This document shows positions 1 to 64,000 of a stretch of DNA of 64,000 bases, piece after piece. Both the position numbers and the translations under genes were made by a program. Source of the DNA: Actinoplanes sp. NBRC 103695 (lineage in GTDB: Bacteria > Actinomycetota > Actinomycetes > Mycobacteriales > Micromonosporaceae). The DNA is taken from positions 1 through 64,000 of the forward strand of contig NZ_BSTL01000019.1 of NCBI RefSeq assembly GCF_030269485.1, in the 5' to 3' direction. Under the pieces are notes generated by a model. The model saw only the letters and a program-made list of their open reading frames with translations, did no database searches and was not told the DNA's origin. The first letter of the stretch is position 1, and each line of letters opens with the position of its first letter.

Positions 1-262
1 CAGCAACACGGAGGAACCCGGCCGAGCGCCGGGCCCTCACCATGCCTACAGAACAGCTAAAAGCACGCGAATCGCATTCATCGAATCATAGCTATGGGCC
101 GACGGCCAAGCGAAAGACTGAGGTTAGCAGCTCTTAGACCGCCGACGTTCCACCTTGTGAAGTGCGGCTAGAAGGGCATCACCTGGTGCAACATGCTGGG
201 TGCGTTAGTGCAACGGGGTTCGGCGGTGCCGATCGGCACCGTATTTTTCGGGGGTGGAAGAG

Positions 263-916
263 ATGATTCGTTCGCCGTGGCCGCTCTCTGATCTGCGGAT
301 CGCCGTCGGGCGGTGGGAATTGCGGCTGCCCGACGAGCGGGAGCTTGGGGAGTTCGCGCGGTCGGTGGCCGGCGAGTACAACGCGTCCGTGCCGGCCCAG
401 TCGAAGGCCGACGACAGCCCGGACGAGCGGGCCCGCCGGGTGATGCAGGACCACTGGCGGACCCGGTCGGAGTGGAGCCCGGAGTTCTGGAAGCTGGACC
501 TGTTCGCCTTCGAAGACGGCCGGGTCCTCGGGCAGCAACGGCTGATCGGCGAGCATTTCGCGGTGCTGGGCGAGGTGACCACCGGATCGGTGCTGCGGCC
601 GGACCGGCGGGGCGCCGGGATCGGGACCGCAATGCGAGCGGCCATCCTGCACCTGGCCTTCGAGGAACTCGGCGCACTGTGGGCGAACACCGGCGCCGAG
701 CCGGGCAACGCCGCCTCGCTCGGGGTAACCGCCAAGTTCGGCTACGAGCCGAACGGCCACCGCCGGATGAACATGCACGGCACGGTTCTCGATACCGCCA
801 TTTTCCGGCTGTCCGCCCAGCGCTGGCGTGACTGGGCCGCTGCCTTCGACGTCGAGGTCACCGGCCTGGACGGCCTGCATGCACTGTTCGGCGCGAAGGC
901 CCTGCGCCCGGCCTGA
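263..916 (+). CDS. GNAT-family N-acetyltransferase
   Basis: Predicted acetyl-CoA-dependent N-acetyltransferase of 217 residues; the acceptor cannot be read from sequence. The acetyl-CoA pyrophosphate-binding signature (motif A, 'RPDRRGAGIGTAMRAA') lies at about residues 112-127 and is followed by a second core segment ending in 'AKFGYEPN', the usual GNAT 'GF/GY' strand. The ATG at 263 is preceded by a purine-rich GGGGGTGGAAG; a GTG at 254 in the same frame would add three residues but would sit inside that ribosome-binding region. Single gene: the flanks hold no partner, and the DNA 3' of it becomes visibly AT-richer and degraded. Family is confident, substrate unknown. Confidence 0.85.
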   Translation: MIRSPWPLSDLRIAVGRWELRLPDERELGEFARSVAGEYNASVPAQSKADDSPDERARRVMQDHWRTRSEWSPEFWKLDLFAFEDGRVLGQQRLIGEHFAVLGEVTTGSVLRPDRRGAGIGTAMRAAILHLAFEELGALWANTGAEPGNAASLGVTAKFGYEPNGHRRMNMHGTVLDTAIFRLSAQRWRDWAAAFDVEVTGLDGLHALFGAKALRPA

Positions 917-1003
917 CACCAACACGCCGTGCGCAGGGAACCCCGGCGTCAGCTCACCTGGTCGGCAGTCCACGAGCGTGAACTCGTGAGAGTCAGTGAT
1001 GAC

Positions 1004-1665
1004 ATGCAGAGTAAAGTTCAAATCTCCTATATGAATGCACCTGTATCGAATCTCATGAGCTTGGTATTAACGATTAACAATGCCGGGAACCGCGTTATGA
1101 AAGACTCAAGAATACGCGTTTCATTCTCCCCTTCGACAGCCAGGGTGCTAGAGGCGTTTGCCGATCCCGCGCCGGAACCCGAACTTGCCGCCAGCTCCCT
1201 GAGCGAGGGGAAACACAACATGAGTCAAGGTTCGTCATCGGCCATCTGGAGCGGGCTGAGAGTGTGTCATTCCGCTTTCTGGTCGCTGACGCATCGCCCC
1301 AATCCACACCATTCTCGGTTCACTGTCGCAACGGCGATGAAGACGTCGAGTTTATACCGCGAGACACGGCCCGGGTCCGCTCAGACGTGGAGCATATTCA
1401 ACCATTCCTGCGAGCCTTCGTGCTGCTCGCAGCTTCATTCTTGATCCCAGCTACCACGCTTCCCACCGTTGTCGCGCGGCTATTCCTAGGTGCAACTTCG
1501 GCCGGCGTCCTACTGTGGAACGCGGCACCAGTGGCGAGGTTGGTAGCCCGCTTAATATCCGGTTTGAGCAACCCGAAGTTTGCGAACGTAATCTTTGACG
1601 GGCAAACTGATATCTCGGGCGACGTAGTGGGTCGGAGTAAGTACATCACTCCACCCCGCAGTTGA
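1004..1665 (+). pseudogene. Frameshifted membrane-anchored protein remnant
   Basis: Two overlapping reading frames appear to be halves of one gene. The first frame (from about 1004) reads as a beta-rich domain with 'VSFSPSTARVLEAFADPAPE'; the second, open from about 1201 to 1665, continues with 'ESRFVIGHLERAESVSFRF', then an acidic stretch and one hydrophobic segment ('FLRAFVLLAASFLIP') typical of a membrane anchor. The two join if one base is restored in the GGGG run at 1207-1210. The product is not a family I can name. The 5' part has no convincing start codon or ribosome-binding site, so the gene is probably also 5'-truncated. Base composition is AT-richer than the neighbours. Alternatives are a sequencing indel or programmed frameshifting; no canonical slippery heptamer is in the required frame. 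Confidence 0.55.
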
Positions 1666-2204
1666 TGGCGTTCGGGCGACCGGCGTCTCGGAAGACTATC
1701 GAGCAACTGACCTACCGATCGAAAGACCGCCCAACACGGTCTCCAGCGAAGCGCACCGCGAACAAAACTAACGAGATTCTTTAGATGCCCAACTACGTCA
1801 ATCCGGGTAAGAATTACCTAGTCTGCGATGATTGCGTCCAATATACCTTGAATAAGATCGACCTTCGATTAACGCGTGAATAGTGGTTCAACGCCTATCA
1901 ATATCATTGGCGCCCGCCCGAAGGCAACGCACTCTCATGCCGCCGAGCGTGCGCCACAGCGGGGGGTAAAGCAACCTTACGTCGGCGGAACAGATCGGCC
2001 GGGTCCGGATGATGTCTGGACGATCTTCGGGATCGGAACCACGAAGATCCATCCAGGTGATGACGACTGCGCCGGCCGTGAAGGAACGCTGGAGGCGCGA
2101 GATATCAGCCGCTGTGAGATCGTCGCGCCGTTTCGAGTGGAGGTGGCCGAGTAACCGTCCAGCGGTAGGGGTAACGATGGGCTCGTGCCCTTGAGCCGAT
2201 TCCG

Positions 2205-2580
2205 CTGAGAGCGTCGATCGCCGTCTCCGACATCGCGACGGCGGTCGAGTTCTACGAAGGCGATGGGGGCCGGCTCCAAACGTTACGGGCTGGCCCGACT
2301 GCCAGTATCGTCGACGGCGGCCGTGTCTACGGCTCGGCCGGTCAGGCGGCGCTGAATGTCTACCAGTCGCCGACGGCGGGACAGTCGCGGGCGACCGGGC
2401 CACGTGGTACGTCGACGACCTGGATCAAGCCGTCGACGAGCTCGCAGCAGCAGGCGTCGAGATCGTCCGCTACGACGGGCTCGAGTATGACGCGAGGGGC
2501 ATCACCCCGCGCGCCGGCGGCGGCATCGCGTGGTTTCAGGACCCGGAGCGCCGGGCCCCGGCCCCGTGCGCCTACCCGCG
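2205..2580 (+). pseudogene. Glyoxalase/VOC-fold protein remnant
   Basis: Degenerate copy of a vicinal-oxygen-chelate protein. In one frame 2205-2392 gives 'ASIAVSDIATAVEFYEG' and 'GGRVYGSAGQAALNVYQSP', the first beta-alpha-beta unit of VOC proteins. The second half is one frame over: from about 2393 it reads 'ATWYVDDLDQAVDELAAAG' and 'ARGITPRAGGGIAWFQDP', the second unit. The frame change falls in GACCGGGCCA near 2393-2400. The first half has an in-frame-neighbour stop and no start, and the protein runs into unrelated sequence after 'FQDPE', so start, middle and end are all damaged. Relationship to the VOC family is clear from the motifs; function is lost. Confidence 0.65.
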
Positions 2581-2596
2581 TGTCCGGTCGGCTCGT

Positions 2597-3058
2597 CTAG
2601 TCGCTGGGCTCGAATTTGAGCAACGCCCCGCGGCGGTCGTTACGTACGATGGTGATCGTGATGCCGTCGGCCAGGCTGACATTCCCGGTGCCGCCAACCC
2701 AGCCGCTGGTGTCGTCCCCGTCGACTCGATCCACGTAGAATTCGAGCCGGTAGGGCGACGTTCGCAGGAGAATCTCGACAATCCCGAACTTCTTCGCCAT
2801 CGGCACTCGGTGGGTGCCCTTGACGAGCACCTCGCAGGAGGCATCGGCGCAGGCCTTGAGGTTGCTCCCGTCTTTGGGTACCGCCGGCACTGAGACCGAC
2901 GGCGAAGGCGACGGTGTCCGCGACGGCGAAGGTGTCGGCGACGCGGACGCTGAAGCTGCCGCCGCGGGCAACGGTGACGAGGAGGAACTCGGAGGAGCAG
3001 CGCTGTCGCATCCCGCGAGCAGGGCGCAAAAACCGGCGATCACCGTAAACGTACGCAT
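2597..3058 (-). CDS. Hypothetical secreted lipoprotein
   Basis: A 153-residue protein beginning with a short lipoprotein signal peptide: positive start, hydrophobic stretch and the lipobox 'LLAGC' with the lipidated Cys at position 17. It is followed by a low-complexity Ser/Pro/Ala linker (about residues 18-60) that would span the cell-wall region. The C-terminal ~90 residues form a small domain with two cysteines ('ACADASCEVLV') that could form a disulfide; the pattern 'ACADASCEVLVKGTHRVP' recurs in actinobacterial secreted proteins of unknown role. No partner genes. The gene faces away from its upstream neighbour and follows the VOC remnant convergently. Function unknown. Confidence 0.75.
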   Translation of the reverse strand: MRTFTVIAGFCALLAGCDSAAPPSSSSSPLPAAAASASASPTPSPSRTPSPSPSVSVPAVPKDGSNLKACADASCEVLVKGTHRVPMAKKFGIVEILLRTSPYRLEFYVDRVDGDDTSGWVGGTGNVSLADGITITIVRNDRRGALLKFEPSD

Positions 3059-3385
3059 GAATCCTTTGTAGAATCTTCAGGCCTGTATCGATGACCGCTG
3101 ACCGGAACCGGTCACACCTGTCCACGGCGACGCCCACGTGACTTGCGAGGCCTCCAACGACCGGTTCGGCTCGCTGACTACGGGCGGGCCGGCGCCGCCA
3201 AGTGCTTGACCGTACCGCCGCCGCCGACTGCCCTCTCCTGCCGATGAGCGGATGGCCGATCTCGGGCAGGTTCCGGTGGCTCTCATCAGTGTTCAGGAGC
3301 GGTGTCAGCCCGTGATGGTTGTCCAGTGCCCGGCCCTCGGCCCGGTTGATCACCACCAGCCGCCGCTCAGGACGTCGGTGCGAGG
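3059..3385. other. Intergenic region, no gene recognised
   Basis: The 327 bases between the divergent lipoprotein and PPOX genes contain no convincing coding sequence. A minus-strand open frame runs through it but has irregular codon use and no family resemblance. It must hold both divergent promoters; I see no clear -35/-10 pair or operator. Confidence 0.5.
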
Positions 3386-3790
3386 ATGTACACCATGTCC
3401 AGCCGACTTGATCAGAGTGTTCTCGAACGACTGGACCGGGAACCGCTTGCATGGTTGTGCACGCTGAGGCGGGACGGAAGCCCTCACCAGACCCCGGTGT
3501 GGTTCGTGTTCCACGATTCGACCTTGTGGATCTGCAGCGCCGAGAAGAACCGGAAAATACGTAACGTGCTTCTTGACCCGCGGGTGTCCGTAGCGCTGGA
3601 GGGTGGAAGCGCGCCCGTTGTGGCGGAAGGCCGGGTAACGCTTCGCCCGTGTGATTTCTCGCCGGACGTCATCGAACGATTCAGGATCAAGTACGACTGG
3701 GACATCACTCTTTCGAACGAACACGAGGGTCCGCGGGTGCTGCTGGAGATTCCCGTCACGCGCTGGCTGCTCGCCGGCGTCGCACAGTAA
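3386..3790 (+). CDS. PPOX-class (pyridoxamine 5'-phosphate oxidase-like) protein
   Basis: A 134-residue split-barrel flavin/F420-binding protein. It shows the family's early strand pair 'AWLCTLRRDGSPHQTPVWF' (residues 22-40), a cofactor-phosphate-binding 'NRKIRNVLLDPRVSVAL' and a C-terminal 'R..L.IPVTRW' strand. Length is normal for the short PPOX class F420-dependent enzymes of actinomycetes. The cofactor (FMN or F420) and the substrate cannot be decided from sequence. ATG codons at 3386 and 3395 are both possible. It is monocistronic, with a 327-bp gap upstream. Confidence 0.8.
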   Translation: MYTMSSRLDQSVLERLDREPLAWLCTLRRDGSPHQTPVWFVFHDSTLWICSAEKNRKIRNVLLDPRVSVALEGGSAPVVAEGRVTLRPCDFSPDVIERFRIKYDWDITLSNEHEGPRVLLEIPVTRWLLAGVAQ

Positions 3791-3926
3791 CCTCCACGGG
3801 TCGCCGCGGGCTTGCACCACCAGAACGGACCAGCAAGGTCACGCGCACGGATCTGCCGCAGACAACGAGCGGCCTCTCGGTCAAAGCGGAGTGCTCGGCC
3901 CGCCTGATCTCGTCATACTGCTCCCT

Positions 3927-4058
3927 GGACCGGTGGCAGAGCCGGGTTATCGCAACGCTCAGAGCCGAATGACCGGCACGCGCGGCCGGCTCGACAGCGT
4001 GTGGGGGCCACTGGCGTGCCATGCCCCCACCGGGGTTCAAATCCCCTCCGGTCCGCCA
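3927..4058 (+). tRNA. Serine-type tRNA-like sequence with an insertion (aberrant or pseudo-tRNA)
   Basis: A 132-nt sequence with a perfect 7-bp acceptor stem (GGACCGG at 3927-3933 with CCGGTCC at 4048-4054), discriminator G, encoded CCA (4056-4058) and a canonical T loop TTCAAAT (4036-4042) on a GGGG/CCCC stem. A 7-bp stem GTGGGGG/CCCCCAC (4001-4007 with 4024-4030) forms a long variable arm of the class II (Ser/Leu) type. The 5-bp anticodon stem is ACGCT (3955-3959) with AGCGT (3996-4000), but it encloses 36 nt instead of 7; an inner GAGCCG/CGGCTC hairpin (3962-3967 with 3987-3992) fills most of that. A CGA triplet preceded by T (3991-3994) fits a Ser anticodon. An 8-bp direct repeat CAGAGCCG at 3937 and 3960 suggests a duplication. 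Normal class II tRNAs are near 90 nt, so it may be a pseudogene. Confidence 0.5.
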
Positions 4059-4164
4059 ACGCACCGATCTGCCGCTGTCAGTGCGTGTTAGCTCAGTTAC
4101 CTGTCGCTGTCGGGCCCAGAGGTGGGAACTCCATCAGGTCCAGGGCGGCAACCTGGCAAATCCT

Positions 4165-4938
4165 GTGACGGTGGGGCTCGTGGCCGCGATGATGGCCGGC
4201 ATGGACGAGGTCGAGGTCGTTGTCGCCCATTCCGCGCGTGCAACCCTGAGGGTCGGCGACGTATTTCTCAAGGTCGACGCTTATCAGGAACGTCTGGACC
4301 TCGAGGTCGAAGCGATGGCCCGGGCGCCGATCCCGACTCCGCAGGTGCTCTGGCGCGAGCATCCGGTGCTCGCTCTCGGCGCCCTGCCCGGCGCGGCTCT
4401 CGGCCGGCTCGGCGAGCCCTCGACAGCGTCTCCGGCGGCATGGGCCGCAGCGGGTGCCGCCGCCCGGGTGCTGCACGCCGCGCCGCTGCCGCCTTGGCCC
4501 GGCCGCAGCCTGGAGATGCTCACGGTGGAACTCGACGGCGAATGTGAGTGGCTCGTCGCCAACGGCGTGCTCCCTGCCGACTTGGTGACCCGCAACCGCG
4601 AGGTCGCTCAGGCCGCGCTGCGGCCGTGGAAGCCGGTGTTCATCCATGGCGATCTGCAGATCAGCCACGTGTTCGTCAACGGTGACGACGTCACCGGCGT
4701 GCTCGACTGGTCCGAGGCGTCGTCGGGCGACGCCCATTTCGACCTGGCCAGCTTGACCTTCGGGCATGAGGAGCACCTTGGTGAGGTCATCGCCGGTTAC
4801 GGGGCCGGCGTCGATCTCGACGTGATCCGTGGCTGGTGGTCGGTGCGGGGCCTGCTGTTCAGCCGTTGGCTGATCGAGCACGGCTTCGACCCCGCCGCGC
4901 CCGGCCGCGAGTTCGACGTGCTGAAAGCCCGGATGTAA
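4165..4938 (+). CDS. Aminoglycoside phosphotransferase (APH)-fold kinase
   Basis: Predicted small-molecule or aminoglycoside kinase of 257 residues. The catalytic-loop motif 'HGDLQISHVF' (H at about residue 161) and the metal-binding 'GVLDWSEAS' (about 178-186) are the Brenner and DFG-like motifs of the APH family. The loop Asn is replaced by His (HGDLxxxH), a variant common in actinomycete homologues. The open frame extends upstream through the tRNA-like element, so the GTG at 4165 is chosen; ATGs at 4189 and 4201 are alternatives. Substrate unknown: resistance, macrolide, homoserine or choline kinase-like roles are all possible. Monocistronic. Confidence 0.75.
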   Translation: MTVGLVAAMMAGMDEVEVVVAHSARATLRVGDVFLKVDAYQERLDLEVEAMARAPIPTPQVLWREHPVLALGALPGAALGRLGEPSTASPAAWAAAGAAARVLHAAPLPPWPGRSLEMLTVELDGECEWLVANGVLPADLVTRNREVAQAALRPWKPVFIHGDLQISHVFVNGDDVTGVLDWSEASSGDAHFDLASLTFGHEEHLGEVIAGYGAGVDLDVIRGWWSVRGLLFSRWLIEHGFDPAAPGREFDVLKARM

Positions 4939-5159
4939 GGCACGTCAAGCAGTGCGGACCGGCCGCCGGTAGCGACCACCCACAGTAGGAACGGCCAGGC
5001 CGGAGGCAGATGCGAGTTGTGGCCGCCCGAGCATCCTGTCCTGCCGAGAACAGTGCAGTCGATCAAGTCGCGGAACTGCGCAGCTTATGGCTTCTCCGCT
5101 GGATTCGGCGGAGACGACAAGTCGCTTGATTGTGCCTGTTCACGGAGCTGGCGTAATGG

Positions 5160-5663
5160 TCAATTTCGGTTCCAGACACGGCCGGTTGCCCAGGCGTACT
5201 CCCACGCCTGGATGTCCGGCGGTTCGATGCCGAGGCCGGTGAGGATCGCGCAGACCTGCTCGCGGTGGTGGTTGGCGTGGTTGATCGCCTGGGCGAGGAA
5301 GATGCCGACCCGGGTCTCCCGGATGCCGTTGTCGACCACGATCACACGTTCGACGTCGATCGGCTTCGCAAGCAGTTGCTCCCAAAGCGCTCCAGCCTCA
5401 GCGTTCCAGCGTTCCAGCGCGTGGAGATCGGGAGACTCCTGGCTGTCCACGAAGTCAAGCGGGCTGTCGACTATCCGCCGCAGGTAGCTTCCGTCGCAAC
5501 GGACTATGTGGGCCAGAGTGGCCAAGATGTTGCCGTAAGCGCCGACGCTGGTGGCCTCGAGCTGTTCGGCGGTGAGGTTCTGACCGCGGCAGAAGCCGAT
5601 CAGGCTTTTGGTCGCCCAGACGTTGTGACGGATCGGATCGCGCAGGACGGCGTTCAGCGCCAT
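5160..5663 (-). CDS. DinB-family protein
   Basis: A 167-residue four-helix-bundle DinB/YfiT-type protein. The three metal-ligand histidines are visible: one in 'ILATLAHIVRCDGSY' (about residue 52) and a pair in 'AQAINHANHHREQV' (about residues 127-131). In actinomycetes such proteins are often thiol (mycothiol or bacillithiol)-dependent S-transferases or metal-dependent hydrolases; which one applies here is unknown. It starts at the ATG at 5663 and is followed downstream by a convergent gap. Confidence 0.8.
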   Translation of the reverse strand: MALNAVLRDPIRHNVWATKSLIGFCRGQNLTAEQLEATSVGAYGNILATLAHIVRCDGSYLRRIVDSPLDFVDSQESPDLHALERWNAEAGALWEQLLAKPIDVERVIVVDNGIRETRVGIFLAQAINHANHHREQVCAILTGLGIEPPDIQAWEYAWATGRVWNRN

Positions 5664-5792
5664 GCGCTCAAACTAGGAACCATCTCGCCATCTCTGCAAT
5701 CAATTTCCATGTCCCGAGCCAGGCCGGACCGGCAGCCGAAGGCTCACGATCCGGGCCACACAGGTCTGTCGAAGTGCCGGGCAGCGATCGCG

Positions 5793-6170
5793 TCAATCAA
5801 CGAATGCGGTCATGCGGATCGACACGAGAACGCCGGGCAGTTCGACGCCGAGCTTGGCGACGTAACGCGTCGGCGGCGTGCTGGGGAACCAGGTCGCGTA
5901 CTCCTCGTTCATGCCGGCGAAGTCGGCCGGGTTGGTCAGGAGCACGCCGACCTCGACAATGTCCTCCCACGTCGCGCCCGCCGCCCGGAGAACGGCGTTG
6001 CAGTTGGCGAGCGCCTGTCGTGTCTGTTCCTGGATCGTCGGTCCGGCCAAGCCGCCCGTGCTCACGTCGACGCCGACCAGGCCCGAGACGTAGACCAGGC
6101 CGCCGACTTTCATCGCCTGGCTGTACAACGGTGAGCTGGGCGCATCGGGCGTGCTGATGATCTCTCGCAT
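5793..6170 (-). CDS. RidA-family (YjgF/YER057c/UK114) enamine/imine deaminase-like protein
   Basis: A 125-residue RidA-superfamily protein, normal family length. N-terminal 'SQAMKVGGLVYVSGLVGVD' is the characteristic strand and turn, 'QTRQALANCNAVLRAAGAT' the helix, and 'PPTRYVAKLGVELPG' with 'VSIRMTAF' the C-terminal subunit-interface strands. RidA members form trimers and hydrolyse reactive 2-aminoacrylate, but 'VSIRM' places the Arg slightly differently from the archetype, so this may be a Rid2-7-type paralogue with another substrate. Same strand as the genes either side but separated by more than 120 bp. Confidence 0.85.
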   Translation of the reverse strand: MREIISTPDAPSSPLYSQAMKVGGLVYVSGLVGVDVSTGGLAGPTIQEQTRQALANCNAVLRAAGATWEDIVEVGVLLTNPADFAGMNEEYATWFPSTPPTRYVAKLGVELPGVLVSIRMTAFVD

Positions 6171-6306
6171 TCCGCCAAGTTAGCCCCCGGCCACGCCGAC
6201 GGCGTTCGGCCAGACGGCTCGGATTTCGGTGGCGACCGGTGGGCGATGGTGCTCTGGGGCGGCACGGCCTCACGATCATCGCCGGTCTGCCGAGGGCCCG
6301 GCCCGA

Positions 6307-6879
6307 TCAGTGAGGTGTCCAGTCCGGGTCGCGGCCGATGAAGCCGAGCAGCCTGGTCTGGGCGTCGGCGTCCTCCTTGACGGGCACCCGGGCGCCGTAC
6401 TGCCCGGACGACCGCAGGACCTCGTCGATCGGCTCCATCCCGGCCAGCAGGGCGGCGCAGAAGCCGGGGTCGAGCCGGTCGTCCTGGCCGGTGGCGCGGG
6501 CGAGGTCCCAGGTGTGCATGAACACGTCGGTCGTGTAGAACTGGTCGATCGCGCGGTCCAGCGGCACGTCGCCGACGTGCCGGTTGGTCAGGACCAGGCC
6601 GGCGGTCGCCGGGTCGTCGAGCAGCGCCTGCACGGCGTCGACCTGGGTCTGCCACGCGCCGGCCGGGTCGTCGTCGACGCTCGGGCCGGCCGGCAGCCGG
6701 ATGCCGCTGCCGCCGGCGAGGAACGGGGGGAACCACTCGGTCAGGTGGCGGACCACGTCCCGGGCGGTCCACCCGGCGACCGGTGCGGGCACGTCCCACG
6801 ATCGGGTGCCCCGGACCCGGTCCGTGAAGGCCTGGCCGATCTCCTGGTGCCGCGCGGCGGGCCGGTCAGACAGTGCCAT
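6307..6879 (-). CDS. TIGR03086-type metal-binding protein (maleylpyruvate isomerase/DinB superfamily)
   Basis: A 190-residue protein of the mycothiol-dependent maleylpyruvate isomerase-like/DinB superfamily. The conserved opening 'WDVPAPVAGWTARDVVRHLTEW' places one histidine ligand near residue 45, and 'YTTDVFMHTWDLARATG' supplies the second. Third gene of an ArsR / SRPBCC / TIGR03086 operon: its start overlaps the SRPBCC gene's stop by 14 bp, which implies translational coupling. In actinomycetes the same three families are often found together; the shared substrate is unknown. Confidence 0.8.
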   Translation of the reverse strand: MALSDRPAARHQEIGQAFTDRVRGTRSWDVPAPVAGWTARDVVRHLTEWFPPFLAGGSGIRLPAGPSVDDDPAGAWQTQVDAVQALLDDPATAGLVLTNRHVGDVPLDRAIDQFYTTDVFMHTWDLARATGQDDRLDPGFCAALLAGMEPIDEVLRSSGQYGARVPVKEDADAQTRLLGFIGRDPDWTPH

Positions 6880-7348
6880 CGGTGAGCATCCTCTCCAGCT
6901 TCGCGTAGCCCTCGTTGACCCCGGCCTCCATGCCGCTCCTGAGCCACGAGTCCCGGCTCTCGAAGCTGTCCACGAGGGACTGCGTGCGCAGCCGGGTGCG
7001 GCCGTTGCCGAGGTCCTCGAACCACAGGGTCTCCAGCGCCACCCCGTCGGGGTCGCCCTCGAAGGTGAACGTCTGCACGATGCGGTCCGCCCGGATCTCG
7101 TGGAAGCAGCCGCGGAACGCGAACTCCTCCCCCTCGCGGGTGGACACGAACCGCCAGCTGCCGCCGGAGCGCGCGTCCCACTGCTCGATGCGCGTCGACA
7201 GGGAGCTCGGGCCGATCCACCGCGCGAACAGCTCGGGATCGGTGTGTGCCCGGAACAGCTGCTCGGGAGTGCCCGCGAACTCGCGGCTCATCCGGATGAT
7301 CGGCACCCGCGGGTCGGCCTCGATCGTGGTCTCGGTGATGGTGCTCAT
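6866..7348 (-). CDS. SRPBCC (Aha1/AHSA1-type) domain protein
   Basis: A 160-residue START/Bet v1-fold protein. Typical features are 'FAGTPEQLFRAHTDPELFARWIG' near the N terminus, the 'GGSWRFV' beta strand and the helix at the C-terminal end ('GMEAGVNEGYAKLERML'). The open frame extends upstream, but the ATG at 7348 overlaps the stop of the ArsR gene in an ATGA quartet (7345-7348), the same coupling used elsewhere in the window. Adjacent ArsR plus SRPBCC pairs are a recurrent arrangement, with the regulator controlling the hydrophobic-ligand-binding protein. Ligand unknown. Confidence 0.85.
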   Translation of the reverse strand: MSTITETTIEADPRVPIIRMSREFAGTPEQLFRAHTDPELFARWIGPSSLSTRIEQWDARSGGSWRFVSTREGEEFAFRGCFHEIRADRIVQTFTFEGDPDGVALETLWFEDLGNGRTRLRTQSLVDSFESRDSWLRSGMEAGVNEGYAKLERMLTDGTV

Positions 7349-7689
7349 GCCGCGCTCCCCTCCTGGGTCTCGTTCATCTGCGCCAGGACCGTGTCCAGCC
7401 GGCGGTATCGTTCCTCCGCCCGGCGCCGGTAGCGCTCGATCCACTTGTCCATCAGGTCGAAGACCTCCGCCTCCAGCCGCACCGGCCGGGGCTGGGGCCC
7501 CGGCGGCCGGCTCACCACCCCGGCGTCCTCGAGCACCTTCAGGTGCTTGTAGACCGCCTGGAGCGACATCCGGTAAGGCTCGGCGAGCTGGTTGGCGGTC
7601 GCGTCGCCGGTCGCCAGCCGGGTCACCATGTCGCGCCTGGTCGGATCGGCCAGGGCCGCGAAGACGCGGGACAACTCGTCCACCGACAC
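7345..7689 (-). CDS. ArsR-family transcriptional repressor
   Basis: A 114-residue winged-helix regulator: 'FAALADPTRRDMVTRL' is the N-terminal helix, 'TANQLAEPYRMSLQAVYKHL' the recognition helix, followed by the wing and a C-terminal dimerisation helix rich in Arg/Glu. It has no ArsR metal-binding CxC. The upstream AAAGGAGG (7690-7697) abuts the GTG at 7687-7689, so the second GTG (7681-7683), six bases further on, is the better-placed start, giving a protein two residues shorter. The Shine-Dalgarno sequence lies inside a perfect operator palindrome, which points to autorepression of this gene and its two downstream partners. Confidence 0.85.
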   Translation of the reverse strand: MSVDELSRVFAALADPTRRDMVTRLATGDATANQLAEPYRMSLQAVYKHLKVLEDAGVVSRPPGPQPRPVRLEAEVFDLMDKWIERYRRRAEERYRRLDTVLAQMNETQEGSAA

Positions 7690-7693
7690 CCTC

Positions 7694-7756
7694 CTTTCAA
7701 CTCACTGGTTGAAAGTAACGCCAGAGCTTCGCACGTGTCAACCGTTACGTTGAAAG
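7694..7756 (-). promoter_or_regulatory. Two operator palindromes of the ArsR operon
   Basis: Site 1 is a perfect dyad, CTTTCAAC-N6-GTTGAAAG (7694-7715). Site 2, at 7738-7756, is TCAAC-N6-GTTGAAAG and shares the complete right arm and five bases of the left. Equivalent positions are 41 bp apart, about four helical turns, so bound dimers would face the same side of the DNA. Site 1 overlaps the ribosome-binding site of the ArsR gene. Confidence 0.7.
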
Positions 7757-7762
7757 AGCTGT

Positions 7763-8344
7763 TCAGGAGGGTGGAACCAGGCCGCAGTTGAAGCGGAGCC
7801 AGGCTCCCGCGGTGGTGATGAGGTCGACGGTGAGCTCGATCGAGCGCTCCGGCGGCACGGGCAGGACGGCCAGGGCGAGGCGCTCGCCGACCGGCTGCAC
7901 GGCGGAGATCTTGGCGGCGCCGGGGAAGGCGGTGATCGTCCAGTACCGGATCGGGCCGGTGGACGGGTCGACGCAGAGGTGCACGAGGGTCGTTCCGCCG
8001 CGTGGTGGCTCGGCGCGAAGGCGCAGCGTGTGCCCCTTGGCGGAGGTGACGACCGAGGTGCGGACGGGACAGTCACCAGCCGGCCTGGGCACGTCACGAC
8101 CCACGCCGGTACGCAGCGCGGCGACGCTGCCGACGGCGACCAGCAGGGCGATCAGAACCAGCAGGAACGGCGACAGCCGGGTGCGCGCGGCCGGGACGGG
8201 CTCGCGGCGCCGCACGGCGAGGATCGCCCCGTCCGGCGTGTGGCGGATGATCACGCGCGCACGGGAGCGGACAGGCCGATGCCGGGCAACCCGGCAGCGG
8301 CGCACATATCCCGCGCGATCCCCCATCGACACCCCCGAGACCAT
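7763..8344 (-). CDS. Hypothetical single-pass membrane protein
   Basis: A 193-residue protein with a basic N-terminal region, one transmembrane helix ('LSPFLLVLIALLVAVGSVAAL', about residues 57-77) and an extracytoplasmic domain of about 115 residues carrying three cysteines. No family recognised. The start may be the ATG at 8344 or the one six codons further in. It lies 35 bp downstream of acdS on the same strand and may be read from that transcript, but nothing in its sequence suggests a role in ACC metabolism. Confidence 0.65.
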   Translation of the reverse strand: MVSGVSMGDRAGYVRRCRVARHRPVRSRARVIIRHTPDGAILAVRRREPVPAARTRLSPFLLVLIALLVAVGSVAALRTGVGRDVPRPAGDCPVRTSVVTSAKGHTLRLRAEPPRGGTTLVHLCVDPSTGPIRYWTITAFPGAAKISAVQPVGERLALAVLPVPPERSIELTVDLITTAGAWLRFNCGLVPPS

Positions 8345-8379
8345 AGTCGCCGCGCGGCGCCGGATGGTTCCCGGGCGGG

Positions 8380-9387
8380 TCAGGAGAAGACGCCCGAGTA
8401 GGCGTTGAGGGCGGGCTGGCCGCCCAGGTGGGCGTACAGGATGGTGGAAGTCTTGGGAATGTCACCCTGCCGGACCAGGTCGATCAGGCCGGCCATCGAC
8501 TTTCCCTCGTAGACCGGGTCGATGATCATGCCCTCGAGCCGGCCCGTCAGCCGGATGGCGTCGATCGTGGATTCGACCGGGATGCCGTAGCGGTCGCCCG
8601 CCCAGCCGGGCAGCACGGTGATCTCGTCGTCGCGCAGGTCGCGGTCGAGGCCGATCAGCGCGGCCGTGTTGCGGGCGATGCGCGCCACCTGGTCGGTGGT
8701 CTCGGTCAGCTTCGCGGAGGCGTCGATGCCGATCACGCGGCGGGGACGGTCCTGGCCGGCGAACCCGGCGATCATGCCCGCGTGGGTGCTGCCGGTGACA
8801 CTGCAGACCACGATCGTGTCGAAGAAGATGCCCAGCTCACGTTCCTGCTGCTCGACCTCGTACGCCCAGTTGGCGAAGCCGAGACCACCCAGCCGGTGGT
8901 CCGAGGCGCCGGCCGGGATGGCGTACGGGACACCGCCGGCCGCCGTCACGTCGTCGAGCGCCTGCCGCCAGCTGTCCTTGAAGCCGATGCCGAAGCCGTC
9001 GCTCGCCAGGCGTACCTCAGCTCCCATGATCCTTGAAAGCAGGATGTTGCCGACCTTGTCGTTGACCGGGTCGGGCCAGTCCACCCAGCTCTCCTGGACG
9101 AGCACCGCCTTGAGCCCGGCCCGGGCCGCGACCGCCGCGACCTGCCGGGTGTGGTTGGACTGCACGCCACCGATGCTGACCAGCGTGTCGGCGCCCTGGG
9201 CGAGCGCGTCGGGCAGCAGGTACTCCAGCTTGCGGGTCTTGTTGCCGCCGTAGGCCAGGCCGCTGTTGCAGTCCTCGCGTTTCGCCCAGATGCGGGGGCC
9301 GCCGAGGTGGGCGCTGAGCCTTTCCAGCGGGTGGACGGGACTCGGGCCGAAGAGCAGCGGGTAGCGCTCGAACGCATCCAGGGACAT
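8380..9387 (-). CDS. acdS: 1-aminocyclopropane-1-carboxylate deaminase
   Basis: PLP-dependent ACC deaminase (335 residues; family about 338) that opens the cyclopropane ring of ACC to give 2-oxobutyrate and ammonia in the cytoplasm, removing the plant ethylene precursor. The N terminus '[19 protein letters not shown]', '[20 protein letters not shown]' with the Schiff-base Lys at residue 50, '[19 protein letters not shown]', '[11 protein letters not shown]', and the C-terminal '[15 protein letters not shown]' and '[10 protein letters not shown]' match true ACC deaminases; the Glu of 'VYEGKS' and the Leu region near the C terminus help separate these from D-cysteine desulfhydrase. The ATG at 9387 matches the family start; there is no Shine-Dalgarno sequence. 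Confidence 0.88.
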
Positions 9388-9423
9388 GCAATATATTGCA
9401 TGCTGCGTTCGGATCAATGTCAA
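9386..9423 (-). promoter_or_regulatory. Palindromic operator overlapping the acdS start codon, with a -35-like element
   Basis: ATGCAATATATTGCAT (9386-9401) is a perfect 16-bp palindrome that includes the acdS start codon. On the minus strand an exact TTGACA lies at 9423-9418 and the A/T-rich core of the palindrome can serve as -10. With no Shine-Dalgarno sequence the mRNA is probably leaderless, so a repressor bound here would block initiation directly. The dyad resembles GntR-type operators; the cognate regulator is not in the window. Confidence 0.55.
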
Positions 9424-9464
9424 GAAGAAGTTCACATATCGACGTTCGTGGATATCCTGTGACC

Positions 9465-10610
9465 ATGCGTGTCGGACTGATCGCAGCAATCGTCTTCGGC
9501 GCCGCCTCAGTGATGGGCTTCAACCTCGCGCCGGAACACACCGTCACCTTCGTCAACGCCAGCAACGAGAAGGTCTGGGTCGGCAGCACCGTCAACGCCG
9601 ACGGGTCGAAGAACTTCGCCCACCTGCCGATCCTCAACCCCGGCCAGTCCGGGACCATCACCATCCCGGAGAACGCCGACCCCTGGCACTGGCGCGGCAA
9701 GTTCTTCGCCAGGACCGGATGCACGGGTACGCCGGGCAGCACGTTCCACTGCGCGGTCGGCGACTGCGGCACCGCCGAGGACCACTGCACCACCGGGGAG
9801 CAGCCGGCCAGCCTGGCCGAGTTCAACTTCGACCCGGACGATCCGTGGGGCGCGCCCTGGTACAACGTCAGCTACGTGAACGCGGTGTCGCTACCGATCT
9901 CGATCACGCCGACCGGGGCGCCACCGCCGCAGCCCGGGTCGCAGTACTGCGCCACGGCCGGATGCGCCAAGCCGATGCTGGACGCGTGCCCGCCCGCCTA
10001 TCTGACCAGGGACTCCCAGGGCCGCCCGATGCTCTGCACCAACCCCAACCGGGACGCGGTCACCGACTACAGCCAGGCGATCAAGGCGGCGTGCCCGCGG
10101 GCGTACAGCTGGTCGAGGCACGACACCGAGCCCGGCAACCAGGTCATGTACAACTGCAAGGAGTGCACCGGCTTCACGGTCACGTTCCACAGCAACGACG
10201 GCGGCAGCACTCCCCCGCCCGCCGAGCCCACCACGATGATCGTCAGCAACTGGCACGGCAAATGCATCGACGTGCCCAACGGCGATTACTCCGACCGGGT
10301 CCGGCTGATCGTCTGGGACTGCTGGAACGGTCCCATGCAACGCTTCACGTTCGCGTCGGACGGCTCGGTCCGGATCGGCGGCAAGTGCGTCGACGTGGAC
10401 GGCGGCTCCAACGCCGACATGACAGCCGTGCAGATCTACACCTGCAACAACAGCGGTGCGCAGAAATGGGTGCTGACGGCCGCCGGCGACCTGGTCAATC
10501 CCCAGTCCGACAAGTGCGTCGACATCGGCGGCTGGAACTCCGCCAACGGCGCGCCGCTGCAGATCTGGACCTGCAACGGCTTCGCCAACCAGAAGTGGCA
10601 CCGCGCCTAG
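9465..10610 (+). CDS. Secreted thaumatin-like protein with C-terminal ricin-type lectin domain
   Basis: A 381-residue exported protein: signal peptide (about residues 1-20, '[14 protein letters not shown]'), a cysteine-rich thaumatin/GH64-like beta domain (about 25-250, with '[17 protein letters not shown]', '[12 protein letters not shown]' and paired cysteines), a Pro-rich linker, and a ricin B/CBM13 beta-trefoil (about 255-381) whose three repeats end in 'QRFTF', 'QKWVL' and 'QKWHR'. The ATG at 9465 begins the signal peptide. Thaumatin-like proteins bind or cleave beta-1,3-glucan, and the trefoil binds sugars, so action on fungal or plant walls is a reasonable inference. Divergent from acdS by 77 bp and convergent (4-bp overlap) with the next gene. 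Confidence 0.8.
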
Positions 10611-10993
10611 CTGAGGGGCGGCTGTCCGTCGGAAGGCTCCGGGTGCTCATGGGCCGCGGGCAGCGCGGGTCTGCCCGCGGCCGGCAGCTCACGCGGACCT
10701 GTCGGCGCCGGCGCCACCGTCGGCGGCTGCACCATCGCGGCGAGCCGGGCCAGGTTGACACTCCAGCCGACACCGAACGGCGGCGGACCGACCACGTTCG
10801 GGTTGTCCGGATCCCAGACGGCGCGGCGCAGCTTGTCGACGGTGGGCGTCCGCAGGTCGTAGGGCACGCCGGCGATCTCACCGTGCCAGTTGCGCTCGTC
10901 GTTGGGCTTGTCCAGTTCCTTGGCCACCGCGGCGCCCGCCAGAGCACCCGCGGCCGCCGCAGCGATCCGAGCCAGCACGGCAATCATCCCCAC
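10607..10993 (-). CDS. DUF5808-like small protein
   Basis: A 128-residue protein with an N-terminal Ala-rich hydrophobic segment (signal anchor) and a conserved stretch 'VPYDLRTPTVDKLRRAVWDP' followed by 'FGVGWSVNLARL', the pattern of DUF5808 proteins. The C-terminal third is Pro/Ala-rich. Its stop overlaps that of the preceding convergent gene by 4 bp. Function unknown. Confidence 0.65.
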   Translation of the reverse strand: MGMIAVLARIAAAAAGALAGAAVAKELDKPNDERNWHGEIAGVPYDLRTPTVDKLRRAVWDPDNPNVVGPPPFGVGWSVNLARLAAMVQPPTVAPAPTGPRELPAAGRPALPAAHEHPEPSDGQPPLS

Positions 10994-11163
10994 AGGCTAA
11001 CGCGCTCATTCAAGACCAACCCCGTTATGGGTACGCGCGACGGTGTCCCCAAGCGCAAGCACCACCCGCACGTGGCACACCGCGACCCGATCACGGCTCA
11101 CGGCCGTGAACGCGTCTTTCGCGAGAGGTGGGTGGTTCCCCGGATACGTCGGCTTCCTGATAT

Positions 11164-11193
11164 CCCTTCGTGCAGGCCGGGCTGCACGAAGGG
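11164..11193. promoter_or_regulatory. Perfect 12-bp inverted repeat upstream of the large cargo-like gene
   Basis: CCCTTCGTGCAG (11164-11175) and CTGCACGAAGGG (11182-11193) are perfect arms around a GCCGGG loop, about 50 bp before the start codon of the 887-residue protein. Without a T-run it is more likely an operator or an mRNA leader hairpin than a terminator for either strand. Confidence 0.5.
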
Positions 11194-11244
11194 GTGCCCG
11201 TGGGGACAGTTTCCCGGGCAGATCTCGCCGGAAGGATGGGACGA

Positions 11245-13908
11245 GTGAAGGTCCCACCGTTACAACACCGCCCTTGGGACGCCGGTCGGACGACCGCCCC
11301 GAAGGCGCGACAGGCCATGCCCCCGCGTGGGGCGGCTGAGTTGCTGCGGCTCCAGCGCGAGGCCGGTAACGCGGCGGTCAGCGGAGCACTCCAGCGCCAG
11401 CCCGCCGACAACAAGGCCGGCGACAACAAGCCCGCCGACAGCAAGGCCGGCGACGGTAAGGCCGGCGACGGCAAGCGGCCGGACTTCACGCAGGACAAGG
11501 TCACTCTCGCCAAAGAGGGCGTCATCCGGCGGGTGGTGCGCGGCCTCAAGTACGGGCTGAAGGGCGGCTACCAGTCCAAGTACGGCGACAAGGAGAGCTT
11601 CGAGCAGGAGAAGACCAGCGACCAGCATCCCGAGCACTCGGCGGTCGTGATCGTCCCCGACCGCAAGCTGGGCGCGGGACCGGTCCAGGTGATCCTGCAC
11701 TTCCACGGCTTCGGCTTCCGCAGCGGCGACCCCTACGCCGGCTACGCGGTGGCGAGCGGCGGCGGGGGCTCGAGCAAGAAGGCCGAGGGCACCACCCGCG
11801 ACTACGACCAGGAGCACTGGGAGCAGCAGGTCGGCGCCGTCGACAAGGAGCGGGCGGCGGCCACGACGCCGGGGCCGGCGGTCGTCACGATCCTCGTGCA
11901 GGGTCGCGGCAAGTCCGACTTCGGTGACGTGCCGACCTACGACTACATCGCGGACGTGTTCAGCAAGGTGCCGGAGCTCGCGGGCGTGACGAAGTACTCG
12001 CTGATCCATACCGCGCACAGCGGCGGCGGGTACAAGCTGCGGACCCACATCCAGGACGACGGCCAGGCCAAGACCAGCGACCGCGCCAAGCTTCCGGCCG
12101 CGAAGCCGGGCACGGCGGCGCCGATCCCGGCGGACATGGTGGTGATGTTCGACGCCGAGGCGATGCTGGACATCGTCAAGAAGGACAAGGACACCGGCAA
12201 GGAGATCAGCCGGACCCCGGCGGTCGCCTCGTGGGCCAAGTCGCATGTGCGGCGGCTCGACAAGGAGATCCGGGCCGCGCTGGCGGCGGGGCGGCCGGCC
12301 GACGCGCAGGCGGCGATCGACGCCACCCCGAAACTGCGGGCGTATTTCGCGCCGGGCGGGAGCTACGACGGCGCCTACCGGCAGGCGAACCGGGAGATCG
12401 GCGCGCTGATCGACCAGATTCCCGAGCCGTACGGGAACGGGGAATCTTCCGCGGTGACCGTTGCTGACCTGTTCCGGTTCGTGGCGGTGACCGGCACCAA
12501 GGTCACTCACGAGTTCGTGATCAGCAAGGGCACGGCGGGCAAGCCGGAGGACGGCGCGATGGCCGACGCGTTGCGCGCCTCGTCCGATCCGACCAGCGAC
12601 CGGAAACAGGCCATCGAACGGGACGTCAAGAAGGCGAGGACGCCCGCGCCGAAGCCGGCCCCCGCAGCACCGCAACCCGCGGCACCGGCGCAGACACCCG
12701 CTCCGCCGGCGCGGGCACCGGCCGCGGCGGCCAAGGCGCCCGCACCGGCCGCGGCGACACAGGCACCCGCACCCGCACCGGCCGTGGCTCCGGCAACGGC
12801 GGCCAAGGTGACGGCGGCCAAAGTGACGGCGAAGGGGTGGAGAGCCAGTGGCGCCACCGCGGACTACGAGCTGACCCAGGCGCAGCGGGACGACCTGGCC
12901 GCGCACACGCCCGAGCAGCGCGCCGCCGACATCGCCGACCTGAAGAGCAAGCAGGCGCGGCTCACCGAGCTGGCCAAGGCCGAGAAGGCGGCCGCCAAGC
13001 CGAAGGCGAAGACCGTGATGCCCGAGGCCGACGTCAAGGAACTGGCCGAGCTGCGGGTGCTGCAGAAGAAGGTCTTCGCCGCGTCGAGAGCTCTCAAGCA
13101 GACCGACGTCGAGGAGGTCCTCAAGGCGGCCGGACACACCGTCGACGGGTGGTACGGCGACGTCCAGAAGGGCACGTTCCTCAACGTCAACGTGCGCGTA
13201 CACAAGCATCTGGCCGCCGCCCTGCAGCGGGCCGAGGCCACCCTGGTGGCCGATGCCAAGACCAACCCGGAGAAGCTGGACGCGGTCGCCCTGGGCCAGA
13301 AGCTGGGCATGAGCCCGAGGGCCGCCGACATGCGCGTTCCCAAGCTGGCGGTGGGCGGCGACAGCATCAGCATGCACACGTTCGGCCTGGCGGTGGACCT
13401 GAACTACGCCGGCAACCCGTACCTGGGACTCAACGGCCGGACGGCGACGAGCGTGATCGTGCGGGCGAGCAGCCTGGTCAACAACGCGCCGGTGGACACC
13501 AAGACGTACCTCGGCGGCGCGAAGGAGGCGTACGACAAGATGGCCGGCGCCTCGCAGGCCCTGGCGACGTACCTGTCCTTCAAGGATCCGAAGAATGTGC
13601 AGGCCCTGAAGGACGCGATCGCGGCGCACACCCCGGCCAAGGGCGAGCCGGCCGACGAGGCGGGCTGGGTGAAGCAGATCGAGAAGGACCACAAGGCCAT
13701 CACGAAGAGCAAGGATTTCCGGAACCACACGTCGCCCGAGAAGGGCTTCATGAACTTCCCGGAGTCGGTCGTGATGGCCCTGGACGGCGCCGGGCTGAAA
13801 TGGGGCGGCACCTACGACGACACGAAGGACCTGATGCACTTCGACCTGCGTTCCGGCGAGGGCGCCAAGATCGACGCCGCTCGCCGGAAGGACAAGGCCG
13901 GCACCTAG
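11245..13908 (+). CDS. Large multidomain protein with M15-type peptidase C terminus, possible injection-system cargo
   Basis: An 887-residue protein. The N-terminal 'LLRLQREAGNAAVSGALQR' matches the 'LQ..AGN.AV' signature found at the head of many actinobacterial DUF4157 and contractile-injection-associated (eCIS) proteins. A charged Lys/Asp/Gly repeat follows (about residues 55-85), then an alpha/beta-hydrolase-like segment ('VILHFHGFGFRSGDP', 'HTAHSGGGYKLR'), an Ala/Pro-rich linker (about 465-530), and a C-terminal D-Ala-D-Ala carboxypeptidase (M15-like) region with 'SMHTFGLAVDLN' and 'LMHFDLR' supplying His/Asp/His zinc ligands. No signal peptide. GTG 11245 has GGAAGG nine bases upstream; ATG 11236 is the alternative. 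No eCIS structural genes are in the window. Convergent 4-bp overlap with the next gene. Confidence 0.65.
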   Translation: MKVPPLQHRPWDAGRTTAPKARQAMPPRGAAELLRLQREAGNAAVSGALQRQPADNKAGDNKPADSKAGDGKAGDGKRPDFTQDKVTLAKEGVIRRVVRGLKYGLKGGYQSKYGDKESFEQEKTSDQHPEHSAVVIVPDRKLGAGPVQVILHFHGFGFRSGDPYAGYAVASGGGGSSKKAEGTTRDYDQEHWEQQVGAVDKERAAATTPGPAVVTILVQGRGKSDFGDVPTYDYIADVFSKVPELAGVTKYSLIHTAHSGGGYKLRTHIQDDGQAKTSDRAKLPAAKPGTAAPIPADMVVMFDAEAMLDIVKKDKDTGKEISRTPAVASWAKSHVRRLDKEIRAALAAGRPADAQAAIDATPKLRAYFAPGGSYDGAYRQANREIGALIDQIPEPYGNGESSAVTVADLFRFVAVTGTKVTHEFVISKGTAGKPEDGAMADALRASSDPTSDRKQAIERDVKKARTPAPKPAPAAPQPAAPAQTPAPPARAPAAAAKAPAPAAATQAPAPAPAVAPATAAKVTAAKVTAKGWRASGATADYELTQAQRDDLAAHTPEQRAADIADLKSKQARLTELAKAEKAAAKPKAKTVMPEADVKELAELRVLQKKVFAASRALKQTDVEEVLKAAGHTVDGWYGDVQKGTFLNVNVRVHKHLAAALQRAEATLVADAKTNPEKLDAVALGQKLGMSPRAADMRVPKLAVGGDSISMHTFGLAVDLNYAGNPYLGLNGRTATSVIVRASSLVNNAPVDTKTYLGGAKEAYDKMAGASQALATYLSFKDPKNVQALKDAIAAHTPAKGEPADEAGWVKQIEKDHKAITKSKDFRNHTSPEKGFMNFPESVVMALDGAGLKWGGTYDDTKDLMHFDLRSGEGAKIDAARRKDKAGT

Positions 13909-14468
13909 GCCGGCGCCAACACCTGGGCCGGCGTCAGCGCGGCGACCAGCGGGATCTCGAAGTGCACGGTCCGCGAGCAGTCGGCGCCGCCGTCCCGCGG
14001 GTCGTGCACGAGGTCGGCCATGCTCCGCCAGAACGCCTCGGCGCCCGGCACCCGGGTGTCGGTGTGCAGGTAGATGTCGCGGTAGACCGGCTGCGCCGAG
14101 GCGAACTCGACGGCCCGCCGGACCAGGGCGCGGGCCAGGCCCCGGCGGCGGTGCTCGGGGCGGACGTACACCCGGAAGAGCTGGGCCGTCGTGGCCGCCG
14201 GATAGCGGTCGACCAGCCAGCGCGGGTGCGGCGGGTGGTTCGGGGCGGCGGCCCGCACGGCCGTGGTGGCCACCACCTCGCCACCCGTGACGGCGACGAA
14301 GAGCGCGTGGTGCGGCTGCCGCAGGTAGGTGCCTTCGAGGTCGATCACGTCGGCGTGCCAGTCCGGCCGGTAGCCGCAGTCGAACACCCGGTAGAACGTG
14401 TCGAGCATGACGCTGCGGGCGCCGTCCACGTCGTCCGGTCCGGCGATCCGCAGTTCGTAATCGGTCAT
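13905..14468 (-). CDS. GNAT N-acetyltransferase, last gene of the ATP-grasp operon
   Basis: A 187-residue GNAT protein with motif A 'VYVRPEHRRRGLARALVRRA' (about residues 98-117) and the second core strand region 'YLHTDTRVPGAEAFWRSM'. The ATG at 14468 overlaps the epimerase stop in an ATGA quartet (14465-14468), so it is the coupled fifth gene of the operon that starts at 18424. In context it may acetylate the pathway product or an intermediate, for self-protection or capping; that is inference. Confidence 0.8.
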   Translation of the reverse strand: MTDYELRIAGPDDVDGARSVMLDTFYRVFDCGYRPDWHADVIDLEGTYLRQPHHALFVAVTGGEVVATTAVRAAAPNHPPHPRWLVDRYPAATTAQLFRVYVRPEHRRRGLARALVRRAVEFASAQPVYRDIYLHTDTRVPGAEAFWRSMADLVHDPRDGGADCSRTVHFEIPLVAALTPAQVLAPA

Positions 14469-15376
14469 GGAACACTCACTTTCTCGAGGTCGACACCGAG
14501 CCCGGGCGAGCCGGTGAGCCGCAGGAATCCGTCGTGGCCGCCGATGCCGGTGTACGGGTCGCCGGCCAGCAGCAGGTGCCCGTCCAGGTCGACCCAGCGC
14601 GCCAGCCCGGCCAGGTGCACGGCCGGCGCGATGCCGAGCGTGCTCGCCACCAGGCAGCCGAGCATGATCTCCATCCCGGCGGCGCGGGCCTTCGTGGCGA
14701 GGCGCAGCGCGGGCGCGATCCCGCCGCACTTGGCGAGCTTGATGTTGATCCCGGCCACCGCGCCGGCGAGCCGGTCGACGTCGGCCTCGGTGGCGGCGTC
14801 CTCGTCGGCGACGATCGGCACGTCGGTGCGCTCGCTGATCCAGGCGAGGCGGGCGGGTGTGCCGGGCGGGATCGGCTGTTCCACCATCTCGATCCGGCAC
14901 CACGCGAGCTCGTCGAGCAGCCGCAGGGTCCGCGCCGGGGTCCAGCCGCCGTTGGGGTCGATCAGCAGCCGGGCCTCGGGCGCCGCTCGACGCACCGCGG
15001 CGATCCGCTCCGGGTCGTACTCGTCGCCCGCCTTGACCTTCAGCACACCGAAACCCGGCGGCACGTCGACAAGAGCGGGATCGACCAGACCGATGGTGTA
15101 CGCGGTGGCGACCGGCGTCGGGTCCGGCAGGCCGAGGAGCCGATGAACGGGCACCCCGGCCCGCTTGCCGCGCAGGTCGTGCAGGGCGGCGTCGTACGCG
15201 GCCCGGACACCGGCTTCCATCCCGAGGTAGACGCTGGAGACGACTTCGCCGTGCCCGGTCATCCCATCGTCATCCGTCACGGTGACCCGCATGGCGTCCC
15301 GCCCGGCCATCGTCGACCGGGAGATCCGCAGCGGCGTCCGCAATCGCAGCCGGTAGGACACCCAGGACACCTTCAT
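14465..15376 (-). CDS. Dipeptide epimerase (enolase superfamily)
   Basis: A 303-residue member of the mandelate racemase/muconate-lactonizing subgroup, closest in layout to L-Ala-D/L-Glu epimerases. The barrel motifs are present: 'GVLKVKAG' with the KxK catalytic lysines, 'LLIDPNGGW' (metal Asp), 'EMVEQPI' (metal Glu), 'IVADEDA' (metal Asp) and 'INIKLAKCGG' with the second catalytic Lys. It would epimerise an alpha-carbon of a dipeptide or N-acyl amino acid. Positioned between a cysteine-synthase-like enzyme and a GNAT, with ATGA overlaps on both sides, so it most likely acts on the product of the operon's ATP-grasp ligase. Substrate unproven. Confidence 0.85.
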   Translation of the reverse strand: MKVSWVSYRLRLRTPLRISRSTMAGRDAMRVTVTDDDGMTGHGEVVSSVYLGMEAGVRAAYDAALHDLRGKRAGVPVHRLLGLPDPTPVATAYTIGLVDPALVDVPPGFGVLKVKAGDEYDPERIAAVRRAAPEARLLIDPNGGWTPARTLRLLDELAWCRIEMVEQPIPPGTPARLAWISERTDVPIVADEDAATEADVDRLAGAVAGINIKLAKCGGIAPALRLATKARAAGMEIMLGCLVASTLGIAPAVHLAGLARWVDLDGHLLLAGDPYTGIGGHDGFLRLTGSPGLGVDLEKVSVP

Positions 15377-16410
15377 GCGGGCACCGGCGCGACCACGGTC
15401 GTGCAGCGGCTCCACCGGGTCACCTCGACCGCGCGCGGATGCGGGATCTCCACCGGATGCCCGCGCCCGGAGCCGAGCAGCCCGCGTTCCGCGCACCAGT
15501 CGTCGTCGAAGATCGTGTCCAGGTATCGGTGCGGACCGTCCGGGAAGACCGTGACCACCCGCGCGCCGGGCCGGGTCCGCGCGATCCACGCCGACACCCG
15601 GGCCACCGCGCCGGTGCTCCACCCGCCGGTGACGAACGCGGACCGCGCCAGCCGCCGGCAGCTCTCCACCGCCTCGGCCGGCCCGACCCAGTGCACCTCG
15701 TCGAACGCGTCGTAGTCGACGTTCGACGGGTAGACGCTGCTGCCCAGGCCGCGCATCAGCCGGGGGCGCGCCGGTTGCCCGAAGATCGTCGACCCGACCG
15801 TGTCCACCCCGACCAGCCGCAGCCGCGGCCAGTGCCGGCGCAGCGCCCGGGCCAGCCCGCCGCTGTGCCCGCCGGTGCCGACGCTGCACACCAGCACATC
15901 CGCCTCGTCGAGCTGGGCGGCCACCTCGTCGGCGAGTCCCGCGTACCCGGTCAGGTTGTCCGGGTTGTGGTACTGGTCCGGCCAGTACCCGCCCGGCAGC
16001 GCGGCGAGCACCTCGGCCAGCCGGTCCCGCCGCGCCTGCTGCCAGCCGCCGGTCGGATGCGGCCGGTCGACGATCTCCAGCCGCGCGCCGTACGCCCGCA
16101 GCAGCCCCCGCATCGACGGTTCCAGCTCACGGTCCACGACCAGCACCACCGGGTGCCCGAGTGCCTGCCCCGCGAAGGCCAGCCCGACGCCGAGCGTGCC
16201 ACTGGTCGACTCGACGACGGGAGCGCCGGGGCGCAGCTCACGCCGGGCCCGCGCGCCGGTCAGCATGGCCACCGCCGCGCGTGCCTTCATGCCTCCCGGC
16301 GCGGCGCACTCGACCTTGGCCCAGAAGCCGGGGTGCGGATATGGCAGCGGCGCGTCGACGAACACGACAGGCGTGTTGCCGACGAGGTTCAGCAGCTGCG
16401 GGGCGGTCAC
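15373..16410 (-). CDS. PLP-dependent cysteine synthase-like enzyme
   Basis: A 345-residue fold-type II PLP enzyme. 'LVGNTPVVFVD' opens the family, the Schiff-base lysine is K42 in 'GGMKARAAVAML', the phosphate loop is 'VCSVGTGGHSGG', and 'ESTSGTLGVGLA' is the substrate loop. The SKDR segment of true cysteine synthases is replaced by 'GGMKARA', so a different nucleophile or amino-acid donor is likely; SbnA-type enzymes, for example, make an N-substituted 2,3-diaminopropionate. Coupled by ATGA overlaps to both neighbours. Best inference: it builds the non-proteinogenic amino acid used by the ATP-grasp ligase. Confidence 0.85.
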   Translation of the reverse strand: MTAPQLLNLVGNTPVVFVDAPLPYPHPGFWAKVECAAPGGMKARAAVAMLTGARARRELRPGAPVVESTSGTLGVGLAFAGQALGHPVVLVVDRELEPSMRGLLRAYGARLEIVDRPHPTGGWQQARRDRLAEVLAALPGGYWPDQYHNPDNLTGYAGLADEVAAQLDEADVLVCSVGTGGHSGGLARALRRHWPRLRLVGVDTVGSTIFGQPARPRLMRGLGSSVYPSNVDYDAFDEVHWVGPAEAVESCRRLARSAFVTGGWSTGAVARVSAWIARTRPGARVVTVFPDGPHRYLDTIFDDDWCAERGLLGSGRGHPVEIPHPRAVEVTRWSRCTTVVAPVPA

Positions 16411-17192
16411 GCCGGCACCCCGTACCGGAAGATCGTGGTCGGTCCGCCGTCCAGCCAGAAGAACGGGTAGGGCTCGGCGGACACCGCGGACAGGCCGGCG
16501 CCGCGGAACCGGGGCAGGATGGCGCTGCCGGTCTGCGCGAACGTCACGAACGGTTTGCCGGTGGCGGCGGCATGCTCACGCAGCGGTTCGAACGTGCCGT
16601 TACCGAGGGTCATGCCGGAGGCGAGGATCGCGTCGCAGCGGTCGATCAGCGCGGTCGCGTCGGGCAGGTGCGGCTCGCCCCACTCGGTCTCGCCACCCGC
16701 GTAGTCGCAGGGCAGGTAGCGCCAGCCGCGCTCGCGGAGGCGTTCGAGCAGCGAGTTCACCACGCCGACGACCAGGACCGTGCGGCCGCCGGGCTCCGGG
16801 AGCAGGTCGATCACCGCGGCCGCGCGCCGGCGGGACTTCGCGAGCGAGGAGCCGCCGGGCACGGTCACCGCGGCGTCCGCGGCCTCGGCGTGCGGTCGCG
16901 CGTTCATCAGGTACGCGTCCAGCGCGGCAACGCGGACCGGCTGTGCCGGGTGCGCCAAGAGCTCCTTCACGGGTACGCCCACACAGTCGTACGCGAGGTC
17001 GTCGCCGAACTCGCCCGGTTCCACCGCGCACGAGCCGACCGCGGCGCCGACCCGGAGGCTGAGCACGTGGTTGCGGTAGCCGCGGCCCCGTCCGGTGTGC
17101 CGCGCGCCCTGCCGCGTGACGAAGGCGACGCTCACCTGGTGTTCCTCGGGATCGGTCAGCGCCTCGGCGAGGAGCACGTCCATGGTCGTCAT
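16407..17192 (-). CDS. Rossmann-like DUF364-type protein
   Basis: A 261-residue protein with a mid-region nucleotide- or metal-binding alpha/beta domain: 'VLVVGVVNSLLERLRERGW' (about residues 139-157), 'CDAILASGMTLGNGTFEPL' and 'PFVTFAQTGSAILPRF' match the DUF364 'putative heavy-metal chelation' layout. The N-terminal half carries 'SCAVEPGEFGDDLAYDCVG'. Second gene of the operon, overlapping the ATP-grasp stop by 4 bp (17189-17192). DUF364 proteins have no settled activity; presence beside amino-acid ligase genes under a Fur/Zur-like operator is consistent with a metallophore pathway. Confidence 0.75.
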   Translation of the reverse strand: MTTMDVLLAEALTDPEEHQVSVAFVTRQGARHTGRGRGYRNHVLSLRVGAAVGSCAVEPGEFGDDLAYDCVGVPVKELLAHPAQPVRVAALDAYLMNARPHAEAADAAVTVPGGSSLAKSRRRAAAVIDLLPEPGGRTVLVVGVVNSLLERLRERGWRYLPCDYAGGETEWGEPHLPDATALIDRCDAILASGMTLGNGTFEPLREHAAATGKPFVTFAQTGSAILPRFRGAGLSAVSAEPYPFFWLDGGPTTIFRYGVPA

Positions 17193-18424
17193 GCGGCGTA
17201 CCGGACCTCTGCCTCGGCGGCCAGCGTGCCGGCGGTGGCTCGGGCCGCGCCGGGCTTCTCGTCGACCACCATCACGTAGCCCAGGTAGTCGTTGTTGCTG
17301 CTCGCGTCGCCCGCGCGGTGGCCGGGCCCGCACAGCGACCAGTCCACGATCCGGTCGTCGTCGGGCCATCGCCGGATCGACTCGACGGTGCCCGCCCTCG
17401 GCGGCAGCACGAACGCGACGGCGGCGCTGCCCACGCCGGTGTCCGCCCGGGACAGGTCGGGGGTCTCGCCGAGGGCCAGCTGCGCGTACACCATGGGCAG
17501 GTCGATCCCGGTGACGCGGCGGACCAGCTCGGTGATCTGGTTGCCCGCCGGGCGCGGATTCACCTCCACGACCTTCGGCCCGTCGTCGGTCAGCCGCAGC
17601 TCGGTGTGCGCCACGCCCTGGTCGAAGCCGACCGCCTCCAGGGCGGCCACCGCCGTCTTCTCCGCGGCCGCGCCGTCCAGGTCGGCCGGGAACATGTGGC
17701 CGGTCTCCACGAAACCGGTCGCGCCGCCCAGCGACTTGTCGGTCACCCCGATCACCGTCGTCACCCCGTCCACGGTGACCGTCTCGACGCTGACCTCCGG
17801 GCCGGTCAGCAGTTCCTCCAGCAGCACCGCGGGCACCCGGGGCTGCCGCCGCGCGTTCACCGGGAAGCCGGCCACCGCGTCGAACGCCCCGCGCAGCTCG
17901 GCCTGGTCGGTCACCCGGCGGACGTACATGCCGGCGCACAGGTCGACCGGCTTGAGCACCAGCGGGAACCCGAGCCGGTCGGCCGCGCGGGACACCTCGG
18001 TCCAGCCCTCGGCCAGGGCGAACGCGGGCTGCGGCACGCCGGCCCGGTCCATCGCCTGGCGGGACAGATCCTTCCGGTACGCCGTACGCACCGCATCGGG
18101 GTCTCCACCCGGCAGGCCCAGCCGGGCCGCCAGCAGCGCGACCGTCTCGAGGTAGTAGTCGCACGACGTGAGCACCCCGTCGAACGGGATCGCGCCGTGC
18201 AGCCGGGTCACGTGCTCGAGCAGCGCCGGGACGTCGTTGGTCTCGGCGGTCAGCAGGTTGCGCGCGGCGAGCAGCGGGTGGCCGCCACCGGCCGGCGCGT
18301 CCCGCAGGTAGTGGTGCGGATCCCGGGTCAGGAACGAGAACCCGTGCCCCGCCTCGAGAACGGCCCTCGGGAGCAGCCGGCCCATCGCGCCGACCCAGCT
18401 CTCCACCAGCAACACATGCGCCAT
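17189..18424 (-). CDS. ATP-grasp ligase, first gene of a five-gene operon
   Basis: A 411-residue ATP-grasp enzyme, expected to form an amide bond through an acyl-phosphate. The N-terminal pre-ATP domain covers residues 1-105; the ATP-binding half has 'LGFPLVLKPVDLCAGMYVRR' and 'VLLEELLTGPEVSVETVTVDG', and the Mg-binding motif is 'KVVEVNPRPAGNQITELV' (about residues 294-311). This matches L-amino-acid-ligase/carnosine-synthase-type proteins rather than a purine or peptidoglycan enzyme. It starts at ATG 18424, with GGGG and GGAG just upstream, and leads genes each joined by 4-bp overlaps. A Fur/Zur-like dyad lies 29 bp before the start. Confidence 0.85.
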   Translation of the reverse strand: MAHVLLVESWVGAMGRLLPRAVLEAGHGFSFLTRDPHHYLRDAPAGGGHPLLAARNLLTAETNDVPALLEHVTRLHGAIPFDGVLTSCDYYLETVALLAARLGLPGGDPDAVRTAYRKDLSRQAMDRAGVPQPAFALAEGWTEVSRAADRLGFPLVLKPVDLCAGMYVRRVTDQAELRGAFDAVAGFPVNARRQPRVPAVLLEELLTGPEVSVETVTVDGVTTVIGVTDKSLGGATGFVETGHMFPADLDGAAAEKTAVAALEAVGFDQGVAHTELRLTDDGPKVVEVNPRPAGNQITELVRRVTGIDLPMVYAQLALGETPDLSRADTGVGSAAVAFVLPPRAGTVESIRRWPDDDRIVDWSLCGPGHRAGDASSNNDYLGYVMVVDEKPGAARATAGTLAAEAEVRYAA

Positions 18425-18452
18425 CTCCGGACCCCTTTGCTAGTTGGCCCGG

Positions 18453-18473
18453 TGATGATAACCGTTTCCATTA
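18453..18473 (-). promoter_or_regulatory. Fur/Zur-family-like operator in front of the ATP-grasp operon
   Basis: A 21-bp A/T-rich imperfect dyad in GC-rich surroundings. On the plus strand the left half is TGATGATAAC and the right half GTTTCCATTA, separated by one C; 7 of 10 symmetric positions pair. The 'TGATaAaC-N-GTTTtCATTA' style resembles actinobacterial Zur boxes. It ends 29 bp from the ATP-grasp start codon, and its minus-strand sequence contains a TATCAT -10-like hexamer, a position suited to zinc-dependent repression. Assignment to Zur rather than Fur or another family is inference. Confidence 0.5.
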
Positions 18474-18574
18474 GGTTTGATGGACGCCAGGGTTCCCCGG
18501 CGCGCGTTCCACCCAGGACATGACCGGGCGGACGACCAGAGTGGTCGCCGCGAAGATCCCCGCGATCACCCTGA

Positions 18575-18604
18575 GGCCTGCGGCGGACGTCCCCGCCGCA
18601 GGCC
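18575..18604 (-). terminator. Strong hairpin between the peptide genes and the ATP-grasp operon
   Basis: Perfect 12-bp arms GGCCTGCGGCGG (18575-18586) and CCGCCGCAGGCC (18593-18604) around a 6-nt loop, beginning 9 nt after the stop of the second peptide gene. There is no T-tract, as is common for actinomycete terminators. It could end most peptide transcripts and let a fraction read on, which would give a high peptide-to-enzyme ratio. Confidence 0.6.
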
Positions 18605-18612
18605 CCGCTCCC

Positions 18613-18669
18613 TCAGCCGCCGAGCAGCGCGGCGACGAGCTTCGCCATCTGGACCAGGTGACTCTCCAT
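18613..18669 (-). CDS. Small peptide gene, paralogue 2 (18 aa)
   Basis: Encodes MESHLVQMAKLVAALLGG, with a textbook AAGGAGG eight bases before the ATG and a TGA stop, so translation is well supported despite the length. It is a paralogue of the peptide gene 29 bp upstream: 10 of 18 positions are identical, the length is identical, and both share KLVAA, two bulky hydrophobics and a terminal GG. The peptide would be an amphipathic helix with a flexible Gly-Gly end. Position between a SARP regulator and an ATP-grasp/PLP/epimerase operon suggests a modified-peptide precursor or a secreted signal; either is inference. No family known to me. Confidence 0.6.
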   Translation of the reverse strand: MESHLVQMAKLVAALLGG

Positions 18670-18698
18670 CACGACCTCCTTCTCTCCTCGGTCCTTCC

Positions 18699-18755
18699 TC
18701 AGCCGCCGAAGAACGCGGCGACGAGCTTCACGACCTCGACCACGTGGGTATGCAT
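18699..18755 (-). CDS. Small peptide gene, paralogue 1 (18 aa)
   Basis: Encodes MHTHVVEVVKLVAAFFGG, ending in TGA. An in-frame ATG at 18764 would add three residues (MNA). No good Shine-Dalgarno sequence precedes either start, in contrast to its paralogue. A hairpin (18771-18787) lies just upstream and may be part of the leader. The conserved core and terminal GG shared with the second peptide, at identical length and with substitutions that keep hydrophobicity (LL for FF, MA for VV), indicate selection on the peptide rather than chance ORFs. It lies 93 bp after the SARP gene stop on the same strand. Confidence 0.5.
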   Translation of the reverse strand: MHTHVVEVVKLVAAFFGG

Positions 18756-18770
18756 GGCATTCATTGGACC

Positions 18771-18822
18771 GGGCGGCGGCGCCGCCCATCGATGCCATTC
18801 GACGAGCGCCGAAAGGCTCGTC
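18771..18822 (-). terminator. Two hairpins between the SARP gene and the peptide genes
   Basis: GACGAGC (18801-18807) pairs with GCTCGTC (18816-18822) around an 8-nt loop 27 bp after the SARP stop, a plausible terminator. A second dyad, GGGCGGC-GGC-GCCGCCC (18771-18787), follows it and immediately precedes the first peptide start. Together they would separate regulator and peptide transcripts or attenuate read-through. Confidence 0.45.
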
Positions 18823-18848
18823 TGGTCCGGTCGAAGCCGGGCGCCGCC

Positions 18849-21800
18849 TCAGTTCGCCAGGGCGCGCAGGACGTCGGCGACCGGGCCCTGATCGACGAGG
18901 GCGCTGCCCGCCGCCCGCTCCCCCGCCGCCGGCGCCAGCAGGTCGGCCAGCCGTGCCATCGCGGCCCGGTCGCCACCGGCGATCGCCGCCCGCGCCTGGA
19001 AGCACAGCCGCGCCTCCAGCATGGCGTCGGCGGTGGCGGGCCGATCGAGACGAAGGTCCACGCCCGGCATCTCGGCGTGTCCCCCTTTGCTCTGCTTACC
19101 TGCACGAATGCTCTGCTTACCTGCACGAATGCTCTGCTTACCTGCACGAAGCGCCCGGTATCCGGCCGTGAACACGCCGACGAGCGGGATCCGGAACTCC
19201 TCGGCGAGCCGGTCGGCGGCCTCCGCGTGACGGTCCGCTCCCGCGAAGTCGTCCAGGGCAGCCTGGGTCTGGATCAGCAGCAGGTGACCGAGCACGCGAT
19301 AGCTGACCAGCCCGTGCCGCTCGGCCAGTTCCAGCAGCTCACCACCGATCTGCGCCCGCGTGGAAGCCAGCCCCGCCCGGTGGAAGGTCTGCAGGAAGAG
19401 CCCGTTCAGCGCATAGGCGAGCAGCGCCGGATCACCGAGCCCGCGCGCCAGCCGCACCGCCTCGTCCGCCGCCTCGCGCGCCGCCGCCCCGCCCTGGTTG
19501 CGCAGCTCCATCGCGATGGTGGCCAGCAACCGGCACCGATCCTCCCGAACGCGACGCGACCGCTCCCCATTCGACCCCGGCGACCGCTCCCCGCCCGACC
19601 CCGGCGACCGCTCGCCGCCCGACCCCGACGGACGTTCCTCGTCCGTGCCTGACGACCAGCCCTCGCCACGCCTCGGCGAGGGCTCCTCGTCCGACTCCGG
19701 CGACCGCACCTCGTCCACACCGGGCGAGCGTTCCATGTCGAGGTGTGGCGAGCGCAGGGCTTCGGCGGCCGCGGCGGCGATCTGGCGGGCCAGCGCGGGA
19801 TCGTCGCTCGCGGCCCAGCTCGCCGGCACGTCGAACGCGCAGATCACCCGGGTGGTCAGCGCCGCGTCGCCCGCCGCCAGCTCGATCGCCGCCCCGCGCA
19901 GCCGGCGGGCTTCGCCGAGCTCGCCGGTGACCGCGAGAGACCGGGCCAACCCCATGATCAACTCCGCTCGGGTACGGGCGGAAGCACCGCCCCCGTGCCG
20001 CAGCGCGGTCCGCCACCACCGCACGGCCCGATGCGGCTCGAAGCGACGTTCGGCCTGCTCAGCCGCCACCCGAGCGGCATCCGCGGCAGCGACCCTCGCG
20101 GCGACCGCATCGGAACCCGCGGCCGTGGGATCGGGGCTTGCGGCGAGGTCCAGGTGATGGGCGAGTGCTTCCACGTCGTCTGGCCGGAGCCTTCGGACCG
20201 CCGCGGCCGCCTCGGCGTGCCAGGCCGCCCGGCGGGTTCGCGACAGGCCCTCGTAGACGGCGTCCCGCACGAGCGCGTGCGCGAAACGGAACCGCCCGGC
20301 CTCGATCTCCTCGACGAACCCGCGCTCGACAGCCGACTCGATCGCGTCGAACACCTCGCCGCCGGCACGGAGCCCCTCGCCAGGGAGGAGAGCCAGGTCG
20401 AACTCGGGGCCGAGGATCGCGGCGCGACGGACCACGTCGTGGGTGCGGGCGGGCAGCTGGGCCAGGCGGTGGCGCACCACGTCGCGGACCCCGTGCGGGA
20501 CGCCGGCGACACCGGCCGGAATCCCGGGCACGACACCGCCCGGAACACCCGGCACGACACCGCCCGGAACACCCGGCACGACACCGCCCGGAACACCCGG
20601 CACGACACCGCCCGGAACACCCGGCACGACACCGCCCGGAACACCCGGCACGGCACCGCCCGGAACACCCGGCGTCGCACCGCCCGGAACACCCGGCACG
20701 GCACCGGCCGGAACAGCCGGGACGGTGGGTGGAACATCAGGGACGGCGGGTGGGACGGTGTCGACGAGGCGGGCGAGTTCGCGCACGTAGAAGGGGTTGC
20801 CTCCGGAACGCTCCTGGATCGCCTCGGCGGTGAGCTCGTCCACGTCGCGGCCGAGCGTCGCGCGTACCAGAGCATGGGTTTCGGGCCGGGACAGACCGCT
20901 CAGGGTGAGGCGCAGGGGGTCGGCCTTCGCCAGGCGGCTGAGCAGGGCGTGTGGCGGGTCGGTCGAGCGGTGGGTGGCTACGAGCAGGATCGGGGCGGCC
21001 AGCGGCGGGTCGGTGAGGTGCTCGATCAGCGCGAGGGTTCCGGGGTCGGCGGCGTGCAGGTCTTCGGCGACGATGACCAGCGGCTCCAGGCGGGCCAGGC
21101 CGGCCAGGTGATCGGCCACGGCGCGGCGCCAGCGGGCCTGGGCGGTCGCGGGGTCGCCGGTGGGGCTGGGGACGCCGAAATCCGACGGGTTGCGGTACCA
21201 GAGTGTCCGGTGGTTCCGGGCGAACTCCGCCACCAGGGCCGTCTTGCCGATGCCGGGCTCGCCGCTGACCAGCGCCAGCCCGAGATGGTTGCGGGTGACC
21301 ACCGCGGCCTCGAGGGCTGCCAGAGCGTCATCCCGCCCGATCAAGGAACGACCGGCCGAGGAACGCCCGGCCAAGGAACGCCCGGTCGAGGACGGGCCGA
21401 TCGGGTGACGGCCGGCCTGCGGGGATGTCAGCGCGGGAGCGTGACGCAGGACGTCCGTCTCCAGCTGGCGCAGCGCGGGACCGGGGTCGACGCCCAGCTC
21501 GTCCGCCAGCAACTCGCGGGCCTCGCGGAGGACGGCCAAGGCGTCGCCCTGCCGGCCGCTCCGGTAGAGGGCCAGTGCCAGCAGGCGGCGGGCCTCCTCC
21601 CGGAGCGGATGCTGCTTGACCAGGGCTTCGAGGTCGGGAACGGCTTCGGCGGCGCGGCCCTGGCCGAGCATCGCCTCGGCGCGGAGCTGGACGGCCAGGA
21701 GGTGGAGCTCGTCCAGGCGGTCGATCTCGGCGCGTGCCCACGGCTGGTCGGCCACCTCGGCGTAGGCGGGACCGCGCCACAGATCCAGCGCCTGGTCGAG

Positions 21801-22145
21801 GGCGGCACCCGAGCGGACGTGCTCCTCGAAGCGCCATGCGTCCACGGCGTCGGGAGGCAGGCGCAGGGCGTACCCGGAACCCTCGGTGACGAGCAGGCGC
21901 GGCGGCGTACGCGGCAGACGGTTTGGCTCGAGAGACCGGCGCAACGCGCCGACGAAAGTCTGCACCGCGCCTGCCGCGCGCTCCGGCGGGACGGCCCACA
22001 GGTCGTTGATCAGCGTCTCGGCGGGCACGACGCGGCCGCGGGCGATCAGCAGCCGGGCCAGCACCGCCCGGTGGCGCGGCCCCTTGAGGTCCACCGGCCC
22101 GGTCGCGTCCTCGGCCAGCAGCGGACCGAGCACCCCGAACCGCAC
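18849..22145 (-). CDS. AfsR/SARP-type transcriptional regulator with ATPase domain
   Basis: A 1098-residue regulator. The N-terminal OmpR-like winged helix (about 1-90, 'FGVLGPLLAEDATG', 'GSGYALRLPPDAVDAWRFE') precedes the bacterial transcriptional activator domain (about 95-245, 'RRLLALALYRSGRQGDALAV'). An AAA/NACHT-like ATPase has Walker A 'GEPGIGKTAL' (K301) and Walker B 'PLVIVAEDLHAADPGTLALI'. TPR-like helices follow. Three in-frame tandem-repeat tracts interrupt it, described separately. The start is the GTG at 22145 by family alignment; the open frame extends further upstream. SARPs usually switch on the adjacent biosynthetic cluster, here the small peptides and ATP-grasp operon on the same strand. 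C-terminal helices are intact to the TGA. Confidence 0.85.
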   Translation of the reverse strand: MRFGVLGPLLAEDATGPVDLKGPRHRAVLARLLIARGRVVPAETLINDLWAVPPERAAGAVQTFVGALRRSLEPNRLPRTPPRLLVTEGSGYALRLPPDAVDAWRFEEHVRSGAALDQALDLWRGPAYAEVADQPWARAEIDRLDELHLLAVQLRAEAMLGQGRAAEAVPDLEALVKQHPLREEARRLLALALYRSGRQGDALAVLREARELLADELGVDPGPALRQLETDVLRHAPALTSPQAGRHPIGPSSTGRSLAGRSSAGRSLIGRDDALAALEAAVVTRNHLGLALVSGEPGIGKTALVAEFARNHRTLWYRNPSDFGVPSPTGDPATAQARWRRAVADHLAGLARLEPLVIVAEDLHAADPGTLALIEHLTDPPLAAPILLVATHRSTDPPHALLSRLAKADPLRLTLSGLSRPETHALVRATLGRDVDELTAEAIQERSGGNPFYVRELARLVDTVPPAVPDVPPTVPAVPAGAVPGVPGGATPGVPGGAVPGVPGGVVPGVPGGVVPGVPGGVVPGVPGGVVPGVPGGVVPGIPAGVAGVPHGVRDVVRHRLAQLPARTHDVVRRAAILGPEFDLALLPGEGLRAGGEVFDAIESAVERGFVEEIEAGRFRFAHALVRDAVYEGLSRTRRAAWHAEAAAAVRRLRPDDVEALAHHLDLAASPDPTAAGSDAVAARVAAADAARVAAEQAERRFEPHRAVRWWRTALRHGGGASARTRAELIMGLARSLAVTGELGEARRLRGAAIELAAGDAALTTRVICAFDVPASWAASDDPALARQIAAAAAEALRSPHLDMERSPGVDEVRSPESDEEPSPRRGEGWSSGTDEERPSGSGGERSPGSGGERSPGSNGERSRRVREDRCRLLATIAMELRNQGGAAAREAADEAVRLARGLGDPALLAYALNGLFLQTFHRAGLASTRAQIGGELLELAERHGLVSYRVLGHLLLIQTQAALDDFAGADRHAEAADRLAEEFRIPLVGVFTAGYRALRAGKQSIRAGKQSIRAGKQSKGGHAEMPGVDLRLDRPATADAMLEARLCFQARAAIAGGDRAAMARLADLLAPAAGERAAGSALVDQGPVADVLRALAN
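19088..19150. repeat. Three perfect 21-bp tandem repeats in the SARP gene
   Basis: Exact copies at 19088-19108, 19109-19129 and 19130-19150, each encoding the heptad AGKQSIR (the last ends in K) in the SARP reading frame. The 21-bp period keeps the frame. Copies are identical at the nucleotide level, so expansion is recent. Confidence 0.9.
19558..19660. repeat. Imperfect Gly/Ser/Glu/Arg repeats in the SARP gene
   Basis: Near-identical 24-bp units encode 'GERSPGSG'-type octads in the SARP frame, followed towards the upstream side by related Glu/Ser/Pro/Asp-rich units (about 19660-19740). This is a charged low-complexity linker between TPR-like helices. Confidence 0.7.
20529..20720. repeat. 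Eight 24-bp tandem repeats encoding VPGVPGG-type units in the SARP gene
   Basis: Five identical 24-bp copies (from 20529) and three with one to three changes encode an elastin/collagen-like Val-Pro-Gly repeat (about residues 476-539), directly after the ATPase domain. Copy number is a multiple of three bases, so it can vary without breaking the frame. Confidence 0.9.
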
Positions 22146-22199
22146 CCGCCCACCGTAACGCTGATCGGTTGCTGATCGGGCGGGGGCACTCTGGCCGCC

Positions 22200-23069
22200 A
22201 TGCAGATCCCCGGTTTCGAGTATCAACGCGTCCTCGTCGAGGACGACGTCGCCCTGCACGTGGCGGTCGGCGGTTCCGGGCCGCCGATCGTGCTGCTGCA
22301 CGGTTTTCCGCAGACCCACCTGATGTGGCGGCACGTGGCCGCCGACCTGGCCGCGGACCATACGGTGATCTGTCCTGATCTGCGCGGATACGGCGAGAGT
22401 GACAAGCCGGCCGGCGGCTACTCGAAGCGGCGGATGGCCGCGGACGTGGTCACGCTGGCGGCGGCGCTCGGGCACGACCGGTTCGCGCTCGCCGGGCACG
22501 ACCGCGGCGCCCTGGTCGCCTTCCGCGCCGGCCTGGACCATCCGGACGTGATCACCCGTCTGACCCTGCTCGACATCGTCCCGACGCTGGACATGTGGGA
22601 CGTGCTGCAGGGCGTCCGGGCGGCGATCGGGTTCCACCTGTTCCTGATGGCGCAGCCGCCGGGCCTGCCGGAGACCATGATCGGCGCGGCGCCGGACGCC
22701 TTCTTCGGTTATTTCCTGGACGCCTGGACGAACGATCCGGCCGCGATCCCGCCGGACGTCCGCGCCCGGTACCTGGCGGCGTCGGCCGCGGCGGTCCCGT
22801 CGATCGTCGCCGACTACCGCGCCTCGGCCACCGAGGACGTCGACGACGACACCGCCACCCGGGCGGCGGGAGGCGTGCTGACCATGCCGGTGACCGTGCT
22901 TCAGCAGGACTGGGGTGCGCAGCTCGGCTACGACGCCGCGGCCGTCTGGCGACCGTGGGCGCCGCGGCTGGACCACCGGCTCGTCACATGCGGCCACTTC
23001 ATGGCCGAGGAAGCGCCACAGGATGTGGTCAAAGCCCTCCGAGGTTCCGACAATCGTCGGAAGATCTGA
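22200..23069 (+). CDS. Alpha/beta hydrolase, haloacetate dehalogenase/epoxide hydrolase-like
   Basis: A 289-residue hydrolase. 'IVLLHGFPQTHLMWRHVA' contains the HGFP oxyanion loop, 'DLRGYGESDKP' the second loop, and 'LAGHDRGALVAFR' the nucleophile elbow with Asp as nucleophile (GHDRG), as in fluoroacetate dehalogenases and epoxide hydrolases. The C-terminal catalytic His is in 'VTCGHFMAEEAPQ'. The cap domain is helical (about residues 135-215). Divergent from the SARP gene, with only 54 bp between starts. Substrate unknown; haloalkanoate or epoxide. Confidence 0.82.
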   Translation: MQIPGFEYQRVLVEDDVALHVAVGGSGPPIVLLHGFPQTHLMWRHVAADLAADHTVICPDLRGYGESDKPAGGYSKRRMAADVVTLAAALGHDRFALAGHDRGALVAFRAGLDHPDVITRLTLLDIVPTLDMWDVLQGVRAAIGFHLFLMAQPPGLPETMIGAAPDAFFGYFLDAWTNDPAAIPPDVRARYLAASAAAVPSIVADYRASATEDVDDDTATRAAGGVLTMPVTVLQQDWGAQLGYDAAAVWRPWAPRLDHRLVTCGHFMAEEAPQDVVKALRGSDNRRKI

Positions 23070-23097
23070 TCCGCCCACTGTGGAAGCGTCTGCGGTC

Positions 23098-25677
23098 GTG
23101 AGACGAATCCTGGTAGCCGCGTTCCTCAGCCTCGGGTTGCTGGCCACGCCCTCGATCGCGTACGCGGCGGCCGACCCGCTGCCCGCGCCCAAGGTCACGC
23201 CGATCCAGGTGACCGGCCCGGCCGCCGAACGGCTCAACCTGGTCATCCTGGGCGACGGTTACCAGGCCGACCAGCAGAGCCTGTTCCGTGCCGACGTCGA
23301 CCGGAACCTCGCCGTCATGTGGGCCACCGAGCCGTTCCGCAGCTACCGGGACTACGTCAACGTGTACGCCGTGGAGGTCGCCTCGAACGACTACGGCGTG
23401 CGCTGCGACCCGGACGGGCGGGTGCGCCACCCGGACGGCACGATCCGGGACACCGGCGAGCGTGAGGGTCCGATCGACACCAAGGACACCGCGCTGCGGA
23501 TGATCTTCCAGAATGGGTGTGCCGACCCGCTGGCCCGGGGCGTCGTCTACGGCGGCGCCCCGGTCGGCTGCGAGAGCAACCCCGGGCCGGCGCCGTGCGA
23601 GACCGGCAACCAGGCGCTCAACCGGATCGTGGACACCTATGTCGCGCCGGCGCTGGGCATCCCCCGCACGGCACAGAACCTGCAAACCCTCGCGATCTTC
23701 AACACTTTCACGTACGGCGGGATCGGCGGCACCCAGGCCACCACCTCGGGCGGCTCGCCGCAGGGGCCGCTGATCTCCCTGCACGAGATCGGGCATTCGC
23801 TGGGCACCCTGGCCGACGAGTACCCGTACAGCTCGCGGGACGTGGTGCGGCCCTGCTACACGGGACCGGAGCCGGGCAGCTTCCACCACACCGTCTACAC
23901 CGACGAGCAGCAGATGATCGCCGACCAGCACAAGTGGTTCCGGTGGCTGGGCGAGGAGAGCCTGTCCGGCGGGCGGATCGGGCTCCACGAGAGCGGCGGG
24001 ACGTACCCGTGCGGGCAGCGCCGGCCCAGCGAGCACTCGATGATGCGCTGGCTCGGCTTCGACTGGGACCAGATCGGGCGGGAGAACATGGTCGCCCGCA
24101 TCACCGGCCTGCGGAACGCCGGGCAGATGGTAGTCCGCAGCACGCAAGCCGCCCAACCGACAAAAGACAAAAACGCGATCATGCCACTCGCTTCGCTCGG
24201 ACACGACGCAGGCACGGTGCCCCGGGACAGCGTCCTCTGGGTCGAGGCCGGTCGCCCGCGGAACCACACGCTCGACTTCACCTGGCGGGCCGGCGGGAAC
24301 GTCATCGGCACCGGCCAGAACCTCGACCTGGGGCTCGCCGGTCTGACGCCCGGCACGGTCGTGCAGGTCGAGGTGCGCGATCCGGTCGGGCCCGACGGCA
24401 TCGACTGGGTACGCAACCCGTCCGCCAACAATGCCGCCGCCGACTCGGGATTCAACGGGCCGCGCTTCGTGCAGACCCGGTCGTGGACCGTCGGACCGGG
24501 TTACGCCCTGCCCTCCAGGCCCGCCGCCGAGGTCACCGCGTCGACCATCACCGGCCAGCCGGTCGCCCGCGACGAGATCGTCTTCGTGGAGACCAACCAC
24601 CCCGCCGACCGGATCGCCCGGGTGTCGTGGGCGCTCGACGGCCGGCCGGTGGCGAACCCGGCCAACAGCCGTACGCTCGACCTCGGCGCGAAGCGTCTCC
24701 CGGAGGGCAACCACACGCTGACCGCGACCGTCACCGACCGCGGAACCACCGACAGCGTGTCCTGGACGATCGACAACACGCCGCCGACCGCGGCACGCAC
24801 CCTGTCGGCGCCGCTGACCACGCTGCCCGGCCGGGTCGAGCACCCGGTCTACTTCGACGGCTGGGACATGTGGCTCGCGCCCGCCGACGACCAGCCCGGC
24901 CGCTACGTGGTCGGCCAGTTCCGGCTGGACGGCGACGGCTGGTTCAACTACTTCGGCTTCCCCGAGCGGCCGATGCCCGATTCGCCGTTCCACTTCAGCC
25001 ACTCCGGCACCGTGGTCAAGGCGCTGACGTACGGCAACCTCGGCACCGGCGGCCTGTCCCGGGCGGCGTTCGAGCAGACCCTGCCGGACGACCATCCCGC
25101 GGGCGGTTTCGTGCCCGGCTTCGGTACGCACACGGTGGAGCACCGCGCGATCGACCCGGCCGGCAACATCGGCCCCGCCGGCAGCTACCGGGCGACGGTC
25201 CTGCCCGGCGCCGCACCGGCGTGCACGACGACGCTGACCGGCAAGCAGTCCACGGTCGTCGCCGCGACCGGCGTCACCTGCCTGACCGACGCCCAGGTCC
25301 GGGGCGCGGTGACCGTCCGCCCCAGCGCGTCCCTGGTGGTCCGCGACAGCCGCATCGCGGGCGCCGTGAACGCGTCGGGCGCCGCGGCGGTGCAGATCTT
25401 CGGCAGCACCCTGGTCGGCGCGGTCCGCATCACGGGCACCACCCGCGACGTCACGATCGCCGGCGCCACGTTCAAGGGCGCGCTGGCCCTGCGCGACAAC
25501 ACCCAGGTCACGTCCAACGAGCGGTTCACCCGCCTGGCCGGGGCGTACGGCCCGATCCTGTCGGGCTCCCGCGTCACGGGCACGCTCACCTGCTCGGGCA
25601 ACAGCGCCAAGGTGGCTGACTTCGGCGCACCTACCGTGGTGACCGGGACGCGCACCGGGGACTGCGCCGGGGCCTGA
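23098..25677 (+). CDS. Secreted M64-family metallopeptidase
   Basis: An 859-residue exported protease. Signal peptide residues 1-24 ('AAFLSLGLLATPSIAYA'); IgA-peptidase M64 catalytic domain (about 45-350) with 'RLNLVILGDGYQADQ' at the N-terminal edge and zinc motif 'HEIGHSLGTLADEY' (H229, E230, H233). Ig-like repeats follow (about 400-560), then a region with 'HYFDGWDMW'-like Trp/Asp motifs, and a C-terminal parallel beta-helix-like stretch (about 705-855). The GTG at 23098 begins the signal peptide. It lies 28 bp after the hydrolase gene but has its own terminator hairpin. Extracellular protein degradation is the expected role. Confidence 0.83.
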   Translation: MRRILVAAFLSLGLLATPSIAYAAADPLPAPKVTPIQVTGPAAERLNLVILGDGYQADQQSLFRADVDRNLAVMWATEPFRSYRDYVNVYAVEVASNDYGVRCDPDGRVRHPDGTIRDTGEREGPIDTKDTALRMIFQNGCADPLARGVVYGGAPVGCESNPGPAPCETGNQALNRIVDTYVAPALGIPRTAQNLQTLAIFNTFTYGGIGGTQATTSGGSPQGPLISLHEIGHSLGTLADEYPYSSRDVVRPCYTGPEPGSFHHTVYTDEQQMIADQHKWFRWLGEESLSGGRIGLHESGGTYPCGQRRPSEHSMMRWLGFDWDQIGRENMVARITGLRNAGQMVVRSTQAAQPTKDKNAIMPLASLGHDAGTVPRDSVLWVEAGRPRNHTLDFTWRAGGNVIGTGQNLDLGLAGLTPGTVVQVEVRDPVGPDGIDWVRNPSANNAAADSGFNGPRFVQTRSWTVGPGYALPSRPAAEVTASTITGQPVARDEIVFVETNHPADRIARVSWALDGRPVANPANSRTLDLGAKRLPEGNHTLTATVTDRGTTDSVSWTIDNTPPTAARTLSAPLTTLPGRVEHPVYFDGWDMWLAPADDQPGRYVVGQFRLDGDGWFNYFGFPERPMPDSPFHFSHSGTVVKALTYGNLGTGGLSRAAFEQTLPDDHPAGGFVPGFGTHTVEHRAIDPAGNIGPAGSYRATVLPGAAPACTTTLTGKQSTVVAATGVTCLTDAQVRGAVTVRPSASLVVRDSRIAGAVNASGAAAVQIFGSTLVGAVRITGTTRDVTIAGATFKGALALRDNTQVTSNERFTRLAGAYGPILSGSRVTGTLTCSGNSAKVADFGAPTVVTGTRTGDCAGA

Positions 25678-25682
25678 CCGAC

Positions 25683-25719
25683 CGCTCCCGCCGCGCCCTG
25701 CCTCCGCGCGGCGGGAGCG
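25683..25719 (+). terminator. Intrinsic terminator hairpin of the M64 gene
   Basis: Perfect 13-bp arms CGCTCCCGCCGCG (25683-25695) and CGCGGCGGGAGCG (25707-25719) around an 11-nt loop, starting six bases after the stop codon. It lacks a T-tract, which is usual in this GC range. Confidence 0.75.
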
Positions 25720-25740
25720 ATCACGCCGCACCCCGCGTCC

Positions 25741-25852
25741 GCCGGAACGATCCCGCCGCGGCCCCGCCTCCGCCGGAACGATCCCGCCGCGGCCCCGCCT
25801 CCGCCGGAACGATCCCGCCGCGGCCCCGCCTCCGCCGGAACGATCCCGCCGC
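25741..25852. repeat. 31-bp intergenic tandem repeats
   Basis: Units start at 25741, 25772, 25803 and 25834 (the last partial) and are nearly identical. A shorter related piece precedes them. The array lies between a terminator and the LLM gene and encodes nothing recognisable. Confidence 0.85.
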
Positions 25853-25919
25853 GCCACTTCGCCGCGCCCACTTCGGGTTGGGCGGGTTGGGGTGGGCGGG
25901 TGCCGGGGTATCAGGGGGC

Positions 25920-26876
25920 ATGACCGAGTTCGGCATTCACTGCTCCCATGAACAGATTCCGCCCACCGCGCTGCTCGAGGCGGTGGTCGCCGCCGAACGG
26001 GCGGGCTTCGACGCCGCCATGTGTTCGGACCACTTCTCGCCGTGGAGCGCCCGGCAGGGTGAGTCGGCGTTCGCCTGGTCGTGGCTGGGCGCCGCGCTCC
26101 AGGCCACGAACCTGTCCTTCGGCGTGGTGAACGCGCCCGGCCAGCGTTACCACCCGGCGATCATCGCCCAGGCCATCGGCACGCTGGGCTCGATGTACCC
26201 GGGCCGCTTCTGGGCGGCGATGGGCACCGGCGAGTACAGCAACGAGCACATCACCGGCGAGAAGTGGCCGCGTAAGGAGGTCCGCAACGCCCGCCTGCTC
26301 GAGTGTGTCGACGTCATCCGCGACATGCTCGACGGCCAGGAGGTGTCCCGCGACGGCCTGGTGAAGGTCGACCGGGCCCGCCTGTGGACCCGCCCCGACT
26401 CGCCGCCCCCGCTGATCGGCGCCGCGGTGAGCGTCGAGACGGCCAGGTGGTGCGCCTCCTGGGCCGACGGCCTGGTCACCGTGAACGCCCCCGAGGAGCG
26501 CCTGCGCGAGATGATCGCCGCCTACCGGGACGCCGGCGGCCGCGGCCCGATCTGCCTCCAGGTGCACCTGAGCTGGGCGCCGACCCAGAAGGAGGCCGAG
26601 GAGATCGCCCACGACCAGTGGCGCGGCAACATCTTCCAGCCGCCGGTCTGCTGGGATCTGGCGACGGCCGAGGAGTTCGACGTCGTCTCGGAGAACGTGA
26701 CCGTCGACCAGGTCGCCAAGGTCGTGAACATCTCCGCCGATCTGGAGCAGCACACCGAGTGGCTCCGGGGTTACATCGGGCTCGGCTTCGACCGCCTCTA
26801 CCTGCACCATGTCGGTCAGGACCTGCGCCCCTTCATCGAGGCGTTCGGCGCGAAGGTCCTCCCGGCCCTCCGCTGA
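25920..26876 (+). CDS. LLM-class flavin/F420-dependent oxidoreductase
   Basis: A 318-residue TIM-barrel oxidoreductase of the luciferase-like family. 'EFGIHCSHEQIPPTALLEAV' and 'AAERAGFDAAMCSDHFSPW' match the N-terminal strand and helix of the TIGR03885/TIGR03557 group; 'PGRFWAAMGTGEYSNEHI' is the cofactor loop and 'WADGLVTVNAPEERLREMI' is near the C-terminal barrel. Members use F420 or flavin. The ATG at 25920 follows GGGGG. No functional partner nearby; substrate unknown. Confidence 0.85.
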   Translation: MTEFGIHCSHEQIPPTALLEAVVAAERAGFDAAMCSDHFSPWSARQGESAFAWSWLGAALQATNLSFGVVNAPGQRYHPAIIAQAIGTLGSMYPGRFWAAMGTGEYSNEHITGEKWPRKEVRNARLLECVDVIRDMLDGQEVSRDGLVKVDRARLWTRPDSPPPLIGAAVSVETARWCASWADGLVTVNAPEERLREMIAAYRDAGGRGPICLQVHLSWAPTQKEAEEIAHDQWRGNIFQPPVCWDLATAEEFDVVSENVTVDQVAKVVNISADLEQHTEWLRGYIGLGFDRLYLHHVGQDLRPFIEAFGAKVLPALR

Positions 26877-27000
26877 AGACCCGGAGATGCTGACGACGCG
26901 GAGATGCTGACGACCCGGAGATCCGGTCACGGAAACGGGATCGTGTAGCCGGGGTCCCCGCTGCGGGCCGGGCGACCCAGGCCGCGGCCCAGCCGGGCCC

Positions 27001-27078
27001 GCGCGCCGGGCGGGCGTGGGCGGCGGTCAGGCCGGGCTCGCGCGCCGGGCGGGCGCGGGCGGCGGTCAGGCCGGGCTC
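27001..27078. repeat. 39-bp tandem duplication at the 3' end of a membrane protein gene
   Basis: Two copies (27001-27039 and 27040-27078) differ at one base. The second copy contains the stop codon of the minus-strand membrane protein, so the duplication has added a dispensable copy after the gene. Upstream, at 26877-26925, a CGGAGATGCTGACGAC-type motif is also repeated. Confidence 0.75.
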
Positions 27079-27665
27079 GCGGCGGCGCGGCGGGCGGGAC
27101 CCGTCGCGGTGTAGGCGATCAGGCCGGCCAGGGCGAGCACCGCCGCCGTGACGGCCGCCGGGCGGCTGTCCGGCGGCTGGTGCTGCCAGGTGGCGATCTC
27201 GGCGAACAACGGCGTGTTTTGCGGGAACATGGTCGCCGCCATGGTCCAGATCAGCGGGAGGAACCACGATCGGGCCGGCCCGGCGACCGCCGCGCCCAGG
27301 GCGATCAGGCCGAGCAGCCCGGCCGCGTCCCGGACCACGACCGCGGGGGGGCCGAAGCGGGCGCCCGTCGCCTGGGTCACCAGCACGAGGGCGACGATCA
27401 CGGCCAGGGCGGCGATCAGATGCGCGGCACGCCGGGGCGGCCAGGGCAGCGCGGCGGTCCGCTCCACCTCGTCGTCGGCCGAGCTCAGTGTGTGGGTGAT
27501 GCCGGCCGCCAGCACCAGCACGGTCATGATCACCAGCCACGAGGCCGCGTCGCGCTCGTCGGAGCTGATCGACCACAGGGTCCACATCAGAGCGGTGCCG
27601 CCCGCGGCCACGGCCAGTGCCAGCGGCACCCGCCGTGACCGCAGGTAGAGGGTCAGGAACCTCAC
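27066..27665 (-). CDS. ABC-operon integral membrane protein
   Basis: A 199-residue protein with about five or six hydrophobic segments ('VPLALAVAAGGTALMW', 'WLVIMTVLVLAAGIT', 'LIAALAVIVALVLVT', 'AAGLLGLIALGAAVAGP', 'AVTAAVLALAGLIAYTA'). No recognised family. Its GTG start overlaps the permease stop in a GTGA quartet, so it is the last gene of the sigma factor/ABC operon and probably a transporter subunit. Confidence 0.75.
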   Translation of the reverse strand: MRFLTLYLRSRRVPLALAVAAGGTALMWTLWSISSDERDAASWLVIMTVLVLAAGITHTLSSADDEVERTAALPWPPRRAAHLIAALAVIVALVLVTQATGARFGPPAVVVRDAAGLLGLIALGAAVAGPARSWFLPLIWTMAATMFPQNTPLFAEIATWQHQPPDSRPAAVTAAVLALAGLIAYTATGPARRAAASPA

Positions 27666-28993
27666 GGGGCCTTCCTCGTCAGGATGGTGCTCGCGTCCTG
27701 GCAGGTCAGCACCGCCTGCCGCACGGCTGTCACGCGGGCCAGCGCCTCCTTCTCCGGGAGCTTCCGCAGGCCCTGCCAGAGCACGATGGCCTCCTGGTTG
27801 ACCTCCGCCTCCTCGCCGGGCTCGGCGACCGGCTCGCGGCCGGACAGCCACGATCCGACAGCGCGTGAGACCTCCCACGGCGCACCGCCGCCCTCGCAGT
27901 GCCTCCCGTCCGCCCCGGCGTTGTCGAGCATCCGCGGAACCACGCGGCCGGGCCAGGCCAGATGGCCCTCACGGTCGATGCTGACCGGGATGTCCACGAC
28001 CGTGGGCGGCAATGCGGGCGGCCGGGTGTTGAAGTCGGCGCGGTCGAAGTGGTCCACGATGATCTCCTGTGCCGTGGTCGGCGCGCCGGGCACCTTCGCC
28101 AGGAACGCGAGCGCCTCCCGGGCCTTCGGCGTCACCTCGGGCAGCAGCCCCTCATGAGCTCGGCCGACGCAGACCTTCGGCGTGTCGGACGTGCACACAA
28201 GCTGCTGCGCCACCGGGTCGGTCAACGGGTAGACGTAGTCGTCCCCGCGGGGCATGATCGCCGCGCCGACGCCGACGCCGAGCACCAGCGGGAGCAGGGC
28301 GGTCAGGCGGGTACGCCAGCCCCGCGTCGCCAGGAGCACCACCGCGGTGCCGGCCAGCGCGGCCATCCAGAGCGCCTGGGCGGCGCTGACCCGGCCGGGC
28401 ACGGTCTGGAAGTCGTGGAACATGCTCATGTCGTTCATCGGCGAGATCAGGGCGCCGAGCCACTCCGGCAGGGCGAAGGGCAGCGGGAACAGCAGGCCCA
28501 GCCCGGCGACCCCGAGCAGCGGGGCGGTCACCGGCGACGGCAGCAACCGGCCGATCGCCAGTCCCAGCCAGGCGGCCGCCACCAGCGAGAGGGCACCGAC
28601 CGCGGCGACCACGAAGACCGTCGGCGGCAGGTAGCTGGCCGTGGACCAGATCCAGGGCGCGGCGACCGCGATCAGCACGGTGTATCCCAGGGCCACCGTC
28701 AGGCCCAGCGCGCCGAGCGTGGGGGCGGCCCGCTGCAGCCGGGGCCGGGAGGTGCTGGCGAACAGCTCGTCCACCCGCGACCGGTGCTCGCGGCGGGCCT
28801 GGTAGGCGCCGGCGGCGATCGCCAGCGGCCAGAGCAGCACGAGGTATTCGCGCTGGGTGGTGACCAGCTGCATCCAGCCGCCCGCCCAGCGCTGTGGTGC
28901 GGCGTACAGCATGATCGTGCCGACCAGCACCACCATGACCGTGGTGGCCAGCCCGAAGGAGCGGCGCAGCTCGATGCGCAGGATGCGGCTCAT
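27662..28993 (-). CDS. ABC-type exporter permease with extracellular domain
   Basis: A 443-residue protein with about six membrane helices in the first 285 residues (for example 'LRRSFGLATTVMVVLVGTIM' and 'LGVAGLGLLFPLPFALP'), then an extracytoplasmic domain of about 150 residues with cysteines ('QQLVCTSDTPKVCVGRAHEG'). It overlaps the ABC ATPase stop by 4 bp. ABC-2-type permeases with an added extracellular domain are often found with ECF-regulated stress exporters; the substrate cannot be inferred. Confidence 0.78.
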   Translation of the reverse strand: MSRILRIELRRSFGLATTVMVVLVGTIMLYAAPQRWAGGWMQLVTTQREYLVLLWPLAIAAGAYQARREHRSRVDELFASTSRPRLQRAAPTLGALGLTVALGYTVLIAVAAPWIWSTASYLPPTVFVVAAVGALSLVAAAWLGLAIGRLLPSPVTAPLLGVAGLGLLFPLPFALPEWLGALISPMNDMSMFHDFQTVPGRVSAAQALWMAALAGTAVVLLATRGWRTRLTALLPLVLGVGVGAAIMPRGDDYVYPLTDPVAQQLVCTSDTPKVCVGRAHEGLLPEVTPKAREALAFLAKVPGAPTTAQEIIVDHFDRADFNTRPPALPPTVVDIPVSIDREGHLAWPGRVVPRMLDNAGADGRHCEGGGAPWEVSRAVGSWLSGREPVAEPGEEAEVNQEAIVLWQGLRKLPEKEALARVTAVRQAVLTCQDASTILTRKAP

Positions 28994-29793
28994 CGGACGG
29001 CCTCCTGGGCGCGGTGCCGGCGCAGCAGGGCGGAGTAGCCGCGCTCGGTCGGGCTGTCCCCGGCGCCGCCCTCGTGGCCGTACGCCGCGAGGGTGTCGGG
29101 GGTGCCCTGGAAGACCAGCCGGCCCTCGTTGATCAGGACCACGTCGGTGCACGCCACCGCGACGTCCTCGACCAGATGTGTGGAGACCAGCACGCAGCTG
29201 TCCACGCCCAGGTCCCGGATCAGCTCGCGGAACTCGAGCCGCTGTTCCGGGTCGAGTCCGACGGTGGGTTCGTCGAGCAGCAGGACCGACGGGTCGTTGA
29301 CGATCGCCTGGGCGATGCCGGCCCGGCGCTGCATGCCGCCGGACAGCGTCTTCATCCGCGCGCCCGCTTTGGCCGCGAGCCCGACCCGGTCGATCGCCCG
29401 CTGCACCGCGTCGGGGATCGCGGCCTTGGGCATCTCCTTGAGCCAGGCCATGTACTCCACGAACTCGCGCACCGTGAACCGTGGGTAGAACCCGAACTGC
29501 TGCGGGAGATAGCCGATGCCCCGGCGGACCCGGCGCAGGTCGGTGTGCTCGTCCGCCGCGTGCCCGAGCAGCGTGAGCCGCCCACCGGCGGGTTTCACCA
29601 CGGTCGCGAGCGCCCGCATCAGTGTGGTCTTGCCGGCGCCGTTGGGCCCGAGCAGCCCGTGCACGCCCGTCCCGAGGGCCAGGTCGAGCCCGTCGACGGC
29701 CAGGTGCCGTCCGGCGCGCACCCGCAACTCCTCGGCATGCACCGCCCAGGCATATCCGGTCGGCGCCGTCTCGGCCGCACTCACCGCGCGCAT
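28990..29793 (-). CDS. ABC transporter ATP-binding protein
   Basis: A 267-residue nucleotide-binding subunit. Walker A is 'GLLGPNGAGKTTLMRALATV' (K about residue 56), the Q-loop is 'IGYLPQQFGFYP', the signature is 'LSGGMQRRAGIAQAI', Walker B is 'SVLLLDEPTVGLDPEQR' and the H-loop is 'LVSTHLVEDV'. It starts at ATG 29793 with GGAGG eight bases upstream, and the following permease overlaps by 4 bp. Forms an exporter with the next two genes. Confidence 0.92.
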   Translation of the reverse strand: MRAVSAAETAPTGYAWAVHAEELRVRAGRHLAVDGLDLALGTGVHGLLGPNGAGKTTLMRALATVVKPAGGRLTLLGHAADEHTDLRRVRRGIGYLPQQFGFYPRFTVREFVEYMAWLKEMPKAAIPDAVQRAIDRVGLAAKAGARMKTLSGGMQRRAGIAQAIVNDPSVLLLDEPTVGLDPEQRLEFRELIRDLGVDSCVLVSTHLVEDVAVACTDVVLINEGRLVFQGTPDTLAAYGHEGGAGDSPTERGYSALLRRHRAQEAVR

Positions 29794-29840
29794 CGAAGGT
29801 CCTCCATCAGTCGGCAGGGAAGGGAAACGGAAGGGAAGGG

Positions 29841-30644
29841 TCAGTTGGTGCTGGACAAGCGCCGGAAGCTGTCCGCCCGGGTCAGGGCCAGCCCGGCCAT
29901 GGCCACCGTGACGAGAACCCAGACGCCGAGGCTGTCGGGTCGGAGCAGCACTGGCAGGTCTTCGGTGATCAGGCTCGGGGTGAGCACGGCGAGCACCCAC
30001 GCGCCGGCCAGCCCGGCCGCGGCCCGCCGCACGCCGATGACGGCGCCCAGCGCGATCGTGGCGGCGGTGAACGCCAGGCAGGGCACCAGCGTGAGCGCCA
30101 CCGGGGCGCCCGCCCCGAGACCGGCCAGGGCGAGCAGCGGAACGGCCACCAGGAGCACTCCGAGCGTGCGCCGCAGCAGCATGGTCAGGCCGGCCGCCGG
30201 GGTGCCGGCGATCAGCTCCCAGGCCGGGTCGTGCCGCCGGCTCCAGGCCGCCGCCACGGCGGGCAGCGGCGCCACCGGGGCGATCAGGAGGACCACCGAC
30301 GGCAACGCCGGCATCGCGGTCTCCAGCAGCAGCGCGGTCACCAGCAGCCCGGCCGTCATGGAGAGCCAGGGCAGCAGCGACCAGACCATCCACCGGCGGC
30401 GGGCGGCCGACCAGGTGCGTGCCCGGCGGGCGGGCGAGGGACCGGACTCGATCTCGACGGAGAGACTCGTCGCGACGCGGTCGAGCAGGGCCAGGGTGTC
30501 GGCGGGCGCACCGCCGGCGACGCGTGCCCGGCACTCGGCACAGGTCTCCAGATGAACCTCCACCGACCAGAGCGTGGCCTCGTCGAGGTCGGTCGCGCCG
30601 GCCGCATAACCCACGATCAGGGCGGCATCGGGATGCGTGGTCAT
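29841..30644 (-). CDS. Anti-sigma factor with zinc-finger and membrane domain
   Basis: A 267-residue zf-HC2-type anti-sigma factor. The N-terminal zinc motif is 'VEVHLETCAECRARVAGG' (HxxxCxxC) at about residues 28-45, followed by a linker and six hydrophobic segments. It overlaps the ECF sigma gene by 4 bp. Role inferred from the family: binds and holds the sigma factor at the membrane until a stress signal releases it. Confidence 0.85.
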   Translation of the reverse strand: MTTHPDAALIVGYAAGATDLDEATLWSVEVHLETCAECRARVAGGAPADTLALLDRVATSLSVEIESGPSPARRARTWSAARRRWMVWSLLPWLSMTAGLLVTALLLETAMPALPSVVLLIAPVAPLPAVAAAWSRRHDPAWELIAGTPAAGLTMLLRRTLGVLLVAVPLLALAGLGAGAPVALTLVPCLAFTAATIALGAVIGVRRAAAGLAGAWVLAVLTPSLITEDLPVLLRPDSLGVWVLVTVAMAGLALTRADSFRRLSSTN

Positions 30645-31192
30645 GACAGCGCCTCCCGCAGGGCGATCCGGGCGCGGCGGGCGCGGGTCTTGACCGTGCC
30701 CTCCGGGACGTTGAGGAGGAGCGCCGTGTCGCGGACCGACATCCCGTCGAGGACCATCGCCCGCAGCACCTCACGCAGCTCGGGCGGCAGCTCGAGCAGC
30801 GCCCGCTCGAGGTCCTGACCGACGCGACCGGCCATCACCTCGTCCTCCGCGGCGGGTGCGGTGGTCTCGGCCAGCGGCACCGGTGGCACCTGCGCCTGCC
30901 GGGCACGCCGGCGGAACGCGTCGACCAGCCGGTTGGCCGCGATCGTCCACAGCCAGCCCACCGCGGTGCCGTCGGCGGCCTGCCCGGCGAAGCTGCCGGC
31001 CGCCCGCCACACCGCCAGGTAGGTCTCCTGGAGCACGTCGGCGACGACATCCTCGTCGGAGCAGCGCCGCCGCAGGCGCACGGCGAGCCACGGCGACGTG
31101 CGCCGGTAGAACTCGTCGAACGCGTGCCGATCGCCCTCCGCTGCGCGGCGGACCAGCTCGGCCTCGTCCAGGCTTCCTCTCACACCAGGCAA
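30641..31192 (-). CDS. ECF RNA polymerase sigma factor
   Basis: A 183-residue sigma-70 group 4 protein. Region 2: 'FDEFYRRTSPWLAVRL' to 'VVADVLQETYLAVWRAAGSF'; region 4: 'LPPELREVLRAMVLDGMSV' and 'TALLLNVPEGTVKTRARRAR'. Leads a five-gene operon of sigma, anti-sigma, ABC ATPase, permease and membrane protein. The sigma factor likely controls this operon; no autoregulatory promoter is evident. Confidence 0.92.
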   Translation of the reverse strand: MPGVRGSLDEAELVRRAAEGDRHAFDEFYRRTSPWLAVRLRRRCSDEDVVADVLQETYLAVWRAAGSFAGQAADGTAVGWLWTIAANRLVDAFRRRARQAQVPPVPLAETTAPAAEDEVMAGRVGQDLERALLELPPELREVLRAMVLDGMSVRDTALLLNVPEGTVKTRARRARIALREALS

Positions 31193-31237
31193 GACGATCC
31201 GCCGGGCGTCACGGTTCTCGATTCGCAGTGACCTGCG

Positions 31238-32056
31238 TCACCCGCGATGATGCCGCTTCACGTACGTGTACCCCGGCTCCAGCGTGTCGGCCGAGGACTC
31301 CTCGTGCAGCGTGACCTGCCGTTCCGAGGCGTGCGCGCCGGGCGGGAGCTTGCGGACGAAGCCGTTCACCCAGTGCTCGGCACGGTCGTCGCCGACCGGC
31401 ACCGGCTCGACCAGCGGCGCGTAGAAGAGCATCTCGGCCTCCTTCTGCCCGGCCATCGCGGGATAGGAGGGATAGCCGGAGGAGTCGACGCTGCCCGTCA
31501 CCCGGGTCAGGTAGCCCTCGCGGATCAACTGGTCGAGCGCGTTGTCCAGCAGGAACGCGCCGCGCTGGCCCCGGCCCAGCCCGGCGAGCCTGGCCACCGC
31601 CGAGGAGGCGAGCGCCGCGCTGCCGTCGTCGAAGATGCGCCCCTGCCGGCGGACGGCATGCAGGACCTTTCCCCGGTTCGAGGTACCCGCGTCGTACTCC
31701 CGGGTGACGACCTTCGGGTCGTACTCGTGGAAATAGTCCAGTCCGTCCACCCGCACCGGCTCGTCCAGGGGCACGGTCCGCACCACCACCTGGTCTTTTC
31801 CGCTCCAGGTCACGGTGACGTGGACGCCCGGCCGCAGATCGGACGGCCACGTGATGCCGTCGAACTGCCACTCGACGTCCTGCCGGAGGACCGACGGGAA
31901 CTCGTGCCGGACCGAGGTGAGGCCGCGCTCCCGATGCTCGAGCACGACCGTGACAGCCGACTCGCCCAACGAGGCGACGCATTCCTCCGGGGCCGCACAG
32001 ACCCCGGCGGAGAGGTCGGCGCGCCAGAGCGCGAGACGACGAGAGACCGTACGCAT
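31238..32056 (-). CDS. Hypothetical protein
   Basis: A 272-residue soluble protein without recognised domains. It has 'RPGVHVTVTWSGKDQVVVRT' and repeated beta-strand patterns, and the C-terminal half contains 'GYLTRVTGSVDSSGYPSYPA'. Two cysteines lie near the N terminus. No partner genes: it starts divergently to nothing and follows the SDR gene on the same strand after 36 bp, so may share its transcript. Confidence 0.7.
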   Translation of the reverse strand: MRTVSRRLALWRADLSAGVCAAPEECVASLGESAVTVVLEHRERGLTSVRHEFPSVLRQDVEWQFDGITWPSDLRPGVHVTVTWSGKDQVVVRTVPLDEPVRVDGLDYFHEYDPKVVTREYDAGTSNRGKVLHAVRRQGRIFDDGSAALASSAVARLAGLGRGQRGAFLLDNALDQLIREGYLTRVTGSVDSSGYPSYPAMAGQKEAEMLFYAPLVEPVPVGDDRAEHWVNGFVRKLPPGAHASERQVTLHEESSADTLEPGYTYVKRHHRG

Positions 32057-32092
32057 GCGGGAAATCTACTGGGTGAGGTGCGGGAGCATCAC

Positions 32093-32926
32093 CTAAAGGA
32101 TCGGCTTGCCGCCGGTGACCGGGACGATCGCGCCGGAGATGTAGCTGGCCTCGTCCGAGGCGAGCAGCACGTAGACGGGCGCGCACTCCTTGGGCTCGCC
32201 GGGCCGGCCGAGCGGCGTGTTCCTGCCGAACTCCTCGACGTGGTCCGGCGGCATGGTCGACGGGATCAGCGGCGTCCAGATCGGGCCGGGAGCGACGGCG
32301 TTGACCCGGATGCCACGGTCGCCGAGCATCTGCGCGAGCCCGGCGGTGAAGTTGGCGATCGCGCCCTTCGTCGTGGCGTACGGCAGAAGGGTGGGTCTTG
32401 GCATGTCGTAGTTGACCGAGCTGGTGTTGATGATCGAGGCCCCCTCGCCCAGATGCGGCAGCGCGGCCTTGATGATCCGGAACATCGCGGTGATGTTGAC
32501 GTCGAAGGTGTGGTCCCACTCCTCGTCGGTGACCTCTTCGAGCGTCTCGTGGGTCATCTGGTAGGCGGCGTTGTTGACCAGCACGTCGATCCCGCCGAAG
32601 GCCTCGACCGCGGCGTCGACCAGCCCCCGGCACTGCGCGGCGTCGGACAGGTCGGCGCGGTGCAGCACGGCCTTCTGACCGGCCTTCTCGACCAGCGCGG
32701 CGGTCTCCCGCGCGTCCTCGTCCTCACTGAGGTACGCGATGAGCACGTCGGCGCCCTCGCGCGCGAACGCGATGGCCGCGGCCCGCCCGATGCCGCTGTC
32801 CGCGCCGGTGATGACGGTGCGCTTGCCTGCCAACCGGCCCGATCCGCGGTAGCTGTCCTCGCCGTGGTCCGGCTTGCGGCTCATGGCCTGGAGGGTTCCC
32901 GGTGGCTGCTGCTGCGGTTCGCTCAT
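32093..32926 (-). CDS. Short-chain dehydrogenase/reductase (NAD(P)-dependent)
   Basis: A 277-residue SDR. The cofactor motif is 'TVITGADSGIGRAAAIAFA', followed by 'VNNAAYQM', the catalytic Ser in 'INTSSVNYD', and Tyr/Lys in 'YATTKGAI'. An N-terminal extension (about 32 residues) and the 'GSGRLAGKRTVITG' opening match the YghA/YhdF-type glucose/general-stress-like SDR group. Start at ATG 32926. Substrate unknown. Confidence 0.88.
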   Translation of the reverse strand: MSEPQQQPPGTLQAMSRKPDHGEDSYRGSGRLAGKRTVITGADSGIGRAAAIAFAREGADVLIAYLSEDEDARETAALVEKAGQKAVLHRADLSDAAQCRGLVDAAVEAFGGIDVLVNNAAYQMTHETLEEVTDEEWDHTFDVNITAMFRIIKAALPHLGEGASIINTSSVNYDMPRPTLLPYATTKGAIANFTAGLAQMLGDRGIRVNAVAPGPIWTPLIPSTMPPDHVEEFGRNTPLGRPGEPKECAPVYVLLASDEASYISGAIVPVTGGKPIL

Positions 32927-32967
32927 GCCCTGTCGCATTCCCGATGCGACAGGGCCAAAACCTTCTT

Positions 32968-33135
32968 TCAGTACGCCTGCACGAGCTCCCAGACGACGCT
33001 GCGGCCGCCGTGCGCGGGCATCGCCTGTCCCTTGAGAACGGGCGTTCCGGACGAGGCGACCTTGATCACCCGCCAGACGCCGTTCTGTGTGCACACGTCG
33101 CCGGTACGCAACCTCGTACCCAATGCGACTCGCAT
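32968..33135 (-). CDS. Small 55-aa protein, YjzC-like
   Basis: A 55-residue protein, 'ALGTRLRTGDVCTQNGVWR' then 'GQAMPAHGGRSVVWELV'. This matches the short YjzC-type layout (a G..C..SG.WR pattern and a C-terminal W motif) found in several Gram-positives. The ATG at 33135 follows GGGGGCC. Function unknown; no operon partner within 40 bp other than the SDR. Confidence 0.6.
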   Translation of the reverse strand: MRVALGTRLRTGDVCTQNGVWRVIKVASSGTPVLKGQAMPAHGGRSVVWELVQAY

Positions 33136-33339
33136 GCCGGCCCCCCAAAACGTCACACCTGACCCCGCCAACATGAATCTGCAATTTGCACATGGCAAGT
33201 CGATCGACGCTCGGAAGGACGTGCGACACGCGTCATTAGCTCACAAAACGCCCACAGCGGAGCGCGAGTGACCTGCACAGACTCATACTTTCGGGCAGCC
33301 ACGGAAGCCGAACGACCGCATTTGCTTAACGGCAACCTT

Positions 33340-34590
33340 CTACAGGTGTGCCACCGCCGCCATCGCGGCCATGCCCGCGTCGTTCGGATGCAGCCCGTCG
33401 CCGCTGTTGAGATCCGGGCGCAGCCGCAGCGGATCGGCCGGGTCACGGGTCGCCGCGTCGAAGTCGATGACGCCGTCGTACTCCCCCGACGAGCGGATCC
33501 AGCGGTTGACCGCGGCACGCTTGCGCTCGTTCTCCGGTGACCAGAAGCCCAGCGAGTCGCCGCGGAACGGCAGGATCGTCGCGCCGAGCGCCTGGATGCC
33601 GGCCGTGTGGGCACGCGCGATGAGCTGGCGGTGGCCGCCGATGATCTCGGCCGCCGAGACCGTCTCGGACGGCGGCGCGGAGGTGCCCGGGTGACCGAGA
33701 TCGTTCACGCCGAGCAGGACGATCAGGTGCTCGGCGGCGGGCTGGGCGAGCACGTCGCGGTCGAAGCGGCGCAGGGCCGATTGACCGAAGTACGCCGCGT
33801 ACGCCTCCGCCGGGCCGGGCGGCGGATCGGGGTCGTGCAGCAGCCGGTTGCCGGAGATGCCGACATTGGCCACGCCATGCCTCCGGCCCGACGCGCGGAG
33901 CCGGGCGGCGAACAGGTCGGGCCAGCGGTGGTTCGCGTTGGTGCGCGTGATGGCGCCGTTGGTGATGGAGTCGCCGAGGGTCACGATCGCAGACCCCCGC
34001 GTACGCACGCTGAGCCCGGAAAGGAACAGCACCTGGCCGATCGTCTCGGACGGGGTGACGTGGGCGGCGCCGGTCACATTGCCGGCGGCGATCACATTGT
34101 CCTGATAAGCGAAGGCGAACAGCGTGGTGACGGGGCTGGGGTCCGGCAGGTACAGGCTGACCACGAGGTCCGCGCCGTCCGGGACCACGAGGTCCACCGG
34201 ATCGCTGACCGCGGGAGCGCCGGCCGGGAGGGTGACGTCGCGGCGGCCGCTGAAGAGCACCCTGCGGCTCGAACCGCGTGCTACGTCCGTACTCGCGTCG
34301 TCTCCGGACCGCAACCCCACCCTGACCTCGCCGATCCGCAGCGGCGCCGCGCCGAACTCGTTGCTCAGCCGGACCCGCAGCTGGTCGCCGCCGATGCTCG
34401 TGTGCGCGACGTGGCGGACGGTCTGGTCGTGGAGCACCCGCGGTTCACCCGGCGGGATGCTCGTCGGAGGCGCGGCCCAGGTGGCGACCCAGGCCTTCGC
34501 CTCCCGGCTGACGCCCAGGGGTACGAAACCAGCCGCGGCTGACCCTGCCAGGATGGTGCGACGCGAAACTTTCGGTGACCGGTCGGACAT
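33340..34590 (-). CDS. Exported SGNH/GDSL hydrolase
   Basis: A 416-residue esterase-fold protein with a Tat signal ('SRRTILAGSAAAGFVPLG', about residues 9-26), an N-terminal beta domain (about 40-205), and an SGNH domain: 'IVTLGDSITNGAI' (nucleophile Ser, about residue 208), 'GISGNRLL', 'LLGVNDLG' and catalytic Asp-x-x-His 'SGDGLHPNDAG' near the C terminus. Expected to deacylate a carbohydrate or lipid outside the cell. Divergent from the GH10 xylanase by 129 bp, so cooperation in plant-polymer breakdown is possible. Confidence 0.87.
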   Translation of the reverse strand: MSDRSPKVSRRTILAGSAAAGFVPLGVSREAKAWVATWAAPPTSIPPGEPRVLHDQTVRHVAHTSIGGDQLRVRLSNEFGAAPLRIGEVRVGLRSGDDASTDVARGSSRRVLFSGRRDVTLPAGAPAVSDPVDLVVPDGADLVVSLYLPDPSPVTTLFAFAYQDNVIAAGNVTGAAHVTPSETIGQVLFLSGLSVRTRGSAIVTLGDSITNGAITRTNANHRWPDLFAARLRASGRRHGVANVGISGNRLLHDPDPPPGPAEAYAAYFGQSALRRFDRDVLAQPAAEHLIVLLGVNDLGHPGTSAPPSETVSAAEIIGGHRQLIARAHTAGIQALGATILPFRGDSLGFWSPENERKRAAVNRWIRSSGEYDGVIDFDAATRDPADPLRLRPDLNSGDGLHPNDAGMAAMAAVAHL

Positions 34591-34697
34591 AACTTTGTAA
34601 CGTAGGTTGACCCCCGGCAGGTCGTCAAGGAGGCTTTATTGATCAACATCACCCCCTTGACCGTCCACAGGCGAGACCCTATGTTTCCGGCAACATC

Positions 34698-34711
34698 CCG
34701 GAAGTTTCAGG
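34698..34711 (+). promoter_or_regulatory. Possible xylanase operator
   Basis: CCGGAAGTTTCAGG sits just before the xylanase ribosome-binding site and resembles, with two changes, the CGAAAGTTTCG-type dyad used for LacI-family control of actinomycete xylanases. A second feature, TTCCGG-N7-CCGGAA, overlaps it (34684-34702). Weak evidence only. Confidence 0.3.
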
Positions 34712-34719
34712 AGTCTGTC

Positions 34720-35754
34720 ATGAGACGTTCGCTCATCGCCGCGGTCGCGCTGACCGCCCTGATCGTGCCCGCCGGCGCCGCGCAGGCGGCCCCGCCCGAC
34801 ACCCTGCGGTCCGCGGCCAACGGCGCCGGCATCCGCATCGGCACCGCCGTCGACATGTCCGCCCTCGCGGAGGACGAGCAGTACCGCACCCTGGTCGGCG
34901 CCGAGTTCTCCACGGTCACCGCCGAGAACGTGATGAAGTGGGAGGCGCTCGAACCCACCCGCGGGGTGCACAACTACGAGCCGGCCGACCGCCTCGTCCA
35001 GTACGCCCGGGCGCACCACCAGAAGCTCCGCGGCCACGTTCTCGTGTGGCACAGCCAGAACCCCGCGTGGCTCACCGAGGGCGACTTCTCCCCCGCCGAA
35101 CTCCGGCAGATCCTGCGCGAGCACATCACCGACACGGTCACCCACTTCAAGGGCAAGGTGTGGCACTGGGACGTGGTCAACGAGATCTTCAACGACGACG
35201 GCACCTGGCGCGACACCATCTGGTACCGCACCCTCGGCCCCGGCTTCGTCGCCGACGCCTTCCGCTGGGCGCACCGCGCCGACCCGGCGGCCAAGCTCTA
35301 CCTGAACGACTACAACAACGAGGGCCTCAGCCCGAAGAGCGACGCCTACTACGCCCTGGTGCAACAGCTCAAGGCCGCCGGCGTCCCGGTTCAGGGGTAC
35401 GGCGTTCAGGGCCACCTGGCGACCCAGTACGGCGTGCCGCAGACCACCTTGGAGAACCTGCGCCGCTTCGAGCGGCTCGGCCTGGACACCGCCTTCACCG
35501 AGGTCGACGTCCGCATCCCGCTGCCCGCCGACAGCGCGGAGGTCCAGGCGCAGGCGCAGGGCTTCACGACGCTGCTGCAGGCGTGCCTGCTCGCCCAGCG
35601 CTGCGTGTCGTACACCCTGTGGGGATTCACCGATCGCTACAACTGGGTTCCGGGCGTCTTCGAGGGAGAGGGCGAGGCCACTCCCCTGACCGAGGACTAC
35701 GAACGCAAGCCCGCGTACCGCTCCATCAGGGACACTCTCCGCCTCGCGGGCTGA
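34720..35754 (+). CDS. Secreted endo-1,4-beta-xylanase, GH10
   Basis: A 344-residue GH10 enzyme hydrolysing xylan backbones outside the cell. Signal peptide residues 1-22; the barrel starts at 'GIRIGTAVDMSAL'. 'FSTVTAENVMKWEALEP' and 'LRGHVLVWHSQNPAWL' are substrate-groove motifs; the acid/base is E155 in 'WDVVNEIFNDDG' and the nucleophile E261 in 'FTEVDVRIPL'. No carbohydrate-binding module is attached. Start ATG 34720 after CAGGAG. Monocistronic. Confidence 0.93.
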   Translation: MRRSLIAAVALTALIVPAGAAQAAPPDTLRSAANGAGIRIGTAVDMSALAEDEQYRTLVGAEFSTVTAENVMKWEALEPTRGVHNYEPADRLVQYARAHHQKLRGHVLVWHSQNPAWLTEGDFSPAELRQILREHITDTVTHFKGKVWHWDVVNEIFNDDGTWRDTIWYRTLGPGFVADAFRWAHRADPAAKLYLNDYNNEGLSPKSDAYYALVQQLKAAGVPVQGYGVQGHLATQYGVPQTTLENLRRFERLGLDTAFTEVDVRIPLPADSAEVQAQAQGFTTLLQACLLAQRCVSYTLWGFTDRYNWVPGVFEGEGEATPLTEDYERKPAYRSIRDTLRLAG

Positions 35755-35876
35755 TCCTCACGTTTAGGCGACTTGTCCGTTTTCTCCCATGGTGGTGCCC
35801 CCTAGCTGTGCACCGCGCCCCACCCCGCTAAAGTTCGGTGAAAACTAACTCCGGGTGGAAGGGTCGGGCGCTGAAC

Positions 35877-38800
35877 GTGACTGCCGCGTACACCGGCGAC
35901 ACTCCGGCCGAGCTGTCCCTCGAGCAGGTCTCACTGCTGCGCGAGGCACTGGACGCGATCGACGAACTGGAACGACCCGACACCTGGCGCAAGGTCCTGA
36001 CCCAGCTCCGGTCGACCCAGCCGGGGCTCGGCCCCGACCTGTTCGCCCCGGACTTCAACACGTTCGACATTCTCGAGGCCGCGATCGGCGCCGACCGCGG
36101 CCTCGAGAACATCGCCGTCGCGCTCCGCGTCGTTCTCGGGCGCAAGCCGGCGTGCATGGCCTTTACTGATCTTGTGGAGACCCTGCGCAGCGGCGACCTG
36201 ACCGCGGCCCAGCGCGACGATCTCCGGGCGGTGCTCCGGCCGGTACCGGCCGAGGCCCTCGCCACCGCCCTCCGGCACCCCGAGATGGCAGCGCACACGC
36301 GGCTGCTCACCCCGTCGGGTGACGCCGCGGAGGCTTTCGCGCTCCTCGAGAGCGCCGACGGCGACCGGGCGCTGGACCAGTTGCGGTTCACCGAGATCGT
36401 CGGGCATTCCACCGATCGAGACACCTCGATCTTGATCCACAAGACGCTGCGGGCCGTACTCAGTGGCGCACCGAGCCGCCTCGCCGCCATCGACGAACTC
36501 TGCGCGTCACTCACCGACACCGACCCGGCACCGGGTCACGCCGACCCGGTCAGCGGCGGCAAGACCCTGCCGGCAGATGGAGACACCATGATCACAGTGA
36601 CGGTGCAGGAGTCGGACCGCAAGCCGGCATCCGCTGTCCAGTCCACCGTCTGGGGCGGCGTACCGCCGCGGAACACCAACTTCGCCGGCCGGGACGCCGT
36701 GCTGACGGACATCAACCACGCGCTCAACGCGGAAGCGGCGGCCGCGCTGGTACCGATGGCGGTGCACGGCTACGGCGGCATCGGCAAGACCCAGATCGCC
36801 GTCGAATACGCCTACCGGTTCCAGGAGGAGTACGACCTGGTGTGGTGGGTGGCCGCGGACGACGACGCCGCGATCCGCCGATCACTGGTGTCGCTGGCCC
36901 AGCGCCTGGGGCTGGCCGGCAGCATGAACCACGACGACGTCATCGGCTACGTCCTGGACACGTTGCGCCGCGGCGACATGCACAAGAAATGGCTGCTGAT
37001 CTTCGACAACGCCGGGCCGCCCGAGAGCATCCAGGACTACCGGCCACGCGGCGGCAGCGGGCACGTGGTCGTCACCTCCCGGTCCAACAAGTGGCGCGAC
37101 CGTGGCACCGCGGTGTCGGTGGACGTCTTCACCGAGGAAGAGAGCATCGAGATGCTCGCCAAGCGGTGGCATGGCCTCGACGCCGCGCAGGCGCGCTTCC
37201 TCGCCAACCGCCTCGGCAACCTGCCGCTCGCGCTCGAGCAGGCCGCCGCCGTGCACAACGAGAACGGCATGACGCTCGACGAGTACGTCGCGGCGCTGGA
37301 GCAGACGCCGACCGTGGTGCTCCAGGAGGGCACGCCGCCCGGCTACTCGTCGTCGGTCGCGGCGACGTTCCAGATCGCCTACCGGGAACTGACCGCCAAG
37401 TCGCCGGCCGCCGCGCAGCTCTTCACGATCTGCGCGCTGATGAGCTCGCAGACGATCTCGGTCGCCATGCTGATCCGCGGGCGCGGCGCGGCTCTGCCGT
37501 CACCGCTGGCGGAGGATCTGCGTACGGAGATGACCCGGCGCAACGCGATCCGGGACATGGGCGGGCACGCGCTCGCGTTCTTCGACCCGGGCCGGAACCT
37601 GATCAAGATTCACCACCTCGTCCGGGACCTGTTGCGCGAGGAACTGTCGGACGACGACCGCGAGATGTACACGCGCGCCGCACACAGCCTGCTGGCCCTG
37701 GCCAACCCCGGCGAGCCGGACAACCCCGACAACTGGCAGGCCCTCAAGCAGATCAGCCCGCACGTCATCAGCAGCGGCATTCTGCTGTCACCGGACGAGG
37801 CGGAGCGCACGGTCTTCCTCGATCAAATCCGTTATCTGTACGCCATCGGCGACTATGCCGAGAGCAAGAACCGCGGCGAGCTTGCGGTGTCCACCTGGAC
37901 CGAGATGTGGGGTCCGGACGACGTCATGACGCTGGTGGCGAACCGGCATCTGGCGAACTCGTTACGCTGGCAGGGCGACTACGAGCGGGTGGCCCGGATC
38001 AACGAGGACACCCTGAGACGCATGACCCGGGTGCTCGGCGCGAACCACGAGCACACGCTGGCCACGGCAATCAGTGTCGGCGCCGACCTGCGCCTGCGGG
38101 GCGAGTTCAACAAGGCCTACGACCTGGACAAGACGAACCTCGCCGCGTGCGGTGCGGCGCTCGGCGAGAACGACCCGGCCACCCAGCGCGCGGCGAACAA
38201 TCTCGCGGTCGACATGCGCCTGCTCGGCCGGTTCCAGGAGGCGTACGACCTGGACACCGCGAATATCCGGGTCCGGTCCGGGATGTTCGGCGAGGACGAC
38301 ATCCGCACGCTCAGTTCCTACTCCAGCCAAGCGCGCGACATGTACGGCCTCGGCGACTACTACGACGCCCTCTCGCTGCAGATGAACAAGCTCCGCTTCC
38401 ACGAGAAGTCGGTCTCGGCCGGCCACATGGAGATCCTCCGGGCCCGGCGCAACGAGGCGATCCTGCTCCGCAAGAGCGGTCACTACGGCAGAGCGGTCGA
38501 GGCGGCCCAGTCGACGCTGGAGAAGTACCGCTCCTACTTCGGCGAGAAACACGACCAGACCTTCGCCGCCATCCTCACGCTGGCCAACACCCTGCGGGTG
38601 TCCGGCGACCTGAAAGGCGCCGAGGAGCACGGGCTCGCGGCGCTGGACGCATACCGGAGAAACCTCGGCGCGGAGCATCCGATCACGTTCGCGACCATGG
38701 TCGACGTGGCGATCATCCACCGGCTCGAGGAACGGGTCGACGAGGCGCTGACCATGAACGCCGATGCGCTCGACGGCCTGACCGCCGCGCTCGGGCCGGA

Positions 38801-39122
38801 GCACCAGTGGCGGCTGTGCGCGATGGCCAATCAGGCGAACCTGCTGTCCATGCGACAGGAGCACGACGCGGCGCTGGCCCTCTCCCAGGAGTCGGTCCGC
38901 CTCTCGGAACTGGTCCGCGGCCACAAGCACCCGTACACGCTGGCCTGTGTCGCCAATCTGGCCTTGGATCTCGAGGCGGTGGGCGAGCCCATCGAGGCCA
39001 ACGCGCGGCGGCGCAGCGCCGCCACGCAGCTGCGGGAGCGCTTCGGCAAGGACCATCCCGAGGCGATCACCGTCGGTCTCATGATCCGTACGGACGCCGA
39101 CATCGAGCCGCCGTCGATCTAG
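35877..39122 (+). CDS. fxsT: NB-ARC and TPR protein of the FxSxx-COOH system
   Basis: A protein of about 1081 residues with an N-terminal effector-associated-type helical region (about 1-200), an NB-ARC ATPase ('FAGRDAVLTDINHAL', Walker A 'GYGGIGKTQIAVEYAY' with K304, 'LLIFDNAG' as Walker B, 'GNLPLALEQAAAV' as the GLPL motif) and at least ten C-terminal TPR units ('ALGENDPATQRAANNLAVDM', 'GAEHPITFATMVDVAII'). This is the FxSxx-COOH-associated STAND/TPR type; it lies tail to tail (4-bp overlap) with the HExxH gene of that system. GTG 35877 is chosen, with GTG 35838 as an alternative; both have weak ribosome-binding sites. The assignment of fxsT rests on gene context plus domain order. Confidence 0.75.
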   Translation: MTAAYTGDTPAELSLEQVSLLREALDAIDELERPDTWRKVLTQLRSTQPGLGPDLFAPDFNTFDILEAAIGADRGLENIAVALRVVLGRKPACMAFTDLVETLRSGDLTAAQRDDLRAVLRPVPAEALATALRHPEMAAHTRLLTPSGDAAEAFALLESADGDRALDQLRFTEIVGHSTDRDTSILIHKTLRAVLSGAPSRLAAIDELCASLTDTDPAPGHADPVSGGKTLPADGDTMITVTVQESDRKPASAVQSTVWGGVPPRNTNFAGRDAVLTDINHALNAEAAAALVPMAVHGYGGIGKTQIAVEYAYRFQEEYDLVWWVAADDDAAIRRSLVSLAQRLGLAGSMNHDDVIGYVLDTLRRGDMHKKWLLIFDNAGPPESIQDYRPRGGSGHVVVTSRSNKWRDRGTAVSVDVFTEEESIEMLAKRWHGLDAAQARFLANRLGNLPLALEQAAAVHNENGMTLDEYVAALEQTPTVVLQEGTPPGYSSSVAATFQIAYRELTAKSPAAAQLFTICALMSSQTISVAMLIRGRGAALPSPLAEDLRTEMTRRNAIRDMGGHALAFFDPGRNLIKIHHLVRDLLREELSDDDREMYTRAAHSLLALANPGEPDNPDNWQALKQISPHVISSGILLSPDEAERTVFLDQIRYLYAIGDYAESKNRGELAVSTWTEMWGPDDVMTLVANRHLANSLRWQGDYERVARINEDTLRRMTRVLGANHEHTLATAISVGADLRLRGEFNKAYDLDKTNLAACGAALGENDPATQRAANNLAVDMRLLGRFQEAYDLDTANIRVRSGMFGEDDIRTLSSYSSQARDMYGLGDYYDALSLQMNKLRFHEKSVSAGHMEILRARRNEAILLRKSGHYGRAVEAAQSTLEKYRSYFGEKHDQTFAAILTLANTLRVSGDLKGAEEHGLAALDAYRRNLGAEHPITFATMVDVAIIHRLEERVDEALTMNADALDGLTAALGPEHQWRLCAMANQANLLSMRQEHDAALALSQESVRLSELVRGHKHPYTLACVANLALDLEAVGEPIEANARRRSAATQLRERFGKDHPEAITVGLMIRTDADIEPPSI

Positions 39123-40759
39123 GCCGTGCGGTTCCCCGCGATGACCGGCGCAAGGATCGCGGCTCGGTCGAACGCGTCAGCCCCGCGCAGGGCGGCCACC
39201 AGATCGCCGAGGTCGCCGGCATAGGGCTTCGTGCGGTCCAAGCTGGTCAGCAAGGTGGCCAAGGCGCCCCAGTCGCCGGGGTCGGCCGCCAGCCGTCGAG
39301 CGTAGCCGCGTGCGGCCGCCGGATAGGCGCCGGACAGCAGCGCGAGGTCTGCGGGATCGTCATCGGGTCGAGGCACGATCGTCTCGACGCCCGCGTTCAT
39401 CCAACGGAGAGCGAGACGTCGCAATCGGGTGTGGACGACCGGCTGGTCCGAGCCGGCCGACGACCGGGTCGCCTCGCGGATCCGCCAGGCGAACTCGTGC
39501 TCGCGCGCCAGATCCGCCGCCAGCCGGCCGACGGTCGCGTCCACCGGGTCGGTCTCCATGGCCTCCACCAGGTCCCCGATCGAGGCGGCCAGTGCCCGGC
39601 CCACCGAAGTGAGAAATTCGGCCGACGCGGTCAGGGTGCCCACGGCCGCCCGTAGCTGACGTACGGCCAACGCGAACTCGAGCTCTGACAGCCGATCGCC
39701 GACGGCACGCTCCCGCTGCCAGAACCGCGCCACACCGGCGAAGGCGGTCGACCCGTGCGCGACACCGGCGAGCGGCCGAGCGTCGTCCCGCCACGGCGAA
39801 TAGTGCCGGCCAGCGTCGCCCGGCTCGAAGAGCGGATCGATGTCATGGAGCAGATTCACGTAGTTGTGCTGGAGCTCATGCACGAGCGTGGAGGCCAGCT
39901 GCCGGCCGTCCGACGGCACGGTCAGGGCGACCGCGCCGATGCTGTCGCGTGCCGTCACGCTCAGGCCGTCGTCGGCGCCACGCGCGGCCAGAGGCACCAG
40001 GACGGTAAGCACGCGGCGCACCGCGGGCATCCACTCCGGATGCCGCTCCCGAAGTACCTGAGCGGCGTCCTCGACCAATCCCTGCCACAGGGCCACCTCA
40101 TACGCGTGCAGCCGGTCCGCCGGCCGGTACCCGTAGAGGCGGCGGTACGGGCTGACGTCGTCCAGCAGGAACTCCGCCGGCTCGTCGGCACCGAACCGGA
40201 TCCGGCGGATCGGCTGCCAGCCTGCCCCACCCAGGCCGTCCCGGTCCGCCCGGCCACCCGGCCAGGTGACCGCGATCCGGTCGCCCGCCCGGCGCAGCCG
40301 GCCCATCGTCCACAGATCAGGATCGGCGACCCGGAGCCGGCCGAGAGCCGGCAGGTGCACCCACCCGCCTCGGATCGGAATCGGCACCTCCAGGTCCACG
40401 CCCGCTGCGGCGGCGACCGCGACGCCCAGCGCACCGAGGTGACCGAGGTCCAGCTCGAACGCGGTGTCGTCGGACACCCCACCGAGCAGTCGCCGCAGGC
40501 ACCAGGCCGACCATGCGCCGGTCTCCGGCGCACCGAGCACGTTCGCCACCTGGTCCGGCACACCGGACTGAAGCTCCTCCAGAACGGCAAGGCACTCGGT
40601 GAAACCGGCGGCCCGGTCGACGGCCGGTGCCTCGTCGGCCAGCAGCCGCAGCTGGACCAGGTGCCTGCTGAGCCGGACCGGACCGAGCTCGTCCAGGACG
40701 GGCGACGTCGCCGCGAGGGCCGTGACCGACGATCGGGACAACCGGTGCAGCCCGATCAT
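39119..40759 (-). CDS. HExxH-motif putative peptide-modification protein
   Basis: A 546-residue protein of the HEXXH-containing modification family that accompanies FxsB. The motif 'STLVHELQHNYVNLLHD' puts HELQH at residues 294-298. Before it lies 'VSPYRRLYGYRPADRLHAYE'; the C-terminal half is helical and TPR-like ('AYPAAARGYARRLAADPGDW'). Its start overlaps the fxsB stop by 4 bp, so the two are co-translated. It may process or modify the FxsA peptide; the chemistry is unproven. Confidence 0.82.
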   Translation of the reverse strand: MIGLHRLSRSSVTALAATSPVLDELGPVRLSRHLVQLRLLADEAPAVDRAAGFTECLAVLEELQSGVPDQVANVLGAPETGAWSAWCLRRLLGGVSDDTAFELDLGHLGALGVAVAAAAGVDLEVPIPIRGGWVHLPALGRLRVADPDLWTMGRLRRAGDRIAVTWPGGRADRDGLGGAGWQPIRRIRFGADEPAEFLLDDVSPYRRLYGYRPADRLHAYEVALWQGLVEDAAQVLRERHPEWMPAVRRVLTVLVPLAARGADDGLSVTARDSIGAVALTVPSDGRQLASTLVHELQHNYVNLLHDIDPLFEPGDAGRHYSPWRDDARPLAGVAHGSTAFAGVARFWQRERAVGDRLSELEFALAVRQLRAAVGTLTASAEFLTSVGRALAASIGDLVEAMETDPVDATVGRLAADLAREHEFAWRIREATRSSAGSDQPVVHTRLRRLALRWMNAGVETIVPRPDDDPADLALLSGAYPAAARGYARRLAADPGDWGALATLLTSLDRTKPYAGDLGDLVAALRGADAFDRAAILAPVIAGNRTA

Positions 40760-41892
40760 CGGGCCGGGCCCAGGTCGTTCGACACCCGGCGGACGACGTG
40801 GCCGATAAAGTCCTGCAGATCCGGGCAGTAGACCGACGGGTTGGCGAAGCCACCGGTCGAGCTCCACCGATGCACATAGGACCCGCCGCCGCAGATCCGC
40901 ACGACCGAGCACTCCCGGCAAGTGGCGCAGAGCGCCGCCACCCCTCCTCGGCGGGCCCGAAGGCCGGGGTGTTCCAGCACGTCGTCCATCGAGTCGGCCG
41001 ACACGTGCAGACCGGTTCCGGCGGCGCCCGGACGCACCGATTTGAGCGTGTCCACCTGCTGCAACGCGCCGTCCGTATCGATCACGACGAAGGACGCCGG
41101 GCTGAGGCCGATCTGCTCGCCGCGGGCGGACCGTCCCAGGCAGAGCCGGATCACGTCGTCGAAGAGCCGGACGGTCGTCTCCGGGGGCGAGGCGTCGTAC
41201 CAGCGGTCGAAGGCCGCACACAGCCAGGCGCCGTAGGGTGCGGCGGAATCGCCGGAACGCCCGGGCGGCGGGCGGGACCAATTGCCGTGCGGCAGGAGGA
41301 AGTCGATCTCCGGCGGACGGTGACGCACCAGGGCCTCGTACACCTCGACGGGGTTGTTGGCCAGGTCGATCACGCAGAGCAGGCCGCCGAAGATCGGGCG
41401 GAAGCGATCGCCGGTGAGCAGGGCGAGGCCGCGGGCGGTCTGTTCGTGGGTGCCGCCCCCGTCGCGGCGGCGCCGATGCCGGTCGTGGTGATCCGGGCCG
41501 CCGTCGAGGCTGACACCGACCGTGATCCGATGGTCGGCGAGGGCGGTCAACATGGACTCGTCGAGCAGGCCGCCGTGGGTCTGCACCAGCAGGTCGACCC
41601 GGGTGCCGGGGAGCCGGTCGCGGATCGTGCGGGCGGCCGCGACGAAATAGTCCGGCCCGGCGAGCAGCGGTTCGCCGCCGTGGAAGGCGACCTCGACCCG
41701 ATCGAGACGGTGCGCGGTGACGTGCTCGGCGATCCGGTCGGCCGTACGCTCGATCGTGCCCGCGCTCATGAACCTCGGCTGCGTGGCGAACGAGTGGTCC
41801 GCCATCCGGTAGACGTAGCAGTAGTCGCAACCCAGGTCACAACGGCTCGCCACCTTGAGCACGAACTGCTGGAGAAACTCCGTTCGGCTCAT
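40756..41892 (-). CDS. fxsB: Radical SAM/SPASM peptide-modifying enzyme
   Basis: A 378-residue radical SAM enzyme. The [4Fe-4S] motif CxxxCxxC is in 'RCDLGCDYCYVYRM' (C18, C22, C25); 'AFHGGEPLLAG' is the SAM-binding GGE; the C-terminal SPASM-type cluster cysteines lie in 'ALCATCRECSVVRICGGG' and 'YCPDLQDF'. Layout and neighbours match FxsB, which acts on the FxsA precursor. The start ATG 41892 lies inside the 3' end of the fxsA frame (56-bp overlap) with GGAGG eight bases upstream. Confidence 0.88.
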   Translation of the reverse strand: MSRTEFLQQFVLKVASRCDLGCDYCYVYRMADHSFATQPRFMSAGTIERTADRIAEHVTAHRLDRVEVAFHGGEPLLAGPDYFVAAARTIRDRLPGTRVDLLVQTHGGLLDESMLTALADHRITVGVSLDGGPDHHDRHRRRRDGGGTHEQTARGLALLTGDRFRPIFGGLLCVIDLANNPVEVYEALVRHRPPEIDFLLPHGNWSRPPPGRSGDSAAPYGAWLCAAFDRWYDASPPETTVRLFDDVIRLCLGRSARGEQIGLSPASFVVIDTDGALQQVDTLKSVRPGAAGTGLHVSADSMDDVLEHPGLRARRGGVAALCATCRECSVVRICGGGSYVHRWSSTGGFANPSVYCPDLQDFIGHVVRRVSNDLGPAR

Positions 41893-42082
41893 CCTCGACC
41901 TCCGTCGGGCTGATCAGGGACTGGAAGCCGGCAGCCTTCAGCTCGGTGCCGCTCGCCATCTCGCGCCGGATGCGCGCGATACTGCGGGCGAGGGCCGTGT
42001 CCCTGCTGCCGAGCACCTCACCGAGCGGCACCGTGCTGACATCGGGCAGATCTCCGCCGATGCTGGATGAGGTTTGGTCCAC
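41837..42082 (-). CDS. fxsA: FxSxx-COOH-type precursor peptide with a C-terminal extension
   Basis: An 81-residue precursor. GTG 42082 follows GGGAGG; the leader 'GDLPDVSTVPLGEVL' and 'TALARSIARI' match FxsA leaders. The core motif is 'AGFQSLI' (F53, S55, I57), where family members normally end. Here the reading frame stays open for 24 more residues ('SPTEVEDEPNGVSPAVRAQG' and onward) and runs through the fxsB ribosome-binding site and start. Either the stop codon has been lost, or a shortened product is made by proteolysis. FxsA's terminal carboxylate is the defining feature of the system, so this is unusual. Confidence 0.7.
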   Translation of the reverse strand: MDQTSSSIGGDLPDVSTVPLGEVLGSRDTALARSIARIRREMASGTELKAAGFQSLISPTEVEDEPNGVSPAVRAQGGEPL

Positions 42083-42269
42083 ACTCGCCTCCCGGCGGCC
42101 GCGCTGGGGATGCCTCACCGGCTGCCGTGGTCATGCGCGGCACCACTCATCCACGGACGTCAAAATCCTACTGCAAGTGACCACACCCTCCACGGAAAGC
42201 ATCACCGACGTGCGGCATAGCACTCGGCGGCCGGCCGGCTCATCGGCCGGCCGGCCGCCCGGGCGTCGG

Positions 42270-43436
42270 TCAGTCGCCCTTGACGTTGACGATCTGGCGG
42301 AGGGTGTGGCGGACCTCGACCAGGTCGTCCGCGTCCCGCATGACCACGTCGATCGGCTTGTAGGCCTGCGGGATCTCGTCGAGGAACGCGTCCGTGTCGC
42401 GGTACTCGATGCCCTTCATGGCCTCGCGGAGCTGCTCGCGGGTGAAGGTCTTACGGGCCTTCGAGCGCGAGTACGACCGGCCCGCCCCGTGCGGCGACGA
42501 GTTCAGCGACAGCGGGTTGCCCTTGCCGACGACCACGTAGGACGCGTCGCCCATCGAGCCGGGGATCAGACCCGCCACGCCCTTCGCCGCGTTGATCGCG
42601 CCCTTGCGGGACAGCCAGACCTCCTTGCCGAAATGCTTCTCCTTCTCCGTGTAGTTGTGGTGGCACTGCACCCGCTCGAGCTCGCGCACCGGCTCGCCCA
42701 TGAAGTCCGCCACGCAGTCCACGACGCGGTCCATCATCTCGTCGCGGTTGGCCAGCGCGAAGTTCTGCGCCCAGCGCAGCTGCCGGATGTACGCCCAGAA
42801 CTCGTCGGTGCCCTCCACCAGGTACGCGAGATCCGGGTCGGGCAGGCTGATCCACCAGCGGGTCATCGCCTCCCGCGCGACCTTGATGTGATGCTGGGCG
42901 ATCTTGTTGCCGACGCCGCGCGAACCCGAGTGCAGGAACAGCCAGACGGCGCCCTTCTCGTCCGCGGACACCTCGATGAAGTGGTTGCCCGAGCCGAGCG
43001 TGCCCAGCTGCAGCGTCCAGTTGCCCGCGTACCTCGCCGGGTCGAAGCCGGCCTTGTCCGCCTCGACGGCCAGCCGGTCGGTCCGCTCCCGCGCCGTCGC
43101 CGTCAGCGTGGTGTTGTAACTGCCCGCCGACAGCGGCACCTCCCGCTCGATGGCGTTACGCAGCGTAGCCAGGTCGGGCCTCAGGTCGTCGCGGTGGAAC
43201 TGCGTCCGGACCGCCGCCATGCCGCAGCCGATGTCCACGCCCACGGCCGCCGGGATGATCGCGCCCAGCGTGGGGATCACCGAGCCGACCGTCGCACCCT
43301 TGCCCAGGTGGGCGTCCGGCATCAGGGCGATGTGGGGGTGGATGAACGGCAGCCGGGAGGCCTTCTCCGCCTGCTCACGGGTCTGGTCCTCGAGGAGGCT
43401 CGCCCAGTTCATCAGTCGCTCGTTGATCTGCCGCAT
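42270..43436 (-). CDS. rtcB: RNA-splicing ligase
   Basis: A 388-residue RtcB: seals 2',3'-cyclic phosphate and 5'-OH RNA ends using GTP and Mn. 'HPHIALMPDAHLGKGATVGS', the metal-binding 'AVGVDIGCGMAAVRT', 'LGTLGSGNHFIEV', 'LFLHSGSRGVGNKIAQ', and the C-terminal 'NSSPHGAGRSYSR' with the guanylylated His are all present. Length is normal for the short bacterial form. Start ATG 43436. There is no archease nearby. It lies within 4 kb of three other RNA/DNA end-processing genes. Confidence 0.93.
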   Translation of the reverse strand: MRQINERLMNWASLLEDQTREQAEKASRLPFIHPHIALMPDAHLGKGATVGSVIPTLGAIIPAAVGVDIGCGMAAVRTQFHRDDLRPDLATLRNAIEREVPLSAGSYNTTLTATARERTDRLAVEADKAGFDPARYAGNWTLQLGTLGSGNHFIEVSADEKGAVWLFLHSGSRGVGNKIAQHHIKVAREAMTRWWISLPDPDLAYLVEGTDEFWAYIRQLRWAQNFALANRDEMMDRVVDCVADFMGEPVRELERVQCHHNYTEKEKHFGKEVWLSRKGAINAAKGVAGLIPGSMGDASYVVVGKGNPLSLNSSPHGAGRSYSRSKARKTFTREQLREAMKGIEYRDTDAFLDEIPQAYKPIDVVMRDADDLVEVRHTLRQIVNVKGD

Positions 43437-43614
43437 GGCGAACACGCTAGGCGCTGACAAATACGTTGCGCTGCCGATTAACCCGACCACCCGATCGGCT
43501 GAAGCCGTGCGCGGATATCAGAGGATTGTCGGGCATGGTCGGTTTCGCAAACCTGCGATCACTCCCTTCGCTGTGGCAGGTTTCGGCGCACCAGCCCAGC
43601 CACCGGAGGACAGC

Positions 43615-44085
43615 TTGTTCGGAACACGTCGCGCGAACCCGGCTCGCGCCGACCCCCTGCTGGCCGCGATCGCCACCGAGGTGGTCACCGCGGCCTACCC
43701 GGACGAACTGGACCTGTTGCCGGACGCGCTGGCGAAACCCGGAGCGAGCACGCGGCGGCTGCGAGCCCCGGTCGGGTTCGGCGTCGACCTCGCGGCGGCC
43801 ACGCCCGTGCTCGTCTCCGCGCTGTCGTTCGTGGCGGCCGCGGCCGCCACGAGCCTGGTCGAGGGGGCGATGTCGCGGCTGAGCACCGCGGCGTACGCGA
43901 AGGTGGTGAAGGTCTTCGGCCGGGCGGAGGCCACGGACGCCGCCGGCCCGGCCCCGGAGACCGTCTGGCAGGAGCTCACCGCGCTCTGGGCGGCGCTGCT
44001 GGTCGAGCGCGGCATGCGGCCCGAGGTGGCCGAGACGACGGCGGCACAGATCGTCGCCGCGATGCGCCGCAGGGATCAGCCCTAG
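43615..44085 (+). CDS. Hypothetical protein
   Basis: A 156-residue protein, unrecognised. A TTG start at 43615 has GGAGGA five bases upstream; the open frame extends further up but would overlap rtcB. Ala-rich, with one hydrophobic segment ('PVLVSALSFVAAAAATSL') and a C-terminal helix with alternating charges ('VERGMRPEVAETTAAQIVAA'). The same frame layout is seen in proteins next to two-partner membrane systems, but no family is certain. Confidence 0.5.
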   Translation: MFGTRRANPARADPLLAAIATEVVTAAYPDELDLLPDALAKPGASTRRLRAPVGFGVDLAAATPVLVSALSFVAAAAATSLVEGAMSRLSTAAYAKVVKVFGRAEATDAAGPAPETVWQELTALWAALLVERGMRPEVAETTAAQIVAAMRRRDQP

Positions 44086-44231
44086 CCCGGCGCGGCTCGA
44101 ACGCCGTCCTGGCCCCCGTCTACCTCTTCGCCGCGCTGATCGCTCTGTACCTGCCCGTCCGGCGCCGGCGGCTGGTCCGTTGTGGAGGTTCGGTGGTTTA
44201 GATCGGCGTCGACTCACTACGATGATCGTCG

Positions 44232-44639
44232 ATGGAAGATCTGAGGCAATTGCACACTGTCGACGCCGATGGCCGGATAGCGCCGATCTCTCTGCGCGTC
44301 GCGGGCAACCCCGGGGCCGCCGCGCTGCACGCGCGGTCGCTGGAGCGGGACTACGGCGCCTTCACCGGCGAGGACGTGGTGGCCTGCCTCTCCGGCCTGC
44401 GGCTGCGGCTGGAGGCGGACGGCCTGCTGCTCTGCTGCCAGGGCGCCCGGGTCAACGTCTGGCCGTCCGGTCAGCTGCGGCAGTTCGCCGACGGACGTCA
44501 GGGCTACGTGCTGACCAGGCGCGCTCCGGGCCAGGTCCACGAGATCGTCGACCTGCTCGACCCCGCGCCGGCCGCCCAGGTCGTCTCGGTCGAGGACCAG
44601 CGCCGCTTCGTCTACGAGTTCCACGCCCTCGGCCTCTGA
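44232..44639 (+). CDS. Hypothetical protein
   Basis: A 135-residue protein of unknown function with 'GLRLRLEADGLLLCCQGARV' and a C-terminal 'QRRFVYEFHALGL'. It shows an alternating strand pattern suggesting a small beta-rich fold. The ATG at 44232 follows a purine-poor leader. Directly 5' of the PolA-like nuclease gene by 33 bp, so possibly co-transcribed. Confidence 0.55.
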   Translation: MEDLRQLHTVDADGRIAPISLRVAGNPGAAALHARSLERDYGAFTGEDVVACLSGLRLRLEADGLLLCCQGARVNVWPSGQLRQFADGRQGYVLTRRAPGQVHEIVDLLDPAPAAQVVSVEDQRRFVYEFHALGL

Positions 44640-44672
44640 GGAGATGTCGGACCCAGGGCCTAAGCTGGCCGG

Positions 44673-45704
44673 GTGCCGTTCCCCTCTCCCCTGCTGCTCG
44701 TGCTGGACGGGAACAGCCTGTTGCACCGGGCCTACCACGCCTACGCGAGCGATCCGATCGAGGACGCCGAGGGGCGGCCGGTCTGGGCGTTGCGCGGGCT
44801 GGTCGGCTACGTCGCGCGGGCGGCCGCGCAGCTCCGCCCGGACGCGATCATCGTCGGCTTCGACTGCTCCGAGTCGTCGGCGCGCAAGCAGGACTGGGAC
44901 GGTTACAAGGCGCACCGCCCGGCGAAGGCGGCCACCCTCAGCGAGCAGATCGCCGCGGCGCCCGAACTGCTGACGGACGCGGGGGTGAGCACGGTCGTGC
45001 CGCCCGCCTACGAGGCGGACGACGTGCTGGCCAGTGGCGCCGCCGCGGCCCGGCGCGCGGGCTGGCGGTCGGTGCTCATGACCAGTGACCGCGATGCGTT
45101 CGCGCTGATCGACGAGACCACCGAGGTTCTTCGCGTACGCAACGGAGGTTTCGACGAGGCGGTGCTGGTCGACGCTCCGGGCCTGGTCGAGCTGTGCGGC
45201 GTGGAGGCGGGACAGTACCGCGACCTGGCGGCGTTGCGCGGCGACCCGTCGGACAACCTGCACGGGGTCCGGGGCTTCGGGGCGGCCACCGCGGCACGGC
45301 TGCTGAACGCCTTCGGCTCGGTGGACGCGGCGTGGGCCGCCGTGGACCGCGGTGACCTGCGAACGGTCTGCGACGTGGTCGGCGAGCCGCTCGCCACGCA
45401 GCTGTGCGCGCCGGAGGTCCGCGAGCGCCTCGACCGCAACCGCCGCCTGATGCGCATGCGGTCCGACCTGCCCCTGCCCGACCTGGACTCGGCCCGCCTC
45501 CCGCTGGACTACCTGACGATGCGCCGCGCCCTGCGTGCCCGTGGCATCAACCTGGGGCCGTCCCTGTGGGCCCTGGTCGGCGGCAACGTCCCGCCGCCGC
45601 GCGCGGCCGCCGACGACCCGGCCCCGGAGCTGCAGCCGTGGGTCTTCCGCCGCAGCATGTCCAGCCGCCGCGACCCCACGCCCGGCCAGCTCTCCCTCTT
45701 CTAG
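44673..45704 (+). CDS. 5'-3' exonuclease/flap endonuclease (PolA N-terminal type)
   Basis: A 343-residue stand-alone 5' nuclease related to the N-terminal domain of DNA polymerase I. Acidic-site motifs are 'LLVLDGNSLLHRAYHAY', 'PDAIIVGFDCSESSARKQDW', 'YEADDVLASGAAAARRAGWR' and 'LMTSDRDAFALI'; the helix-hairpin-helix is 'ALRGDPSDNLHGVRGFGAAT'. It removes flaps or RNA primers, using Mg. Starts with GTG 44673. Its neighbours are an RNA ligase and an HD-Pnk-like gene, so a role in nucleic-acid end repair rather than replication is possible. Confidence 0.85.
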   Translation: MPFPSPLLLVLDGNSLLHRAYHAYASDPIEDAEGRPVWALRGLVGYVARAAAQLRPDAIIVGFDCSESSARKQDWDGYKAHRPAKAATLSEQIAAAPELLTDAGVSTVVPPAYEADDVLASGAAAARRAGWRSVLMTSDRDAFALIDETTEVLRVRNGGFDEAVLVDAPGLVELCGVEAGQYRDLAALRGDPSDNLHGVRGFGAATAARLLNAFGSVDAAWAAVDRGDLRTVCDVVGEPLATQLCAPEVRERLDRNRRLMRMRSDLPLPDLDSARLPLDYLTMRRALRARGINLGPSLWALVGGNVPPPRAAADDPAPELQPWVFRRSMSSRRDPTPGQLSLF

Positions 45705-45862
45705 GTCGCGGTTCAAACCCGGGCAAGCTCGGGACCACGCCTCGCGCCCGGCCGGATTGTGAACCACGACCTGGGGCCGCCGGCGCCGTCCTCCCGGCTG
45801 GAGTTACGGTCCGAGACGCATATTGGGTGGTCCGCGCCGCCGCGCACCTGTACAAACGGCAC

Positions 45863-46634
<772 letters not shown>

Positions 46635-46645
<11 letters not shown>

Positions 46646-47762
46646 CTGGACGATCTTCGCGGAGCTGTGCCCGGCCGGGCCGCCCTGGACGGTGCCGTGG
46701 TCGCGGATCGAGGACACCTTCGACTGGATCCGGCGCCTGCGTGACGTACCGCAGGACGCGGTGCACCACGGGGAGGGCGACGTGGCCACGCACACCCGGA
46801 TGGCGGCCGAGGCGCTGGCCGGGCAGGCCGGCTGGCGGGAGCTGCCGCCGGCCGACCGGGTCCGGCTGTTCGCGGCGGTGCTGCTGCACGACGTGGCCAA
46901 GCCGGACTGCACGCGCACCGACCCCGACGGCCGGATCACCGCGCACGGCCACTCCCGCCGCGGCGACCTGGCCGTACGCCGGATCCTCTGGGACCTGGAC
47001 GCGCCCCGCACCTGGCGCGAGCACGTGGCCGCGCTGGTCCGGCACCACCAGGTCCCGTTCTGGGCGCTGGAACGGCCGGACCTGGAGCAGATCGTGCTGC
47101 GGGTGAGCCTGCTGGCCCGCAACCGCGACCTGGCGATGCTGGCCGACGCCGACATCACCGGCCGGATCTGCGGCGACCGGGACGAGGTGCTGGAGAACAT
47201 CGGCCTGTTCCGCGAGTACTGCGCCGACCTCGGCGTGCTCGACCGGCCCTGGCCGTTCGCGTCCGACCACGCCCGGTTCCAGTACTTCCGCACCCCCGGC
47301 CGTGACCCCCGCTACGCCGCCTACGACGACACCCGCCTCACCATGACCGTCCTGTCCGGGCTTCCCGGCGCGGGCAAGGACACCTGGGCGGCGGCCCACG
47401 CGGGCGACCGGCCGATCATCAGCCTGGACGCGATCCGGGCCCGCCTGGGCGTGAGGCCGACCGACGGTCAGCGGGCCGTCGCCGCGGCCGCGCACGAGGA
47501 GGCTCGCGGGCACCTGCGCGCCCGCCGCGACTTCATCTGGAACGCGACCAACATCTCGCGGCAGCACCGGGACCTGTGCATCGGGCTGGGCGCGGCGTAC
47601 CACGCCCGGGTGGAGATCGTGGCCCTGGAGGTCCCGCGCGATGTCGTCCGGCGCCAGAACGCGGACCGGCCGGCGCCGGTGCCGGGAGCGGTCGTCGACC
47701 GCCTGATCGGCAAGTGGGAGTCCCCCGACCTGACCGAGGCCCACCTGGTCACGGTCGTCTGA
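46635..47762 (+). CDS. HD-Pnk-type RNA/DNA end-healing enzyme
   Basis: A 375-residue two-domain enzyme. The N-terminal HD phosphohydrolase has 'HHGEGDVATHTRM', the HD pair in 'AVLLHDVAKPDCT' and further histidines in 'ITAHGHSRRGD' and 'VRHHQVPFW'. The C-terminal polynucleotide-kinase P-loop is 'GLPGAGKDTW' (residues 242-251, K248), followed by 'IISLDAIRARLG' and 'WNATNISRQHRD'. The order matches the described Runella HD-Pnk (2',3'-phosphoesterase plus 5'-OH kinase), which prepares broken ends for ligation. Overlaps the RNA ligase by 11 bp. Confidence 0.85.
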
Positions 47763-47771
47763 CCGGCCTTC

Positions 47772-48506
47772 TCACAACTGGGTGCCGCCCCCGTCCACGG
47801 CCAGCTCGGCGCCGGTGGTGTAGGTCGCCTCGAAAGCGAGGAAGACGGCCGCCCGCGCGACCTCCTCCGGATTGCCGACCCGCAGCATCGGGCTCTGGGC
47901 GGCGAAGCCCGCCAGCAGTTCGTCGGCCACCGCGGCAGGCAGGCTCTTGTGCAGGATGCCGGTGTCGATCGGGCCCGGGCTCACCGCGTTGACGCGTACG
48001 CCGCGCGGCAGCAGCTCGCGGGCCCAGGTCCGCGCCATCGACCGCAGGGCCGCCTTGCTCGCCGAGTAGACGCCGAGATCCGGCAGTCCCAGCTCGTTCG
48101 CCACCGAGGTGGTCAGGACCACGCCGCTGCCCTCGGCGAGCAGCGGGAGCAGCCGCTGCAGGGTGAAGTAGGGCCCCTTGGCGTTGGCCGCAAAGATGGC
48201 GTCGTACACCTCCTCGGTGGTCGCCTCGAACGACAGTGAGTCGGTGATGCCCGCGTTCAGGAACACCGCGTCCAACCGGCCGAACGTCTCCTCGATCTGC
48301 CCGGCCAGGGCGTCGACGTCGGCCTTCGAGGTGGCGTCGCTGCGTACCGCGACCAGGCCCTCCTTGCTCGCCGTCTCGAGCGCCGCCTCGTTGCGGCCGG
48401 TGACCATCACCCGGGCGCCCTCGGCCGCCAGCAGGCGGGCGATCGACAGGCCGATGCCGCTGCCGCCGCCGGTGACGAGGGCGCGCTTTCCGTCGTGATT
48501 TCCCAT
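47772..48506 (-). CDS. Short-chain dehydrogenase/reductase
   Basis: A 244-residue SDR with 'RALVTGGGSGIGLSIARLLA' (cofactor), 'FLNAGITD', catalytic Ser in 'LTTSVANELG', and Tyr/Lys in 'YSASKAAL'. The C terminus 'AELAVDGGGTQL' is the usual SDR end. Divergent from the LysR gene; LysR regulators commonly control an adjacent divergent oxidoreductase. Start ATG 48506. Substrate unknown. Confidence 0.9.
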   Translation of the reverse strand: MGNHDGKRALVTGGGSGIGLSIARLLAAEGARVMVTGRNEAALETASKEGLVAVRSDATSKADVDALAGQIEETFGRLDAVFLNAGITDSLSFEATTEEVYDAIFAANAKGPYFTLQRLLPLLAEGSGVVLTTSVANELGLPDLGVYSASKAALRSMARTWARELLPRGVRVNAVSPGPIDTGILHKSLPAAVADELLAGFAAQSPMLRVGNPEEVARAAVFLAFEATYTTGAELAVDGGGTQL

Positions 48507-48564
48507 GCCGCAATTCAAATCCCGGCCCGGCGGCCGCGTCCAAGACCTGCTCCGCAACCCGTCA

Positions 48565-48577
48565 TGCACCCGGTGCA
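48565..48577. promoter_or_regulatory. LysR-type T-N11-A operator dyad
   Basis: TGCACC-C-GGTGCA is a perfect interrupted palindrome whose ends are T and A eleven bases apart, the LysR-box rule. It lies between the divergent SDR and LysR genes, 19 bp before the LysR start codon. Confidence 0.6.
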
Positions 48578-48595
48578 AGTGGGTAGGCTCGAACC

Positions 48596-49483
48596 GTGCG
48601 CGTCTCCGGCTCGGACCTCGACCTACGGCTCGTCGGCTACTTCACGGTCGTCGCGGAGCACGCCAACTTCGGCCGTGCCGCCGCCGCGCTGCACGTCGCA
48701 CAGCCGTCCCTGAGCCGCCAGATCCAGCGCCTCGAGGACCACCTGGGCGTCCGCCTCTTCGACCGCACGCCCCAGGGCAGCCGGCTCACCGACGCCGGTC
48801 GCGCTTTCCTGCCGCGGGCTCAGGCGCTGCTCGAGGCCGCTCATCACGCCGAGCTCGCCGCCCGCGACGCCGCCGCCCCGCACGAGCTCACCATCGGCTA
48901 CGTCGAGGACCTGGTGATCACCCACGCCGTACGCCGGCTGCGGCACCGCCACCCCACGGCCCGCATCCGCACCCGCCACCTGGAGTGGAACGACGCCCGC
49001 GCCCTCACCGACCGCCGGGTGGACGCCCTGGTCGCCCGCGCCCCGCTGCCGTTCCCGGCCGAGCGCCTGCGCCTCACCGAGCTGTGGTCCGAGCCGCGGG
49101 TCCTGGTCGTCCCGGCCGACCACCGCCTGGCCGGCAAGGAGTCGGTGACCGTCGACGACCTCGGCGACGAGGTCTTCCCGCAGTGCCCGAGCGCGGTGCC
49201 GGAGTGGAGCGACTTCGCCCGCCTGGAACCCCGCCCGGACGGCGTTCCGGCCCGCAACGCGCCGGTCGACTACGAATCGTTCGAGGACAAGCTCGACCTG
49301 GTCGCCGAGGGCCGCACGGTGCTGATCCTGGCCGCGGGCGACCGCCGCCCCCAGCTGCGCCCCGGCCTGACCACGGTGCCCATCGAGGGCATCGACCCGG
49401 TTCAGATCATCCTGGCCACCCGGGCGGCCGACGCCAACCCGCTGATCGACGACTTCCGCACCGCCTTCCCGCCGCGACACTGA
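48596..49483 (+). CDS. LysR-family transcriptional regulator
   Basis: A 295-residue LTTR. The HTH is in 'LVGYFTVVAEHANFGRAAAA' and 'LHVAQPSLSRQIQRLEDHLG'; the effector-binding domain starts at about residue 95. Starts with GTG 48596. Likely regulates the divergent SDR gene through the dyad at 48565-48577; inducer unknown. Confidence 0.92.
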   Translation: MRVSGSDLDLRLVGYFTVVAEHANFGRAAAALHVAQPSLSRQIQRLEDHLGVRLFDRTPQGSRLTDAGRAFLPRAQALLEAAHHAELAARDAAAPHELTIGYVEDLVITHAVRRLRHRHPTARIRTRHLEWNDARALTDRRVDALVARAPLPFPAERLRLTELWSEPRVLVVPADHRLAGKESVTVDDLGDEVFPQCPSAVPEWSDFARLEPRPDGVPARNAPVDYESFEDKLDLVAEGRTVLILAAGDRRPQLRPGLTTVPIEGIDPVQIILATRAADANPLIDDFRTAFPPRH

Positions 49484-49487
49484 GTTC

Positions 49488-49760
49488 ATGGTGGCGCGGC
49501 CCGCGGTCGTTCTGCGGCCCTTCATCGGCGACCTCCTGGCCGTCGTGCAGCCGTGGTTCCACCATCCTGAGGTGTCGCGTCGGCTGGGTGGCCCGGACTG
49601 GCCGGCGCGGGCGCTCGACCTGCTGGGCGCCGGGATCGGAGAGGTGGCCGACGTCGTGGTGTTCGGGGCGGGCACCGAGCCGGACAACGTTGCGAGTGTG
49701 CGGTGTGCGACGGTCGCGGGCTTGATTCCCGACACCACTGTTCCCGACTGGGAAGAATGA
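49488..49760 (+). pseudogene. Internally deleted GNAT-type acetyltransferase
   Basis: The 90-codon frame begins like a full GNAT ('VLRPFIGDLLAVVQPWFHHP', 'RRLGGPDWPARALDLL') and ends like one ('GTEPDNVASVRCATVAGLIP'), but the acetyl-CoA-binding core, normally about 80-90 residues between them, is missing. The deletion keeps the frame. Catalysis is unlikely. It starts four bases after the LysR stop. Confidence 0.6.
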
Positions 49761-49820
49761 TTTCCCACTGCTCACGCCGACCATGAAAGCGCTCCTTCCC
49801 GGTGTGGACAGCAGGCTTCC

Positions 49821-51878
49821 TTACAGCAGCACGGTGAGCGTCACGCTGTTGTTGCGGTAGGACGCTCGGAACACCTGGCCGCTCTCGAGCAGCAGGCCAC
49901 CCTCCGGCAGGCCCCGGAAGGTGCCGTGGACTGACGCGCCGCTCAGGATCGTCAGCTTGGTGCCCCGCGAGAGCTTGCCGTGCACCTTCAGGTCGAGCTT
50001 CCCGCCGAGCTTCAGGTCGCCGTCGGCCTTGATGCTGGTGTGGTCGGTGGCGCCGCGGACGGAGACCTTGACGGTGCCGGCCCGGGCGATGTGGACGTCG
50101 CCGCCCACCGTGAGGGTGTTGCCTGCGAAGCGGGCGGTCAGGCCGGGCTCGAGGGAACCACCCGCCACGTCGATGTCGCCGGCCACGGTGCCGGTGCCGG
50201 CGAGGACTCCGCCGCGTACCCGGATCGGGCTTGTCTGGGAACCGACCACCGCGAGTCTGCCGCCCAGGACCGTGGTGTCGCCCTGCCAGGTGTTGGCGCC
50301 GGTCAGGAACAGGGTGCCGCCGCCTCGCTTGATGAGGCTGCCGACGTGGTCGCGGTGGCGGCGGGCCCGCTCGCGGCTGGTGCCGATCGCGTACTCCGAC
50401 CGGTCGGCCTGCGACGCGCCCGGCGGCAGGCCCCGCGTCCAGCCCTTCGCGACCTTGGTCGCCTCCCAGGCGGCCGCCTCGGTGGTGTCCTCCTGCCGGC
50501 GGGCGCGGATGGCGACGTCGGAGATGTCGTTGGACCACACGTCCGTGGTGCCGCGTGTGTCGACGTCGAACGAGCCCAGCAGCTGGCCGGGGCCGTTGAA
50601 GGCCTCCCGCAGCGACGGGGTGTGCCAGCCGTTGCGCGAGTCGGGCACCTGGACGATCCGGCCGGCCGACGGGTTGGGGGTGTGGGCGCCGGCCGCGTCG
50701 CTGATCGTGCTGTTCTGCCGGCCGGTCGTGTACATGGTGTAGAGCGCCTGCTCGTTGGTCAGGTACGGGAAGCGCTGCATGATCAGGGTGAGGGTGGCCG
50801 CCGAGTGCGGTGCGGACATCGACGTCCCGGAGTACTGGCTGTAGCGGGGCGTGGGTACGCCGTCGACCAGCTGCACGATCGTGCTGTTGATCAGCGTGCC
50901 GGGGGCGGTCACGCAGGACCACTTGGCGACGCCGCACTGGTTGTACCGCTGCTGGCCGGGGACCAGCACCGACCCGTCGGGGTGATAGCTGCCGCCGATC
51001 GTGGTGTTGAGTCCGGACGTGGTGAACCAGCGGCCCTCGAGCGACGGCACGAAGTACGGCGCGGCGCCCCGGGGCGTGGGGTTGGCGACGCCGCCGTTCC
51101 CGGCGCTGAAGCCGATGATCTTGCCGGTGCGGGCGACGTCGAGGGCGCCGTTGAGCCAGTGCTCGGTGGTGCCGTTCGAGTCGGGGACGCCGTCCCTCAG
51201 GTAGAGGTTGCGCCAGGCCGAGACCAGTCCGTCGTACGTGTTGTAGTTCTCCGTCGACGGCGCGCTGCCCCAGCTGCTGCTGACGATGCGGACCGGTTTG
51301 CGGCCGACCGCCCGGTACACGTTGGCGAGGTAGGCGTTGTCGGGCTTCTGCGCCTCGGTGGCGTTCGGCGGGAGCTGGCCGTAGTAGACCCCGTCGGTCT
51401 TGTGGGTGTTGCCCAGGTAGACCTTGGCGTTGAACGCGACGCCGTGCATCTCGGTGACGCCGTCCCGGCTCGCGGCGACCGTGCCGCTGACGTGCGTGCC
51501 GTGGCTGTCGTTGAACGCCGGGTCGTACAGGCCGGACGTCGGGCCGGTCCCGCCGCCGCGCGCCACCACCGGGAAGTACCGGTCGCCGTGCTCCAGTTCG
51601 TGGCCCTCGAAGTACCCGGAGTCGACGAGGCCGATGTTCATCCCGCCACCGGCGTACCCGGCCGCGTACGCGAACTCGGCCCCGATCGCCACCAGGCCCG
51701 CGTCCGACCGGAACTCCGGCGTCCGCCAGCTGGCCGGGTCGCCGAGCCGGCCCGGATCGCCGTCGTAGGTCCTGATCGGCGGCGGACCGGACGACGGCCG
51801 CGCCTGAACCGGTTGGGCCGCCACGCCGACGACCGCCACGGACATGAGTGCTGCGATGAACGCCCCCGCACGAGTCAT
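49821..51878 (-). CDS. Secreted S8 serine protease with autotransporter-type repeats
   Basis: A 685-residue exported subtilase. Signal peptide residues 1-27; catalytic Asp in 'NIGLVDSGYFEGHE' (D86), His in 'NDSHGTHVSGT' (H126), Asn region 'GFSAGNGG', and Ser in 'YSGTSMSAPHSAA'. The catalytic domain resembles the S8 autotransporter subfamily. The C-terminal ~150 residues are beta-helix repeats of the passenger-associated type ('LFLTGANTWQGDTTVLGGRL', 'GGVLAGTGTVAGDIDVAGGS'), but no 12-strand outer-membrane barrel follows, as expected in a Gram-positive cell. ATG 51878 is chosen at the signal peptide. Confidence 0.82.
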   Translation of the reverse strand: MTRAGAFIAALMSVAVVGVAAQPVQARPSSGPPPIRTYDGDPGRLGDPASWRTPEFRSDAGLVAIGAEFAYAAGYAGGGMNIGLVDSGYFEGHELEHGDRYFPVVARGGGTGPTSGLYDPAFNDSHGTHVSGTVAASRDGVTEMHGVAFNAKVYLGNTHKTDGVYYGQLPPNATEAQKPDNAYLANVYRAVGRKPVRIVSSSWGSAPSTENYNTYDGLVSAWRNLYLRDGVPDSNGTTEHWLNGALDVARTGKIIGFSAGNGGVANPTPRGAAPYFVPSLEGRWFTTSGLNTTIGGSYHPDGSVLVPGQQRYNQCGVAKWSCVTAPGTLINSTIVQLVDGVPTPRYSQYSGTSMSAPHSAATLTLIMQRFPYLTNEQALYTMYTTGRQNSTISDAAGAHTPNPSAGRIVQVPDSRNGWHTPSLREAFNGPGQLLGSFDVDTRGTTDVWSNDISDVAIRARRQEDTTEAAAWEATKVAKGWTRGLPPGASQADRSEYAIGTSRERARRHRDHVGSLIKRGGGTLFLTGANTWQGDTTVLGGRLAVVGSQTSPIRVRGGVLAGTGTVAGDIDVAGGSLEPGLTARFAGNTLTVGGDVHIARAGTVKVSVRGATDHTSIKADGDLKLGGKLDLKVHGKLSRGTKLTILSGASVHGTFRGLPEGGLLLESGQVFRASYRNNSVTLTVLL

Positions 51879-51993
51879 ACACAGAACATAGACAGCTTTC
51901 GTTACATCGTCGATCACGCTCGTAAATCAGAGGCGCTCCGGACAACGACGGGCTAGCGTGCGGGGTCAGGTCTGTCGTCGAAGGAGGCGTGCG

Positions 51994-52098
51994 ATGCGCG
52001 GTGGTTCCCCGGCCCTGGAAACCATCCTCGTCTCGAAGGACCTGACCTTTGGCAAGCTTTCTGAACCTCGGCATCGTCGCGCACGTCGACGCCGGTAA
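51994..52098 (+). CDS. Possible leader peptide overlapping the OtrA-like gene
   Basis: A 34-codon frame with a strong AAGGAGG six bases before its ATG. It overlaps the start of the main gene in another frame and ends after it. The main gene starts with TTG and a weak AAGGA. A well-translated upstream ORF over a weak start suggests ribosome-dependent control, as is described for tet(M)-type genes; the peptide itself ends in a run of arginines, which could slow ribosomes. Could also be chance. Confidence 0.35.
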   Translation: MRGGSPALETILVSKDLTFGKLSEPRHRRARRRR

Positions 52099-53854
52099 GA
52101 CCAGCCTGACCGAGCGCCTCCTGCTCGCCGGAGGGGTGATCGACGCCCTCGGCAGCGTGGACGCCGGCAGCACGCAGACCGACTCGCTCGAGCTGGAGCG
52201 GCGGCGCGGGATCACCATCAAGACCGCGGTCGCCACGTTCCCGATCGGCGACGTCACGGTCAACCTCATCGACACTCCTGGACACCCCGACTTCATCGCC
52301 GAGGTGGAGCGGGCGTTGCGGGTGCTCGACGGCGCGGTGCTGGTGGTCTCCGCGGTCGAGGGCGTTCAGGCCCAGACCCGAGTTCTGATGCGTACGCTGC
52401 GCCGGCTGCACGTGCCCACCGTGCTGTTCGTCAACAAGATCGACCGCGCCGGCGCCCGTGAGGACGGGCTGCTGCGGGAGCTCGCCGCCAAGCTCGGCCC
52501 CTGGTTCGTGCCGGTCAGCACCACCCGCGACCTGGGCACCCCGGACGCACGGGCCGAGCCGGTCACGGACCCCGCCCGGGTGCTCGACCACTGCGACGAC
52601 GACGAGCTGCTGGCCGCTTTCGTGGACGGCCTGCCGTACGCGAAGATCCTCGCCGAGCGCACCCGGACGACGGACCTGCACCCGGTGTTCTTCGGCTCCG
52701 CCGTCACGGGCGCGGGCGTGGACGCGCTGATGGCGGGCCTGGTGGAGCTGCTACCGGTGGCCGCGGGTGACCCGGACGGGCCGGTCAGCGGGACCGTGTT
52801 CAAGGTCGAGCGGGACCGGACCGGCGCCCGGATCGCGTACGTCCGCATGGTCGACGGCACGCTGCGGGCCCGCGACCGCCTGCCGGCCGGCGTGGTCACC
52901 CGGATCGACGGCCCGGCGGTGACCGCGGGAGCGATCGGCAAGGTGTACGGGCTGCGCGAGGTGCGCATCGGCGACCCGATCGGAATCCCGCCGGCCGGCG
53001 CCGGCAGCCGGCTCTTCCCGCCGCCCACCCTGCAGACGGTCGTGGTGCCGCGGGACGACCGTGACCGGCCGGCGATGCACGCCGCGCTCGCCGAGCTGGC
53101 CGACCAGGACCCGCTGATCGGTCTGCGCGCCGACGACACCATCTCGCTCTACGGCGAGGTGCAGAAGGAGGTCGTCGAGGCGACGCTGGCCGAGCAGTAC
53201 GGCATCGCGGTGACCTTCCGGGAGACCAGCACCATCCACGTCGAACGCCCGGCCGGCGCCGGCCGGGCGGGGATGACGCTGGGTCAGGACGGCAACCCGT
53301 ACATCGCCACGCTCGACCTGAGCGTGGCGCCCGGTGACGGCGTCACGTTCGCGTTGTCGGTGCCGGTCGAGCAGGTGCCGATCCACGTCTACAAGACGGT
53401 CGAGTTCTTCCGCGAGGCGCTCGAGGCGGCGGTCCGCGACACGCTCACCCGCGGCCCGCACGGCCGGCAGGTCACCGACATCCGGGTGGTCGCGACCCGC
53501 ACCGGTTTCGTCTCGCCGACCACGACCGCGGCCGAGTTCCGCAAGCTGGTGCCACTCGTGCTGAACGCGGCGCTGCGGGATGCGGGCACGGTGGTGTGCG
53601 AGCCGGTCCACCGGTTCCGGCTGGACGGTCCGGCGCCGGCTCTGGGCGCGATGCTGGGCGCGCTCGGCCGCTTCGGCGCGGCCCCCGACTCGACCGAGGC
53701 CCACGGCGACGAGTACGCCGTCGGCGGGCTGATCCCGGCGGCCCGGCTCCGTGAGCTCGAGCAGGCGATCCCCGGACTGACCCACGGCGAGGGCGTGCTC
53801 GAGAGCGAGTTCCACGGTTACCGTCCCGCCCCAGGGGTAACGTCCGCGGGATGA
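52049..53854 (+). CDS. OtrA/TetM-like ribosomal protection GTPase
   Basis: A 601-residue translational GTPase. G1 'LGIVAHVDAGKTSLTERL', G2 'RGITIKTAVATF', G3 'NLIDTPGHPDFI' and G4 'VLFVNKIDRAGARED' are intact. EF-G-like domains III-V follow ('SLYGEVQKEVVEATL', 'TRTGFVSPTTTAAEF', 'LTHGEGVLESEFHGY'). The sequence is closest in order to actinomycete OtrA, which removes tetracycline from ribosomes; members without proven resistance activity are common. TTG 52049 has AAGGA eight bases upstream. Its stop overlaps the PPK2 start by 4 bp. Confidence 0.83.
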   Translation: MASFLNLGIVAHVDAGKTSLTERLLLAGGVIDALGSVDAGSTQTDSLELERRRGITIKTAVATFPIGDVTVNLIDTPGHPDFIAEVERALRVLDGAVLVVSAVEGVQAQTRVLMRTLRRLHVPTVLFVNKIDRAGAREDGLLRELAAKLGPWFVPVSTTRDLGTPDARAEPVTDPARVLDHCDDDELLAAFVDGLPYAKILAERTRTTDLHPVFFGSAVTGAGVDALMAGLVELLPVAAGDPDGPVSGTVFKVERDRTGARIAYVRMVDGTLRARDRLPAGVVTRIDGPAVTAGAIGKVYGLREVRIGDPIGIPPAGAGSRLFPPPTLQTVVVPRDDRDRPAMHAALAELADQDPLIGLRADDTISLYGEVQKEVVEATLAEQYGIAVTFRETSTIHVERPAGAGRAGMTLGQDGNPYIATLDLSVAPGDGVTFALSVPVEQVPIHVYKTVEFFREALEAAVRDTLTRGPHGRQVTDIRVVATRTGFVSPTTTAAEFRKLVPLVLNAALRDAGTVVCEPVHRFRLDGPAPALGAMLGALGRFGAAPDSTEAHGDEYAVGGLIPAARLRELEQAIPGLTHGEGVLESEFHGYRPAPGVTSAG

Positions 53855-54738
53855 CACGCCTTCGTGAGCTGCTCGCCGTGGACCCCGGGTCGTTCCGGCT
53901 CGACAAGACCGATCCGCGGGGTACGCCCGGACTGCCCGACACCAAGGCGGTGCGGAAGGACCCCAAGGCGTGGGCCCGTGCCGAGGTCACGACGATCGGG
54001 ACCGAGCTGGCGGCGTACCAGGAGAAGCTCTTCGCCGCCGCCAAGCGTGGGCGGACCGCCGAGCGGGTGTTGCTGCTGCTGCAGGCCATGGACTGCGGTG
54101 GCAAGGACGGCACGGTGCGCGGCGTGTTCGCCGGGATGAACCCGACCGGCATCAAGGCGGTCAGCTTCGGGCCGCCCACCGACGAGGAGAAGCAGCACGA
54201 CTTCCTCTGGCGCATCGACCGGGCGCTGCCGCCGGCCGGCCACGTGGGCGTGTTCAACCGGTCCCACTACGAGGACGTGCTGGTCGTGCGGGTGCACAAC
54301 CTGGTCCCCGAGGACATCTGGTCGCAACGCTACGACCAGATCAACCAGTTCGAGGCGGTGCAGGCCGAGGCCGGGCTGACGCTGGTCAAGGTGATGCTGC
54401 ACATCTCGCCGGACGAGCAGCGGCAACGGCTGCTCGACCGGCTCGACGACCCTGCCAAGCACTGGAAGTACAACCCGGGCGACGTCGACGAACGCGCGAA
54501 GTGGGCGGACTACCAGGAGGCGTACCAGGCGGCGCTGACCCGGTGCAGCACGCCGGAGAACCCCTGGTTCGTGGTGCCGGCCGACCGCAAGTGGTACCGC
54601 AACTGGGCCGTCGCGACGCTGCTGCGCGACGCGATGGCCTCGATCGACCCCGGCTATCCGCCCGCCGAGTTCGACGTCGAGGCCGAACGTCAGCGCCTTC
54701 TTCCGGCGGCGAGCACCTCGGACAGCCACGGAAGCTGA
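53851..54738 (+). CDS. Polyphosphate kinase 2 family protein
   Basis: A 295-residue PPK2-type nucleotide:polyphosphate phosphotransferase. Walker A-like 'LLQAMDCGGKDGTVRGVF', lid-region 'FNRSHYEDVLVVRVHNLVPE', 'KVMLHISPDEQRQRLLDRL' and C-terminal 'PWFVVPADRKWYRNWAVA' match one-domain PPK2 (class III-like) enzymes using polyphosphate to phosphorylate AMP/ADP. ATG 53851 is coupled to the preceding GTPase gene by an ATGA overlap. It could replenish nucleotides for the neighbouring GTPase, but that is speculation. Confidence 0.9.
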   Translation: MTRLRELLAVDPGSFRLDKTDPRGTPGLPDTKAVRKDPKAWARAEVTTIGTELAAYQEKLFAAAKRGRTAERVLLLLQAMDCGGKDGTVRGVFAGMNPTGIKAVSFGPPTDEEKQHDFLWRIDRALPPAGHVGVFNRSHYEDVLVVRVHNLVPEDIWSQRYDQINQFEAVQAEAGLTLVKVMLHISPDEQRQRLLDRLDDPAKHWKYNPGDVDERAKWADYQEAYQAALTRCSTPENPWFVVPADRKWYRNWAVATLLRDAMASIDPGYPPAEFDVEAERQRLLPAASTSDSHGS

Positions 54739-55676
54739 CGCGACCACTGGTGCCCGCCGCCGCCCTCGTGGTCGTTGAACGGCCAGACGTCGATCTCCTT
54801 CTCGGCGCCGCCGTAGGCGTTGAACGCGGCGTACACCGTCGACGGCGGGCAGGTCTGGTCCATCAGCGCGACCGAGAACCGGGCCGGCGCGACCGCACGC
54901 TTGGCGTGATTCGCCGCGTCGATGTACGACAGGGTGCGGAACGCCTGCTCGGTGTGCCCGCGGTTGACGGCCAGATAGTTCGACACCTCGGCGTACGGAT
55001 CACGCGCCGTGATCTCCACGCCCCGCCGGATGTGACACAGGAACGGCACATCAGGCAGCACCGCGGCGACGTCCGGCACCAGCCCGCCGACCGCGAGCGC
55101 CATCGCGCCGCCCTGGCTGCCGCCGGCCACCGCGGTTCTGGCCGGATCCACCCCCGGGACCGCCCGCAGCGCCTCCACACCCCGCGCCGCGTCGGTGAAC
55201 AACCGCCGGTAGTAGTGCTCGCGCGGGTCGGTGATGCCCCGCGTCATGAACCCCGGCACCGCCGGCCCCGACCCGACCGGATCCGGCGTGTCCCCGCCGT
55301 CACCCCACCGGCTCCCCTGACCGCGGGTGTCCAGGAAGAGCTCGGCGTAGCCCGCGTTCGCCCAGCCCAGATGCCCGGTCGCCAGGCCGCGCCCGCCGCC
55401 GTAGCCGTTACAGCTGAGCACGGCCGGCAGCGGCCCGTCCACGCCCCGCGGCCGGGTCAGCCACCCCTTGACCGGATGCCCGCCGAACCCGCTGAACGTC
55501 ACGTCGAAGACGTCCACCAGCACCAGCCCCGTGTCGACCGGCTCCAGCCGCAGCCCCAGGTCGTGCTCACGCGCCTCGCTCAGCGTCCCCGCCCAGAACT
55601 CGTCGAAGTCGTCCGGCTCGGCGATCTCCGGCGCATACCCGGCAAGCTCGTCGCGGCTGAGATCCCACAGCGGCAT
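54690..55676 (-). CDS. Acetyl xylan esterase/cephalosporin deacetylase family (CE7)
   Basis: A 328-residue CE7 esterase. The N-terminal 'EPDDFDEFWAGTLSEA' is the CE7 opening; 'RGQGSRWGDGGDTPDP' is the characteristic RGQ motif; the nucleophile elbow is 'VAGGSQGGAMAL' (GxSxGG); catalytic Asp/His follow in 'MDQTCPPSTVYAAF' and 'FNDHEGGGGHQW'. Deacetylates acetylated oligosaccharides and cephalosporins inside the cell. It overlaps the convergent PPK2 gene by 49 bp at the 3' ends. Works logically with the window's GH10 xylanase. Confidence 0.9.
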   Translation of the reverse strand: MPLWDLSRDELAGYAPEIAEPDDFDEFWAGTLSEAREHDLGLRLEPVDTGLVLVDVFDVTFSGFGGHPVKGWLTRPRGVDGPLPAVLSCNGYGGGRGLATGHLGWANAGYAELFLDTRGQGSRWGDGGDTPDPVGSGPAVPGFMTRGITDPREHYYRRLFTDAARGVEALRAVPGVDPARTAVAGGSQGGAMALAVGGLVPDVAAVLPDVPFLCHIRRGVEITARDPYAEVSNYLAVNRGHTEQAFRTLSYIDAANHAKRAVAPARFSVALMDQTCPPSTVYAAFNAYGGAEKEIDVWPFNDHEGGGGHQWSRQLPWLSEVLAAGRRR

Positions 55677-55856
55677 GGTCGCTCCCTCCAGTGATCAACA
55701 CCCGCCATCCTGCCCGCCGGGACCCGCCGCGGCGAGAGCTGTCCACGACACCTGGAAATCATTTGCCTTGGTAGGCCGGTATCGCGAGACTGCGTCGCAG
55801 TGCTTTGACCGGCACGTCGACGTGGTTGGCGCTGACCTCGTAAGGAGACTTCGCGG

Positions 55857-56633
55857 GTGGAAGACAGCTCCGTAGTGCGGCATTTCGACGGCGTCGCTGA
55901 GGTCTACGACCAGGTTCTACCGTTCTTCGGCGCTTTCGCCGAGGCGGCGATGCCCTTCGTCGTTCATGCCCCGGGTGCCAAGGCACTGGATCTGGCCGCC
56001 GGTCGTGGCGCCTTTACCGAGAGGCTCCTCGCGCGTGGATGCGAGGTCACCGCGGTCGACGGCGCACCCCGCATGATCGAATTCCTCAGAAAAGATCAAT
56101 CTCGCGCGGATTCCTATGTAATGGATGCGACGCGCCTCGACTTTGCGGCGGACACGTTCGATCTGGTCGTCTGCGGGTTTGCTATCCACATTATCCCGGA
56201 TCCCTGTTCCGCCCTCGCCGAGGCTGTCCGCGTGGTGAAGCCGGGCGGGCTCCTGGCCCTCACAGTGCCGGGACGCGCCGACGGAACGCCTGACCCCTGG
56301 CACGATCCGCTCGTCGAGCTATACGCGGAGTACCGCCGGTTCCACCCCGACGGCCATGGGCGGCATGGCAATGACGTCGAAGAAAGCGCGCTCTTCGCGC
56401 AGTCGGAAGTCATCGATGTGTCCGCGACGACCCTCGAGGTAGCGCTTCCCGTTCCGGACGGCGAGACCTACTGGCGCTGGAGCCGATCGCACGGATCCGG
56501 CCGATTCATCGACGGGCTTCCTGATGACAAGCGGGACGAGATGCACGCCCGTCTACTGGATCGCGTCAACGAGATCCCACATTTCACCCTTCGCCGTTCT
56601 GCCACATTATGGACGGGCCGCAAACCTGAATGA
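55857..56633 (+). CDS. SAM-dependent methyltransferase
   Basis: A 258-residue class I methyltransferase. SAM motif I 'KALDLAAGRGAFTERLLARG' (about residues 43-62), acidic 'VTAVDGAPRM', motif IV 'DTFDLVVCGFAIHIIPD' and 'RVVKPGGLLALTVPG'. GTG 55857 start. Less biased base use (many A/T third positions) than its neighbours hints at recent acquisition. Substrate unknown. Confidence 0.85.
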   Translation: MEDSSVVRHFDGVAEVYDQVLPFFGAFAEAAMPFVVHAPGAKALDLAAGRGAFTERLLARGCEVTAVDGAPRMIEFLRKDQSRADSYVMDATRLDFAADTFDLVVCGFAIHIIPDPCSALAEAVRVVKPGGLLALTVPGRADGTPDPWHDPLVELYAEYRRFHPDGHGRHGNDVEESALFAQSEVIDVSATTLEVALPVPDGETYWRWSRSHGSGRFIDGLPDDKRDEMHARLLDRVNEIPHFTLRRSATLWTGRKPE

Positions 56634-56664
56634 TCCCGCCGGGAAATGGGAACGGACACCTGCC

Positions 56665-57132
56665 CTACGGGCCGGCGTCCCTGGCGACCAAAACGGACGG
56701 GTGTCGCTGGAAGATGTCGCCGTGCACGATGAACCGGTCCGCCAATGGCAGGCCCGCATCACCCCCCAGCGGCGCGGGCAATACCCCGAAGCGCTGTTGC
56801 GGCATTCTGCCGGCAGTCACCGGTCGGGATCGCGACCCTCGGACTTGAACCTCCACCGCTGCGACCAGACCGCGGCCAGCAGGCACACCCCGCAGGCCCG
56901 GCCCGATCAACGCGAAGGCGCAGGCGGCTCGCGCGCCGACGGTCAAGGATGTGCGGCGCTGCCAGGCCGCGGCCAGCCCGGCGAGCAACGACAGCACGAT
57001 GGTGAGCAGGCCCGGAGCGACCGGAGCCTGCTTGTTGCCGGCCCACTCCGGAATCTGGTCACCGAACGTCACCTGGATCAGTCCGGCGGCTACGCCGAGC
57101 AGACTCCCGGCGAGGCCGAGCGCGCGGCTCAT
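56665..57132 (-). CDS. Hypothetical membrane protein, possibly 3'-altered
   Basis: A 155-residue frame. Residues 1-90 look real: three hydrophobic segments ('LGLAGSLLGVAAGLIQVTFG', 'APGLLTIVLSLLAGLAAAWQ', 'ARAACAFALIGPGL'). The last third is Arg/Gly-rich without hydrophobic pattern, suggesting a frameshift near 56870. Coupled (ATGA, 57129-57132) to the nitroreductase-like gene upstream, itself truncated. Confidence 0.45.
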   Translation of the reverse strand: MSRALGLAGSLLGVAAGLIQVTFGDQIPEWAGNKQAPVAPGLLTIVLSLLAGLAAAWQRRTSLTVGARAACAFALIGPGLRGVPAGRGLVAAVEVQVRGSRSRPVTAGRMPQQRFGVLPAPLGGDAGLPLADRFIVHGDIFQRHPSVLVARDAGP

Positions 57133-57962
57133 CGGACAACCTGCGCAACATCTCGGCGAGGGCTGGGAGCCCCGTCCCGTACGGGATAACCGACTCGGAA
57201 AGTCAGCAACGGCTGCTCACCGGGAGGCAGCAGCGAAGCGAACCGTGGCCCGAACGTGGCCACCGCACCCGTGCTGCGCTCCCGGTCGATCCGCTCGGTG
57301 ACCTGGTTCATATGGTGCAGAGCGATGCCCTGCGAGGCCGCGGTGAGGTGGATGCGTTCGAGCAGGCGACCGGCCGTGAGCTGAGTAGCCCGGTCGTCCG
57401 GCGTATTGGTGGTGATCACCCCGTACGCCGCTGCGGTTGCCGTGTGCACTGTGATGGTCTGCTTCAACCAGAACTGATCACCCGCCTCCCGCGACGACGC
57501 CGGCAGCAGCTTGGCGACTGCGAGCATCAGCGGGCCGAACCCCTGACCGCCCAGGCTCAGCCCGTCCCGGTGCCGCTGCACGTCGTCGTTCCCGCCGCGA
57601 AACCAAGCGAAGTTGTCCCGCGACTGCTGCTCGTCGGCGCACAGCGCCGCCGCGGCATCGATCAGGAGCCGGCTCATGGCGGCGCGAGGCTCCGGATCAA
57701 GAATCCAGCGCACCTGGACGCCGGACAACCCAGCCAGGTCAACCAGCGTCGACGTCGCCACGGGCTTGTCCTCGAAGGGGCCGCGGTTCGTGTGCCGCTC
57801 ACCGATCGCGTCGTAGAGCGGGCTGCCCACCGGCGGCCCGGTCGTAACGTCGATCCGCGCGCCGTCCGGCAGCAGGGTCACGACGGGCTCCAACCCCCGC
57901 GCCCGGCACGCCAGCACCAGGTTCTCGATCGCGAGCGACGGGCCGATGGCCCAGGCTGCTGA
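57129..57962 (-). pseudogene. 5'-truncated nitroreductase-fold (Acg-like) protein
   Basis: About 262 residues of a flavin-binding nitroreductase-like protein of the mycobacterial Acg type: 'AIGERHTNRGPF', 'WFRGGNDDVQRHRDGLSLGG' and 'HTATAAAYGVITT' are conserved regions. The usual N-terminal 'RAPSPHNTQPW' FMN-binding segment, about 70 residues, is missing. The frame is open upstream into 'GPSLAIENLVLACRARGLEP', then meets LuxR sequence on the other strand at about 57940-57950. Without the N terminus FMN binding is doubtful. An internal GTG at 57917 could still start a shortened product. Confidence 0.65.
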
Positions 57963-59354
57963 AACGGGCCGCCGCGCTGGAGCTGCTCTCCGGCTCGCTC
58001 TGCGACGCCGCGCTCGACGTGCGGGGTTCGGCGGACATCCTGGCCGAGCTCGAACGGGCGGATCTGTTCGTCGTCGCGCTGGACCGGGAGTGGTATCGCT
58101 GCCATCGGTTGCTGCGAGAGGCGCTGGGCTGGTCTTCCTCGGACGCCGGAACCCGGGAGGTTCTGCGCCGGGCAGCGCGATGGTTCCAGGAGCACGGCCG
58201 GATCGACGACGCGGTGCGTCACCTGCTGAGCGCCGGCGACGACGAGGCCGCCGAACAGTTGCTCACTGCTGAACAGCCGTGGTTCATCGAACGGGGCGGG
58301 CTGGGCACGCTGCTGGCACTCGGCGAGCGGCTGCCCTCAGCCGTGGTCCGGCCGCCGCTGGCCTTGTACCTGGCGTATGCCGCCGACAGCAGTGGACACC
58401 GCGATCGGGTTGTCCACTGGCTGGATGTCTTCGTGAAGCAGCGCGACGACAACACCGTGATCCGGCGCTGGCGCAGCGCCCGGGCCGGCGAGCTGGCGCT
58501 GCGCGGAGTGCTGGGTACACCCGAGTCCGAGTCCGCCCGTGCGGTGGCCCTGTGCGAAGAGGCTTTTGAACTCGAGACGGCCGCGGGCAGTGATCGGCAT
58601 CCCGACGCGCTGGCGGCGCTGGGCCGCGCCTACGGGGCTCGACGGCCGGTTTGATGAGGGCGCCCGGATCCTGGCCGACTGCTGGCAGCTGCGGGACCAG
58701 GCTGGGTTCCCGATCGAGCGGGAACTTCAGGTGGCCGGGTTGTTGAGCCTGTTCCTGCTGCCGTTGGAATGCTATGAGGAGCTCGACCACCTGCTTCTCG
58801 AAGCGGGCCGACTCGCCGACACGGCCGAACGCGACTGGGGTCCGCCCGTGGCGTCCCATGTCGTGACTTTGATCCGCCTTGTCGAGGGCCGTCGCAGCTA
58901 CCAACGGGGTGACCTGGTTCAGGCCGGTGCCCAGCTGGCGTACGGCCTGAGTCTCGCCTCCCGCCCTTTACATACGATCACCGGTCCGCTCTTCCTCGCC
59001 GACGTCGAGCTCGGCTCAGGCGACCGTTCTGCTTCCCGGACGGCGCTGGTGCGAGCCCGCGAAGTCGCCGACAACGAGCCGGTCCCGCCGTTCCTGCTCA
59101 CCTGGCTCTCCGAGGCGGAGAACCGGGTAGGGCGAGCCGCAGCCCGCACAGCCGGGCTCTTCGAGGAGCTGACCGACCGCGAGCTGTCGATCCTGCGGAT
59201 GCTGCCCAGCGCGGCGACTCAGCGCGAGATCGGCGCGGCTCTCTTCCTCTCGATCAACACCGTCAAGGCCTACAACAAGAGCCTCTACCGCAAGCTCGGC
59301 GTCGGCGGCCGCCAGGACGCGGTCCGCGCCGCCCGCCGGCTGGGACTCATCTGA
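57950..59354 (+). pseudogene. LuxR-type regulator, 5'-truncated and frameshifted
   Basis: Remnant of a MalT-like LuxR regulator. From about 57956 it reads 'LLKRAAALELLSGSLCDAAL', the winged-helix region after the ATPase domain; the ATPase (about 250 residues) is absent. TPR-like helices run on until an extra G in the GGGG at 58633-58637 (TACGGGGCTC) shifts the frame, giving a stop at 58654; the other frame continues 'LDGRFDEGARILADCWQLRD' to a C-terminal LuxR HTH ('LTDRELSILRMLPSAATQRE', 'SINTVKAYNKSLYRKLG') ending at 59354. The C-terminal part alone could be made from an internal start. Confidence 0.75.
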
Positions 59355-59419
59355 ACTACCCCGGGTAATCCTCGCGGTCGGGTGGTGCGCCGCCCTCTCC
59401 CGGCGGGGACTGTGGTCAC

Positions 59420-59656
59420 GTGTCGACCTACGAGCTCAGTGTGCGCGGCCGGCTCGCCGATTCGCTCCTCGACCTGATCAGGAACCGTTTCGGCGAGGCG
59501 ACCGCCTTCCCGGACGGCCTGGTCACGACGCTGAACGTAGGCGGCCTGGACCCGGCGTCGGAGCGCGCCCTGCTGACCCTGCTCTGGGACACCGGCCACG
59601 ACGTCATAGCGATGCGGTCGACGCGCGCCGCAAAGGAGCCCTTCCGACGTCCCTGA
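59420..59656 (+). CDS. Small conserved hypothetical protein
   Basis: A 78-residue protein ('SVRGRLADSLLDLIRNRFG', 'LDPASERALLTLLWDTGHDV') that looks like an alpha/beta ACT-like half. Similar short proteins are common in Actinoplanes-type genomes and are often encoded beside LuxR regulators. ATG or GTG near 59420 is the start. Function unknown. Confidence 0.6.
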   Translation: MSTYELSVRGRLADSLLDLIRNRFGEATAFPDGLVTTLNVGGLDPASERALLTLLWDTGHDVIAMRSTRAAKEPFRRP

Positions 59657-59916
59657 CGCGCAACACACGCTGATCCACGCACTTCTCGCCTCAAGCGTCG
59701 TGCTGTCAACCTGGGTCGCGCTTCTTCAGACAGCCGTATCGCCACGATCGCCGTCGATGCGAACGAGCAACGCCTCATTGCCGGCTTCTGGGCAGACTGC
59801 GCAGCAATAGTCGTCGACTAAAGCAACCTTTGGTCGGCCGCGCACATCCTCGCGCGTGTGAATTTATCGGGCTCGGAGTGACCACATCGACAAGAGATCT
59901 GTCGTTACCGCGCGCC
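59657..59916. other. Non-coding stretch
   Basis: Between the small protein and the alcohol dehydrogenase remnant there is no convincing reading frame. Composition is less GC-rich than average. Nothing recognised. Confidence 0.5.
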
Positions 59917-60077
59917 GCCGCGGTCACCGGCGGCGAGGCCTGCTCCTCGCTCGCCGCGGGTGAAGACCGGCTTGGCCGGCGGCGGGTCCAGCAGGATCTC
60001 GACCGCGTCGTCGTAGCTGAACGGGCCGGACAGCACGGGCGACGGGTCCAGGGTTCCGTTGTCGATCAGCCGCAGCC
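59917..60077 (-). pseudogene. Alcohol dehydrogenase C-terminal fragment
   Basis: The minus strand reads 'RLIDNGTLDPSPVLSGPFSY' and 'AVEILLDPPPAKPVFT', the end of an MDR zinc/quinone-type alcohol dehydrogenase. About 50 codons survive, and the rest of the gene is missing upstream of about 60077. Confidence 0.55.
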
Positions 60078-60308
60078 GACCAGGCCCGCTGGGACCAGCA
60101 TCTCCGCCGCCTGATAACCGGCCTCAAAACCGCGACCGGGCTGCGGACCGCGGAGATCCTACTGATCGTCGTCGATCTGCCCTATGCCGCCGTACGCCGC
60201 TACCTCAGCATCAACCGCGACATCCCGGAAGCCCTCGACGACATCGTCGAGAGCCTCATCCGATCGCAGCTGAGCGGTCCGGCCGGCCCGTCTCGACGAG
60301 AGCTTTGA
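60066..60308 (+). pseudogene. Unidentified coding fragment, C-terminal
   Basis: The plus strand in one frame reads 'WDQHLRRLITGLKTATGLRT' then 'EILLIVVDLPYAAVRRYLSI' and ends at TGA 60306-60308. Helical, well-formed codons, no start and no identified family. It abuts the alcohol dehydrogenase remnant at about 60070, so likely a rearrangement product. Confidence 0.4.
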
Positions 60309-60470
60309 GCAGAGGCGCTCGCCGTTCTTCACCGCGCAACGCACCGACCTGCAAAGTCTCCTGATCACAAATTCGGACCTGGTTGGACTTGCCTCTGACG
60401 TCAGTGTCAGGTTTTAGCGTGGCGGATGCCCGTCCACCTCGGACCTGGCATGAGCAGAGAAGGAAACGAC

Positions 60471-61523
60471 ATGCGCGCCCTGATGCGTAAGGCGGCCCTC
60501 AGCATTCTCGCCTGCCTGTCTCTCGTAGGGGCGGTGACCGCCGGCGCCGGCACGGCGTCCGCGGATCTTCGCCCGCCCCACTCCGCGCCGCTGCGGGAAT
60601 TCGCCCCGTTGAATCAGCCCGGCCCGCGGTTGTCCGTGCCCGCCGCCGACCTCGCCGCGGCCCTGCGCTGCACGCCCGATGTCACGCACGCCCGCGGCGA
60701 GGTGGCTCTGTTCGTCGCCGCTACGGCGCTGGACCCGCAGCAGTTCTCGTGGAACTGGTTGCCCGCCCTCGACCGGATCGGCCGGCCGTACTGTTCGGTG
60801 GCGCTGCCCGGCCATGGACTCGGCGACATCCAGGTCTCCGCCGAGTACGTCGTCAGCGCGATCCGGCACGTCAACCGGATCAGCGGCCGCAAGGTCGCGG
60901 TCATCGGGCACAGCCAGGGCGGCCTCGAACCGCGTTTCGCCCTGCGATTCTGGCCCGACACCCGCCGCATGGTCTCCGACTACGTGTCCCTGGGTACGCC
61001 GAACCACGGCAGTCTCGTCAGTGCTGCGAACTGCGCCGGCGGCGCCTGCCCGCCCGCCTTCCGGCAGATGACCCCCGACGCGGACTTCATCGCCGCGCTG
61101 AACTCGAGGCAGGAAACCTTCCGAGGCATCTCCTACACCAACGTCTACACCACGCTCGATCAGTACGTCACACCCAACGCCGACAACACCGGATCGAGCA
61201 GCCTGCACAGCGGCGACGGCGCGATCACCAACGTGTCCCTGCAGAGCATCTGCCCCCACAACACCAGCGAACACATCGCCGTCGGCACCTCCGATGCGCT
61301 CGCGTACGCCCTGACCATGGACGCCCTCACGCACACCGGCCCGGCGCGGCCCGCCCGCATCTCTGCGGCCGTGTGCGACGAAACCTTCATGCCCGGCGTC
61401 GACCCGGCCGGCTACGAGCAGAACCTCGCCGAGCTCAACGCCACCCTGAACGCCAACTGGGCTGCCTCGCCGGCCGTGACCGCGGAACCCGCCCTCAAGC
61501 CGTACGTCTACGCACGCCGCTGA
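60471..61523 (+). CDS. Secreted triacylglycerol lipase/esterase (lipase class 2-like)
   Basis: A 350-residue exported lipase. Signal peptide residues 1-31 ('ALSILACLSLVGAVTAGAGT'), nucleophile elbow 'VAVIGHSQGGLEPRFAL' (GHSQGG), catalytic Asp in 'SSLHSGDGAITNVSL' region and His in 'CPHNTSEHIAVG'. Paired cysteines ('AANCAGGACPP') suggest disulfides. ATG 60471 follows AAGGA. Hydrolyses acyl esters outside the cell. Confidence 0.87.
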   Translation: MRALMRKAALSILACLSLVGAVTAGAGTASADLRPPHSAPLREFAPLNQPGPRLSVPAADLAAALRCTPDVTHARGEVALFVAATALDPQQFSWNWLPALDRIGRPYCSVALPGHGLGDIQVSAEYVVSAIRHVNRISGRKVAVIGHSQGGLEPRFALRFWPDTRRMVSDYVSLGTPNHGSLVSAANCAGGACPPAFRQMTPDADFIAALNSRQETFRGISYTNVYTTLDQYVTPNADNTGSSSLHSGDGAITNVSLQSICPHNTSEHIAVGTSDALAYALTMDALTHTGPARPARISAAVCDETFMPGVDPAGYEQNLAELNATLNANWAASPAVTAEPALKPYVYARR

Positions 61524-61740
61524 TCGAGCGGCGACCAGCCGGCGGTGCCAGCTCGGACGCCGCCGGCGCGGGTGGCCAGCACCACCTGGCTCGGCTCGAC
61601 GCCGCGCAGCGGGACGGTGGTCAGGCCCGGATGCAGGCCGGTCGCCGAGTCGAGGGGTGGGCCGATGGCCACGACACGACCGGCGGCGATGAGTTCGTGT
61701 TCGTTCTCCAGGGCCTCGACCAGGGGCCCCTCCGGGGAGC
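61508..61740 (-). pseudogene. LysR regulator C-terminal fragment
   Basis: The minus strand reads 'LENEHELIAAGRVVAIGPPL', 'GLHPGLTTVPLRGVEPSQVV' and ends at TAG over the 3' end of the lipase gene. This is the last ~75 residues of an LTTR effector domain, similar in phrasing to the intact LysR of this window ('RPGLTTVPIEGIDPVQII'). The DNA-binding part is absent. Confidence 0.6.
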
Positions 61741-61887
61741 AGTGCCTGCGGGCCGGGGTTCACCCGCCGCCATCGAGATCCGCGCTGCTGGCGGGCCTCG
61801 AACGTAACCCAGCATCTTTTCTTTCCCGGTGGTGCAACCTTATGGCGGGACGGCACCGTTCCACCTCCGTCATGAGGAGGCAGCCGA

Positions 61888-62421
61888 TTGAAAGCCGACG
61901 ACGAGCAGGCGTTCCGCGAGTTCGTGACGTCCCAGATGGCGTCCTTGCGGAAACTCGCCTATGTGACCTGCGGGGACTGGCACGCGGCGGAGGACGCCGT
62001 GGCCAACACGCTGGTCAAGCTCTACCCACGCTGGCGCAAGCTGGAACGACCGGATCTGTACGCCAAGACCATGGTCCTACGGGCCGCGATCGACGAGAAA
62101 CGCCGTCCGTGGCGGCGGGAACGGTCGGCCGGCGACGCCATGCCCGACGTCGCCATGACCGACGCCAGCGGGGTGACCGCCGAGCGGATGCGCCTGCGGG
62201 CGGCGCTGGCGGCGGTGCCCGCGGGCCAGCGGGCCGCCGTGGTCCTGCGGCACTACCTGGGACTCAGCCTGGAGGACACGGCCGGGATTCTGGGCTGCAC
62301 CGTGGGCACGGCCAAGAGCCAGACGTCGCGCGGGCTGGCCAAGCTGCGCGCGTTGCTGGCGGCCGAGGGCATCAATCTGACGGGAACGACGATCGAGGAG
62401 TGGACCAGTGCAGTTGCGTGA
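61888..62421 (+). CDS. ECF sigma factor, SigE-like family
   Basis: A 177-residue ECF sigma. Region 2 'FREFVTSQMASLRKLAYVTC' to 'AEDAVANTLVKLYPRWRKL'; region 4 'AVPAGQRAAVVLRHYLGLSL' and 'ILGCTVGTAKSQTSRGLAKL'. TTG 61888 follows GAGGAGG, six to ten bases upstream. Overlaps the next gene by 14 bp. This actinomycete SigE-type group is commonly paired with a membrane-bound regulator in the next gene. Confidence 0.92.
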   Translation: MKADDEQAFREFVTSQMASLRKLAYVTCGDWHAAEDAVANTLVKLYPRWRKLERPDLYAKTMVLRAAIDEKRRPWRRERSAGDAMPDVAMTDASGVTAERMRLRAALAAVPAGQRAAVVLRHYLGLSLEDTAGILGCTVGTAKSQTSRGLAKLRALLAAEGINLTGTTIEEWTSAVA

Positions 62422-63601
62422 ATTCGTGGACACCGTGACCGCCGGCGAGCCGCCGCTGACGCACACCGCGGACGACATCGTCACGGCGGGCCGGCGGGCC
62501 GAGCGGCGCCGCCGGGCCGGGATGGCCTCGGCCGGTGCCGCCGGGCTGGTCGTGGTGGCGGTGGCCGGCGCCTTCGCCTTGCCTTCGCTGACCGGCAGGA
62601 ACGCGATCCGGCCGGACCCGGGGGGTGCGGTGCCGGCGGCGGCCGCTCCCGCGCCGGCCGCCTTCGACTTCACGTTCAAGGGGTACGACGTGGGCAAGTT
62701 CCACGTGAAGGACCCGATCGTGGTGTCCACCGCGTACCAGATGTCGTCGATCTACATGGACGGCCGGTTCACCAACGATCAGTCGGTTTCCGGTGAGGTC
62801 AGCTCCTCCACCCTGGCACACAACAGGTCCCGGCCCAGGCTGAACGCCTTCCTGACCGTCTACCGACCCGGTGCGTTCGACCCCAAGGGCATCGAGAAGG
62901 GCACCGAGCTGACCGTGGCCGGCCGTCGGGCGGTGCAGGCGACGACCCAGGTCTACTCCGAGCCGCCGGCCGTCCCGGGCGGAGACAAGCTGCTCGCGTG
63001 GGAGTACGCCGACAACGCCTGGGCGACGGTGACGTCGCAGTCCAACGACGCCGACGCACCTTCTTTCGCCGACCTGGGCACGCTGGTACCGGGCCTGAAG
63101 CAGAGCCCGGCGCGGCCGGCCACGCTGCCGTTCACCGTCGGTTACACGCCCGATGGTTACCAGGCGGTGCAGGTCAGCTCGCACGCGTCGATCGGGCTGG
63201 GCGGCATCAACCTGGCCCGCGACGGCGTCTACGGCGCCGCCGAGTACGGCCGCGAGGCGCGGCCGACCACCGGCCTGACCAGGCCCTGGGAGCAGGGCGA
63301 GCAGGCACGGCCCAGCGGCACCTTCACGATCACGGTCCTGCCCGGGGAGAAGGCCAACTCGCCGGTCGAGGCCGGGAAGACCCAGTGCTTCAAGTGGCAC
63401 GCGTGCAGCGTCACGAGTGCCGACGGCAAGGTGGTGATCGAGATCGCCGCCGGCGGTGCCGGCACGCCGTCGAGGAACTCGACCCCGACCCGCACCGACC
63501 TGCCGGACGCCGAGCTGACGAGGATCGCCGAGTCGGTCAAGCTGGCCGACGTCGCGAACGACCGCTCCTGGACTCCGGCGGCCAGGGCCGTCCGCCCGTA
63601 G
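62408..63601 (+). CDS. Membrane-anchored partner of the ECF sigma factor
   Basis: A 397-residue protein with a short cytoplasmic N terminus (about 1-37, 'DDIVTAGRRAERRRRAGMAS'), one transmembrane segment ('AGLVVVAVAGAFALP', about 45-60) and a large exported domain. Cytoplasmic tail plus coupling to an ECF sigma gene (14-bp overlap) suggests an anti-sigma or sensor role; there is no zinc finger. GTG 62408. Confidence 0.7.
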   Translation: MQLREFVDTVTAGEPPLTHTADDIVTAGRRAERRRRAGMASAGAAGLVVVAVAGAFALPSLTGRNAIRPDPGGAVPAAAAPAPAAFDFTFKGYDVGKFHVKDPIVVSTAYQMSSIYMDGRFTNDQSVSGEVSSSTLAHNRSRPRLNAFLTVYRPGAFDPKGIEKGTELTVAGRRAVQATTQVYSEPPAVPGGDKLLAWEYADNAWATVTSQSNDADAPSFADLGTLVPGLKQSPARPATLPFTVGYTPDGYQAVQVSSHASIGLGGINLARDGVYGAAEYGREARPTTGLTRPWEQGEQARPSGTFTITVLPGEKANSPVEAGKTQCFKWHACSVTSADGKVVIEIAAGGAGTPSRNSTPTRTDLPDAELTRIAESVKLADVANDRSWTPAARAVRP

Positions 63602-63680
63602 CCCGTCCGGGTCACGGACGGATCAGGGCCGCGCGGCCCGCGTGACGGCCTGGCCGCCGCAACGACTACGCCTGACGCGA

Positions 63681-63701
63681 TGCCGGGCCTGACGCCCGGC
63701 A
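63681..63701 (+). terminator. Hairpin after the sigma/anti-sigma pair
   Basis: Perfect 8-bp arms TGCCGGGC (63681-63688) and GCCCGGCA (63694-63701) around a 5-nt loop, 80 bp after the stop. A GGGCCGC/GCGGCCC dyad at about 63627-63640 precedes it. Probable transcription end. Confidence 0.5.
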
Positions 63702-63859
63702 CGCCTCAACCGTCATGAGGACGAGAAGGCCGCATACGCGCGCGGACGTACCCGGCCGCCAGACACGCTCGTGCCGAGTTGAGCGCGCCGCGGGCTACTC
63801 CGTCCGAGGCACGTCAGCTCGACAGCGCAAGATGGCTCGATAGCGCAAGATGGACGGCC

Positions 63860-64000
63860 ATGACGATCATCTTGTCCGTGCCGGGAACCGGATCCGTCGC
63901 TTTGATGCTGCGGCCATGGCGGTTTGACGACCTGCCGGAGTTGGTCGCTGCGCATCGGGATCCGATGCTGCGCCGGTGGCTGTCCACCTCATTGGCCGAC
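63860..64000 (+). CDS. GNAT-type acetyltransferase, 3' end outside the window
   Basis: Partial gene: 47 codons are visible, 'LMLRPWRFDDLPELVAAHRD' then 'PMLRRWLSTSLAD', the N-terminal helix region of RimJ/RimL-like GNATs. ATG 63860. A GCGCAAGATGG direct repeat lies in its leader (63825 and 63844). Cut by the window edge. Confidence 0.65.
   Translation, partial: MTIILSVPGTGSVALMLRPWRFDDLPELVAAHRDPMLRRWLSTSLAD

What the first reader, a model, noticed from the sequence alone, without database searches (positions are those of the whole stretch)
13905..22145. SARP regulator, two 18-residue peptides and an ATP-grasp/PLP/epimerase operon: a candidate undescribed biosynthetic system
All genes lie on one strand. 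An AfsR-like SARP is followed by two tandem 18-aa peptide genes, a strong hairpin, a Fur/Zur-like operator and then ATP-grasp, DUF364-like, cysteine-synthase-like, dipeptide epimerase and GNAT genes, each joined by 4-bp ATGA overlaps. The combination predicts a metal-responsive small peptide-like product from a non-proteinogenic amino acid, with epimerisation and acetylation. I know no described pathway with this exact set together with the peptides.
Basis: partly seen in the sequence, partly recalled or inferred. Interest (0 to 1): 0.85.

Follow-up and report, generated by a model that had tools for sequence, protein, structure and literature searches.

The report
Reduced zinc-controlled metal-chelator gene cluster
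The five-gene operon looks like a cut-down copy of a widespread actinobacterial gene cluster that carries a zinc-sensor type switch and probably makes a small zinc-grabbing molecule by an undescribed route, while the neighbouring regulator and the two tiny peptides do not seem to belong to it.

Summary
In detail: on the minus strand lie a SARP regulator, two tandem 18-codon ORFs, a perfect 12-bp hairpin, a Zur-type operator, then ATP-grasp, DUF364, SbnA/CysK-like, MR/MLE-epimerase and GNAT genes joined by 4-bp overlaps. The grouping is not borne out. SARP relatives pair with a divergent hydrolase in 11 of 12 congeneric loci, none with the operon; no relative of the peptides was found in 267 fetched loci or 353 other family genomes. 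The operon is a reduced copy of a conserved cluster: ATP-grasp, DUF364, PLP enzyme, epimerase, MFS exporter, methyltransferase, Opp-type ABC importer, sometimes GNAT. The published actinobacterial Zur motif (11 or more of 15 positions) lies upstream in 94 of 95 loci, and similar sites precede two ZnuA operons of the same genome. A second branch keeps DUF364 plus PLP enzyme, mostly with GHMP kinase and FecBCD importer, also boxed. Best reading: a Zur-repressed pathway to a small zincophore without NRPS or nicotianamine synthase. The window copy lacks the transport genes and its epimerase carries in-frame deletions, so it may be altered or dying. Product and catalytic steps are inferred. The library searched showed no description.

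The parts
17189..18424 (-). ATP-grasp ligase (L-amino-acid-ligase type, LAL_C2 domain), first gene of the operon
   Evidence: PF13535 63.1 bits, PF18603 LAL_C2 45.7 bits (cut-off 29.4); best solved relative by sequence is L-amino acid ligase BL00235 (3vot, 2.1e-24)
16407..17192 (-). DUF364 (PF04016) protein, unknown chemistry; shared by both cluster branches
   Evidence: 32.6 bits (cut-off 23); model pLDDT 89.7, best fold matches 3l5o and 3npg (DUF364 structures)
15373..16410 (-). PLP enzyme of the SbnA/CysK group (beta-substitution on a serine derivative, inferred)
   Evidence: best solved match SbnA (1.2e-43); NCBIfam SbnA family 254.9 bits, below its cut-off of 349.95
14465..15376 (-). MR/MLE-type (dipeptide) epimerase with in-frame deletions of about 34 and 6 residues
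   Evidence: 303 aa against aligned stretches of 324-358 in 80 relatives with complete hits
13905..14468 (-). GNAT acetyltransferase; in relatives that have one it mostly follows the ABC importer genes
18453..18473 (-). Zur-type operator, 28 bp before the ATP-grasp start codon
   Evidence: 13 of 15 informative positions of the published motif; next best in the 64-kb window is 10
18575..18604 (-). perfect 12-bp hairpin after the second peptide ORF and before the operator; terminator-like but without a T tract
18699..18755 (-). peptide ORF 1 (18 aa; 21 aa from the ATG at 18764); judged not part of the operon
18613..18669 (-). peptide ORF 2 (18 aa) with good SD; judged not part of the operon
18849..22145 (-). 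SARP-type regulator (BTAD, AAA); judged not part of the operon
22200..23069 (+). alpha/beta-hydrolase (name recalled from its sequence, no family search made), conserved divergent partner of the SARP; outside the operon
   Evidence: 70-78% identical beside the SARP homologue in 11 of 12 congeneric loci

Best explanation
The five genes are a reduced copy of a Zur-repressed biosynthetic cluster for a small metal-binding compound, most likely a zincophore. Shown here: gene order, conservation, operator motif, transport genes in relatives. Inferred: when zinc is scarce, Zur leaves the operator. The PLP enzyme replaces the leaving group of O-phospho-L-serine or O-acetyl-L-serine with an amine to give an N-(2-amino-2-carboxyethyl)-amino acid; DUF364 carries out the next, unknown core step; the ATP-grasp ligase joins an amino acid; the epimerase inverts one centre; GNAT and/or methyltransferase cap it; in complete clusters an MFS pump exports it and an Opp-type ABC importer recovers the metal complex. 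The window copy has the core and the GNAT only, with a deleted epimerase, so it makes an altered product handled by other transporters, or is decaying. SARP and peptides are neighbours, set apart by a hairpin.
For: Conserved cluster: of 97 non-redundant branch A loci (107 examined; 5 duplicates and 5 without ATP-grasp set aside), 89 have at least 9.5 kb after the ATP-grasp; DUF364 and SbnA-like are in 89 of 89, epimerase in 86, MFS in 85, SBP in 83, the set without requiring methyltransferase in 80. Operator: published actinobacterial Zur motif at 11 or more of 15 positions upstream of ATP-grasp in 94 of 95 loci, against 1 of 475 shuffles and 13 of 473 random 400-bp pieces of the same loci, some of which may contain the site. 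Own genome: exact 15-mer matches at only 3 places, one just before a ZnuA operon; a one-mismatch site lies before the likely start of a second ZnuA gene. Same DUF364+PLP core in a second branch, mostly with GHMP kinase and FecBCD importer, also boxed. P0003 keeps SbnA K47, S75, R132, Y152 (read by eye). MFS + Opp-type import matches the pattern of racemase-containing opine zincophore clusters.
Against: No product is known; no enzyme of the set has been assayed here. The window copy has no exporter or importer beside it and the genome has only distant MFS (best 3e-7) and SBP (25-33% identical) relatives. Its epimerase lost about 34 plus 6 residues and departs at 10 of 112 conserved columns, second only to L111 with 23 among 86. 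SbnA's third O-phosphoserine residue, S185, is Gly here. Zur control rests on motif matches; Fur-family boxes resemble each other. An ad hoc 15-mer scan had more background: 81 of 95 loci against 12 of 288 control pieces. In the second sample the position of the box relative to the gene was measured for the 9 branch A loci only; for branch B I compared it with annotated genes in L112, L113 and L115 only. In L104 the box lies inside the longest ORF; the likelier start codon about 30 bp downstream is my inference.
Confidence: 0.7

Rival explanations
1. One reading: one system in which the SARP controls peptides and operon, the peptides ending in GG being substrate or scaffold of the ATP-grasp enzyme (a peptide-scaffold pathway).
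For: Adjacency and same strand; two genuinely related peptide ORFs with C-terminal GG beside an ATP-grasp gene.
Against: No such ORF in the fetched relatives; no match in 66 other congeneric genomes; in 353 other family genomes only 9 weak hits (E 0.005-0.08) inside frames of 424-734 codons; hairpin and own operator separate them; SARP relatives keep a hydrolase partner instead.
Confidence: 0.03
2. The window copy is a non-functional remnant of a horizontally acquired zincophore cluster.
For: Loss of six genes present in its nearest relatives L034, L035, L036, L038; epimerase deletions; only one other congeneric genome had a strong DUF364 match in the family sample, and the window's copy groups with four genomes of another genus.
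Against: All five frames are open and overlap by 4 bp; conserved columns nearly intact in ATP-grasp (2 of 154 changed), DUF364 (0 of 78), SbnA-like (3 of 164), GNAT (0 of 68); NG86 dN/dS 0.22-0.35 for ATP-grasp, DUF364 and SbnA-like in pairs with the window; epimerase 0.42-0.48, but 0.46-0.51 also in two pairs without the window; GNAT not computed. The operator is kept.
Confidence: 0.3
3. A metallophore for another metal (iron, nickel, cobalt) under a different Fur-family repressor.
For: Fur-family boxes resemble each other; the importers are of types used for nickel (Opp/Nik, recalled) and for siderophores (FecBCD; annotated as iron transporters).
Against: Boxes match the published Zur motif and the ZnuA sites of the same genome; no iron-box match above 13 of 19 in the five branch B loci scanned (the iron-box consensus was recalled).
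Confidence: 0.12
4. Not a chelator: a zinc-starvation-induced antimetabolite dipeptide with an ABC system for peptides.
For: ATP-grasp plus dipeptide epimerase is a dipeptide-making set (L-amino-acid and bacilysin-type ligases among the matches).
Against: The DUF364+PLP core recurs with FecBCD, a siderophore-type importer, in other Zur-boxed clusters; MFS plus importer in one operon fits a scavenging cycle.
Confidence: 0.1

Closest known systems
Opine-like zincophores (staphylopine, bacillopaline)
   Same: Small non-NRPS zinc chelators; racemase type paired with MFS export and dipeptide/oligopeptide-type import, others with FecCD import; extra methyl- or acetyltransferases in some (PMC7438024, passages seen).
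   Different: No nicotianamine synthase (CntL) or opine dehydrogenase (CntM) among the five operon proteins or among the listed genes of L110, L111 (those gene tables are incomplete); ATP-grasp, DUF364 and PLP enzyme instead.
[S,S]-EDDS / aminopolycarboxylic-acid metallophores
   Same: Zur-controlled zincophore of an actinomycete made without NRPS (PMC6103462 and PMC4993170, passages); a cysteine-synthase-like enzyme is part of such a cluster (PMC13206832, passage on one Rhodococcus cluster).
   Different: That cluster carries ornithine cyclodeaminase and diaminopimelate decarboxylase genes; none is in the window operon or among the listed genes of L110, L111. The EDDS paper itself is not held.
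SbnA (staphyloferrin B)
   Same: Closest solved relative; PLP Lys47, Ser75, Arg132, Tyr152 conserved.
   Different: S185 is Gly; no SbnB in the operon; score below the family cut-off.
Coelibactin
   Same: Zur-controlled zincophore cluster of Streptomyces (PMC5472717, passages).
   Different: NRPS product (recalled); no NRPS in this operon.
DUF364 proteins 3l5o, 3npg
   Same: Same family by profile (3npg) and fold by model (both); the authors of 3l5o's paper proposed a role near heavy-metal chelation (PMC2954201, passages).
   Different: Only 13-17% identical; from Desulfitobacterium and Pyrococcus.

Membership tests
Zur regulon (actinobacterial) | Zur-box in the promoter | tested here: met
   13 of 15 positions in the window; 94 of 95 relatives at 11 or more
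Zur regulon (actinobacterial) | Binding by Zur and zinc-dependent repression | not testable with these tools
   needs EMSA/ChIP and expression data
Opine-like zincophore | CntL and CntM homologues | tested here: not met
   none among the five operon proteins nor among the listed genes of L110, L111 (tables incomplete)
Opine-like zincophore | MFS exporter with Opp-type or FecCD importer | tested here: inconclusive
   met in most relatives (80 of 89 long loci), not met in the window
Aminopolycarboxylate (EDDS-type) cluster | SbnA-like enzyme with ornithine cyclodeaminase and decarboxylase | tested here: not met
   only the SbnA-like enzyme present (cluster content from one passage)
SbnA (TIGR03945) | score above curated cut-off | tested here: not met
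   254.9 bits against 349.95
SbnA (TIGR03945) | Arg132, Tyr152, Ser185 for O-phosphoserine | tested here: inconclusive
   Arg and Tyr conserved, Ser replaced by Gly
DUF364 (PF04016) | gathering score and fold | tested here: met
   32.6 bits against 23; fold match to 3l5o, TM 0.60
L-amino acid ligase (ATP-grasp) | ATP-grasp plus LAL C-terminal domain | tested here: met
   PF13535 and PF18603 above cut-off; substrate untested
MR/MLE dipeptide epimerase | intact capping and barrel domains | tested here: not met
   barrel present, N-terminal domain short of about 34 residues
RiPP / peptide-scaffold pathway | precursor peptide conserved with the modifying genes | tested here: not met
AfsR (NF053617) | score above curated cut-off | tested here: not met
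   165.6 bits against 1430; a BTAD-AAA SARP-type protein, not AfsR itself

The most novel reading that the evidence does not exclude
A DUF364 protein plus an SbnA-like PLP enzyme is the core of a previously undescribed class of Zur-controlled zincophore pathways in Actinomycetes; the DUF364 marker is in 29 of 393 other genomes sampled across the class. The class has at least two branches: A (ATP-grasp, epimerase, methyltransferase, Opp-type import) and B (mostly GHMP kinase and FecBCD import). This would give DUF364 an enzymatic role, as a step in making a chelating aminocarboxylate.
Probability: 0.55. Interest if true: 0.78.

Novelty: new variant of a known kind. Interest (0 to 1): 0.62.

Why it matters
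To my knowledge few zincophore pathways are known, and those use NRPSs, nicotianamine-synthase-like enzymes or EDDS-type enzymes. A common, Zur-boxed pathway with a different enzyme set would add a class of metal scavengers, suggest a function for DUF364, and point to how many Streptomyces, Micromonospora, Embleya and Rhodococcus strains may take up zinc. The marker pair DUF364 + PLP enzyme makes the class easy to mine. The window shows how such a cluster can shrink.

Tried and rejected
Peptides as part of the operon: rejected. Peptides as part of the SARP system: not supported either; no related ORF after 12 SARP homologues. A conservation test for translation of the two ORFs was weak (P 0.10-0.19). 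AfsR: score far below cut-off. Defence system: no PADLOC hit for the six proteins. An intrinsic terminator or sigma-70 promoter by consensus scan: none found. Iron control of five branch B loci: no good iron box. The third exact operator match of the genome, before an aldehyde dehydrogenase (C48), is unexplained. One of 29 second-sample loci (L256, 12.5 kb, cut by its contig end) has no box. Loci other than the window that lack parts of the cluster: L033, L047, L049, L124, L125 (runs of N), L142, L161, L164, L165, L191, L196; 8 more were too short to judge. Weak same-genus DUF364 hits (G158, G198, G220; E 1.7e-6 to 8e-4) were not followed. Peptide query against plasmids: no match. Prevalence by the ATP-grasp at E 1e-60 is low in the phylum sample (3 of 395 other genomes), lower than for DUF364 in the class sample (29 of 393); the first counts branch A only.
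Full report
Setting. The window is part of a 10.8-Mb, 180-contig assembly. The genus is probably Actinoplanes: the congeneric contig G126:C25 (179,793 bases) has the length of Actinoplanes aureus NZ_JADQTO010000022.1 in the named collection; this is an inference.

What is there. The five operon proteins are an ATP-grasp ligase with the L-amino-acid-ligase C-terminal domain, a DUF364 protein, a PLP enzyme closest to SbnA among solved structures, an MR/MLE epimerase and a GNAT. They overlap by 4 bp each (three ATGA, one GTGA). The two peptide ORFs are real paralogues, but translation is unproven.

The SARP is a neighbour. A 240-residue piece of it finds relatives at E 1e-20 in 12 of 66 other genomes of the genus. 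In 11 of these 12 loci (not L094) the divergent hydrolase of window 22200-23069 is also there, 70-78% identical; none of the 12 fetched stretches (7.6-9.5 kb) holds an operon gene, and none has a related peptide after the SARP.

The peptides are local. They match nothing at E 1 in the other 66 genomes of the genus. With the two-row alignment, 9 of 353 other family genomes give E 0.005-0.08, all inside frames of 424-734 codons, so chance. No plasmid match. The best stop-anchored 18-mer in 267 other fetched loci scores 22, the two peptides against each other 55. A perfect 12-bp hairpin lies between peptide 2 and the operon's operator.

The operon has relatives. In 300 family genomes 24 have a DUF364 match, own genome included, 21 of them at E 1e-50 or better. 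I fetched 20 neighbourhoods of 20 kb: 16 of 20 have ATP-grasp, DUF364, SbnA-like and epimerase in this order. Pfam on two of them showed what follows: an MFS protein, a methyltransferase, an SBP_bac_5 binding protein, permeases and an ABC ATPase. Plasmid relatives in Streptomyces angustmyceticus and Rhodococcus sp. ZPP show the same annotated order. Over 107 loci the canonical order dominates. After removal of 5 duplicates and 5 loci without ATP-grasp, 97 remain; 80 of the 89 long enough to judge have the core, MFS, SBP, both permeases and ATPase. GNAT is seen in 18 of 89, the window included; many loci end before its usual place. The window is the only one of 107 with epimerase followed directly by GNAT.

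The window copy is derived. On a 93-taxon tree of ATP-grasp+DUF364+SbnA-like, the window groups with L034, L035, L036, L038 (support 0.997), four genomes of another genus, none of them among the loci lacking transport genes. So the transport block and the methyltransferase were lost. The own genome has no close MFS or SBP relative elsewhere; the methyltransferase was not searched for. The epimerase has lost about 34 residues of the N-terminal domain and 6 more; the aligned stretch is 324-358 aa in 80 relatives with complete hits, the window protein 303 aa. The other four proteins keep nearly all conserved columns.

The operator is of Zur type. Choi et al. (PMC5472717, passages seen) cite a 21-bp actinobacterial Zur motif, taaTGaNAANNNTTNtCANta, and give a 7-1-7 motif for S. 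coelicolor. With its 15 informative positions, the window's best site is 18453-18473 with 13; the next best in 64 kb is 10. Upstream of the ATP-grasp 94 of 95 loci have 11 or more (L050 has 10); shuffled upstream regions 1 of 475; random pieces of the same loci 13 of 473. An earlier scan with a consensus drawn from these loci themselves gave 81 of 95 at 11 or more of 15, control 12 of 288. L130 (too short upstream) and L125 (runs of N) are left out of the 95. In the own genome a 15-mer pattern has exact matches at 3 places: the operon, 35 bp before a ZnuA gene, and before an aldehyde dehydrogenase; one of the one-mismatch sites lies before the likely start of a second ZnuA gene. The pattern gave 83 strand-wise matches, its backward control 35, so many one-mismatch sites are chance.

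A second branch. Distant DUF364 relatives (38-41% identical) lie with a PLP enzyme and a GHMP kinase (L112, L115) or an MFS protein (L113), beside a FecBCD-type importer. These three and L051, L052 have Zur-type boxes of 11-13; in L112, L113 and L115 the best box lies between annotated genes. In 394 genomes across the class, 29 besides the own have a DUF364 match at 1e-20. I fetched all 29 neighbourhoods: 9 are branch A; of the other 20, 15 have a GHMP kinase relative, 15 at least one FecBCD-type relative, and two (L257, L260) a third arrangement, MT-PLP-DUF364-MFS. 28 of 29 hold a box of 11 or more, against none in 175 kb of control; 1 of 34 shuffled loci reached 11.

Mechanism. Transport set, repressor motif and import types mirror the two kinds of opine zincophore clusters described in PMC7438024 (passages). 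The PLP enzyme keeps SbnA Lys47, Ser75, Arg132, Tyr152 but not Ser185 (read by eye; residue roles from PMC12414870 passages). SbnA makes N-(2-amino-2-carboxyethyl)-L-glutamate from O-phospho-L-serine and glutamate (same source). I therefore infer a related aminocarboxylate, ligated by the ATP-grasp, epimerised and capped. DUF364 is modelled well (pLDDT 89.7) and matches only the two DUF364 structures convincingly; the authors of one suggested condensation or hydrolysis near metal chelation (PMC2954201 passages). Its reaction remains unknown.

Novelty. The listings of ten full-text searches showed no paper tying this gene set to a metallophore. Seven papers hold the term DUF364; I opened only PMC2954201, which makes a genome-context remark about rare-metal transport and chelation. 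Most subscription journals and preprints are not in the library, so I cannot say that it is unpublished. Papers were seen as passages only.

Noticed in passing
L112, L113, L115, L051, L052 and the 20 loci without ATP-grasp among L253-L272: DUF364 + PLP enzyme, mostly with GHMP kinase and FecBCD-type importer, nearly all with a Zur-type box in the locus; in the annotated records the importer is labelled an iron transporter.
   Followed up: partly
L257, L260: A third arrangement, methyltransferase-PLP-DUF364-MFS (in L260 with an Opp-type importer before it), with Zur-type boxes.
   Followed up: no
own genome C38:69893 and C3:221940 (L102, L104): Two separate ZnuA-type importer genes, each followed by an ABC ATPase gene, with boxes like the operon's.
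   Followed up: yes
own genome C48:31985 (L103): Exact operator match about 200 bp before an aldehyde dehydrogenase gene; unexplained.
   Followed up: partly
window 18849-23069: SARP and divergent hydrolase form a conserved pair in the genus (11 of 12 SARP loci).
   Followed up: yes
window about 20530-20720 and 19090-19150: In-frame repeats inside the SARP: a PGVPGGVV-type run and three GKQSIRA-type units (seen in the translation).
   Followed up: no
L033 (8641-11260): Another reduced cluster: ATP-grasp, DUF364 and a match to only the first 136 residues of the PLP enzyme.
   Followed up: no
window 14465-15376: Epimerase with in-frame loss of about 34 and 6 residues, the shortest of 81 compared.
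   Followed up: yes
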